Below are positions 1 to 38,949 of a DNA stretch of 38,949 nucleotides, one piece after another. The stretch is from an uncultured Flavobacteriales bacterium (GTDB lineage Bacteria > Bacteroidota > Bacteroidia > Flavobacteriales > BACL11): the NCBI GenBank assembly GCA_905478185.1, contig CAJQHO010000064.1, forward strand, positions 1 to 38,949, written 5' to 3'. Under the pieces are notes generated by a model. The model did not search any database. It had not been told where the DNA came from and saw only the letters and a program-made list of their open reading frames with translations. The translations under genes and the position numbers were made by a program. Numbering within the stretch: position 1 is the first letter of the stretch; every line of letters begins with the position of its first letter.

Positions 1-1171
1 TCCATTTATCAGGATATAAATTAGAAAATTTCTTTTCTATTTCCTTCTGCAGTAAAAATGTAGGATCAGCTGTATTATCACGCATTACAATAAAATTCTG
101 CATAGACAAATCCTGCAACCCATCACCATTAGGTTTTCTGCTTTTAGAATATTCTTCAAAGCAAGACTTTAAATCATCTCCATGCTTATCTAATAATTCA
201 TCTAACATTCTACAATCCTCAAGACTTGCATTCATACCTTGTCCATAAAACGGTACCGTTGCATGAGCAGCATCCCCAATTAACACGGAAGTATCTTTTA
301 TATGCCAAGGATAAGTTTTTATAATACCTAAGCCAGAAGTTGGATTAGCAATCCACTGTTCATATAAATCAGGAACTAAATCTAAAAAATCAGGGAAAAT
401 AGTACTGAAATAATTTTCTACCTCTGACTTTGAGTTTAGACCTTCAAAAGATTTCTCGCCTTTTTTAGGCGCAAATAAAGTACAAGTAAAACTGCCATCC
501 AAGTTAGCTAGTGCAATAAGCATAAACTCTCCTCTTGGCCAAATATGTAAGGCATTCTTATCTAATAAAAAATTTCCGTTTTTATCTGGAGGAATATGTA
601 ATTCTTTATAGTCATGATCGATTTTATTATAACTATAGTCATGATCATACTGCACTACCATTTGCTTCCTAACGGCTGAAAAAGCTCCATCAGCTCCAAT
701 TATCAAATCAGATGTGACGGTTTGATTTTGATTTGTATTAGTGTTTTCAAAAACTACACTTGCCTGTTCAAGGTTAGCTTCTACGCATTTCTCATTAAAA
801 TAAAGATTCGCTCCATTTTTTGCAGCCAATTTCATCATTAGTACATTTAATTGAGCTCTTGATACAGAATAAATTGCCTGACCATCATTTCCGTAAAGTT
901 GCTCTGTTAAATTACCTTTATCATCATGCATTATTCGTTTATCCATAGGTATAGCGATTTTCATTACCTCAGAGTCAACCCCAACCTTTTTTAATGCAGT
1001 CAAACCCCTTTTTGAAAGTGCTAAATTGATAGACTTCCCTGCAGTAATAATCTCTGAACGCAAGTCGTTTCTTCTTTCAAAAATAGAAACATGATGCCCT
1101 CTTTTGGTTAAATATAAAGCACATAATGAACCTGCTAATCCAGCTCCTACAATTGTAATATTCTTCTGCAT
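1..1171 (-). CDS. kmo: Kynurenine 3-monooxygenase (FAD-dependent), partial, 3' end cut by window start
   Basis: Not in the ORF track because it is truncated. Reverse-strand translation from ATG at 1171..1169: MQKNITIVGAGLAGSLCALYLTKRGHHVSIFERRNDLRSEIITAGKSINLALSKRGL...; later LIGDAAHATVPFYGQGMNASLEDC, typical of KMO. Start overlaps kynU stop (TAATG). Confidence 0.95.
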   Translation of the reverse strand, partial: MQKNITIVGAGLAGSLCALYLTKRGHHVSIFERRNDLRSEIITAGKSINLALSKRGLTALKKVGVDSEVMKIAIPMDKRIMHDDKGNLTEQLYGNDGQAIYSVSRAQLNVLMMKLAAKNGANLYFNEKCVEANLEQASVVFENTNTNQNQTVTSDLIIGADGAFSAVRKQMVVQYDHDYSYNKIDHDYKELHIPPDKNGNFLLDKNALHIWPRGEFMLIALANLDGSFTCTLFAPKKGEKSFEGLNSKSEVENYFSTIFPDFLDLVPDLYEQWIANPTSGLGIIKTYPWHIKDTSVLIGDAAHATVPFYGQGMNASLEDCRMLDELLDKHGDDLKSCFEEYSKSRKPNGDGLQDLSMQNFIVMRDNTADPTFLLQKEIEKKFSNLYPDKW

Positions 1172-2421
1172 TATAATTCTTCTTTTAGGATATTATAAAA
1201 ATTAAACACATCCTGAAAACTATTGTAAAGTGGAATAGGCGCCACACGAATTACGTCCGGTTCTCTCCAATCCGCAACTACTCCTTTTTCTGTAATGGAA
1301 TCAAACAAAGTTTTATTACCATTTTTGACTCGGATAGAAAGCTGGCAACCTCTTTCTTTTGGTGTAATAATTTCTATTCTATCAGTATCGATTTTATTCA
1401 ATAAATACAATAAGTAATTTGTTAATTCTTTAGATTTTGCAACTAACTTATCCATTCCCACCTCATCAAAAATAGATAGAGAAGCACGAATTGCTGCTAA
1501 AGATAAAATTGGAGGATTACTCAATTGCCACCCCTCGGCTGATTGTATAGGATTAAAACTATCTGGCATTTTAAATCTATCCTCTTTGTTGTGCCCCCAC
1601 CAACCTGCAAAACGGTTAAGTTTTGTAGCATGATGTTTTTCATGTACAAAAGCTGCTGCTACAGATCCAGGGCCAGAATTCAAGTATTTATAAGAACACC
1701 AAACTGCAAAATCAACCCCCCATTTATGCAGTTTTAATTTAATATTTCCTGCTGCATGCGCCAAATCAAAACCAACATTAATTCCCTTGGCTTGAGCAAA
1801 TTTTGTAATTTTTTCAAAGTCAAAAACCTGACCCGTATAATAGTTTACGCCTCCCAACATAATAAGTGCAATATCCTCTCCTTCTCTTTCAATTATTGCA
1901 GCAATATCTTCTGTTCGTATTGCAGATTCACCATCTCTTGGCCTTAGTTTTATCAAAGAAGTTTCCGGAGACAGTCCATGGTGTTTTATCTGAGATTCTA
2001 CTGCATAGATATCAGATGGAAATGCATCTCCCTCAATAATAATTTTATGTCTTTTTTCAGTAGGCTGGTAAAAAGAAACCATCATTAAATGCAGGTTTAC
2101 CGTTAGGGTGTTCATAGCAACCACTTCAGTTGGTTTTGCTCCAACAATTTTAGCATAACTCTCGGTTAAAAATTCATGATAAGGCATCCAAGGGTTTTTG
2201 GCATGAAAATGTCCTTCCACCCCAAAAGTAGCCCAATCTTCCAACTCCTGATTTAAGAATTCCTTGGTGCGTTTAGGCTGCAATCCGAGTGAGTTCCCAC
2301 ACATGTAAATATGCTCTTCTCCATTTTTTTGCAATGGAATATGAAACTCATTTCTATAATTACTTAATTCATCTTTTGCATCTAAACTTAATGCGAAATC
2401 TGCTGTATTTTTATACTTCAT
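1171..2421 (-). CDS. kynU: Kynureninase (PLP-dependent)
   Basis: MCGNSLGLQPKRTKEFLNQELEDWATFGVEGHF, FDLAHAAGNIKLKLHKWGVDFAVWCSYKYLNSGPG (PLP lysine region); sits between kmo and the other kynurenine genes. Confidence 0.97.
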   Translation of the reverse strand: MKYKNTADFALSLDAKDELSNYRNEFHIPLQKNGEEHIYMCGNSLGLQPKRTKEFLNQELEDWATFGVEGHFHAKNPWMPYHEFLTESYAKIVGAKPTEVVAMNTLTVNLHLMMVSFYQPTEKRHKIIIEGDAFPSDIYAVESQIKHHGLSPETSLIKLRPRDGESAIRTEDIAAIIEREGEDIALIMLGGVNYYTGQVFDFEKITKFAQAKGINVGFDLAHAAGNIKLKLHKWGVDFAVWCSYKYLNSGPGSVAAAFVHEKHHATKLNRFAGWWGHNKEDRFKMPDSFNPIQSAEGWQLSNPPILSLAAIRASLSIFDEVGMDKLVAKSKELTNYLLYLLNKIDTDRIEIITPKERGCQLSIRVKNGNKTLFDSITEKGVVADWREPDVIRVAPIPLYNSFQDVFNFYNILKEEL

Positions 2422-3211
2422 TTATCTTGTAAATTATGGGTCTGCTTGGTGCTGCATCCGAAACAAATGCAGGGATTTGCAGATTTAATAGATAGGTTCC
2501 ATCTTCCACAGAAGAAGGAACAAAAATCATTTCTGTAATGGTTTTATTTTGGGTGTTCGGATTCAACTCTTTCCCTTTTGTTTCCCAAAAAATACTATGA
2601 GCAGATAGATGTCCGTCATCAAACAATCTATCTACTGAAGGAGTGTCCACCAATAAATGTTTCACTCCTAAACTTACTAGATAATCCATTGCATCTATAC
2701 TAAAAAAAGCAGGAGTTTCTTTCATATAATCTCTACTTTTCTTTTCTTCAGAATTAGGAAGTGTTCGTATAATAATTCCTTTTAATAACTCAATATTGAC
2801 TCCTTTGAGTTGAATTTCCAAATCCTCCTTGGTGATTACTAAATCCTCTTTATTTAAATCAGGAGTATAATTTTCATTAGTATTTTTTGGAATAACCGAA
2901 ACTAAAGTTGATGGAATTAATTCATCATTCAAAGACGATAATATATCAATTATTTCATCTGTAATATGACCAATACATTCTGTATGCGTTCCGTTACAAT
3001 GAGGAGTAAAACTATAGGTTTCAAAATTACAAGGGCCTCCTTTTCGTGTATCGCCAATAAATTGTCCGTCCTGGTAAGGTGCTGAACTTGCTCTATCAAC
3101 CCCATAAGTATTGGGCTGTTCTCCATTAAAATTTAAAGGAATAGAAATGTCATTTCCTTTAGAGAAATCAACTTGACATTTTGAGTTTCCTATTTCTACT
3201 ACTGCCTTCAT
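2411..3211 (-). CDS. Cyclase-family metal-dependent hydrolase, putative kynurenine formamidase
   Basis: HxNGTHTExxGH motif (PHCNGTHTECIGHI) resembling the cyclase-family HxGTHxDxxxH metal site; operon position fits the arylformamidase step. Confidence 0.75.
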   Translation of the reverse strand: MKAVVEIGNSKCQVDFSKGNDISIPLNFNGEQPNTYGVDRASSAPYQDGQFIGDTRKGGPCNFETYSFTPHCNGTHTECIGHITDEIIDILSSLNDELIPSTLVSVIPKNTNENYTPDLNKEDLVITKEDLEIQLKGVNIELLKGIIIRTLPNSEEKKSRDYMKETPAFFSIDAMDYLVSLGVKHLLVDTPSVDRLFDDGHLSAHSIFWETKGKELNPNTQNKTITEMIFVPSSVEDGTYLLNLQIPAFVSDAAPSRPIIYKINEV

Positions 3212-4230
3212 TATATGAAATCTTCTTTTTTCATATTTAACCAGTTCAATGCATTAACAGAAAGTAATTTCTCTTTTACATTAATTGGGTAAGGCATAGC
3301 ATGTATCAATTTTCCTGGGTCCAATTCTCCTAAAGGGAAAGGGTAATCAGTACCCAAAGCCACTTTATCTTCACCTACTAATTCCACAAGATACTCCAAC
3401 ATCTTATCATCATGTACCAAAGAATCTAACCAAAATTCTCCTAAATAATCTTTTGGATTTACATTATTATCCACCGCAACCAAATCCGGACGCACATTAA
3501 ATCCATGCTCAATTCTTCCGATAGTTGCAGGGAAAGAACCTCCACCATGAGCAAAAGCAACTCTCAATTTTGGAAATTTTTGAAACACGCCACTAAAGAT
3601 CATAGAACAAATTGCAAGAGAAGTTTCCATTGGCATACCTACTAACCATGAGAGCCAATACTTATCCATTTTCTCTTTTGCCATCCACCACCAAGGGTGA
3701 ATAAAAATACACATGTCCAACTCCTCACATGCTGCATAAAAAGGGACAAAGGAAGGGTCGTCCAAGTTTAAACTATTGATATGAGAGCCAATTTGAACTC
3801 CTTTAAAGCCTAATTTTTTAGCTCTTTCTAATTCTTTAATTGCCATGTCAGTGTTCTGCATAGGCACATTTGCCAAGCCAACAAATCTTTTAGGATTTGC
3901 ATCCACTACTTTTATCAAATCATCATTTATAAATTTAGAAATATCCGATCCATCTCTAGGACTAGTCCAATACGAAAACATAACCGGAACGGTAGATAAA
4001 ACCTGAACATCAACATCCTGATGATCACATTCAGTAATTCTCAATTCAGGATCCCAACAGTTTGATTCTACTTCTCTAAAAAACTGATCATTCATCATCA
4101 TTTTAGCACAACAAGGTTTATGGTGTTCTAATTGTACAAACTCTCCATACCCAAATCGTTTATTGAAGTTAGGGATATCCTTTGGTAGGATATGAGTGTG
4201 AATGTCAATCGTAAATAATTTCTTCTTCAT
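3211..4230 (-). CDS. ACMSD: 2-amino-3-carboxymuconate-6-semialdehyde decarboxylase (ACMSD)
   Basis: TIDIHTHILPKDIPNF, HPWWWMAKEKMDKYWLSWLVGMPMETSLAICSMI, FAHGGGSFPATIGRIEHGF, LGTDYPFPLGELDPGK closely resemble ACMSD. Likely start is MKKKLFTIDIHTH at 4230; the track ORF extends upstream to 4272 into the previous gene. Confidence 0.95.
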   Translation of the reverse strand: MKKKLFTIDIHTHILPKDIPNFNKRFGYGEFVQLEHHKPCCAKMMMNDQFFREVESNCWDPELRITECDHQDVDVQVLSTVPVMFSYWTSPRDGSDISKFINDDLIKVVDANPKRFVGLANVPMQNTDMAIKELERAKKLGFKGVQIGSHINSLNLDDPSFVPFYAACEELDMCIFIHPWWWMAKEKMDKYWLSWLVGMPMETSLAICSMIFSGVFQKFPKLRVAFAHGGGSFPATIGRIEHGFNVRPDLVAVDNNVNPKDYLGEFWLDSLVHDDKMLEYLVELVGEDKVALGTDYPFPLGELDPGKLIHAMPYPINVKEKLLSVNALNWLNMKKEDFI

Positions 4231-4232
4231 AT

Positions 4233-4760
4233 TTATATAAATCGTTTGTCTATTTCCATGATGTGTCCGCAACTATTACAAGTTCTTTTGTCTTCTGAAG
4301 AATAAAATTCTTTAAATCTTGGTTGAAAATCTTTTTCTACATTGGTAAGTTGAAAATAAGTGTCATGAAGTGGCTCGTTACATTTATCGCAAAACCACAT
4401 AAGCCCATCTCTTTCTTTTGCAGTTCTTTTGCATTCAATTACTAAACCAATTGAACCTTCTGAACGCATAGGAGAATGGGGGACTTTTGCTGGCAATAAA
4501 AATACTTCTCCTTCTTTAACTGGCACATCAATAGCCTTTCCATCTTCTTGAATACGCACTACAATATCTCCTTTTATCTGATAAAAGAATTCTTCTGTTT
4601 CATTGTAATGAAAATCCTTACGGACATTCGGACCACCCACTACCATGATAATAAAATCTTCCGATTCAGTATACACACATTTATTCCCAACTGGGGGTTT
4701 TAATAAATCTTTATTATCTTCTATCCATTGTAGGAAATTGAAAGGTTTTCTAATACTCAT
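4233..4760 (-). CDS. nbaC: 3-hydroxyanthranilate 3,4-dioxygenase
   Basis: Cupin with HYNETEEFFYQIKGDIVVRIQEDGK and HSPMRSEGSIGLVIE plus C-terminal rubredoxin-like CxxC pairs (CDKC...CNSC). Confidence 0.96.
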   Translation of the reverse strand: MSIRKPFNFLQWIEDNKDLLKPPVGNKCVYTESEDFIIMVVGGPNVRKDFHYNETEEFFYQIKGDIVVRIQEDGKAIDVPVKEGEVFLLPAKVPHSPMRSEGSIGLVIECKRTAKERDGLMWFCDKCNEPLHDTYFQLTNVEKDFQPRFKEFYSSEDKRTCNSCGHIMEIDKRFI

Positions 4761-4764
4761 AATT

Positions 4765-5187
4765 TTAGGTTTTAATGGTTGCTATTACTTTTAATTCTAT
4801 TGCAATTGGAGTTGGTAAACTCTTTATTTCAATAGTAGTTCTGCAGGGTTGATTATCTTTAAAATATTCGGCATAAATTTTATTGTAGGTATTAAAATCA
4901 TCCTTCATATTGGTAAGGAAAACTTGAACATCTACCATGTTATCCCAAGATGAACCTGCATCTTCTAAAATAAAACGGATGTTATCAAAAACAGAATGAC
5001 ATTGCGTTTCTATATCATAACTTTCAATCTCTCCTACACTATTCAAAGTTACTCCCGGAATATCTGTTTGTCCTGCTTTTCTGGGTCCTACTCCTGATAA
5101 GTACAATATATTGCCAACCTTGCGAGCATGAGGATATAATCCTACTGCTTGTGGTGCTCTATCTGAATTAAATTTTTCTCCGTTCAT
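4765..5187 (-). CDS. RidA/YjgF family, probable 2-aminomuconate deaminase
   Basis: SDRAPQAVGLYPHARKVGNILYLSGVGPR...VFLTNMKDDFNTYNKIYAEYF...RTTIEIKSLPTPIAIELKVIA; location between haao and AMS dehydrogenase. Confidence 0.88.
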   Translation of the reverse strand: MNGEKFNSDRAPQAVGLYPHARKVGNILYLSGVGPRKAGQTDIPGVTLNSVGEIESYDIETQCHSVFDNIRFILEDAGSSWDNMVDVQVFLTNMKDDFNTYNKIYAEYFKDNQPCRTTIEIKSLPTPIAIELKVIATIKT

Positions 5188-5191
5188 TTTT

Positions 5192-5644
5192 CTAAATTTC
5201 TTTATACATATAATAATGAGGTCCTATTGCTTCAATATCAAAAAGCTCTCCGATAATCTTAAATCCTACAGATTTATAAAAACTGACTGCCACTAAACGG
5301 GCATTACACCACAGCATATCACAGTCTCTTTTTTTAAGTTCTTTAAATGATTCTTCCATCAAATCTGAAGCATAACCTTTTCTTTGAAATCGAGAGTCAG
5401 TTGCCATTCCTCTTAATCTATATGCTCTGTTTGATTTTATCTTTATTGATTTTTCAGGATAATATGAAGCGCATGTTACAATCTTTTCACCTACAATACA
5501 AGCCATGTGAAAAGTCCCTGCTTCATAATCCTCTATATAGGAAGTAGTAGAAAAATCTTGTCCTTTTCTTAACTCAGAATGCCTTAAAGGTCTGACTTTT
5601 TTAGCCTCTACTTTTCTTATATTTACTTTCAATTGTGTTGTCAT
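5192..5644 (-). CDS. GNAT family N-acetyltransferase
   Basis: RLRGMATDSRFQRKGYASDLMEESFKEL (acetyl-CoA binding loop) and NARLVAVSFYKSVGFKIIGE. Confidence 0.88.
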   Translation of the reverse strand: MTTQLKVNIRKVEAKKVRPLRHSELRKGQDFSTTSYIEDYEAGTFHMACIVGEKIVTCASYYPEKSIKIKSNRAYRLRGMATDSRFQRKGYASDLMEESFKELKKRDCDMLWCNARLVAVSFYKSVGFKIIGELFDIEAIGPHYYMYKEI

Positions 5645-5646
5645 CT

Positions 5647-7089
5647 TTAAATCTTAACGCATATATTTTTAGGTTCAGTGAAAAACTGAAGGGACTTAAA
5701 GCCTCCTTCTCTTCCAACGCCTGATTGTTTCATTCCTCCAAAAGGGATTCGTAAATCTCGTAAAAGCCATGTGTTAATCCACACAATTCCAGAGTCAATA
5801 TTTGCAGCAACTCTGTGGGCTTTACTTATATTTTCGGTAAAGATAGATGCTGATAATCCATACTTAGTTGAATTGGCCATTTCCACTACTTCTTCTTCTG
5901 TTTTAAAAGGAATTAAGGAAACAACAGGTCCGAAAATCTCCTCTTGATTTATATCACAATCAGAAGAAAGTCCCTCAATAATTGTTGGCTGAACATAGTA
6001 CCCATCTTTTAGCTCTCCTTCTAGTATTTCTCTTTCTCCTCCAATTAAAATATTTCCTCCTAAAGTTTTTGCTAACTCAATTTTTGCTAGGATTTTTTCC
6101 ATATGATTCTTGGAAACTACTGCTCCTAAATTAGATGTAGTGTCTTTTGGGTCACCTACTTTTAATTTTGCTGTTTTAGCAACTAAAGCATCTCTAAATT
6201 TATCGTAAATTTCTTCTTGAATAAACAGGCGAGAACCACACAAACAAATTTGCCCCTGATTGGTAAATGCTGCACGAGACGCCATACTAACGGACTTATC
6301 AAAATCAGCATCTGCAAAAACAATATTTGGATTTTTTCCTCCCATTTCCAATGAAAGTTTTTTGAACATTGGTGCTGTTACAGAAGCAATATGTTTTCCG
6401 GTAAGAGTACCTCCCGTAAAGGAAACAATCGGCACATCAGGATGCATAGTTAATGGGTCTCCCGTTTTACTTCCTAATCCATGAACGATATTCAATACGC
6501 CTTTCGGTAATCCTGCCTCAATACAAATTTTACTTAGTAAATAAGCGGTCATTGGAGTAACTTCAGAAGGTTTTGCGACTACTGTATTTCCTGCAGCTAG
6601 TGCAGGGGCAATTTTCCAAGTCAATAAATAAAGGGGTAAATTCCATGGAGAAATACAGGCTGCTACTCCTACTGGTTGACGCAAAGTATAGTTGATTGCC
6701 ATACCGTCCATTTCATGCATTTCAGAACTATCATGAAGGATTGCTCCTGCAAAAAATCGAATATTAGCAGGTGCTCTTGGGATATCCACATGAGCGGCTA
6801 AAGTTTCTGGTTTTCCATTGTCTTTACTTTCAGCTTTTATCAATTCATCTGAATACTTTTCAATCGTATCAGCTAACTTCATTAGGATATCAGAACGCTT
6901 TTGTTTTGGAGTTTTACTCCAACCTTTAAACGCTTCTTTGGCAGCTGCAACCGCATTGTCAATATCCTGCTTTTCAGAGTCTGGAATTAAAGAATACACC
7001 TCCCCGTTAGATGGATTGTAGTTATCTAAATAATTTCCGTTTGTTGGTGCTACCAACTCTCCATTTATATAATTTAAAATCTTTTCCAT
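5647..7089 (-). CDS. amnC: Aldehyde dehydrogenase, probable 2-aminomuconate 6-semialdehyde dehydrogenase
   Basis: ISPWNLPLYLLTWKIAPALAAGNTVVAKPSE, LEMGGKNPNIVFADAD, NQGQICLCGSR (catalytic Cys); resembles the ALDH8A1/AMSDH group; in kynurenine operon. Confidence 0.92.
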   Translation of the reverse strand: MEKILNYINGELVAPTNGNYLDNYNPSNGEVYSLIPDSEKQDIDNAVAAAKEAFKGWSKTPKQKRSDILMKLADTIEKYSDELIKAESKDNGKPETLAAHVDIPRAPANIRFFAGAILHDSSEMHEMDGMAINYTLRQPVGVAACISPWNLPLYLLTWKIAPALAAGNTVVAKPSEVTPMTAYLLSKICIEAGLPKGVLNIVHGLGSKTGDPLTMHPDVPIVSFTGGTLTGKHIASVTAPMFKKLSLEMGGKNPNIVFADADFDKSVSMASRAAFTNQGQICLCGSRLFIQEEIYDKFRDALVAKTAKLKVGDPKDTTSNLGAVVSKNHMEKILAKIELAKTLGGNILIGGEREILEGELKDGYYVQPTIIEGLSSDCDINQEEIFGPVVSLIPFKTEEEVVEMANSTKYGLSASIFTENISKAHRVAANIDSGIVWINTWLLRDLRIPFGGMKQSGVGREGGFKSLQFFTEPKNICVKI

Positions 7090-7868
7090 TACAAACTAGC
7101 TGTTCTACCACCATCAACTGGGAGGTTAATTCCGTTAATATAACTTGCTGCTGGGCTACATAAAAAGGCCACAGCATTTGCAGTTTCATATGCCTGGCCA
7201 AATCTATTAGCTGGCACAGATGATTTCATTGTGTTTGCAATTTCTTCTTCTGTTTTTCCTTGTACAGATGCTTTCTTTGTAATTAAAGTTTTCAATCGGT
7301 TAGTATCCGTAAATCCTGGCAATACATTGTTTACCGTAATTCCGTAAGCTCCTACTTCAATAGAAAGTGTTTTTGCCCAGTTAGCAACTGCCGCACGGAT
7401 GGTATTAGAAACTCCCAACCCTGGAATTGGGGCTTTTACTGAAGTAGAAATAATATTTATAATTCTTCCAAAACCTTCTTTTTTCATTCCTTCAATAACT
7501 TTCTGAACCAAAATCTGATTGTTTACCAAATGCATTCTGAATGCATCCTCAAAAGAATCTGTTTTTGCATCAGTAATAGGCCCTCCTGCTGGTCCTCCGG
7601 TATTATTTATCAAAATATGATAAGTTCCTTTTAAAAGATTCACTTCTTCTTTTAGTTTTTCAGTGTCCGAAAAATCAATACAAACAAAAGAATGAATTTG
7701 CCCTTGGGATTTATCCAAATCATTTAACACATTTAAAAGTTTACTTTCATTACGGGCAATTAGCGTGATGTTTGCTCCTAATTTTGCCAACTCAATAGCA
7801 GAGGCTTCTCCAATTCCTTGGGTACTTCCACACACAATTGCATTTTTATTTTTTAAATCTAAGTTCAT
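7089..7868 (-). CDS. Short-chain dehydrogenase/reductase-like protein with atypical active site
   Basis: Rossmann CGSTQGIG, INNTGGPAGGP; the YxxxK position reads SNTIR; C-terminal INLPVDGGRTASL. Confidence 0.88.
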   Translation of the reverse strand: MNLDLKNKNAIVCGSTQGIGEASAIELAKLGANITLIARNESKLLNVLNDLDKSQGQIHSFVCIDFSDTEKLKEEVNLLKGTYHILINNTGGPAGGPITDAKTDSFEDAFRMHLVNNQILVQKVIEGMKKEGFGRIINIISTSVKAPIPGLGVSNTIRAAVANWAKTLSIEVGAYGITVNNVLPGFTDTNRLKTLITKKASVQGKTEEEIANTMKSSVPANRFGQAYETANAVAFLCSPAASYINGINLPVDGGRTASL

Positions 7869-8927
7869 TTATTCTATAATTATTTTTTTCTCTACCGTTC
7901 CATTTTCAAAGATGTAAAACAGTGGAGTATTTCTTATTTCTTTTGTTTCTCTTCCTAAAATATCTGTTATTTTGAGGAGTTCTTTATTTGTAACCTGTTC
8001 TTCTATTGATGTTGAACCACTGCAATTTGTACTAAAATAATGTTGAGAATCAATATTTGTCCAATTAGCGTTTGAATAAGAATCATCATCAACATTAATA
8101 CAAGTAAGATTTGGATTTCCTGTTGTATAAAAATTATAAAAATTTATATTATTTCCATTTCTTATGTCAAGACTTATCAGTTGATTATCTCTACAACTAA
8201 AAGAACGTACTGCAGTTGCTCCACTTACATCAAGTGATATAAGGTTGTTGTTTGAGCAATACAAATTATTTAAAACAGAAGCTCCACTTACATTTAGACT
8301 TGTTAGATTATTACTAGAACAATCCAAATTAAATAAAGAAGTATTAGTACTAATATTAAGATTTGTTAAATTATTATCATCACAATCTAAAGAAGTTAAA
8401 CTAGTAAAATCTTCTATTCCTGTTAAGTCATTAATATTAAGACTGCTTAAATGTAATTCTGTTACAGTATCTATAGCTGAGGTATAAACATTATCATCAT
8501 TAGAAATTCCATTGCCTAGTCCATTTGATTCTAAATAAGTTTCAAAACTATCATCAGGGACATAAGTTAGTGTGGCAGATCCATTAACAACCGTGAACTC
8601 TCCAATCATTCCATTTGGAATATGAGGAGTGCAAACATATTCATATTTGCCTGCAACTTGAGGGATATATTGGAAAAATGTATCGGCAGGCATTTGCCAT
8701 ACTTGATCAAAAGAAGCTGCTCCAACAGGAATGTTATCAGACGTTATAGTATGAAGCATCATTGGAAGTAATCCAGCAAAAGGTTCCCACTCCAAAGTGT
8801 CACCCAATTGGATTGTAATACTAGCTGGAACGAACTGATAATAGCCCCCCCATACTCCTATTGTATGTATTGTACCTTTTGAACTAAAAGAAGAAAGAAT
8901 AAATAATGCCAGTAGTAGTTTTTTCAT
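7869..8927 (-). CDS. Secreted cupredoxin + leucine-rich-repeat protein with T9SS C-terminal sorting domain
   Basis: Signal peptide MKKLLLALFILSSFSSKG; type I Cu motif H...VCTPHIPNGM (C-x2-H-x4-M); LRRs LTSLDCDDNNLTNLNIS/NLDCSSNNLTSLNVS/NLYCSNNNLISLDVS; C-terminus LLKITDILGRETKE...YIFENGTVEKKIIIE. Confidence 0.88.
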   Translation of the reverse strand: MKKLLLALFILSSFSSKGTIHTIGVWGGYYQFVPASITIQLGDTLEWEPFAGLLPMMLHTITSDNIPVGAASFDQVWQMPADTFFQYIPQVAGKYEYVCTPHIPNGMIGEFTVVNGSATLTYVPDDSFETYLESNGLGNGISNDDNVYTSAIDTVTELHLSSLNINDLTGIEDFTSLTSLDCDDNNLTNLNISTNTSLFNLDCSSNNLTSLNVSGASVLNNLYCSNNNLISLDVSGATAVRSFSCRDNQLISLDIRNGNNINFYNFYTTGNPNLTCINVDDDSYSNANWTNIDSQHYFSTNCSGSTSIEEQVTNKELLKITDILGRETKEIRNTPLFYIFENGTVEKKIIIE

Positions 8928-8930
8928 AAT

Positions 8931-10019
8931 CTATTTTTTGTAATTAAATCCTAATGTATCTTTTATCTTTTGGGGTAATTCCGGTAAATAGGAGCGAGAA
9001 ATCATCAGTGTAGAGATATTTGCCAAATCAGTAAATAGCTTGTGCTTATCCACAGTTTGCTTTAAATATCCTTGTCCTGAACTTCCTCCAGTTCCAATTT
9101 TTTGTCCTAACATTTTTTCTACCATTTGCACATGTCGGAATCTCCAAGTTGCAATTTTATGGTCTAGCTCCACAATGCTTCTCAAAAACTGATACGGTAA
9201 ATGTAAAATTGGTTGATCACGGTATAAATTGATAAGTAATGCAGACATAGTTGCTTTGTATGAAAGTGTTGTTTCCCCTTCTTCCATTGCTTTATTATGC
9301 TCTTGTTCCGAAAGTACTCTTTCAAAATATTTTTTGTTTTCTTCAATCATACGGATTCTAATTTCTCTATCACTATCCGTTAAGTTTGCTGCTTTAATTC
9401 CTGCAATTTCTTTGTCCAACATTGCATTAACAGCTCCCTCATATTTTGCTGTAAAATCAAAGCCCTCCATATTTAAAAACGGAATACGCTCCAACCATTT
9501 TTCAACTAGATTAAAGAGAGACGCATCATCTTCTAAATTTAGAATTTCTTCTTTCTTTTCTCCTTCAAATTGTGCGTGATAAGGACAACCTCCAAACTGA
9601 TGTCTTTTCTTAATTTTAAGCCCCAACATTACTTCTAACTTTCTGAACTGATGAGATTGAAATCCTGATGCTGGAGATAAATGATCTCTAAAATCTAAGA
9701 AATCCAGAGAAGTCATTGTTTCTAAGATATCCAACTGTCCAACAAGGGTAGTCATAATTTTGTTTACCCTATCCATTCTCCTTACAATTACCCCAACATT
9801 ACTTTCATTAATTTTATCAGCCTTAAACAAATCCATTGCCGATTCAATTTCATGTAAAATCTGTTTGAACCATAATTCATATGTTTGGTGGATGATAATA
9901 AAAAGCATTTCCTCATGTGCCGCTTTTTTACCTTCCCCACTTAAAGGGTGTTGAGCATCCAATACTTTATCGAGCGCCAAGTAATTTATATAGTGTACTG
10001 ATGTTGTTTCTTCTGACAT
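8931..10019 (-). CDS. kynA: Tryptophan 2,3-dioxygenase
   Basis: HYINYLALDKVLDAQHPLS, HEEMLFIIIHQTYELWFKQILHEIES, DFRDHLSPASGFQSHQFRKLE, GTGGSSGQGYLK: TDO signature. Confidence 0.97.
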   Translation of the reverse strand: MSEETTSVHYINYLALDKVLDAQHPLSGEGKKAAHEEMLFIIIHQTYELWFKQILHEIESAMDLFKADKINESNVGVIVRRMDRVNKIMTTLVGQLDILETMTSLDFLDFRDHLSPASGFQSHQFRKLEVMLGLKIKKRHQFGGCPYHAQFEGEKKEEILNLEDDASLFNLVEKWLERIPFLNMEGFDFTAKYEGAVNAMLDKEIAGIKAANLTDSDREIRIRMIEENKKYFERVLSEQEHNKAMEEGETTLSYKATMSALLINLYRDQPILHLPYQFLRSIVELDHKIATWRFRHVQMVEKMLGQKIGTGGSSGQGYLKQTVDKHKLFTDLANISTLMISRSYLPELPQKIKDTLGFNYKK

Positions 10020-10040
10020 TATTTGAAATTTATAATGCAG

Positions 10041-10071
10041 CTAAAGTAAGCAATCTGATTTAAAAAATCAA
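10041..10071 (-). promoter_or_regulatory. Putative Bacteroidota-type promoter of the kynurenine operon (TTG-N20-TACTTTAG)
   Basis: Reverse strand: TTG (10071..10069), 20-nt spacer, TACTTTAG (10048..10041), near the TAnnTTTG consensus, 22 nt before kynA ATG. Confidence 0.5.
10056..10070. repeat. Perfect inverted repeat TGATTT-AAA-AAATCA, candidate operator
   Basis: TGATTTAAAAAATCA read directly; lies mostly in the -33/-7 spacer of the putative kyn promoter. Confidence 0.45.
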
Positions 10072-10887
10072 ACCTGAAATTATTAAAAAAAAATAAACCA
10101 AAATGCATAATGATTCTATCCAAAAAGAGAAATACATTTCTCCCTTACTTTCATCTGATTTTCTAATGAAAATTGAAGCCACAAAATACAACAAAATTAA
10201 TGCTAATAAATTTGAAGAATTTAAGCTGTTTTCAAATGATTGAAAAATAGCAATTAATACACAAATAAATAAAGCCGAAACTCCAATAACTTTTGATTTT
10301 TGAACTCCAAAAAACAAAGGAATTGTTTCTAAATTTTGAGCATCATGCTGCAAATCTCGAATATCAAAAGGAATAGTTATGGCAAAAACAAACAAAAATC
10401 GTGATATTAAGTGCAAAACAATATTTTGTGTAATTGGGATGTTATTTTCAATTACCAATAACAACATAGTGCTAATAGTCCATATCAAGGAAATTACAAA
10501 TATTTTGCTAAACGGAACTTTTCTTAAGCCAAAAGGATAAAGTAATGAAAGTACTCCTGAAAATGCAATTGCAATTTGAGTAGGAGCTTGAAATTTAAAA
10601 AAGTAATACCCACTCATTATCCCTCCTGATAAAATAAGCGAATAAATAACTCTCTTATTTTCTACTAACCACTGCTTTCTAACATGATTTGAACCTCTTT
10701 TAACTCTTACAACTCTCTGGAAATTATAGGTAAATATTGTAGCGAAAAATATAAACTTACTGATCTGATAATTTGCCGTTTCAAGAAATAATTCAGAGCT
10801 CAAAGCCAAAGCAAGCACACAGAATGCAACCCAAATATTACTAAAAACCAGAAAGCGAATGAATGATTTCACTTTGCTAAAATACAA
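10060..10887 (-). CDS. Polytopic membrane protein, UbiA prenyltransferase-like
   Basis: Many hydrophobic helices; FDIRDLQHDAQNLETIPLFFG resembles the second Asp-rich UbiA motif; first motif not evident. Confidence 0.6.
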   Translation of the reverse strand: MYFSKVKSFIRFLVFSNIWVAFCVLALALSSELFLETANYQISKFIFFATIFTYNFQRVVRVKRGSNHVRKQWLVENKRVIYSLILSGGIMSGYYFFKFQAPTQIAIAFSGVLSLLYPFGLRKVPFSKIFVISLIWTISTMLLLVIENNIPITQNIVLHLISRFLFVFAITIPFDIRDLQHDAQNLETIPLFFGVQKSKVIGVSALFICVLIAIFQSFENSLNSSNLLALILLYFVASIFIRKSDESKGEMYFSFWIESLCILVYFFLIISGLIF

Positions 10888-10890
10888 AAT

Positions 10891-13668
10891 CTAAATAACG
10901 ATATTTATAATTCGTTTTGGTACGACAATTACTTTTTTAGGTGACTTTCCTTCTAAATAATGAGCCGTTCTTTCGTGTTTCAGCACCTCAACTTCTACCT
11001 CTTCTTTGCTCATTTCGGCAGGAAGTGTAATTTTAAATCTCATTTTTCCATTAAATGAAACAGGGTAATTTATTTCAGACTCCACTAAAAAACTTGCATT
11101 AAATCTAGGGAAGTCTGCAATTGTTACGGAAGATTCATTTCCTAATTTACTCCAAATTTCTTCCGATATGTGAGGTGCATAAGTAGAAAGTAGAACAGTA
11201 AAGTCAGAGATGATTTCTCTACTATTACATTTTTGTTCTGTTAGCTCATTTATGCAAATCATAAAAGTACTTACTACAGTATTGAAAGAATGTCTTTCAA
11301 TATCCTCAGCTACTTTTTTAATGGTTTTGTGTAGGGTTTTGCAATTTTCTTTTGTTGGCTTTTCATCTCCAACATTAAAATTATTATCAGAATTATGAGC
11401 CAAACGCCAGAACTTCCTTAAAAAATTATGTACTCCATTTATTCCTTTTGTATCCCATGGCTTAAACTGTTCTAACGGACCTAAAAACATCTCATAAAGT
11501 CTTAAAGTATCGGCTCCAAATTTCTGAACTAACTCATCTGGAGTTTGTACATTATACTTGGATTTTGACATTTTCTCTACTTCATGTCCGCACAAATATT
11601 TTCCTTCATCATTCAAAATAAACTCAGCATCAGCATATTCCGCTCTCCAATTTTTGAATGCATCAATATCCAACACATCATTATCTACAAAACTAATATC
11701 CACATGCAAACGAGTCGTTTTGTGCTCTTTTCTTTTATCAAAACTTACAAAAGTATTCGTGTCTTTTATTCTATATATAAAGCTTGATCTCCCCAAAATC
11801 ATTCCTTGGTTTATCATTTTTTTGAATGGCTCATCAAAACCAATAAACCCTCTATCGTACAGGAATTTAGTCCAGAAACGAGAATACAATAAATGCCCAA
11901 CTGCATGTTCTGCTCCTCCAATGTATAAATCTACTTGTCCCCAATAATCTGATTTTTCTTTTGCACAAAATTCCGCACCATTATTTGGATCCATGTATCG
12001 TAAAAAATACCATGAGCTTCCTGCCCAACCTGGCATAATATTACATTCCATTCTATCTCCTTCAAACACATTCCAATCCTCTTTATTGGCTCTAGCTAAT
12101 GGAGGTTCTCCACTTGAAGTTGGTAAATATTTATCAACTTTAGGAAGCGTTACCTGTTTGTCATCTTCCAAAACATAAGCTATTTCTCCTTTATAATATG
12201 CCGGGAATGGTTCTCCCCAATATCTTTGTCTGCTGAAAATTGCATCACGCAAACGATAATTTATTTTACCATTTCCGAAACCTCCTTCTTCAATTTTATA
12301 AATCGCTAAACTAATTGCCTTTTTAGCCGCTAGTCCATTTAAAAAATCAGAGTTAGTAATGTTTACATTCTTGTCTTCATTTGCCCCTTCACTTACATCA
12401 AATCCCTCAAAAATATTAATAATTTCCAAACCAAAATGAGTAGCAAAATCCCAATCTCTTTGGTCTCCACAAGGGACAGCCATTACCGCACCAGTTCCAT
12501 AAGAAGCTAGTACATAATCTCCAACCCAAACCTGCACTTTATCTCCTGTAAATGGATGAATTGCATAAGAACCTGTAAATACTCCAGTCACGCTTTTGTC
12601 TGCTTGTCTGTCTCTTTCCGATTTTAGTTTTCCGGTATTTACATAGGCTTCAACTTTCTGTTTTTGCTCATTAGTAGTTATTTCTGACACTAGCTCATGT
12701 TCTGGCGCTAACACCATAAAATTAACACCAAAAATGGTGTCCGGACGAGTAGTGAAAACTTCTATTTTATCATCCGAATTTTCAAGCTTAAAACTTACAG
12801 AAGCTCCTTTTGATTTCCCAATCCAATTCTTTTGGATTTCCTTTATGGAATCTGACCAATCTACAGTATCTAATCCTGAAATTAACCTATCCGCATAAGC
12901 TGTAATCCTTAAGGACCATTGCTTCATTAATTTTTGTTCTACAGGAAAACCTCCTCTTTCCGAAAGCCCATCTTTTACCTCATCATTTGCCAAAACTGTC
13001 CTTAAACCTTCACACCAATTTACCCAAGTGTCCGACAAAAATGCCAAACGATAATTCAACAACATTTTTTCTTTTTCTGCTTCAGAAAAATTACTCCACT
13101 CCTCTGCTGAGAAACTTGGTGTGTTATCATCACAAACTGCTTTTGAGTTTTCATTTCCATTTTTCTCAAAATAGGCTAACAAAGCAGCAATTGGGATGGC
13201 CTTATCTTCTTCATTACAATAGCAAGAATTAAACAATTGCTTAAAAATCCATTGTGTCCATTTATAATAATTAGGGTCGGAAGTTTGTATTTTTCTACTC
13301 CAATCGAACGAAAAACCAATTTGATCTAACTGTTTTCTATACCTTTCAGTATTATCTTTAGTCGCTTCTGCTGGGTGAATTCCTGTCTGAATAGCATATT
13401 GTTCTGTTGGTAGGCCAAAAGAATCATATCCCATTGGATGCAACACATTAAATCCTTTTAATCTTTTATAACGAGCAAAAACATCAGAGGCAATATAACC
13501 TAGTGGATGTCCAACATGCAAGCCTGCCCCAGAAGGATAAGGAAACATATCCAATACATAATATTTCTCTTTTGAAGCATCTTCTGAAACCTTATAAGTT
13601 TCATTTGCTCTCCAATTGTCTTGCCACTTTTTTTCTATCTTATTAAAATCGTATTCCATCTTATTCAC
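10891..13668 (-). CDS. leuS: Leucyl-tRNA synthetase
   Basis: DMFPYPSGAGLHVGHPLGY (HIGH-like), KMSKSKYN (KMSKS), editing domain TTRPDTIFGVNFMVLAPEH. Confidence 0.98.
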   Translation of the reverse strand: MNKMEYDFNKIEKKWQDNWRANETYKVSEDASKEKYYVLDMFPYPSGAGLHVGHPLGYIASDVFARYKRLKGFNVLHPMGYDSFGLPTEQYAIQTGIHPAEATKDNTERYRKQLDQIGFSFDWSRKIQTSDPNYYKWTQWIFKQLFNSCYCNEEDKAIPIAALLAYFEKNGNENSKAVCDDNTPSFSAEEWSNFSEAEKEKMLLNYRLAFLSDTWVNWCEGLRTVLANDEVKDGLSERGGFPVEQKLMKQWSLRITAYADRLISGLDTVDWSDSIKEIQKNWIGKSKGASVSFKLENSDDKIEVFTTRPDTIFGVNFMVLAPEHELVSEITTNEQKQKVEAYVNTGKLKSERDRQADKSVTGVFTGSYAIHPFTGDKVQVWVGDYVLASYGTGAVMAVPCGDQRDWDFATHFGLEIINIFEGFDVSEGANEDKNVNITNSDFLNGLAAKKAISLAIYKIEEGGFGNGKINYRLRDAIFSRQRYWGEPFPAYYKGEIAYVLEDDKQVTLPKVDKYLPTSSGEPPLARANKEDWNVFEGDRMECNIMPGWAGSSWYFLRYMDPNNGAEFCAKEKSDYWGQVDLYIGGAEHAVGHLLYSRFWTKFLYDRGFIGFDEPFKKMINQGMILGRSSFIYRIKDTNTFVSFDKRKEHKTTRLHVDISFVDNDVLDIDAFKNWRAEYADAEFILNDEGKYLCGHEVEKMSKSKYNVQTPDELVQKFGADTLRLYEMFLGPLEQFKPWDTKGINGVHNFLRKFWRLAHNSDNNFNVGDEKPTKENCKTLHKTIKKVAEDIERHSFNTVVSTFMICINELTEQKCNSREIISDFTVLLSTYAPHISEEIWSKLGNESSVTIADFPRFNASFLVESEINYPVSFNGKMRFKITLPAEMSKEEVEVEVLKHERTAHYLEGKSPKKVIVVPKRIINIVI

Positions 13669-13738
13669 ATTATTCAGTTTGCAAAGTTAAGGAATAACAT
13701 CAATTAGTAAATTGTATTTTTATATTTTAGCGAACTAT

Positions 13739-14617
13739 ATGAAAACAAGCAAAAATAAAACTCTAAACAGAAGGATCCTCTCTTCTTCAACTTCAGTTGT
13801 TATTAGCCTTTCACTTGTATTGTTTGTTGTTGGTTTATTGGGTTTAGTTCTGATAAACGCGCAAAAATTATCAGATTATGTAAAAGAAAATATCGGCTTC
13901 ACAATTATGTTAAAAGATGATGTGAACGAGATAGAAACATTAAAATTTCAAAAAATATTAGATGCTTCTGATTTTGCAAAAAGCACTTCCTTTACAACAA
14001 AAGAACAAGCAACTGCTGATTTAAAAACTGATTTAGGAGAAGATTTTGTTGAGTTTTTAGGTTACAGCCCTCTTTTAGCGTCTATTGATGTAAAACTTAA
14101 TGCTGAATATGGAAATACTGATAGTTTGCAAATAATCACCAATGAATTAAGCGAAAATGCTAATGTTTTTGAAGTCTATTATCAAAAAGATTTAATAGAC
14201 AAACTCAACTCAAATGTAAATCGCTTGTCATTCTTTTTACTTATTTTTTGTGTGCTACTTTTTTTTATCGCTTTTGCGTTAATTAACAACACTATCCGAC
14301 TTTCAGTTTACTCAAAAAGATTTCTAATACGAACAATGCGATTAGTTGGTGCAACTAATAGTTTCATTCAAAAACCATTTCTATCTAAAGGAATTTATCA
14401 AGGAATATACAGCTCACTTTTTGCTATTTTTATGCTTATTGGCGCAATACAATTAGTGCAAGGAGATACAGCTAATATGCTTAATATTGATGATTTAAAA
14501 ATTATTGGAATTGTTTTTTTACTGATTTTAGCATCAGGATTAGTTATCAGTATTTTTTCAACTTTCTTTGCAGTAAGAAAATTTATAAAACTTAACGAAA
14601 ACGAACTTTACAACTAA
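13739..14617 (+). CDS. ftsX: Cell division protein FtsX-type permease
   Basis: MKTSKNKTLNRRILSSSTSVVISLSLVLFVVGLLGL...NTIRLSVYSKRFLIRTMRLVGATNSFIQKPFL. Start at MKTSK (13739) preferred to 13712. Confidence 0.9.
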   Translation: MKTSKNKTLNRRILSSSTSVVISLSLVLFVVGLLGLVLINAQKLSDYVKENIGFTIMLKDDVNEIETLKFQKILDASDFAKSTSFTTKEQATADLKTDLGEDFVEFLGYSPLLASIDVKLNAEYGNTDSLQIITNELSENANVFEVYYQKDLIDKLNSNVNRLSFFLLIFCVLLFFIAFALINNTIRLSVYSKRFLIRTMRLVGATNSFIQKPFLSKGIYQGIYSSLFAIFMLIGAIQLVQGDTANMLNIDDLKIIGIVFLLILASGLVISIFSTFFAVRKFIKLNENELYN

Positions 14618-14627
14618 AAATTAAACT

Positions 14628-14849
14628 ATGGATTTTGCATTCAAAAAAAAGAACTACACGCTTTTACTTATCGGATTAGCTTTTATGGCTAGCGGACTAA
14701 TTTTAATGATTGGAGGAGGCTCAGATGACCCAACAAAATTCTCTGATGCAATCTTTGATTTTCAGAGGTTAACATTAGCTCCAATTTTATTAGCTACAGG
14801 CTTCATTATTGAGATTTTTGCAATTATGAGCAAAAGCAAAGAAGCTTAA
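14628..14849 (+). CDS. DUF3098-like small membrane protein
   Basis: Two-TM 73 aa protein (GLILMIGGGSDDPTKFSDAIFDFQRLTLAP) between ftsX and uppP, a typical Bacteroidota arrangement. Confidence 0.8.
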   Translation: MDFAFKKKNYTLLLIGLAFMASGLILMIGGGSDDPTKFSDAIFDFQRLTLAPILLATGFIIEIFAIMSKSKEA

Positions 14850-14852
14850 TAA

Positions 14853-15644
14853 ATGGAAATAATCAATGCTATTATCCTTGGAATTATTCAAGGACTAACT
14901 GAGTTTTTACCCGTTAGCAGTAGCGGGCATTTGGAAATTGCAAAAGCAATTTTAGGAGAAGGAAAAGTAGGAGAAGAAAGCCTAATGATGACAGTTGTCC
15001 TCCATTTTGCAACTGCCCTATCCACTATTATTATTTTCAGGAAGGATTTGATTAAAATATTCTCAGGGCTCTTTCAATTTAAAAACAATGAAGCATTTCA
15101 ATTCTCTTTAAAAATTGTTTTATCCATGATACCAGCTACTTTGGTTGGAGTGTTTTTTAATGATGAAATAGAAGCGCTATTTGGTGGTGCATTGACTTTA
15201 GTAGGAAGCATGCTCTTAATTACAGGTTTGTTATTATTCCTTGCTGACAGAGCTAAAGCATCAGAAAAGCAGGTAGGGGTTAAAGATGCTATCCTTGTAG
15301 GGATTTCACAAGCCATAGCTATCCTTCCTGGAATTTCACGCTCAGGAGCAACAATATCAACAGCTGTACTTTTAGGAATTGACAAAGAAAAAGCAGCACG
15401 ATTCTCCTTCTTGATGGTTGTTCCTTTAATCTTTGGGAAAATGGCTAAAGATTTTTTTTCAGGAGAAATTTCAGCAACAGATACAAACTTTTTAGCACTA
15501 TTTATTGGCTTCATTTTTGCTTTTTTAACAGGAATGCTTGCCTGTAAATGGATGATAAAATTAGTAAAAAGTAGTCAACTTAAATACTTTGCTTACTACT
15601 GCTTTGCTATTGGATCTATTGTAATAGCGACATCATTATTATAA
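14853..15644 (+). CDS. uppP: Undecaprenyl-diphosphatase UppP/BacA
   Basis: GLTEFLPVSSSGH, ILPGISRSGATIS. Confidence 0.97.
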   Translation: MEIINAIILGIIQGLTEFLPVSSSGHLEIAKAILGEGKVGEESLMMTVVLHFATALSTIIIFRKDLIKIFSGLFQFKNNEAFQFSLKIVLSMIPATLVGVFFNDEIEALFGGALTLVGSMLLITGLLLFLADRAKASEKQVGVKDAILVGISQAIAILPGISRSGATISTAVLLGIDKEKAARFSFLMVVPLIFGKMAKDFFSGEISATDTNFLALFIGFIFAFLTGMLACKWMIKLVKSSQLKYFAYYCFAIGSIVIATSLL

Positions 15645-15645
15645 T

Positions 15646-16350
15646 ATGGATAACTTCCCTGAAACGGTAGAGGACTTTCTAGACGGACAAATCCTTTTGA
15701 TAAACAAGCCTTTGGGCTGGACATCTTTTGATGTGGTAAAAAAGATAAAAAATCTAATCCGCACTAAATATAGTTTAAAGAAAATAAAAGTAGGGCATGC
15801 AGGAACTCTTGACCCTTTAGCAATTGGACTATTAATTGTTTGTACAGGTAAATTTACCAAGCTAATTTCTAAAATTCAAGGGCAAGAAAAAACTTACACA
15901 GGAACAATTACCTTAGGCGGAACAACTCCATCTTATGATTTAGAAACTGAAGTGGATAACAATTATGAAACTGCACATATTACTGAGGAGCTAATTAAAG
16001 ACTCTACAACTCAGTTTATCGGAGAAATTGACCAAAAACCACCCATCTTTTCAGCTTTAAAAAAAGGGGGTGAAAGGCTATATGAAAAAGCAAGAAGAGG
16101 GGAAACTATCGAAATTGAAAGCAGGAAAGTAACAGTTAGAGAATTTACCATTAACTCAATAGAAAACCTAGAAGTTAACTTTGAAATTAAATGTAGTAAA
16201 GGAACCTATATTCGTTCAATAGCTCATGATTTTGGAGCAGCCTTAAATAGTGGTGGACATCTTTCGAAACTTTGCAGAACATCAATTGGGGAATATCAAT
16301 TATCAGTAGCGATTGATGTAGAAACCTTTAAAAAACTGTTAAATAAGTAG
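15646..16350 (+). CDS. truB: tRNA pseudouridine(55) synthase
   Basis: LLINKPLGWTSFDVVKKIK, KVGHAGTLDPLAIGLL. Confidence 0.97.
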   Translation: MDNFPETVEDFLDGQILLINKPLGWTSFDVVKKIKNLIRTKYSLKKIKVGHAGTLDPLAIGLLIVCTGKFTKLISKIQGQEKTYTGTITLGGTTPSYDLETEVDNNYETAHITEELIKDSTTQFIGEIDQKPPIFSALKKGGERLYEKARRGETIEIESRKVTVREFTINSIENLEVNFEIKCSKGTYIRSIAHDFGAALNSGGHLSKLCRTSIGEYQLSVAIDVETFKKLLNK

Positions 16351-16356
16351 TTTTAC

Positions 16357-16387
16357 TTGACTTCTGCTTTTTCATACATTATATTTG
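16357..16387 (+). promoter_or_regulatory. Putative Bacteroidota promoter upstream of queA (TTG-N20-TATATTTG)
   Basis: TTG at 16357-16359, 20-nt spacer, TATATTTG at 16380-16387 matching TAnnTTTG; queA ATG at 16416. Confidence 0.6.
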
Positions 16388-16415
16388 CAAACTTTAATTT
16401 AAAACAAAATATCAG

Positions 16416-17471
16416 ATGAAATATAAATTGTCAATGTACAAGTTTGACTTACCTCAAACAAGAATCCCTAATAAACCTATTCAATACAGAGAAGATGCGA
16501 AAATGATGGTTGTTGATAGAAAAGATGGGAAAATTGAACACAAAAAAGTATCTGATTTAAAAGATTATTTTGTTAAAGGAGATGTAGTTGTTACCAATAA
16601 TACAAAGGTGTTCCCTGCAAGATTACAAGCTAACAAAGAGAAAACTGGAGCAATGATTGAAGTCTTTTTACTTAGAGAATTGAATAAAGAGAACAGACTT
16701 TGGGATGTTTTAGTTGATCCTGCAAGAAAAATTAGAATCGGTAATAAATTATTTTTTGGAGAGAATGATGAATTAGTTGCTGAGGTAATTGACAATACAA
16801 CATCAAGAGGAAGAACGCTAAGGTTTTTGTTTGATGGAACTCATGAAGAGTTTAAAGAAACTATTACAGCACTTGGTGAAACTCCAATCCCAAAACACTT
16901 TGGAAGAGAGGCAACTAAAGAAGATACTGAACGATTTCAAACTATTTACGCAAAGCATGAAGGGGCTGTTTCTGCACCAACTGCAGGGCTTCATTTTAAT
17001 AAAATTTTAATGAAGCAAATGGAATTGAATGGGATTGAATTTGCTGAAACTACATTACATGTTGGCTTAGGAACTTTCAATCAAATTATGGTAGAGGATC
17101 TTTCAAAGCATAAAATGGAATCAGAAGAAATTAGTATTCCTAAAAGAGCTGCTGAGCAAATCAATACTGCAATTAGGCAGAATAAAAGAATATGTGCTGT
17201 TGGGACAACTGTGATGAGAACTTTGGAAACTTCTATCTCTACAAAACATGAAGTAATTCCTTTTGAAGGGTGGACAAATTTATTTTTATTCCCCCCTTAT
17301 AAACACAAAATTGCAAATTGCATGCTAACTAATTTTCATTTACCTAAATCATCTTTAATGATGCAGGTTTCTGCTTTTTCTGGTTTAGATCTTTTGAAAA
17401 AAGTTTACAAAGAAGGAATTAAGAAAAAATACAATTTCCATACATATGGAGATGCAATGCTAATTTTATAA
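16416..17471 (+). CDS. queA: S-adenosylmethionine:tRNA ribosyltransferase-isomerase
   Basis: [50 protein letters not shown]. Confidence 0.97.
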
Positions 17472-18119
17472 ATGAAAAAAGTTGCTTTAATAGTTGCCGG
17501 AGGAAAGGGAGAGCGCATGAATGCCGATATTCCTAAGCAGTTTTTACTATTAAATAACTTGCCAATTTTGATGCACACCATAAAACAATTTTCTCATTTT
17601 GAGGAAATTGTTTTAGTTTTACCTAAGTCGCAATTTGATTATTGGAATGGACTTTGTAAGAACAATAATTTTACTCAGATACACATTTTAGTTGAGGGCG
17701 GGGAGACAAGATTTCATTCTGTAAAAAATGGACTTGATAAAATTGATAATACTTCAGTTGTTGCTATTCATGATGGAGTTCGCCCACTTATTTCTACTGC
17801 ATTAATTATTAGTTTAGTTGGGAAAATTAAAAGTGGAATTGGCGTAATTCCTGTTGTTCCTGTAAAAGATTCTATTCGGAAAGTAGAAGGAGAAAACTCT
17901 ACAAATATCGATAGAAGTAACTTGTATAAAGTACAAACGCCACAATGTTTTTTAAGTGCTGATATAAAGGAAGCATATACTCAAGATTTTTCTGGCACTT
18001 TTACTGATGACGCATCAGTATTTGAAGCAAATGGCGGAAAAATTAATACCCTTTTGGGAGAGGAAAAGAACCTGAAAATCACTACCCAAGAGGACTTGAA
18101 TATTGCTGAAATTTTATGA
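17472..18119 (+). CDS. ispD: 2-C-methyl-D-erythritol 4-phosphate cytidylyltransferase
   Basis: VAGGKGERMNADIPKQFLLL, VAIHDGVRPLIS, VQTPQCFLSADIKEAY. Confidence 0.95.
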   Translation: MKKVALIVAGGKGERMNADIPKQFLLLNNLPILMHTIKQFSHFEEIVLVLPKSQFDYWNGLCKNNNFTQIHILVEGGETRFHSVKNGLDKIDNTSVVAIHDGVRPLISTALIISLVGKIKSGIGVIPVVPVKDSIRKVEGENSTNIDRSNLYKVQTPQCFLSADIKEAYTQDFSGTFTDDASVFEANGGKINTLLGEEKNLKITTQEDLNIAEIL

Positions 18120-18661
18120 TTGAAATTAGTTTTGTTCCTGAATTTCAAATTAGCGAAAAAGATAGTATTGCGATTAATAATCTAGTGCAAAAATCTTTTC
18201 CTGAAGTTGATTATAAAAGTAGAGATTATTTTAAACAAACACCACATTACAGAATTCTTGCTAAAGAAAATGACACATTAATTGGGCAAGTTGGGCCTGA
18301 CTATCGAGTCATGAAATTAGGTAATAGTCCAATTAAAGTTTTAGGACTAATTGATATCTGTATATATTCCAGGCATAGAGAAAATGGAATTGGAGAAAAA
18401 TTATTACAAAAGGCAGATAAGTTATCTTTAGAATTTTCTGAAAGAATTGATTTTCTATTTTTAGTAACTAATATTCCAAACTACTTTGAAAAGTATGGGT
18501 TTAGGAGAGTTGAAACTACAACTACTTGGCTAAAAATTCATCAACATAAAAATTATGGAGTTGGGACTGAAAAAATAGATGATACTCACTTCATGATTAA
18601 GTCCATCAAAGATAAAAAATGGGAAGGAGAGAATTTAGATTTACTTTGTTATATGTACTAA
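18116..18661 (+). CDS. GNAT family N-acetyltransferase
   Basis: GLIDICIYSRHRENGIGEKLLQKADKLSLEF acetyl-CoA binding loop; ATGA overlap with ispD. Confidence 0.8.
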   Translation: MIEISFVPEFQISEKDSIAINNLVQKSFPEVDYKSRDYFKQTPHYRILAKENDTLIGQVGPDYRVMKLGNSPIKVLGLIDICIYSRHRENGIGEKLLQKADKLSLEFSERIDFLFLVTNIPNYFEKYGFRRVETTTTWLKIHQHKNYGVGTEKIDDTHFMIKSIKDKKWEGENLDLLCYMY

Positions 18662-19788
18662 ATAACCTTAATAAAACTCTCAGCAGTAACTTTCACTCCA
18701 TCCAAATTTCCAATCAAATTAACACCAGGAATTTTTCCTTTTTCAAAAGTGCCCAGCTGCTCAAAGCCTAAAGCTTCTGCTCCATTTTTACAAGCTATTT
18801 TAAGCAATGTATTCATATCAAAATTAGAGTTTTCTTGTATTATGTTAAGTTCCTCCAAAATAGAAAGGGAATTATTAGAAGCTAAACTATCCGTTCCTAC
18901 ACACAATTTATTTGCATCAAACATAGAATAGTCTGGCAAGGCGTTTTCAATGTATAAATTAGCTTTTGGGCAAGTGCAGTAATAGTTATCAGAAATATAT
19001 TTCTTTTTAGAAAAAGTATTATGAACCAATAGCATTTTTTTATTTCCTAATTCCTCTAAAACTGAATTAGATTTAGTTCTATTATTCCATACTTCTGGAC
19101 TCGCATTTATTTCTTTCAGCCAATTATAGAATGATCCTCTTTTATGTTCAAACAATTCATTTTCATGTTTTGTTTCTTGCATGTGTATAGTCATCAATTC
19201 ATCTTCATTAGAAAATGAATTTTTTATTTCTTCCATCAATTTTGGAGGAACAGAATATGGTGCATGAGGAGAAATTGTTGCCTTTTGTGCAACTTTTCTA
19301 AACTGATTTCTCAAATCTTTAGCGTCAGAAATAATTTGATTTTCTAAGTCATCCTTAACCCCAAAAACCTCAATAAAATTATAGTATTGAAGATTCCCTT
19401 TTTGCTTTTGCGACAAAGTATCAGTAGTATTACAAATGTCGCCAACCGCAACAATTCCATTGGTAATCATTTGCTGTTCAGCCTTGTTAACTGCAATTTG
19501 TTTTTCAATTACTGTATAACTATCTCTTTGCTGTATTGCGCCAATAAAATCCAAAAACCCTTTGCCTTTTTCTGCCTTTCCTGAAAGGTGAGATAGTTCC
19601 AAATGACAATGCGCATTCACAAATCCTGGGCATAATACCCCCTCAAACACCTCTAGTTTTTCTTGAGGTACTTCACTCCTATTTTCAAAAACTGCAATCA
19701 CCTCTCCATTATCAGAAATTTGCAATACTCCATGTTTTATTGGGGCTATAAATAAAGGAAATAAATAATCGGCAGTTAAAAATCGCAT
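18658..19788 (-). CDS. Amidohydrolase/deaminase family (ATZ/TRZ, MqnF/MqnX-like)
   Basis: GFVNAHCHLELSHLSG, SPHAPYSVPP, MTIHMQET, LVHNTFS, CVGTDSLASNNSLSILEEL. Confidence 0.8.
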   Translation of the reverse strand: MRFLTADYLFPLFIAPIKHGVLQISDNGEVIAVFENRSEVPQEKLEVFEGVLCPGFVNAHCHLELSHLSGKAEKGKGFLDFIGAIQQRDSYTVIEKQIAVNKAEQQMITNGIVAVGDICNTTDTLSQKQKGNLQYYNFIEVFGVKDDLENQIISDAKDLRNQFRKVAQKATISPHAPYSVPPKLMEEIKNSFSNEDELMTIHMQETKHENELFEHKRGSFYNWLKEINASPEVWNNRTKSNSVLEELGNKKMLLVHNTFSKKKYISDNYYCTCPKANLYIENALPDYSMFDANKLCVGTDSLASNNSLSILEELNIIQENSNFDMNTLLKIACKNGAEALGFEQLGTFEKGKIPGVNLIGNLDGVKVTAESFIKVI

Positions 19789-19803
19789 AGCACAAAAGTA
19801 ATA

Positions 19804-19811
19804 TATCTTTG
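19804..19811 (+). promoter_or_regulatory. Putative -7 promoter element TATCTTTG upstream of rlmN
   Basis: Exact TAnnTTTG match 9 nt before ATG at 19821. Confidence 0.45.
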
Positions 19812-19820
19812 CAATATATT

Positions 19821-20861
19821 ATGAGTGACAAAAAAGACATCAGAGAATTAAGTTTAGAACAGATACAAGAATTCTGTATAGAGCATAAAATGCCTAAATT
19901 TAGAGCAAAACAAGTTTGGGAATGGTTATGGAAAAAAAGAGCTGTTTCATTTGAAGAAATGACTTCCTTATCCAAGGATATGCGTGAATTATTTTCTAAT
20001 AATTTTACTATAAATGCAGTAAAAATCCATAAAGCGGAAAGAAGTATTGACGGCACAATTAAGTACAGCCTTCAATTGCATGATAAACTATTAGTGGAAG
20101 GAGTAATAATCCCTTCAAAAAATAGACTGACTGCCTGTGTCTCATCACAAGTTGGGTGTAGTTTGGCTTGTGAATTTTGTGCTACTGGAACAATGAAATT
20201 GGACAGAAACTTAAGCGCACCTGAAATTTATGACCAAGTTTTTATCTTAAATGAAGAAGCTATTTCTAATTTTGGGAAACCATTATCTAACATAGTGTAT
20301 ATGGGTATGGGAGAACCTCTTTTAAATTACAAAGCTTTATTAGGGAGTGTTAAATTCATCACAACTGAACAAGGGTTAGGCATGTCTCCAAAACGAATAA
20401 CAGTCTCTACTGCAGGAATTGCTAAAATGATTATGAAATTAGCTGATGATGATGTAAGATTTAATCTTGCTATTTCATTACACACCGCTAGCAACAGTAA
20501 AAGAGATATTTTGATGCCCCTAAATCAAAAAATAAAACTAGAAGAACTAAGGGAGTCAGTTCAATATTTTTATGATAAAACAGGAAGTAGAATTACTTAT
20601 GAATATATCTTATTCAAAGATTTAAATGACAGTTTAGAAGATGCACAAAAACTGGTGCAATTTGGAAAAGCTAGTCCATGTAAAATTAATCTAATTGAAT
20701 ACAATACTGTTGATGATTTACCTTATGAGAAATCTTCAAATAAGGTTACTGAAAAATTTATTAAATTCTTAGAGGAGAAAAAATTAATTGTGAATTTAAG
20801 AAGAAGCAAAGGGAAAGATATTGCTGCTGCATGTGGGCAATTAGTAAATAAACTTAAATAA
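19821..20861 (+). CDS. rlmN: 23S rRNA (adenine(2503)-C2)-methyltransferase, radical SAM
   Basis: CSLACEFCATGTM radical SAM Cys motif; NIVYMGMGEPLLNY. Start at MSDKK (ATG 19821) favoured over TTG 19809 in the track. Confidence 0.96.
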   Translation: MSDKKDIRELSLEQIQEFCIEHKMPKFRAKQVWEWLWKKRAVSFEEMTSLSKDMRELFSNNFTINAVKIHKAERSIDGTIKYSLQLHDKLLVEGVIIPSKNRLTACVSSQVGCSLACEFCATGTMKLDRNLSAPEIYDQVFILNEEAISNFGKPLSNIVYMGMGEPLLNYKALLGSVKFITTEQGLGMSPKRITVSTAGIAKMIMKLADDDVRFNLAISLHTASNSKRDILMPLNQKIKLEELRESVQYFYDKTGSRITYEYILFKDLNDSLEDAQKLVQFGKASPCKINLIEYNTVDDLPYEKSSNKVTEKFIKFLEEKKLIVNLRRSKGKDIAAACGQLVNKLK

Positions 20862-20936
20862 CTTTTTAACAAAGAAAAAAGAAACTTTTTTAGGGCTCAT
20901 TTCTTTGTATATTCGCACCTCTACTTTACAAGTATT

Positions 20937-21911
20937 TTGTCAATAATTAAAGATATAAAATCACCCATTAAATTGGAAATGGATTTGTTCGAAAACAAGT
21001 TCAAAGATTCATTAAAAAGCAATGTTTCTTTACTTGATAGGATTATGCATTATATCATCAAGAGAAAAGGAAAGCAAATGCGACCAATGTTTGTTTTTCT
21101 AACAGCTAAACTTTTCGGTAAATTTGAGGAAAATACCTACCGTGCAGCATCAATGATAGAGCTTTTACACACAGCAACTTTAGTACATGATGATGTAATT
21201 GATGAGGCAGATTTTAGAAGAGGATACTTTTCAATAAATGCACTTTGGAAAAATAAAATTGCAGTTTTAGTTGGAGATTTTTTACTAAGTAGAGGATTGC
21301 TTTTAGCTGTAAAACATGAAGAATTTGAACTTTTAAAAATCATGAGTACTGCAGTTCAGGATATGAGTGAGGGGGAGCTTTTACAAATTGAAAAAGCTAG
21401 AAAACTAGATATTACAGAAAAAGTTTACTTTGATATTATCCGACAGAAAACAGCTACTTTAATTGCGGCTTGTTGTGCAAGTGGAGCAAATTCAGTTGGA
21501 GAGGATAAAAATACTGTTGAAACAATGCGTTTATTTGGTGAAAAAGCAGGTATTGCTTTTCAAATAAAGGATGATTTGTTTGACTATACTCAGAGTACAT
21601 TTATAGGTAAGCCAACCGGTATTGATATTAGAGAGCGAAAAATGACTCTTCCACTCATTTACACTCTAAATAATATCTCCAAGAAAGAGAAAAATAACAT
21701 CATAGATATTGTAAAAAACCATCATGAAAACGATAAAAAAGTAGCGGAATTAATTGAGCTGGTTAAAGAAAATGGAGGTTTGAATTATGCTGAGAATGTA
21801 ATGATAGAGTATCGTAATGAAGCGCTTGAAATTCTAAATCAGTTTGATGATAATGAAGCAAGAAGATCATTGGAATTATTATTAAATTATGTTGTAAATA
21901 GAAAAAAATGA
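20937..21911 (+). CDS. Polyprenyl (trans-isoprenyl diphosphate) synthetase
   Basis: LLHTATLVHDDVIDEADFRRG (first Asp-rich motif), GIAFQIKDDLFDY (second). Initiates at TTG. Confidence 0.95.
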   Translation: MSIIKDIKSPIKLEMDLFENKFKDSLKSNVSLLDRIMHYIIKRKGKQMRPMFVFLTAKLFGKFEENTYRAASMIELLHTATLVHDDVIDEADFRRGYFSINALWKNKIAVLVGDFLLSRGLLLAVKHEEFELLKIMSTAVQDMSEGELLQIEKARKLDITEKVYFDIIRQKTATLIAACCASGANSVGEDKNTVETMRLFGEKAGIAFQIKDDLFDYTQSTFIGKPTGIDIRERKMTLPLIYTLNNISKKEKNNIIDIVKNHHENDKKVAELIELVKENGGLNYAENVMIEYRNEALEILNQFDDNEARRSLELLLNYVVNRKK

Positions 21912-23806
21912 TACCTCAAGATACGATAGAAAAGATATTTGATACAGTAAGAGTTGAGGAAATTGTAGGTGATTTTGTTGAGCTCAAAAAAGCAGGTGTA
22001 AATTACAAAGGGAGGTGCCCTTTTCATGATGAGAAAACACCCTCATTTGTAGTATCTCCAACTAAAGGTATTTATAAATGTTTTGGGTGTCAAAAGGGAG
22101 GTAATAGCATAAATTTTATACAAGAACTACAGGGGGTTTCATACCCTGAAGCTTTGCGATATGCTGCAGATAAATATAATATTGAAATTGAAGAGCAAGA
22201 GCTTACTCCTGAGCAGGAAAGCAGAATGTCAGCTAAAGAAAGTCAATTTATTGCAACTAAATTTGCAAGCGAATACTTTCAAAATGTTTTATGGAATACT
22301 TCAGAAGGAAAAGCAGTTGGATTAAGCTATTTTAAAGAAAGAGGGTTTTCTGAAGATACAATTAAAAAATTCAAATTAGGATACAGCCCTAAAAAGCAAA
22401 ACTCCTTTGAAAAAGCAGCAACAAAAGCTGGTTATGACTTAGAAATTTTAGCTGCTTCAAGTTTAATTGGGAAAAATGAAGATGGAAAAACTTATGATAA
22501 ATTTCGTGAGAGAACCATTTTTACAATTCATTCCTATACAGGTAAAGTTATTGGATTTGGGGGGAGAGCATTTAGCCCTGATGCGAAATCAAAATATTTA
22601 AACTCTGGGGAAACTTTAATATATGATAAATCCAAAGTTTTATATGGGCTTAACCTATCTAAACAAGCAATTAGCAAAGCTGATAGATGTTTTATTGTTG
22701 AAGGGTATACAGATGTAATTTCTATGCATCAAAATGGAGTGGAAAATGTTGTTTCTGCTTCCGGGACAGCATTAGGGCCCCAACAAATTCAGTTAATAAA
22801 ACGTTCAACAAATAATGTTACTTTGCTTTTTGATGGAGATAAAGCTGGAATAAAAGCAACCCTACGATCTATTGATTTGTGTCTAAAGGCAGAAATGAAT
22901 GTAAAGATTGCAGCTTTCCCTGATGGAGAAGATCCAGACTCATTCTCAAAAAAATTAAGTACAGAGGAATTTCAAGAATATTTAGAAAAATCTGCAATAA
23001 ATTTTGTTGATTATCTAATTGAACTTTACAAACTAAATGACATCAATGACCCTACTCAAGTTATTGAAATTAAAAAAAAAATAATCAAATCAATATCTGA
23101 AATCCCTGATGTATTTAGTAGAGAAGAATATTGTAAGATATATCACCAAAAACTAGGAATAGAGGAAGTTAAATTAATTGCCCAAGTAAATAAAGCAAGG
23201 TCAATGGTAGTAAGCTCACCTAGTAGAAATTTAAGCCCCAAAAAAGAAGCTGTAAAAACTAAAAAACTTAGTAGAAACTCTGAAGATAAACTACAAAAAC
23301 AAGAGGAAGAAGTTTTACGATTATTGCTAAACTATGGAAATGAAACATTTATCCTAGATGAAGAAGATGAAAGTGTTGCCGCAATGATAATAAATGAGTT
23401 AGAAAATGATGGTATCGAATTTTCTACACCAATTCACAATGAAATATATCAAGAGATTATTGCTAAAATTGAGGAAACAGGGAAAATACATATCCAATCT
23501 TTTATAAATAGTAATAAAGAAAATATTAGTTCTTTGGCTGTAAAGTTAGTTGCAACCCCACATAGTATTAGTAATAATTGGGAAGAAAGACATAAAATCT
23601 ATACCGGACTTGAAAGCCAAAAGATGCAAAAAACTACTAAAAAAGCAATCTTGTCACTTAAAAAAGGGGTAGTTGATTTTCAAATATCAGAGCTTCAAAA
23701 GGCAATTAAAGAAGAAGCTATTGATACTGCAGGTATTAAAAAACTAAGTGAGCTTACTAAGATAAAAACTCAAATTGCTAAACTTTTAGGAAGAAATATT
23801 GGGTAG
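21908..23806 (+). CDS. dnaG: DNA primase
   Basis: Zn finger CPFHDEKTPSFVVSPTKGIYKCFGC; Toprim VEGYTDVISMHQNG, LLFDGDKAG; ATGA overlap with the preceding gene. Confidence 0.98.
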   Translation: MIPQDTIEKIFDTVRVEEIVGDFVELKKAGVNYKGRCPFHDEKTPSFVVSPTKGIYKCFGCQKGGNSINFIQELQGVSYPEALRYAADKYNIEIEEQELTPEQESRMSAKESQFIATKFASEYFQNVLWNTSEGKAVGLSYFKERGFSEDTIKKFKLGYSPKKQNSFEKAATKAGYDLEILAASSLIGKNEDGKTYDKFRERTIFTIHSYTGKVIGFGGRAFSPDAKSKYLNSGETLIYDKSKVLYGLNLSKQAISKADRCFIVEGYTDVISMHQNGVENVVSASGTALGPQQIQLIKRSTNNVTLLFDGDKAGIKATLRSIDLCLKAEMNVKIAAFPDGEDPDSFSKKLSTEEFQEYLEKSAINFVDYLIELYKLNDINDPTQVIEIKKKIIKSISEIPDVFSREEYCKIYHQKLGIEEVKLIAQVNKARSMVVSSPSRNLSPKKEAVKTKKLSRNSEDKLQKQEEEVLRLLLNYGNETFILDEEDESVAAMIINELENDGIEFSTPIHNEIYQEIIAKIEETGKIHIQSFINSNKENISSLAVKLVATPHSISNNWEERHKIYTGLESQKMQKTTKKAILSLKKGVVDFQISELQKAIKEEAIDTAGIKKLSELTKIKTQIAKLLGRNIG

Positions 23807-24329
23807 GTTATTCTCAATATTAATTTGCATGGTTTTTATTTCTAAGATAAAAGCTCAAAATATTAATTATGAAAAAATTGGTGATAATCTACAGATGGCA
23901 TTACCTGTTTCAGCTTTCGCTTCTACTTTTATTTGGAAAGATAATCAAAAAGCTCCCTTACAATTTATTAAAACTATGGGGAGCTCTTTTATAGTAACGC
24001 ATAGTTTAAAAAGAATTATCAACAAGGAAAGTCCGAATGGTGGTGATTATAGCTTCCCTTCAGGGCATACTTCGGCAGCTTTTACTGGTGCTGTATTTAT
24101 AGAAAAACGATATGGACTAAAAGCAGGAATCCCAGCTTATATACTTGCTAGCTAGGTAGGGTGGAGTAGAGTTTACTCTAAACATCATGATTATTATGAT
24201 GTAGTAGCTGGTGCTCTACTCGGCATAGGAAGTGCATATATTTTTACAATACCATTCAAAAATAAAATAGAATTAACTACAGGTAGTAATCAGGGAATTC
24301 AAACTTACGGATTAAGAATTAACCTTTAG
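23799..24329 (+). pseudogene. PAP2-family phosphatase interrupted by an in-frame amber (TAG) at 24153-24155
   Basis: Motifs FPSGHTSAAF before the stop and SRVYSKHHDYYD (SRx5Hx3D) immediately after it in the same frame; reading frame continues to TAG at 24327-24329. Confidence 0.85.
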
Positions 24330-26000
24330 ATCATTTAGCATCAATTGTAAGTTTTTTCTTCCATTCCACTCATTTTCATTTATAGAATAGCAGATATCAA
24401 ACTCATTATAATCTTTAATGTTTTCAAAGGCATCTCCCATACTAAAGCCAATTCCAGCAAGAGATCCTGATGCTGTTTTTGTATTTATTCTCAAGTGAGA
24501 TTTATCAGCACCAATCCTTTTCCCATAGCCATTATCTACTACACTCCTACTTACAAAAATAGGAGATAAATTCTGAGGGCCGAAAGGAGAAAATTGTTTT
24601 ATTATCCTAAATAATTTACCATCTACAGCATCAATATCAATTTCCATATCAACATCAATTTTTGGGGATAATTGATCCTCAGTAATACTCTCAGAAACTA
24701 CTTTTTCAAAAGCAATAATAAATTCTGATAAATTTTCTTTTTTAATACTTAAGCCTGCAGCATATTTATGTCCCCCAAACTTTTCACATAAATGAGCGCA
24801 TTTTGAAATTGCTTCATATAAATCAAAATCATGCACAGAACGAGCAGATCCAGTTAATATGCCATCTTTTTCAGCCAATACAATAGTTGGCTTATAATGA
24901 GATTCTATTAAGCGAGATGCAACAATACCTACCACTCCTTTATGCCAATTTTTACTAAAAACAACTGTTGATTTTTTATTTTCATCAATCATTTCTAGAG
25001 CTTCCTTAGTTATATTTTGATCCAAATTTCTTCTAGTTACATTATTCTCCTCAATAAATGAAGCAAGTTTTTTAGCTCTATCTAAATCTTGCTCAACCAA
25101 AATTTCAACTGCTTTTTTTGCATGTTCAATTCTCCCTGCTGCATTAATTCTTGGAGCTATTCCAAAAACTACATCAGAAATTGAGAGTTCTTTTATTTTA
25201 TTAGCAATATCCATTAATGCTTTTAATCCAGCCCTAGGATGGGTGTTGATTTGTTTTAATCCAAAATAGGAAAAAACTCTATTTTCACCAGTCATAGGGA
25301 CAATATCCGCGCCTATACTTACCGTTAACAAATCCAAATACTCTGAAATTTCTGAAAAATCAATATTATTTTTCTGACTATATGCTTGAATTAATTTAAA
25401 CCCAACTCCACAGCCTGAAAGCTCTTTGTACGGATAATTACAATCACTTTGCTTTGGATTTAAAATAGCAACAGCTTTAGGTGTTTTATCAGCAGGGTTA
25501 TGATGATCGCAAATAATAAAATCTACTTCTTTCTCATTAGCATAATCTACTTGATCAAATGCCCTAATCCCGCAATCCAAAGCAATAATTAATGAAAAAT
25601 TATTCTTTTTTGCATAATCAATTCCTTTCAATGAAATCCCATACCCTTCTTCATATCTACATGGGATATAGTATTCAATTTCAGGAGAAAATCTTTTCAG
25701 GAAAGAATACATCATAGCTACAGATGTTGTGCCATCTACATCATAATCTCCATACACTAAAACCTTTTCTTTATTCGCAATTGCTTTCTCAATTCTATCA
25801 ACAGCATCTTTCATATTCTTCATCAAAAAAGGGTCATGTAAATGCTTTAACTCTGGCCTGAAAAATAGTTTTGCATCATCAAAATTTTCAATGCCTCTTA
25901 AAACTAAAAGATGAGCAACAATATGGTTTACTCCCAAATCCTTTGCTAATTTTTGTACAGATTTCTGATCCGATTTTTGAATAATCCACCTTTTTTCCAT
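24312..26000 (-). CDS. recJ: Single-stranded-DNA-specific exonuclease RecJ
   Basis: VYGDYDVDGTTSVAMMY, IICDHHNP (DHH), GSARSVHDFDLYEAISKCAHLCEKFGGHKYAAGLSI (DHHA1). Confidence 0.97.
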   Translation of the reverse strand: MEKRWIIQKSDQKSVQKLAKDLGVNHIVAHLLVLRGIENFDDAKLFFRPELKHLHDPFLMKNMKDAVDRIEKAIANKEKVLVYGDYDVDGTTSVAMMYSFLKRFSPEIEYYIPCRYEEGYGISLKGIDYAKKNNFSLIIALDCGIRAFDQVDYANEKEVDFIICDHHNPADKTPKAVAILNPKQSDCNYPYKELSGCGVGFKLIQAYSQKNNIDFSEISEYLDLLTVSIGADIVPMTGENRVFSYFGLKQINTHPRAGLKALMDIANKIKELSISDVVFGIAPRINAAGRIEHAKKAVEILVEQDLDRAKKLASFIEENNVTRRNLDQNITKEALEMIDENKKSTVVFSKNWHKGVVGIVASRLIESHYKPTIVLAEKDGILTGSARSVHDFDLYEAISKCAHLCEKFGGHKYAAGLSIKKENLSEFIIAFEKVVSESITEDQLSPKIDVDMEIDIDAVDGKLFRIIKQFSPFGPQNLSPIFVSRSVVDNGYGKRIGADKSHLRINTKTASGSLAGIGFSMGDAFENIKDYNEFDICYSINENEWNGRKNLQLMLNDLKVNS

Positions 26001-27052
26001 TACCTCATTATTTTGGTTTGCGTTAAAATAGAGTATTTATGAATAAGCTCAAAAAGTTCAGCAATCATTTGCTCGTCTATACCCAGATTTTTAGCATTCT
26101 CTTTTCTGGTCTTTAAAATATCAAACCATCTTTCAATCTGAAAGATAGTTAACTTGTTTTTATTCTTAAAGTGCCCTATTTCTTCTACAATATTTTTCCT
26201 GTCATTAAGCAAATCAATGATTTTGGTATCTAAAATATCTATCTGATTTCTATATGAAAATAATTCTTTTTTAAATGCTTCATCACGTAATTTTGCATCT
26301 CTAAGTATTAAATTATTCAGTATGTTTTCTAAATCAATTGGTAATATCTGCTGATTAGCATCACTTAATGCTTTGCTAGGATTATTGTGCGTTTCTATCA
26401 TCAAACCATCCATATTTAGATCCATAGCTGTTTGTGAAACATCCTCTATTAAAGAAGCGTTTCCTGAAATATGTGAAGGATCACAGATAATAGACAGATC
26501 ACGAACTTCTTCTCTTAACTTTATAGGCAATTCCCATTTAGGATCATTTCTAAATGCTAACTTTTCATAACTATAGAATCCTCTGTGAATTGCTGAAAGT
26601 TGAGTAACTCCAGATTTATTTAAACGCTCAAAAGCACCAAGCCAAAGACCAATTTCAGGGTGAATAGGGTTTTTTACAAAAACGGGTATGTCAACTCCTT
26701 TTAAAGCCTCTGCAATTTCCTGTAAATAAAAAGGATTAACAGTGGTTCTAGCTCCAATCCAAAGCATATCAATTCCAGCATCCAGACAAAGTTCAACATG
26801 CTTAGCTGTCGCTACTTCTGTCGCTACCTTCATGCCCGTTTGAAGTTGAGCCTGTTGCATCCATTTTAATGCATCTTTACCAATACCTTCAAAAGAATTT
26901 GGTTTTGTTCTCGGCTTCCAAACACCAGCCCTAAAAACATCTGCAGTCCCTTTTAACTCTTTTGCTATCTGCAAAATTTGTTCTTCTGATTCTGCACTGC
27001 AAGGCCCAGCAATTACATATGGTTTTTTATCTATAAATTTCTTGAGTTCCAT
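26000..27052 (-). CDS. Bifunctional 3-deoxy-7-phosphoheptulonate synthase / chorismate mutase type II
   Basis: VIAGPCSAES, FRAGVWKPRTKPNSFEG, KNPIHPEIGLWLGAFE, DPSHISGN; C-terminal YRNQIDILDTKIIDLLNDRKNIVEEIGHFK chorismate mutase helix. Confidence 0.95.
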   Translation of the reverse strand: MELKKFIDKKPYVIAGPCSAESEEQILQIAKELKGTADVFRAGVWKPRTKPNSFEGIGKDALKWMQQAQLQTGMKVATEVATAKHVELCLDAGIDMLWIGARTTVNPFYLQEIAEALKGVDIPVFVKNPIHPEIGLWLGAFERLNKSGVTQLSAIHRGFYSYEKLAFRNDPKWELPIKLREEVRDLSIICDPSHISGNASLIEDVSQTAMDLNMDGLMIETHNNPSKALSDANQQILPIDLENILNNLILRDAKLRDEAFKKELFSYRNQIDILDTKIIDLLNDRKNIVEEIGHFKNKNKLTIFQIERWFDILKTRKENAKNLGIDEQMIAELFELIHKYSILTQTKIMR

Positions 27053-27720
27053 TATTTTCCCTCTACAATAATTACAAATTCCCCTTTAGGTTTTTTCTGC
27101 TCAAAATACTCCATTACCTCTTTTGCACTTCCCCTTTTTGTTTCTTCAAACATTTTTGATATTTCTCTTGAAACAGACACTTTCCTATCCTCTCCAAAAT
27201 ACTCAGAAAAAAGAGAAAGTGTTTTAACAATCCTATGAGGAGATTCATAAAAAACAATGGTTCTTTCTTCCTCTGAAAGCAATTTTAGTCTTGTTTGTCT
27301 TCCTTTTTTAACAGGTAAAAATCCTTCAAATACAAATTTATCAGAAGGGAGCCCAGAATTTACTAAAGCAGGGACAAATGCTGTTGCTCCAGGCAAACAA
27401 TCTACCTCTATATCGTTTTTTACACACTCACGAACCAATAAAAAACCAGGGTCTGATATAGCGGGAGTTCCTGCATCAGAAACTAGTGCAATTGTTTCTC
27501 CTAACTTAATTCTATCAATCCATTTTTGCAAAACTTTATGCTCATTATGCATATGAAATGGCGCAAGATTTGCATCAATATCATAATGAGAAAATAGTTT
27601 TCTTGAAGTTCTAGTGTCCTCAGCAAGAACAATATTTACTTCCTTTAAAATACGCAAAGCTCTTAAAGTTATATCCTCTAAGTTTCCTATTGGTGTTGGT
27701 ATTAAATACAATTTTGACAT
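27052..27720 (-). CDS. rsmI: 16S rRNA (cytidine(1402)-2'-O)-methyltransferase
   Basis: LYLIPTPIGNLEDITLRALRILKEVN, AEDTRTSRKL, VSDAGTPAISDPGF, FVFEGFLPVKKG. Confidence 0.97.
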   Translation of the reverse strand: MSKLYLIPTPIGNLEDITLRALRILKEVNIVLAEDTRTSRKLFSHYDIDANLAPFHMHNEHKVLQKWIDRIKLGETIALVSDAGTPAISDPGFLLVRECVKNDIEVDCLPGATAFVPALVNSGLPSDKFVFEGFLPVKKGRQTRLKLLSEEERTIVFYESPHRIVKTLSLFSEYFGEDRKVSVSREISKMFEETKRGSAKEVMEYFEQKKPKGEFVIIVEGK

Positions 27721-27729
27721 ATCACAAAT

Positions 27730-28617
27730 TTAAAGGAATAATGGATAAAATTCTAGTTTTGGGCTGATTCTTATTGTTGGAGCAGGGAGATGAAAATAAT
27801 TTAGCCAATGCTTAACTTTTATTCCAGTAGGAGAATTCCATCTTTTAAGCAATTTAGGAATATCATAATCAAAAGCAACATACCACTCATTTTCCCCACC
27901 AGTTTTTGTTCCATGAGCATCTAAATATTGAGTATCATCAATTCCAAAACCAACAGCTACATTCAGCCAATCGGGCCAACAACAACTTTCTGTAAAATGA
28001 TTTACATCAAAAGTTATCCAATAAGTTTGGTTCGGATAATCATCTTGCCAAGCATATTTATTAGTCTGTTTCCCTCTTTGTGCATCCAAATCCCAGTAAA
28101 TATTGGAGCGCTTATAATAAGAAAATTTAAAATTTATTGCTTTCAAATCATCATTATAATATTGGGCAACAGGCCAAAAAGCACCAGTAGAGCCTAAAGC
28201 TAAATCCCATTTACTGAAACCCCAATAAGGAGCATAAGCATCTTTCATTTCAATAGCAAGTTGCAAGCCAGAACCAAAAAAACCTCCATACCAAAGTGCT
28301 TGTTTTTCGTTCATCCCCGCCCATTTCATTGAAGATGAAAAAATATCAGCAGCTTCTAATCCACCCATAAAATGCCCAACTTTATCAACATTTAAAGCAT
28401 AAGTTAAGTCAGCACCATCATCAAAATGAAAAGAAGTTTGTTTATCAGCCCACCAAGAATTTTGAATATAATAGTAGGAACCTCCAAGTGCTGCACACAA
28501 ACTGCTACTTACAATAGCTACTCTTTTTTTATGCACTTTCAAGCTATCATTTTGAGCAAGAGTATTATTGCAAAAAAGAATTAAAAATCCTATTAAAAAC
28601 AAACTTTTAAAATTCAT
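27730..28617 (-). CDS. DUF2279/YfiM-like predicted periplasmic or outer-membrane protein
   Basis: Signal peptide MNFKSLFLIGFLILFCNNTLA; DKVGHFMGGLEAADIFSSSMKWAG...ALWYGGFFGSGLQLAIEMKDAYAPYWGFSKWDLALGSTGA. Confidence 0.75.
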   Translation of the reverse strand: MNFKSLFLIGFLILFCNNTLAQNDSLKVHKKRVAIVSSSLCAALGGSYYYIQNSWWADKQTSFHFDDGADLTYALNVDKVGHFMGGLEAADIFSSSMKWAGMNEKQALWYGGFFGSGLQLAIEMKDAYAPYWGFSKWDLALGSTGAFWPVAQYYNDDLKAINFKFSYYKRSNIYWDLDAQRGKQTNKYAWQDDYPNQTYWITFDVNHFTESCCWPDWLNVAVGFGIDDTQYLDAHGTKTGGENEWYVAFDYDIPKLLKRWNSPTGIKVKHWLNYFHLPAPTIRISPKLEFYPLFL

Positions 28618-28677
28618 AAATATTGAAATTGCTTTTCATACTTTTGTTAGCAAACTTAATAAAAGAAATTCGCACAA

Positions 28678-29250
28678 ATGTTTTTAGAATCACAAATAAA
28701 CCACCCAATGCAAAAAGGGAGTATTGAAGTGATTTGTGGCTCAATGTTTTCTGGTAAAACAGAAGAATTACTCAGAAGATTAAAAAGAGCCGAATTTGCA
28801 AAGCTTAAAATTGCAGTTTTTAAACCTCAAGTTGATGTAAGATATGGTGAGGGTAAAGTAGTTTCTCACGATTCAAATACTATTACCTCAAATCCTATCC
28901 GAAATCCAATTGATATTTTAAATATGGTAACTGAAATGGAAGTAGTTGCTATTGATGAGGCTCAGTTTTTTGACAATGAATTAATAGCTGTTTGCAATAA
29001 ATTAGCTGATGATGGAAAAAGAGTAATTATAGCTGGGCTCGATATGGATTTTTTAGGAAAGCCATTTGGGGTTATGCCGCAACTTTTGGCTATAGCTGAA
29101 CATGTAACAAAAGTTCATGCAATTTGTATTGATTGTGGTTCTATTGCTAATCATTCATTTAGGCTTACAAAGAGTAAAGAATTAGTGGAACTTGGAGAAA
29201 AAGAAGAATATAAGCCATTATGTAGAAACTGTTTTTCACAACAAAAATAA
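28678..29250 (+). CDS. tdk: Thymidine kinase (type II)
   Basis: [19 protein letters not shown]-loop, [24 protein letters not shown]-terminal Zn Cys pairs. Confidence 0.96.
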
Positions 29251-29251
29251 T

Positions 29252-30331
29252 TTGGAATTTTCTAACGAAACTATATTACACATTGATTTAAATAAATTAG
29301 AACAAAACTTTAATTATTTAAAAAGCAAACTTAAAAAAAACACTAAAATTATTGGGGTTGTAAAGGCTTTCGCTTACGGACATGGTGATATTGAAATTTC
29401 AAGGAAATTAGAAAAATTAGGTGCTTATGCTCTTTGGGTTAGTGATTTTGAAGAAGGAATTTCTTTAAGGGAAGCTGGTATTAAATCAAAAATTATTGTT
29501 GCTAATCCTGGGTTAAAATGCTATAAAGAAATAATTAAATATAGTCTTGATATTGTAATTTACAATCATAGATTACTTGATTTATACGCTTCTAAAAAAA
29601 ATGATATAAATATTCATATAAAGTTTAATTCAGGAATGAATAGATATGGTTTTGAGGCTCAAGAAACAGCTAATATAGTTGAAAAGATAAAGGCTAATTA
29701 TCATTTAAAATTACTTTCAATTTGTTCACATTTAGCATCATCAGATAAAGAAGAAAAATCAGAATTTACTCTTAATCAAATTGCTAAATTCAAGACAATC
29801 TCTAAGAATTTTGAACTACTTTATGATGCTAAAATTGATAAACACATTCTAAACTCTAATGGTGTCTTAAACTTTGCAAATCATCAAATGGATGTAGTCC
29901 GATTAGGAATTGGTTTGTATGGATCATCAACTGATAAAAATTTGAAGCAAATCAGTCAGCTATCAAGTGTTGTTACTCAAATTAGAAATGTAGAAAAAGG
30001 AGAGTCAGTTGGTTATGGGCCTTCTTTTCTTGCTCCTGAAAATATGAAAATCGCAATAATTCCTATTGGCTATGCTGATGGTTTAAACCGAAAATTTAGT
30101 AGTATCGGTAGTGTTTACATTAATAAAAAAGAATGCAAGATTATCGGTAATATTAGTATGGATAGTTTTGCTGTTAATACTTCTAATATTACTATAGATG
30201 AGGGAGAAGCAGTAGAAATATTTGGGAATAATTTGTCTGTTATCGAAATTGCAAAAAAGATAAATACAATTCCTTATGAGATTTACTCTACTTTAAATAG
30301 AAGAATTAAGAGAGTTTATTCTGATTCGTAA
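29252..30331 (+). CDS. alr: Alanine racemase
   Basis: HIDLNKLEQNFNYLK...KIIGVVKAFAYGHGD (PLP Lys), FNSGMNRYGF, GIGLYGSS, IPIGYADGLNR, GNISMDS. TTG at 29252, 1 nt after the tdk stop, is a plausible start; the track start at 29192 overlaps tdk by 59 nt. Confidence 0.93.
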   Translation: MEFSNETILHIDLNKLEQNFNYLKSKLKKNTKIIGVVKAFAYGHGDIEISRKLEKLGAYALWVSDFEEGISLREAGIKSKIIVANPGLKCYKEIIKYSLDIVIYNHRLLDLYASKKNDINIHIKFNSGMNRYGFEAQETANIVEKIKANYHLKLLSICSHLASSDKEEKSEFTLNQIAKFKTISKNFELLYDAKIDKHILNSNGVLNFANHQMDVVRLGIGLYGSSTDKNLKQISQLSSVVTQIRNVEKGESVGYGPSFLAPENMKIAIIPIGYADGLNRKFSSIGSVYINKKECKIIGNISMDSFAVNTSNITIDEGEAVEIFGNNLSVIEIAKKINTIPYEIYSTLNRRIKRVYSDS

Positions 30332-31500
30332 CGACTATAAATTGTATACAGGAAAATATACGCAATAGTAAGTATAAAAATAAAAAAGTACGAGTCAACA
30401 AGCATCAAAAACATGAAAGAAATAGGTAATAAAGCCCTATGAATTCCATCTTTTTTTCTGAACAATTCTTTAATTTGATGATAAAAGATGAATAGAAGTA
30501 ATATCAATCCTAAAATTCCAAGCTCAAACCAAACATATAAATATTGATTATGGGGAGTGGTGTGTAGTTGAAAATCGTGTCCAGAATCTACCTCATCAAT
30601 AAATATTTTCCCAAAACTTCCTGTGCCATAACCCCAAATTGGCTTTTGTAAAATCCTATTAACTGATTCTCTAACAAAAACATAGCGAATATCTTCAAGT
30701 TTCCCCTTCCCAGCTTCCCCATTATTTACAATTATATTTGAAACAGCATCAAATCTATTCTTGTAAACTTTAGTTGTTTTATAAACTATAAATTGAAAAG
30801 AAAAAAGTAAAATAATAAACGCTAGTAATCTAAGCAAGTGCTTTCGATTATAATATATAATATAAAACAGTGCTGATAAATTAAAAATTACTTGCCCAGC
30901 TCGTCCTCTTTCAGTAAATATACTAATAGCATAAGCAATAATAAATAAGACTAATGCAACTTTATATTTACTCTTTTTCTCTATTAAAATATATAATGAA
31001 ATAGTAAAAGATAGGGATAGTATTACATTATGATAATTATACTTGATAAAAGCAGATATACTCCAATCATAATTAATAAAAGAAAAATATTCATCTATTG
31101 GCAGAATAATGTTATTGTTAATAGCAATAGAAACTATTGCCGAAATAAAAGTGGTGATTAAAAATGCAACTACACCATTTCTAATTGTTTCTTGCTTTAA
31201 GTTCATTGTTCTTAAAACTGGAAAAACTAACAACAGAGCCAACCTCTGAAATTGCCAATTAGCATTTAGATGAGTGTTCCCCCACAACATTCCTAGTCCA
31301 TATAAGGCAATCAAAGCAAAAACAGATAAGATCCATTTTGATACTTTTATAGCTTTAAATTTATTCTTAAAATCCCCCTCAATAATCCAGCATAATGCTA
31401 ATAACCCAATGACTAAATTTGTAATTGCTATAGAAGTAGGAATAGTAATACCTAATAAAATAAATAAAACTTGTTGTGCCTTATTTACTACTCTATTCAT
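30316..31500 (-). CDS. O-antigen ligase / Wzy-like polytopic membrane protein
   Basis: Many TM segments; QKPIWGYGTGSFGKIF...TTPHNQYLYVWFELGILGLILLLFIFY typical of the O-antigen ligase domain. Confidence 0.88.
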   Translation of the reverse strand: MNRVVNKAQQVLFILLGITIPTSIAITNLVIGLLALCWIIEGDFKNKFKAIKVSKWILSVFALIALYGLGMLWGNTHLNANWQFQRLALLLVFPVLRTMNLKQETIRNGVVAFLITTFISAIVSIAINNNIILPIDEYFSFINYDWSISAFIKYNYHNVILSLSFTISLYILIEKKSKYKVALVLFIIAYAISIFTERGRAGQVIFNLSALFYIIYYNRKHLLRLLAFIILLFSFQFIVYKTTKVYKNRFDAVSNIIVNNGEAGKGKLEDIRYVFVRESVNRILQKPIWGYGTGSFGKIFIDEVDSGHDFQLHTTPHNQYLYVWFELGILGLILLLFIFYHQIKELFRKKDGIHRALLPISFMFLMLVDSYFFIFILTIAYIFLYTIYSRYESE

Positions 31501-33139
31501 TACCTAATATTTTATTATACTCAGTGTTTTCATTCAAAATTTCAATTGCTTTTTCAACTTCAATATCAAAGTTAAGTCCAGCTTTTATCCTTCCTTTTTG
31601 ATAAAAATATCTGCTCATAATTTCTCCTGTTAATATTTCTTTTATCTCCTCTTTGCTTTTTTGCAAATCATTATTCTTATTCTCCAGCATTTTTGCAAAT
31701 AAAATATCATACTCAGTAGATAAATTATCAAAATAATCTTCTTCCTCAGCCTTCTTCTTTAACTTTTCTAAAGACTTTTCTGTTTCGGTTTTATAAGTAT
31801 ATTCTTTATCCGAAATATAATATGAAAAGTCAGAGAAATCAGCATCAGAAAAAATAAATTCTTCAGAGATAGAGTCATGAGAAAAACGATAATCAGTTGC
31901 ATAATCAAAGAAAAAACGCTCCTTTAATAAAGATGGGATAATCATGCTATATTGCCCAGGATCTGTAATAATATCAGGAAGAATTCCTCCTCCATCTTTT
32001 ACTTCTCTACCATTTCTAGTTTCGTAAGAAGTCATTAATGAATCCGGAACTTTCCCTACACTTCCGTCATCATTTCTATTAGAATAATCTAAAGCTTGAA
32101 TACACCTTCCACTAGGAATATAATACTTTGCAACTGTTAACTTTAACTGTGAATTATACGATAATTTTCGGGTTTGCTGTACAAGTCCTTTTCCATAACT
32201 TCTTTGACCAATTACTACTCCTCTATCTAAATCTTGGATAGCACCTGATACAATTTCAGAAGCTGAAGCTGATGATGAATTGATTAAAACTACCAAAGGA
32301 ACCTCAGTGTCTAATGGGGCTTTATTAGCCACATAAGATTTCTCCCAAGATTTTATTTTACCCTTTGTACTAACAACTTCCTCTCCTTTATCTACAAATA
32401 AATTTACAATATCTACTGATTCGTTTAACAAGCCCCCCGGATTACTTCTTAAGTCTAATATTAACCCTTTTAATTCTTGCTCTTTCTTCAATTCCTTGAT
32501 TGCATTTTTCAAATCATTAGCACAATTTCTTGTAAAACTTCTGAGTCTAATGTAGGCTATCCCATCTTCAATAAATGCTGAATAAGGAACACTTGCAACA
32601 GAAACTTGTTCTCTATCAAAACTTACTTCAAATGGTTTTATCTTATTTTTTCTTTCAATCAATACAGTAACGGCTGTATTGGGCTGACCTTTTAAAACTT
32701 TACTAACTTCTTCAGTACTTTTTCCTTCTGCTGATTTCCCGTTTATTTCAAGAATTTTATCTCCAGCCATAAGTCCAGCTTTTTGGGCAGGAAACCCCTC
32801 ATAGGGTTCAGAAATATAAACATAATCGCCTCTTGTTGTAATCATAGCTCCAATTCCACCATATTGTCCAGTTGTCATAAACCTAAAATCTTCAATATCA
32901 GATTCTGGAATGTAAGTTGTGTAAGGGTCCAATGATTTAAGCATTGCTTTGATTCCTTTTTTCATCAAATCTCCAGGGTCAGTTTCATCAACATAAAAAG
33001 TATTTAACTCTTTATATAATGTTGTGAATATGTCAAGGTTCTTAGCAATCTCAAAATAATTATCTACAAAACCTACTGAAACAAAAGAGGTAATTGCTAG
33101 AGATATCGCTAAAATTATTAATTTAAATTTTTTCTTCAT
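31493..33139 (-). CDS. ctpA: S41 family C-terminal processing peptidase with PDZ domain
   Basis: PDZ PYEGFPAQKAGLMAGDKILEINGKSAEG; LILDLRSNPGGLL; SSSASASEIVSGAIQDLDRGVVIGQRSYGKGLVQ. Confidence 0.95.
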   Translation of the reverse strand: MKKKFKLIILAISLAITSFVSVGFVDNYFEIAKNLDIFTTLYKELNTFYVDETDPGDLMKKGIKAMLKSLDPYTTYIPESDIEDFRFMTTGQYGGIGAMITTRGDYVYISEPYEGFPAQKAGLMAGDKILEINGKSAEGKSTEEVSKVLKGQPNTAVTVLIERKNKIKPFEVSFDREQVSVASVPYSAFIEDGIAYIRLRSFTRNCANDLKNAIKELKKEQELKGLILDLRSNPGGLLNESVDIVNLFVDKGEEVVSTKGKIKSWEKSYVANKAPLDTEVPLVVLINSSSASASEIVSGAIQDLDRGVVIGQRSYGKGLVQQTRKLSYNSQLKLTVAKYYIPSGRCIQALDYSNRNDDGSVGKVPDSLMTSYETRNGREVKDGGGILPDIITDPGQYSMIIPSLLKERFFFDYATDYRFSHDSISEEFIFSDADFSDFSYYISDKEYTYKTETEKSLEKLKKKAEEEDYFDNLSTEYDILFAKMLENKNNDLQKSKEEIKEILTGEIMSRYFYQKGRIKAGLNFDIEVEKAIEILNENTEYNKILGNE

Positions 33140-33150
33140 ATTTATCTTTT

Positions 33151-33372
33151 TTATGGGACAGGGTCATGTCCGTGCCCCCCCCAAGGATGGCAACTAAAAA
33201 TTCTTTTTATTGTTAATTTTGCACCTTTCCATGCTCCATATTTTGTGATTGCTTCTATTCCGTATTGCGAACAAGTTGGCGTATATCTACATATTGGTGG
33301 TAATAATGGAGAAAGAACTTTTTGATATACAATTATAATTGTTCTGAATAGAAAAGAAAAAATCACATTCAT
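33151..33372 (-). CDS. yidD: Membrane protein insertion efficiency factor YidD
   Basis: [58 protein letters not shown]. Confidence 0.97.
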
Positions 33373-33743
33373 AATTCTTCTTTTAAACGGCTTAAAAGTA
33401 ATTTTATTTTTACTTCTATCAGCTTATAATCCAAAATTTCGTGCTTCTGGTAAATAATTGCTAAATTTAACTGATGATTATTGCTCTTTAAATATTTTTC
33501 TAATTCGCTTTTTTGAAGGCGATAAGCCTCCTTTACCCTTCTTTTTATAACATTTCTATCTGAAGCTAATCTAACTCGTTTTTTAGGAACAACAATTAAA
33601 GCATTAAGAAAAACATCCTCATTATTATTATCAATATTATAAATAATTCTGAATGGTTTTTCAGTTAGAGATTTCCCATTTTCAAACAATCTTTCAATTG
33701 CTTTTTCATTACATAACTTTTGATTTTTGGGGAAGTGAAACAT
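33369..33743 (-). CDS. rnpA: Ribonuclease P protein component
   Basis: [27 protein letters not shown]; 4-nt overlap with yidD. Confidence 0.94.
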
Positions 33744-33759
33744 TGTTTAAAAGTATAAA

Positions 33760-33783
33760 AAAAGGAGCTCGAAAGCTCCTTTT
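33760..33783 (-). terminator. Rho-independent terminator downstream of hemD
   Basis: AAAAGGAGCT-CGAA-AGCTCCTTTT: 10-bp perfect stem, 4-nt loop; followed on the minus strand by a T-run. Confidence 0.8.
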
Positions 33784-33804
33784 AAAAATATTATTATAAA
33801 GAAA

Positions 33805-34569
33805 TTATCTTTTTCTTTTATTTGCTTCTTTTATATATTGATCTAATGCCATTGACATTGATGGCGCTTTTTTATTTGGAGCGGCAATATCAACTCTTAA
33901 GCCATTATCTTCAACTGATTTTATAGTTGTAGGTCCAAAAACTGCTAAACGAGTTTCATCTTGTTTAAACTCAGGGAAATTTTCTAAAAGTGACTTTATC
34001 CCTGTTGGGCTGAAAAACACTAATACATCATATTTTACATCAGATAGATCGGAAAGATCAGAACAAGCTACTTTATACATTTGTGCTTTTGTATAATCCA
34101 AACCACTTTCTTGTAATGATTTATTCATTTGTTTTTTCAAAACATCAGAGCACGGAAACATAAACTTAGATTCTTTATGTTTTTGCATGATAGGGATTAA
34201 ACTTGCAAGTGTTTGCTCTCCTGTAAATACTTTTCTTTTACGGTAAGTAATAAAGTTTTGTAAGTAATGTGCAATTGCTTCAGAAACGCAAAAGTATTTT
34301 GTAAAATCAGGAACTCTAAGTCTTAATTTCTCCATCATTCCAAAATAATGGTCCATTGCATTTTTTGAAGTAAAAATTACAGCATCATGATTTAAGATAG
34401 AAATTCTTTGCTCTTTAAACTCCATTGCAGTAATTTCCTCAACATGCATAAAAGGTCTAAAATCAATTTTTACTTTATGCTTTTTTTCCAAATTAGCATA
34501 AGGAGATTTACCTTCAGGTTTTGGTTGTGAAATTAAAATTGTTTTTACTTTCTTCTTTTGTTCAGCCAT
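33805..34569 (-). CDS. hemD: Uroporphyrinogen-III synthase
   Basis: TILISQPKPEGKSPYANLEKKHKVKIDFRPFM; DAVIFTSKNAMDHYF; VLVFFSPTGIKSLLENFP; LAVFGPTTIKSVEDNGLRVDIAAP. Confidence 0.92.
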   Translation of the reverse strand: MAEQKKKVKTILISQPKPEGKSPYANLEKKHKVKIDFRPFMHVEEITAMEFKEQRISILNHDAVIFTSKNAMDHYFGMMEKLRLRVPDFTKYFCVSEAIAHYLQNFITYRKRKVFTGEQTLASLIPIMQKHKESKFMFPCSDVLKKQMNKSLQESGLDYTKAQMYKVACSDLSDLSDVKYDVLVFFSPTGIKSLLENFPEFKQDETRLAVFGPTTIKSVEDNGLRVDIAAPNKKAPSMSMALDQYIKEANKRKR

Positions 34570-34584
34570 TTCTTTGTCTTTTTT

Positions 34585-35223
34585 TTAGTAAAAAACTCCC
34601 TTTCCTAGTATTAGAAGAGGGAAAATTTCGAGCGTGCAAAGATACAAAAAAATATAAAACTGAGGAAGTCCGAATGAATTTGTTCCTATTTTCCAAAGCC
34701 AAAATAACTTCATTAGAATTAATATTAAAAACAAAACGAAAGATATTACTAAAACTATAGTTGAAACTTCAAATGAAAAAAAGTACAACAACACTACTAA
34801 AGGGAATAAAATAAAGCCTAAAGTTCTATCAAAAAGCATAGAAAAAAATACGGCAAGTTTTGAAAGATCTTTTGTTTTTAAAATAAATCCTAAAAGCTTT
34901 ATCAGACCAATTTTAAACAAGAAAAAACCACTAACATAAATTAATTTCAACCCCACTGAAAGTAATTCAACTGACTGAGTTATCTTTAAAATAATGAGCG
35001 CAAAATTAATTGACATTAAAAAGAAAGTAATTGCATTTACTCTCTCTGTAAAAGCATTTTCTTCTCTTAAAAACTGATTGGCATGTCTTTGTGCAAACGC
35101 ACCCATAAAAAGCAATTTAGCATGCTTCCAATAAAGCCCTTTTAGCAATGCAATCAGAAAAAAAGACACTAATAATAGTACAAAGAAAATATCCTGATTA
35201 AAAATGATTTTACTTAAAGCCAA
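34585..35223 (-). CDS. DUF4271-like integral membrane protein
   Basis: Multi-TM; FLREENAFTERVNAITFFLMSINFALII...PLLILGKGVFY; adjacent to hemD as in other Bacteroidota. Confidence 0.8.
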   Translation of the reverse strand: MALSKIIFNQDIFFVLLLVSFFLIALLKGLYWKHAKLLFMGAFAQRHANQFLREENAFTERVNAITFFLMSINFALIILKITQSVELLSVGLKLIYVSGFFLFKIGLIKLLGFILKTKDLSKLAVFFSMLFDRTLGFILFPLVVLLYFFSFEVSTIVLVISFVLFLILILMKLFWLWKIGTNSFGLPQFYIFLYLCTLEIFPLLILGKGVFY

Positions 35224-35315
35224 CTTTTAAAAATTTAATGAATACAAAGATATATTTTATCATATCATCTATTCGATTAAAAACAATTACTTTTGCATAA
35301 AAATTAACAACTATT

Positions 35316-36494
35316 ATGTCACAAGATTTATACCAAGCACCTGATTATTTTTTAATGGATGAACTCCTAACAGATGAGCATAAAATGATTAGAGATGCTG
35401 CTAGAGAATGGGTGAAAAGAGAGGTTTCTCCAATTATTGAAGAGGCTTGCCAGAAAGCAGAATTCCCAAAACAAATAATAAAAGGATTAGGTGAAATTGG
35501 TGGTTTCGGACCTTACATCCCTGTAGAATATGGTGGTGCTGGGCTTGACCAAATTTCTTATGGACTTATAATGCAAGAGTTAGAAAGAGGAGATAGTGGG
35601 ATTCGCTCTACTTCATCTGTTCAATCTTCATTAGTAATGTACCCAATCTGGAAATACGGTAGTGAAGAACAAAAAATGAAATTTTTACCAAAATTAGCAA
35701 CAGGAGAGCTTATTGGTTGTTTCGGGCTTACTGAGCCTGATCATGGATCCAATCCTGGTGGAATGGTGACTAATATAAAAGATATGGGTGACCATTATAT
35801 ATTAAATGGCGCTAAAATGTGGATTTCAAATTCTCCTTTTGCTGATGTTGCTGTAGTATGGGCAAAAAATGATGAAGGAAGGATTAAAGGGGTGTTAGTA
35901 GAGAGAGGAATGGAAGGATTTACTACTCCTGAGACGCACGGCAAATGGAGTTTAAGAGCATCTGCAACTGGAGAGTTGGTTTTTGATAATGTAAAAATTC
36001 CTAAGGATAATATCTTACCAAACAAAGATGGATTAGGAGCTCCACTTGGTTGTTTGGATTCTGCTAGATACGGAATTGCTTGGGGGACAATTGGTACCGC
36101 AATGGATTGTTATGATACTGCTTTAAGATATGCAAAACAAAGAATTCAGTTTGGGAAACCAATTGCTTCTTTTCAATTACAACAAAAAAAATTGGCTGAA
36201 ATGATTACAGAAATCACCAAAGCACAGTTTTTAACTTGGCGTCTGGGGGTTCTTAAGAATGAAGGTAGGGCAACTACGGCACAAATTTCTATGTGTAAAC
36301 GCAACAATGTTGATATGGCACTTAATATCGCTCGTCAAGCAAGACAAATTTTAGGAGCTATGGGAATTACAGGAGAATATTCTATCATGAGACATATGAT
36401 GAATTTAGAATCGGTAATTACTTATGAAGGAACACACGATATTCACTTGTTGATTACAGGAATGGATATTACTGGAGAAAATGCGTTTAAATAA
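35316..36494 (+). CDS. gcdH: Acyl-CoA dehydrogenase, glutaryl-CoA dehydrogenase type
   Basis: RSTSSVQSSLVMYPIWKYGSEEQ, GCFGLTEPDHGSNPGGM, GKWSLRASATGELVFDNV, NLESVITYEGTHDIHLLITGMDITGENAF: the GCDH pattern. Confidence 0.93.
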   Translation: MSQDLYQAPDYFLMDELLTDEHKMIRDAAREWVKREVSPIIEEACQKAEFPKQIIKGLGEIGGFGPYIPVEYGGAGLDQISYGLIMQELERGDSGIRSTSSVQSSLVMYPIWKYGSEEQKMKFLPKLATGELIGCFGLTEPDHGSNPGGMVTNIKDMGDHYILNGAKMWISNSPFADVAVVWAKNDEGRIKGVLVERGMEGFTTPETHGKWSLRASATGELVFDNVKIPKDNILPNKDGLGAPLGCLDSARYGIAWGTIGTAMDCYDTALRYAKQRIQFGKPIASFQLQQKKLAEMITEITKAQFLTWRLGVLKNEGRATTAQISMCKRNNVDMALNIARQARQILGAMGITGEYSIMRHMMNLESVITYEGTHDIHLLITGMDITGENAFK

Positions 36495-36776
36495 ATGAGA
36501 AATATTTTTAGATTAGTAGCGCTTTTAGAAGGGGTATCATATATACTCCTTCTTTTTGTTGCTGTACCCTTAAAATATTGGGGGGGTGACGAGCAGTGGG
36601 TGAAACTATTAGGAATGCCTCATGGCCTTTTGTTTGTCAGCTATGTAATATTCGCATTTCTAATTAAAGAAAATGAAAATTGGGGAATTAAAGATTTAGG
36701 AATTGTATTACTCGCCTCTATCCTACCCTTTGGTACTTTTTATGTAGAATGGAAATATTTAAAAAAATCTATCTAG
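36495..36776 (+). CDS. DUF3817 membrane protein
   Basis: FRLVALLEGVSYILLLFVAVPLKYW...HGLLFVSYVIFAF...ASILPFGTFYVEWKYLKK. Confidence 0.88.
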   Translation: MRNIFRLVALLEGVSYILLLFVAVPLKYWGGDEQWVKLLGMPHGLLFVSYVIFAFLIKENENWGIKDLGIVLLASILPFGTFYVEWKYLKKSI

Positions 36777-36801
36777 CAAAATATGAATTTTACTAGATAG
36801 A
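36768..36801 (-). terminator. Rho-independent terminator for DUF805 gene, overlapping the stop codon of DUF3817
   Basis: TCTATCTAGCAAAAT-ATGA-ATTTTACTAGATAGA: 14/15 paired, 4-nt loop; minus-strand read-out is followed by TTTTTTT. Confidence 0.75.
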
Positions 36802-36828
36802 AATTTATAATATAAGAATTTTCCTGAG

Positions 36829-37215
36829 CTATTCTACTGACTTTGGAGAAGGTCCATAAGCGTTTTCTGAGCTGTCTCCATCAGTACACATTAAAACAAG
36901 CAACCAAATACCCCCAATTATTGGGATTAAAGAAATAAACATAAACCAACCACTTTTTCCTAGATCATGTAGTCTTCTAACGCTAACAGCAAGCCCTGGA
37001 ATTACATGTGCTAATGCTGCTAATATATATATCCATCCATAAGGAGTAGTCACTCCATAGCTTATTTCAAAGCCTGTTCCAAGAACCCCGTCTAAAATCA
37101 TTGCAACAATTAATACAATAACATAAAACAAATACCACATCCAAAATTCTTTTCTCCTAGCTCTTCCGCTAAAGTTTGAGAAGTTTTCCATCATTACCTT
37201 TAAATACCATTCCAT
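36829..37215 (-). CDS. DUF805 membrane protein
   Basis: FSGRARRKEFWMWYLF...LAHVIPGLAVSVRRLHDLGKSGWFMFISLIPIIGGIWLLVLMCTDGD. Confidence 0.95.
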   Translation of the reverse strand: MEWYLKVMMENFSNFSGRARRKEFWMWYLFYVIVLIVAMILDGVLGTGFEISYGVTTPYGWIYILAALAHVIPGLAVSVRRLHDLGKSGWFMFISLIPIIGGIWLLVLMCTDGDSSENAYGPSPKSVE

Positions 37216-37290
37216 AAATTTATAATTTAATTATTTTCACTTTAATAGTAAGCGACTTAACTATTTTATTACAAGCCTACGAAAAATAAT

Positions 37291-37857
37291 TTAACCCCTC
37301 AAAATTCTTGCTGCTTCCAACAATTCTTTGTACCACGTTTTGCCATATTTTCTAATGAGAGGTTCTTTTAAAAAGACATAAACTGGCACTTCTAATTCAC
37401 TACCGCATTTACAAGCAGGCGCACAGATTTTAATTTCTTCATAATTTACGGCATCAAAATCACGGTACTCTTTTATTCGTATCGGAAATAAATGGCAAGA
37501 AATTGGTTTCTTAAAATCAACTTTACCAGCTAATTGAGCTTTTTCAATAGCACATTTTGAAATTCCTTTTTCCTCAATTACAAAAGCACATTCTCTATTA
37601 TTTACAAGTGGAGTAGTTACTTCTCCCTCAGAATCAAGCACAGCCACCCCTAATTTATCCACCACATCAATCCCTTTTTGTACCATGTAGGGCTTTACCT
37701 GTTCATAAATATCTTCTAAAATAGTTACTTCCTTTTCCAGCAATGGAGCTCCTGCATCTCCATCCACACAACAAGCCCCTTTACAAGCATTTAAATCGCA
37801 AATAAAGTGCTTTTCAAAAACATCTAAAGAAATAATTTTATTGTCAACTTGAATCAT
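37291..37857 (-). CDS. DUF3109 cysteine-rich protein
   Basis: CDLNACKGACCVDGDAGAPL...CAFV...SKCAIEKAQL...SCHLFPIRI...CAPACKCG. Confidence 0.9.
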   Translation of the reverse strand: MIQVDNKIISLDVFEKHFICDLNACKGACCVDGDAGAPLLEKEVTILEDIYEQVKPYMVQKGIDVVDKLGVAVLDSEGEVTTPLVNNRECAFVIEEKGISKCAIEKAQLAGKVDFKKPISCHLFPIRIKEYRDFDAVNYEEIKICAPACKCGSELEVPVYVFLKEPLIRKYGKTWYKELLEAARILRG

Positions 37858-37903
37858 ACGGTAAAACTACATAATAAAATAAGAGAATTACTATTTTTGT
37901 GGC

Positions 37904-38949
37904 ATGGCAAATTATGAAGATATCTTTAAAAAAGTAGTGTCCCATGCAAAAGAGTATGGTTATGTTTTTCAATCCTCCGAGATTTATGATGGATTAGCGG
38001 CAGCTTACGATTATGGACCTAATGGAGTAGAATTAAAAAATAATATTAAAAACTATTGGTGGAAATCAATGGTGAACATGCACGAGAATATTGTAGGATT
38101 GGATTCCTCTATTTTCATGCACCCTACTACTTGGAAAGCTTCAGGTCATATTGATGCCTTTAACGACCCTTTAGTCGACAATAAAGATTCTAAAAAAAGA
38201 TACCGTGCTGATGTTTTAATTGAAGATCATATTGCTAAAATTGAAGCTAAAATTGACAAAGATTGTGTGAAAGCTGCCAAGCGTTTTGGAGATGCTTTTA
38301 ACAAAGAAGAATTTTTAACTACCAATGGTAGAATTTTAGACAGGCAAAAACAAATTGATTCTATAAATGAAAAAATGAATGCTTCTCTTTCTTCAGGAGA
38401 TTTAGAAGCTGTAAAAGCATTAATTGAGGAATTGGATATAAAATGCCCTGTTTCAGGAACTAATAATTGGACTGATGTTCGTCAATTTAACTTGATGTTT
38501 AAAACACAAATGGGAGCTACTACTGATGGCGCTTCTGATTTGTATTTAAGACCAGAAACTGCACAAGGTATTTTTGTAAACTTTTTGAATGTACAAAAAA
38601 CAGCTCGTATGAAAATTCCTTTTGGGATTGCTCAAATTGGGAAAGCCTTCCGTAATGAGATTGTAGCGCGCCAGTTTATTTTCAGAATGCGAGAGTTCGA
38701 ACAAATGGAAATGCAATTTTTTGTTCGACCAGGAGAGGAAATGAAATGGTACGAATACTGGAAAGAATTCCGCATGAAATGGCACAATTCACTAGCAATG
38801 GGAGAAGATAATTACCGTTTTCATGACCATGAAAATTTAGCACATTATGCCAATGCTGCTACCGATATTGAATTCAAATTCCCATTCGGATTTAAAGAGT
38901 TAGAAGGAATCCATTCTCGTACTGATTTTGACTTGAAAGCACATCAAGA
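37904..38949 (+). CDS. glyS: Glycyl-tRNA synthetase (single-chain type), partial at window end
   Basis: Absent from the track because truncated. ATG at 37904: [53 protein letters not shown]...[16 protein letters not shown]-like, [15 protein letters not shown]. Confidence 0.96.

Follow-up and report, generated by a model that had tools for sequence, protein, structure and literature searches.

Why should a gene for an apparently exported blue-copper protein lie inside an operon for the breakdown of tryptophan in the cytosol? The question is raised by a gene in a 38,949-nucleotide stretch of DNA (the window) from an uncultured Flavobacteriales bacterium, placed between the genes for tryptophan 2,3-dioxygenase (TDO, kynA) and an SDR dehydrogenase. 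The genome of the window (1.66 Mb) is referred to as G000 and its sister genome as G001. The reading that we favour, with moderate confidence, is of a modular, exported blue-copper protein whose gene sits in an exchangeable accessory cargo slot, is translated with the operon and stands outside its chemistry.

Architecture of the gene and its operon

The gene and its neighbours are listed in Table 1. The first-pass annotation, made from the sequence alone, described it as integrated into the operon, and this holds, with a 3-nt gap after the TDO stop and a stop codon (7869-7871) directly abutting the SDR ATG at 7868. From this spacing, co-transcription of the cargo gene with the operon appears plausible. 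Other tailed cargo genes have a 5' end similar to the start of this one, ATGAAAAAACTACTACT, as seen in matches to their common 5' arm. The signal peptide proposed earlier was recognised again by eye, and the structural model places a helix within it.

Table 1. Features of the window (residue numbers refer to the cargo protein)
Feature	Position	Strand	Basis or remark
Signal peptide-cupredoxin-LRR-tail gene	7869..8927	(-)	352 aa, ATG start; ORF and abutting neighbours; PF00127
Sec signal peptide, residues 1-18	8874..8927	(-)	MKKLLLALFILSSFSSKG, by eye; modelled helix 2-14
Cupredoxin (type-1 copper) domain, residues 19-118	8574..8873	(-)	PF00127, 2plt, profiles, fold match
Copper-ligand codons H59 (8751-8753), C99 (8631-8633), H102 (8622-8624), M107 (8607-8609)	within 8607..8753	(-)	
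LRR module and N-terminal cap, residues 122-257	8157..8564	(-)	about five 21-residue InlJ-like repeats
C-terminal tail (tail2), 38 aa and stop	7869..7985	(-)	second tail family, not PF18962
Last 21 nt of cargo gene, AAAAAAATAATTATAGAATAA	7869..7889	(-)	left as scar in G003, G006, G007; mutated in G005
Spacer ATT between TDO stop and cargo ATG, 3 nt	8928..8930	(-)	
Tryptophan 2,3-dioxygenase (kynA/TDO), upstream slot border	8931..10019	(-)	PF03301, 7e-100
SDR dehydrogenase, downstream slot border	7089..7868	(-)	PF13561, 3e-37
Aldehyde dehydrogenase, probable 2-aminomuconate semialdehyde dehydrogenase (AMSDH)	5647..7089	(-)	PF00171
GNAT gene between AMSDH and RidA	5192-5644		
RidA-family protein, probable 2-aminomuconate deaminase	4765..5187	(-)	PF01042
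3-Hydroxyanthranilate 3,4-dioxygenase (HAO)	4233..4760	(-)	NF009763, above cut-off
Amidohydrolase, probable ACMS decarboxylase (ACMSD)	3211..4230	(-)	PF04909
Cyclase-family protein, probable kynurenine formamidase	2411..3211	(-)	PF04199
Kynureninase	1171..2421	(-)	PF22580

Several methods agree on the domain that follows the signal peptide. The Pfam Copper-bind model PF00127 matches it at 2e-6, over its cut-off, and a phmmer comparison with plastocyanin 2plt gave 4.5e-7; in profile comparison pseudoazurin was the best match (1.4e-9) and plastocyanin scored 3e-8, while the domain stays below the equivalog cut-offs for both. An AlphaFold model matches plastocyanins in the PDB with a TM score of 0.73-0.76 of the target and a probability of 1.00, pLDDT within the domain being about 58-86; the mean for the whole model is 67.5, so only the domain folds are trusted. 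The copper site that had been read from the sequence (C-x2-H-x4-M with an upstream histidine) is borne out by these searches and by the ligands themselves: two histidines, one cysteine and one methionine, the type-1 set, stand in the right order and are invariant in sets of 15 and of 21 homologues. The domain is predicted to bind copper. Its dN/dS of 0.10-0.51 indicates purifying selection, and diversifying selection was rejected on the same values. A viral origin was also rejected, as viral contigs held no relative of the cupredoxin. For the LRR module the best PDB match is internalin J, InlJ (3bz5, 6.2e-37), and modelled strands at residues 179, 200, 221 and 242 are spaced by exactly 21, in agreement with the earlier count of about five repeats of some 21 residues.

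The rest of the operon encodes enzymes of the kynurenine pathway. The best NCBIfam model for the aldehyde dehydrogenase is 2-hydroxymuconic semialdehyde dehydrogenase, under its cut-off. In G013, kynureninase is followed by an FAD-monooxygenase ORF, judged by eye to be kynurenine monooxygenase, and with it the pathway seems to be complete. The GNAT gene is present or absent among relatives, with 53-85% identity. Between G000 and G001, HAO and ACMSD (window 3211-4760 and L069:7253-8915) are 66% and 28% identical, and most flanking genes 84-99%; an exchange within the operon seems to have brought in an alternative HAO-ACMSD pair. Two further observations concern the wider distribution of these genes. 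The public record CAMBDW010000003 (L130), titled Chryseobacterium gleum, bears the operon of the small marine Flavobacteriales and is probably mislabelled. A divergent TDO-like protein of about 300-345 aa, with 33-44% local identity, occurs in many other Flavobacteriales and is distinct from the operon TDO.

The C-terminal tail

The consensus of tail2 (alignment A2) is LIKITDLLGRETKxxNxPLFYIYDDGTVEKKIIIE. In the window's genome 33 copies were found at protein C-termini, and many carriers have a signal peptide and otherwise unrelated bodies. The tail was present in 52 of the 52 family-f1 genomes searched (the window's genome included), at 2-51 copies each; beyond f1 it was found in families f7, f9 and f15 and once in f8, and the remaining families listed gave none, which confines it to a few related families. 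Among unrelated passengers in the window's genome, the DNA of the tails is 95-98% identical over the last 60-63 nt, higher than the 83-84% or so expected from codon usage (P<=0.003).

The first-pass annotation had called this end of the protein a type A T9SS tail. The letters it quoted are there and recur, but the assignment to type A was rejected, as the PF18962/TIGR04183 profile tests fail. A search of tail2 against Pfam and NCBIfam returned no model at E<=10, type A, B or C CTDs included; the protein is not among the 40 PF18962 (canonical type A) hits of its genome, and the YPNP (motif A/B) region is missing from the tail alignment. A comparison of tail2 with type A CTDs by hhalign, made with regard to the Gly/Lys-rich, D/E-like C-terminal end of such domains, gave a weak match (38 columns, P 5.8e-4, prob 29%). 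Homologous cupredoxins with a signal peptide in other Bacteroidetes MAGs, several of them labelled Crocinitomicaceae, end in a canonical YPNP type A tail, so that tail2 occupies the place of a sorting domain. The gene for the T9SS translocon protein SprA is present in the genome (2.6e-177), and the last 22 aa of HBP35, which has a type A CTD, are enough for secretion (PMC10202324). It is probable that tail2 is a short sorting tail that sends the protein to the cell surface via the type IX system, and the cupredoxin protein would accordingly be secreted by this route.

Occupancy of the junction and proposed exchange of passengers

Among the 39 TDO-SDR junctions compared, seven hold a cupredoxin gene (G000, G001, G004, G012, G019, G040 and G041). 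In an eighth case, G048, the cupredoxin gene is followed by SDR and the contig ends at its start, with TDO running off another contig. The association with kynA noted in the window therefore recurs among relatives, in eight genomes of four genera; the lack of such an association, which the first-pass annotation had named as grounds for rejection, is not what the genomes show. The same junction carries unrelated exported proteins in G013 (a secreted ORF) and G044 (a lipoprotein), which with the seven cupredoxin variants make up the intact inserts, all of them exported; G025 has a decayed relic, and the junction is empty in the majority of genomes that have this operon. The gene is thus not conserved wherever the operon occurs, as a dedicated component of it would be, nor is it confined to the operon, since stand-alone relatives lie elsewhere. 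Inserts of at least 120 nt are found at 10 of 39 TDO-SDR junctions as against 0 of 203 other in-operon junctions from SDR onward, counts that are not independent owing to shared ancestry.

Remnants of the 3' end of tail2 mark the junction in G003, G006 and G007 (20-21 nt), G005 (10 nt) and G026 (about 60 nt), and G035 retains a start-codon remnant. Suffix matches of at least 10 nt to this end were absent from all of the 205 further gene starts of the same operons (random chance 4.5e-5). In both G003 and G007 the junction reads AAAAAATAA-TTATAGAATAA-ATG, which is what would be left by a deletion between the AAAAAATAA at the end of TDO and its repeat in the tail.

A second slot lies at a dapF-GNAT-X-multihaem locus, where three species have three different tailed passengers: an LRR cargo in G000 (L201, G000:C51), a stand-alone cupredoxin gene in G002 (L249, G002:C58) and a 1048-aa cargo in G005 (L240, G005:C50). 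The gene start (signal peptide) and tail are common to all three. In G001 and G012 this slot is empty, and the GNAT stop abuts or nearly abuts the next gene. Inserts at both slots have ATT-ATG after the upstream stop and GAATAA-ATG at their end. The closest cupredoxins also occur as stand-alone genes in unrelated neighbourhoods, including one that follows dapF-GNAT in a separate operon; the stand-alone cupredoxin of G000:C7 matches the G002 gene at 97% identity over the whole length between start and stop codons, and lies in a different neighbourhood. A copper-handling neighbourhood for the stand-alone copies was considered and rejected, as the neighbours differ from genome to genome and include no obvious copper genes by eye. 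The G000:C7 gene (L116:1207-1695), a type II cupredoxin with tail, has a 1-nt frameshift and is either a pseudogene or an assembly error.

These distributions bear on the earlier suggestion that the protein is co-regulated with tryptophan catabolism. Integration into the operon and recurrence beside kynA are borne out; that the protein serves catabolism is disfavoured by the unrelated proteins, remnants or nothing at the junction, and by the stand-alone copies. As a functional partner, a surface copper protein would oxidise or scavenge leaked 3-hydroxykynurenine or 3-hydroxyanthranilate, or bind an aromatic substrate, and would be kept for its co-regulation. The recurrence in eight genomes, the scars of an earlier tailed gene in several more and the purifying selection on the copper ligands are all compatible with such a role, which we nonetheless consider improbable: the cupredoxin is missing from most operon-bearing genomes, its junction holds unrelated exported proteins in others, close copies of it are found on their own or after dapF-GNAT, and the middle module is not conserved. 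The pathway enzymes recognised here are also not known to be copper enzymes, which counts against this role. The protein is more likely to be an accessory surface protein carried along by the operon than a part of tryptophan breakdown; the link of the cupredoxin to tryptophan would be positional and not functional, and no functional tie is needed. Persistence beside kynA in four genera could reflect selection for co-expression.

The region between cupredoxin and tail differs among relatives. The cupredoxin alone precedes the tail in G012 and G040, LRRs lie between the two in G000, G001, G041 and G048, and other sequence does so in G004 and G019. Comparison of G000 with G001 revealed a mosaic: TDO is 95-100% identical up to nt 960 and 83-84% in its 3' end, the cupredoxin is 63-87% identical, and identity returns to 97-100% at the LRR border, with one LRR segment at 78%. 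The difference appears to be a recombination tract that runs from the 3' end of TDO through the cupredoxin to the cupredoxin-LRR border; outside it, identity is mostly 97-100%. Relative to G002, the TDO 3' end of G001 is the more divergent, which suggests that it was imported and that its donor had a linked cupredoxin as well. In the cupredoxin tree, linked and unlinked copies are intermixed, with at least four changes by parsimony and weak support, and type I and type II cupredoxins each occur in linked and unlinked places. A comparison of cargo-locus flanks between G000 and G001 covered 11 of 14 prepared loci, C31 and C51a being uninterpretable through repeats; of the eight clearly scored, six carry inserts of equal length and two show a precise absence, so that exchange would be episodic rather than rampant.

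Could the gene instead be an ordinary ancestral member of the operon, inherited vertically in place and lost in many lineages, with no mechanism of exchange? The scars point to its presence before loss in the lineages of G003/G006/G007 and of G005, and on the TDO tree the genomes with a cupredoxin show some clustering (19 of 500 shuffles as low). Against this account stand the unrelated inserts of G013 and G044, the G000-G001 mosaic tract, the linked and unlinked places of both cupredoxin types and the three passengers at the dapF slot. The mosaic tract and the differing passengers already strain it, since vertical loss alone cannot place different passengers between identical ends; we judge it unlikely. 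The main reservation concerns draft assemblies. All the genomes used here are probably MAGs or drafts of another kind (nearly all of those retrieved by name are MAGs), and repeated gene starts and tails, the latter up to 98% identical across 63 nt within one genome, could have led assemblers to join wrong passengers to wrong flanks, but this is very unlikely to account for the pattern, since separate genomes agree on a cupredoxin beside kynA with correct frames and abutting neighbours, the G000/G001 break falls in unique TDO sequence, and misjoined tails cannot yield empty sites or short scars.

The proposed cargo slot and known systems

In the exchangeable-slot reading that we prefer, the signal peptide, the plastocyanin-like domain, the LRRs as a stalk or binding module and the short sorting tail would together form a modular exported protein. 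At the kynA-SDR stop-start junction the operon would supply expression, and the cargo would take no part in its chemistry. Genes that share this signal-peptide start and this tail may be gained, or lost via deletion at short repeats, and passengers between the constant ends may be exchanged by homologous recombination, here and at one or more other operon junctions. Both the co-expression and the recombination mechanism are what we infer from the arrangements described above. At the surface, the protein may act in binding or adhesion via its LRRs, with copper or electron handling.

A broader proposal is more tentative. In this lineage of small-genome marine Flavobacteriales, many exports may use a previously unnamed short tail, and their genes may be promoterless cassettes with near-constant ends (signal-peptide start and tail) that move into and out of metabolic operons at stop-start junctions, their passengers swapped by homologous recombination; the surface proteome would be reshuffled while its expression was borrowed from housekeeping operons. 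If right, this would explain exported surface proteins inside cytosolic pathway operons of these bacteria, and would warn against inferring function from such gene neighbourhoods. It would also mean that present profiles overlook an export tail carried by 33 proteins in a 1.66-Mb genome, and would offer a testable route by which marine bacteria could vary their surfaces. In the literature available for searching, no paper turned up on a cupredoxin combined with LRRs in a T9SS setting, or on domain shuffling in T9SS proteins.

Each module has known counterparts. The copper domain is like plastocyanin and pseudoazurin (PF00127) in its fold, its four ligands and its C-x2-H-x4-M spacing, but is fused to LRRs and a C-terminal tail and falls below their equivalog cut-offs. 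With T9SS type A CTD cargo (PF18962/TIGR04183) the protein shares a signal peptide and a conserved tail on diverse passengers, in a genome with SprA; unlike those CTDs, its tail has only 38 aa, lacks YPNP, matches nothing in Pfam or NCBIfam and is weakly similar. The LRRs resemble those of the Listeria internalin J type, with Cys-containing repeats of 21 residues, although there are only about five here, in a member of the Bacteroidota and without an LPXTG anchor, and no virulence role is implied; BspA of T. forsythia and similar LRR surface proteins offer a looser comparison. Surface-protein modules are shuffled by recombination in pilin or VSG-type gene conversion and in the exchange of polymorphic-toxin tips. 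Constant ends, exchanged middles and mosaic alleles are seen here as well, but the variation lies between species and not within a strain, and the inserts are found where one gene of a metabolic operon stops and the next starts.
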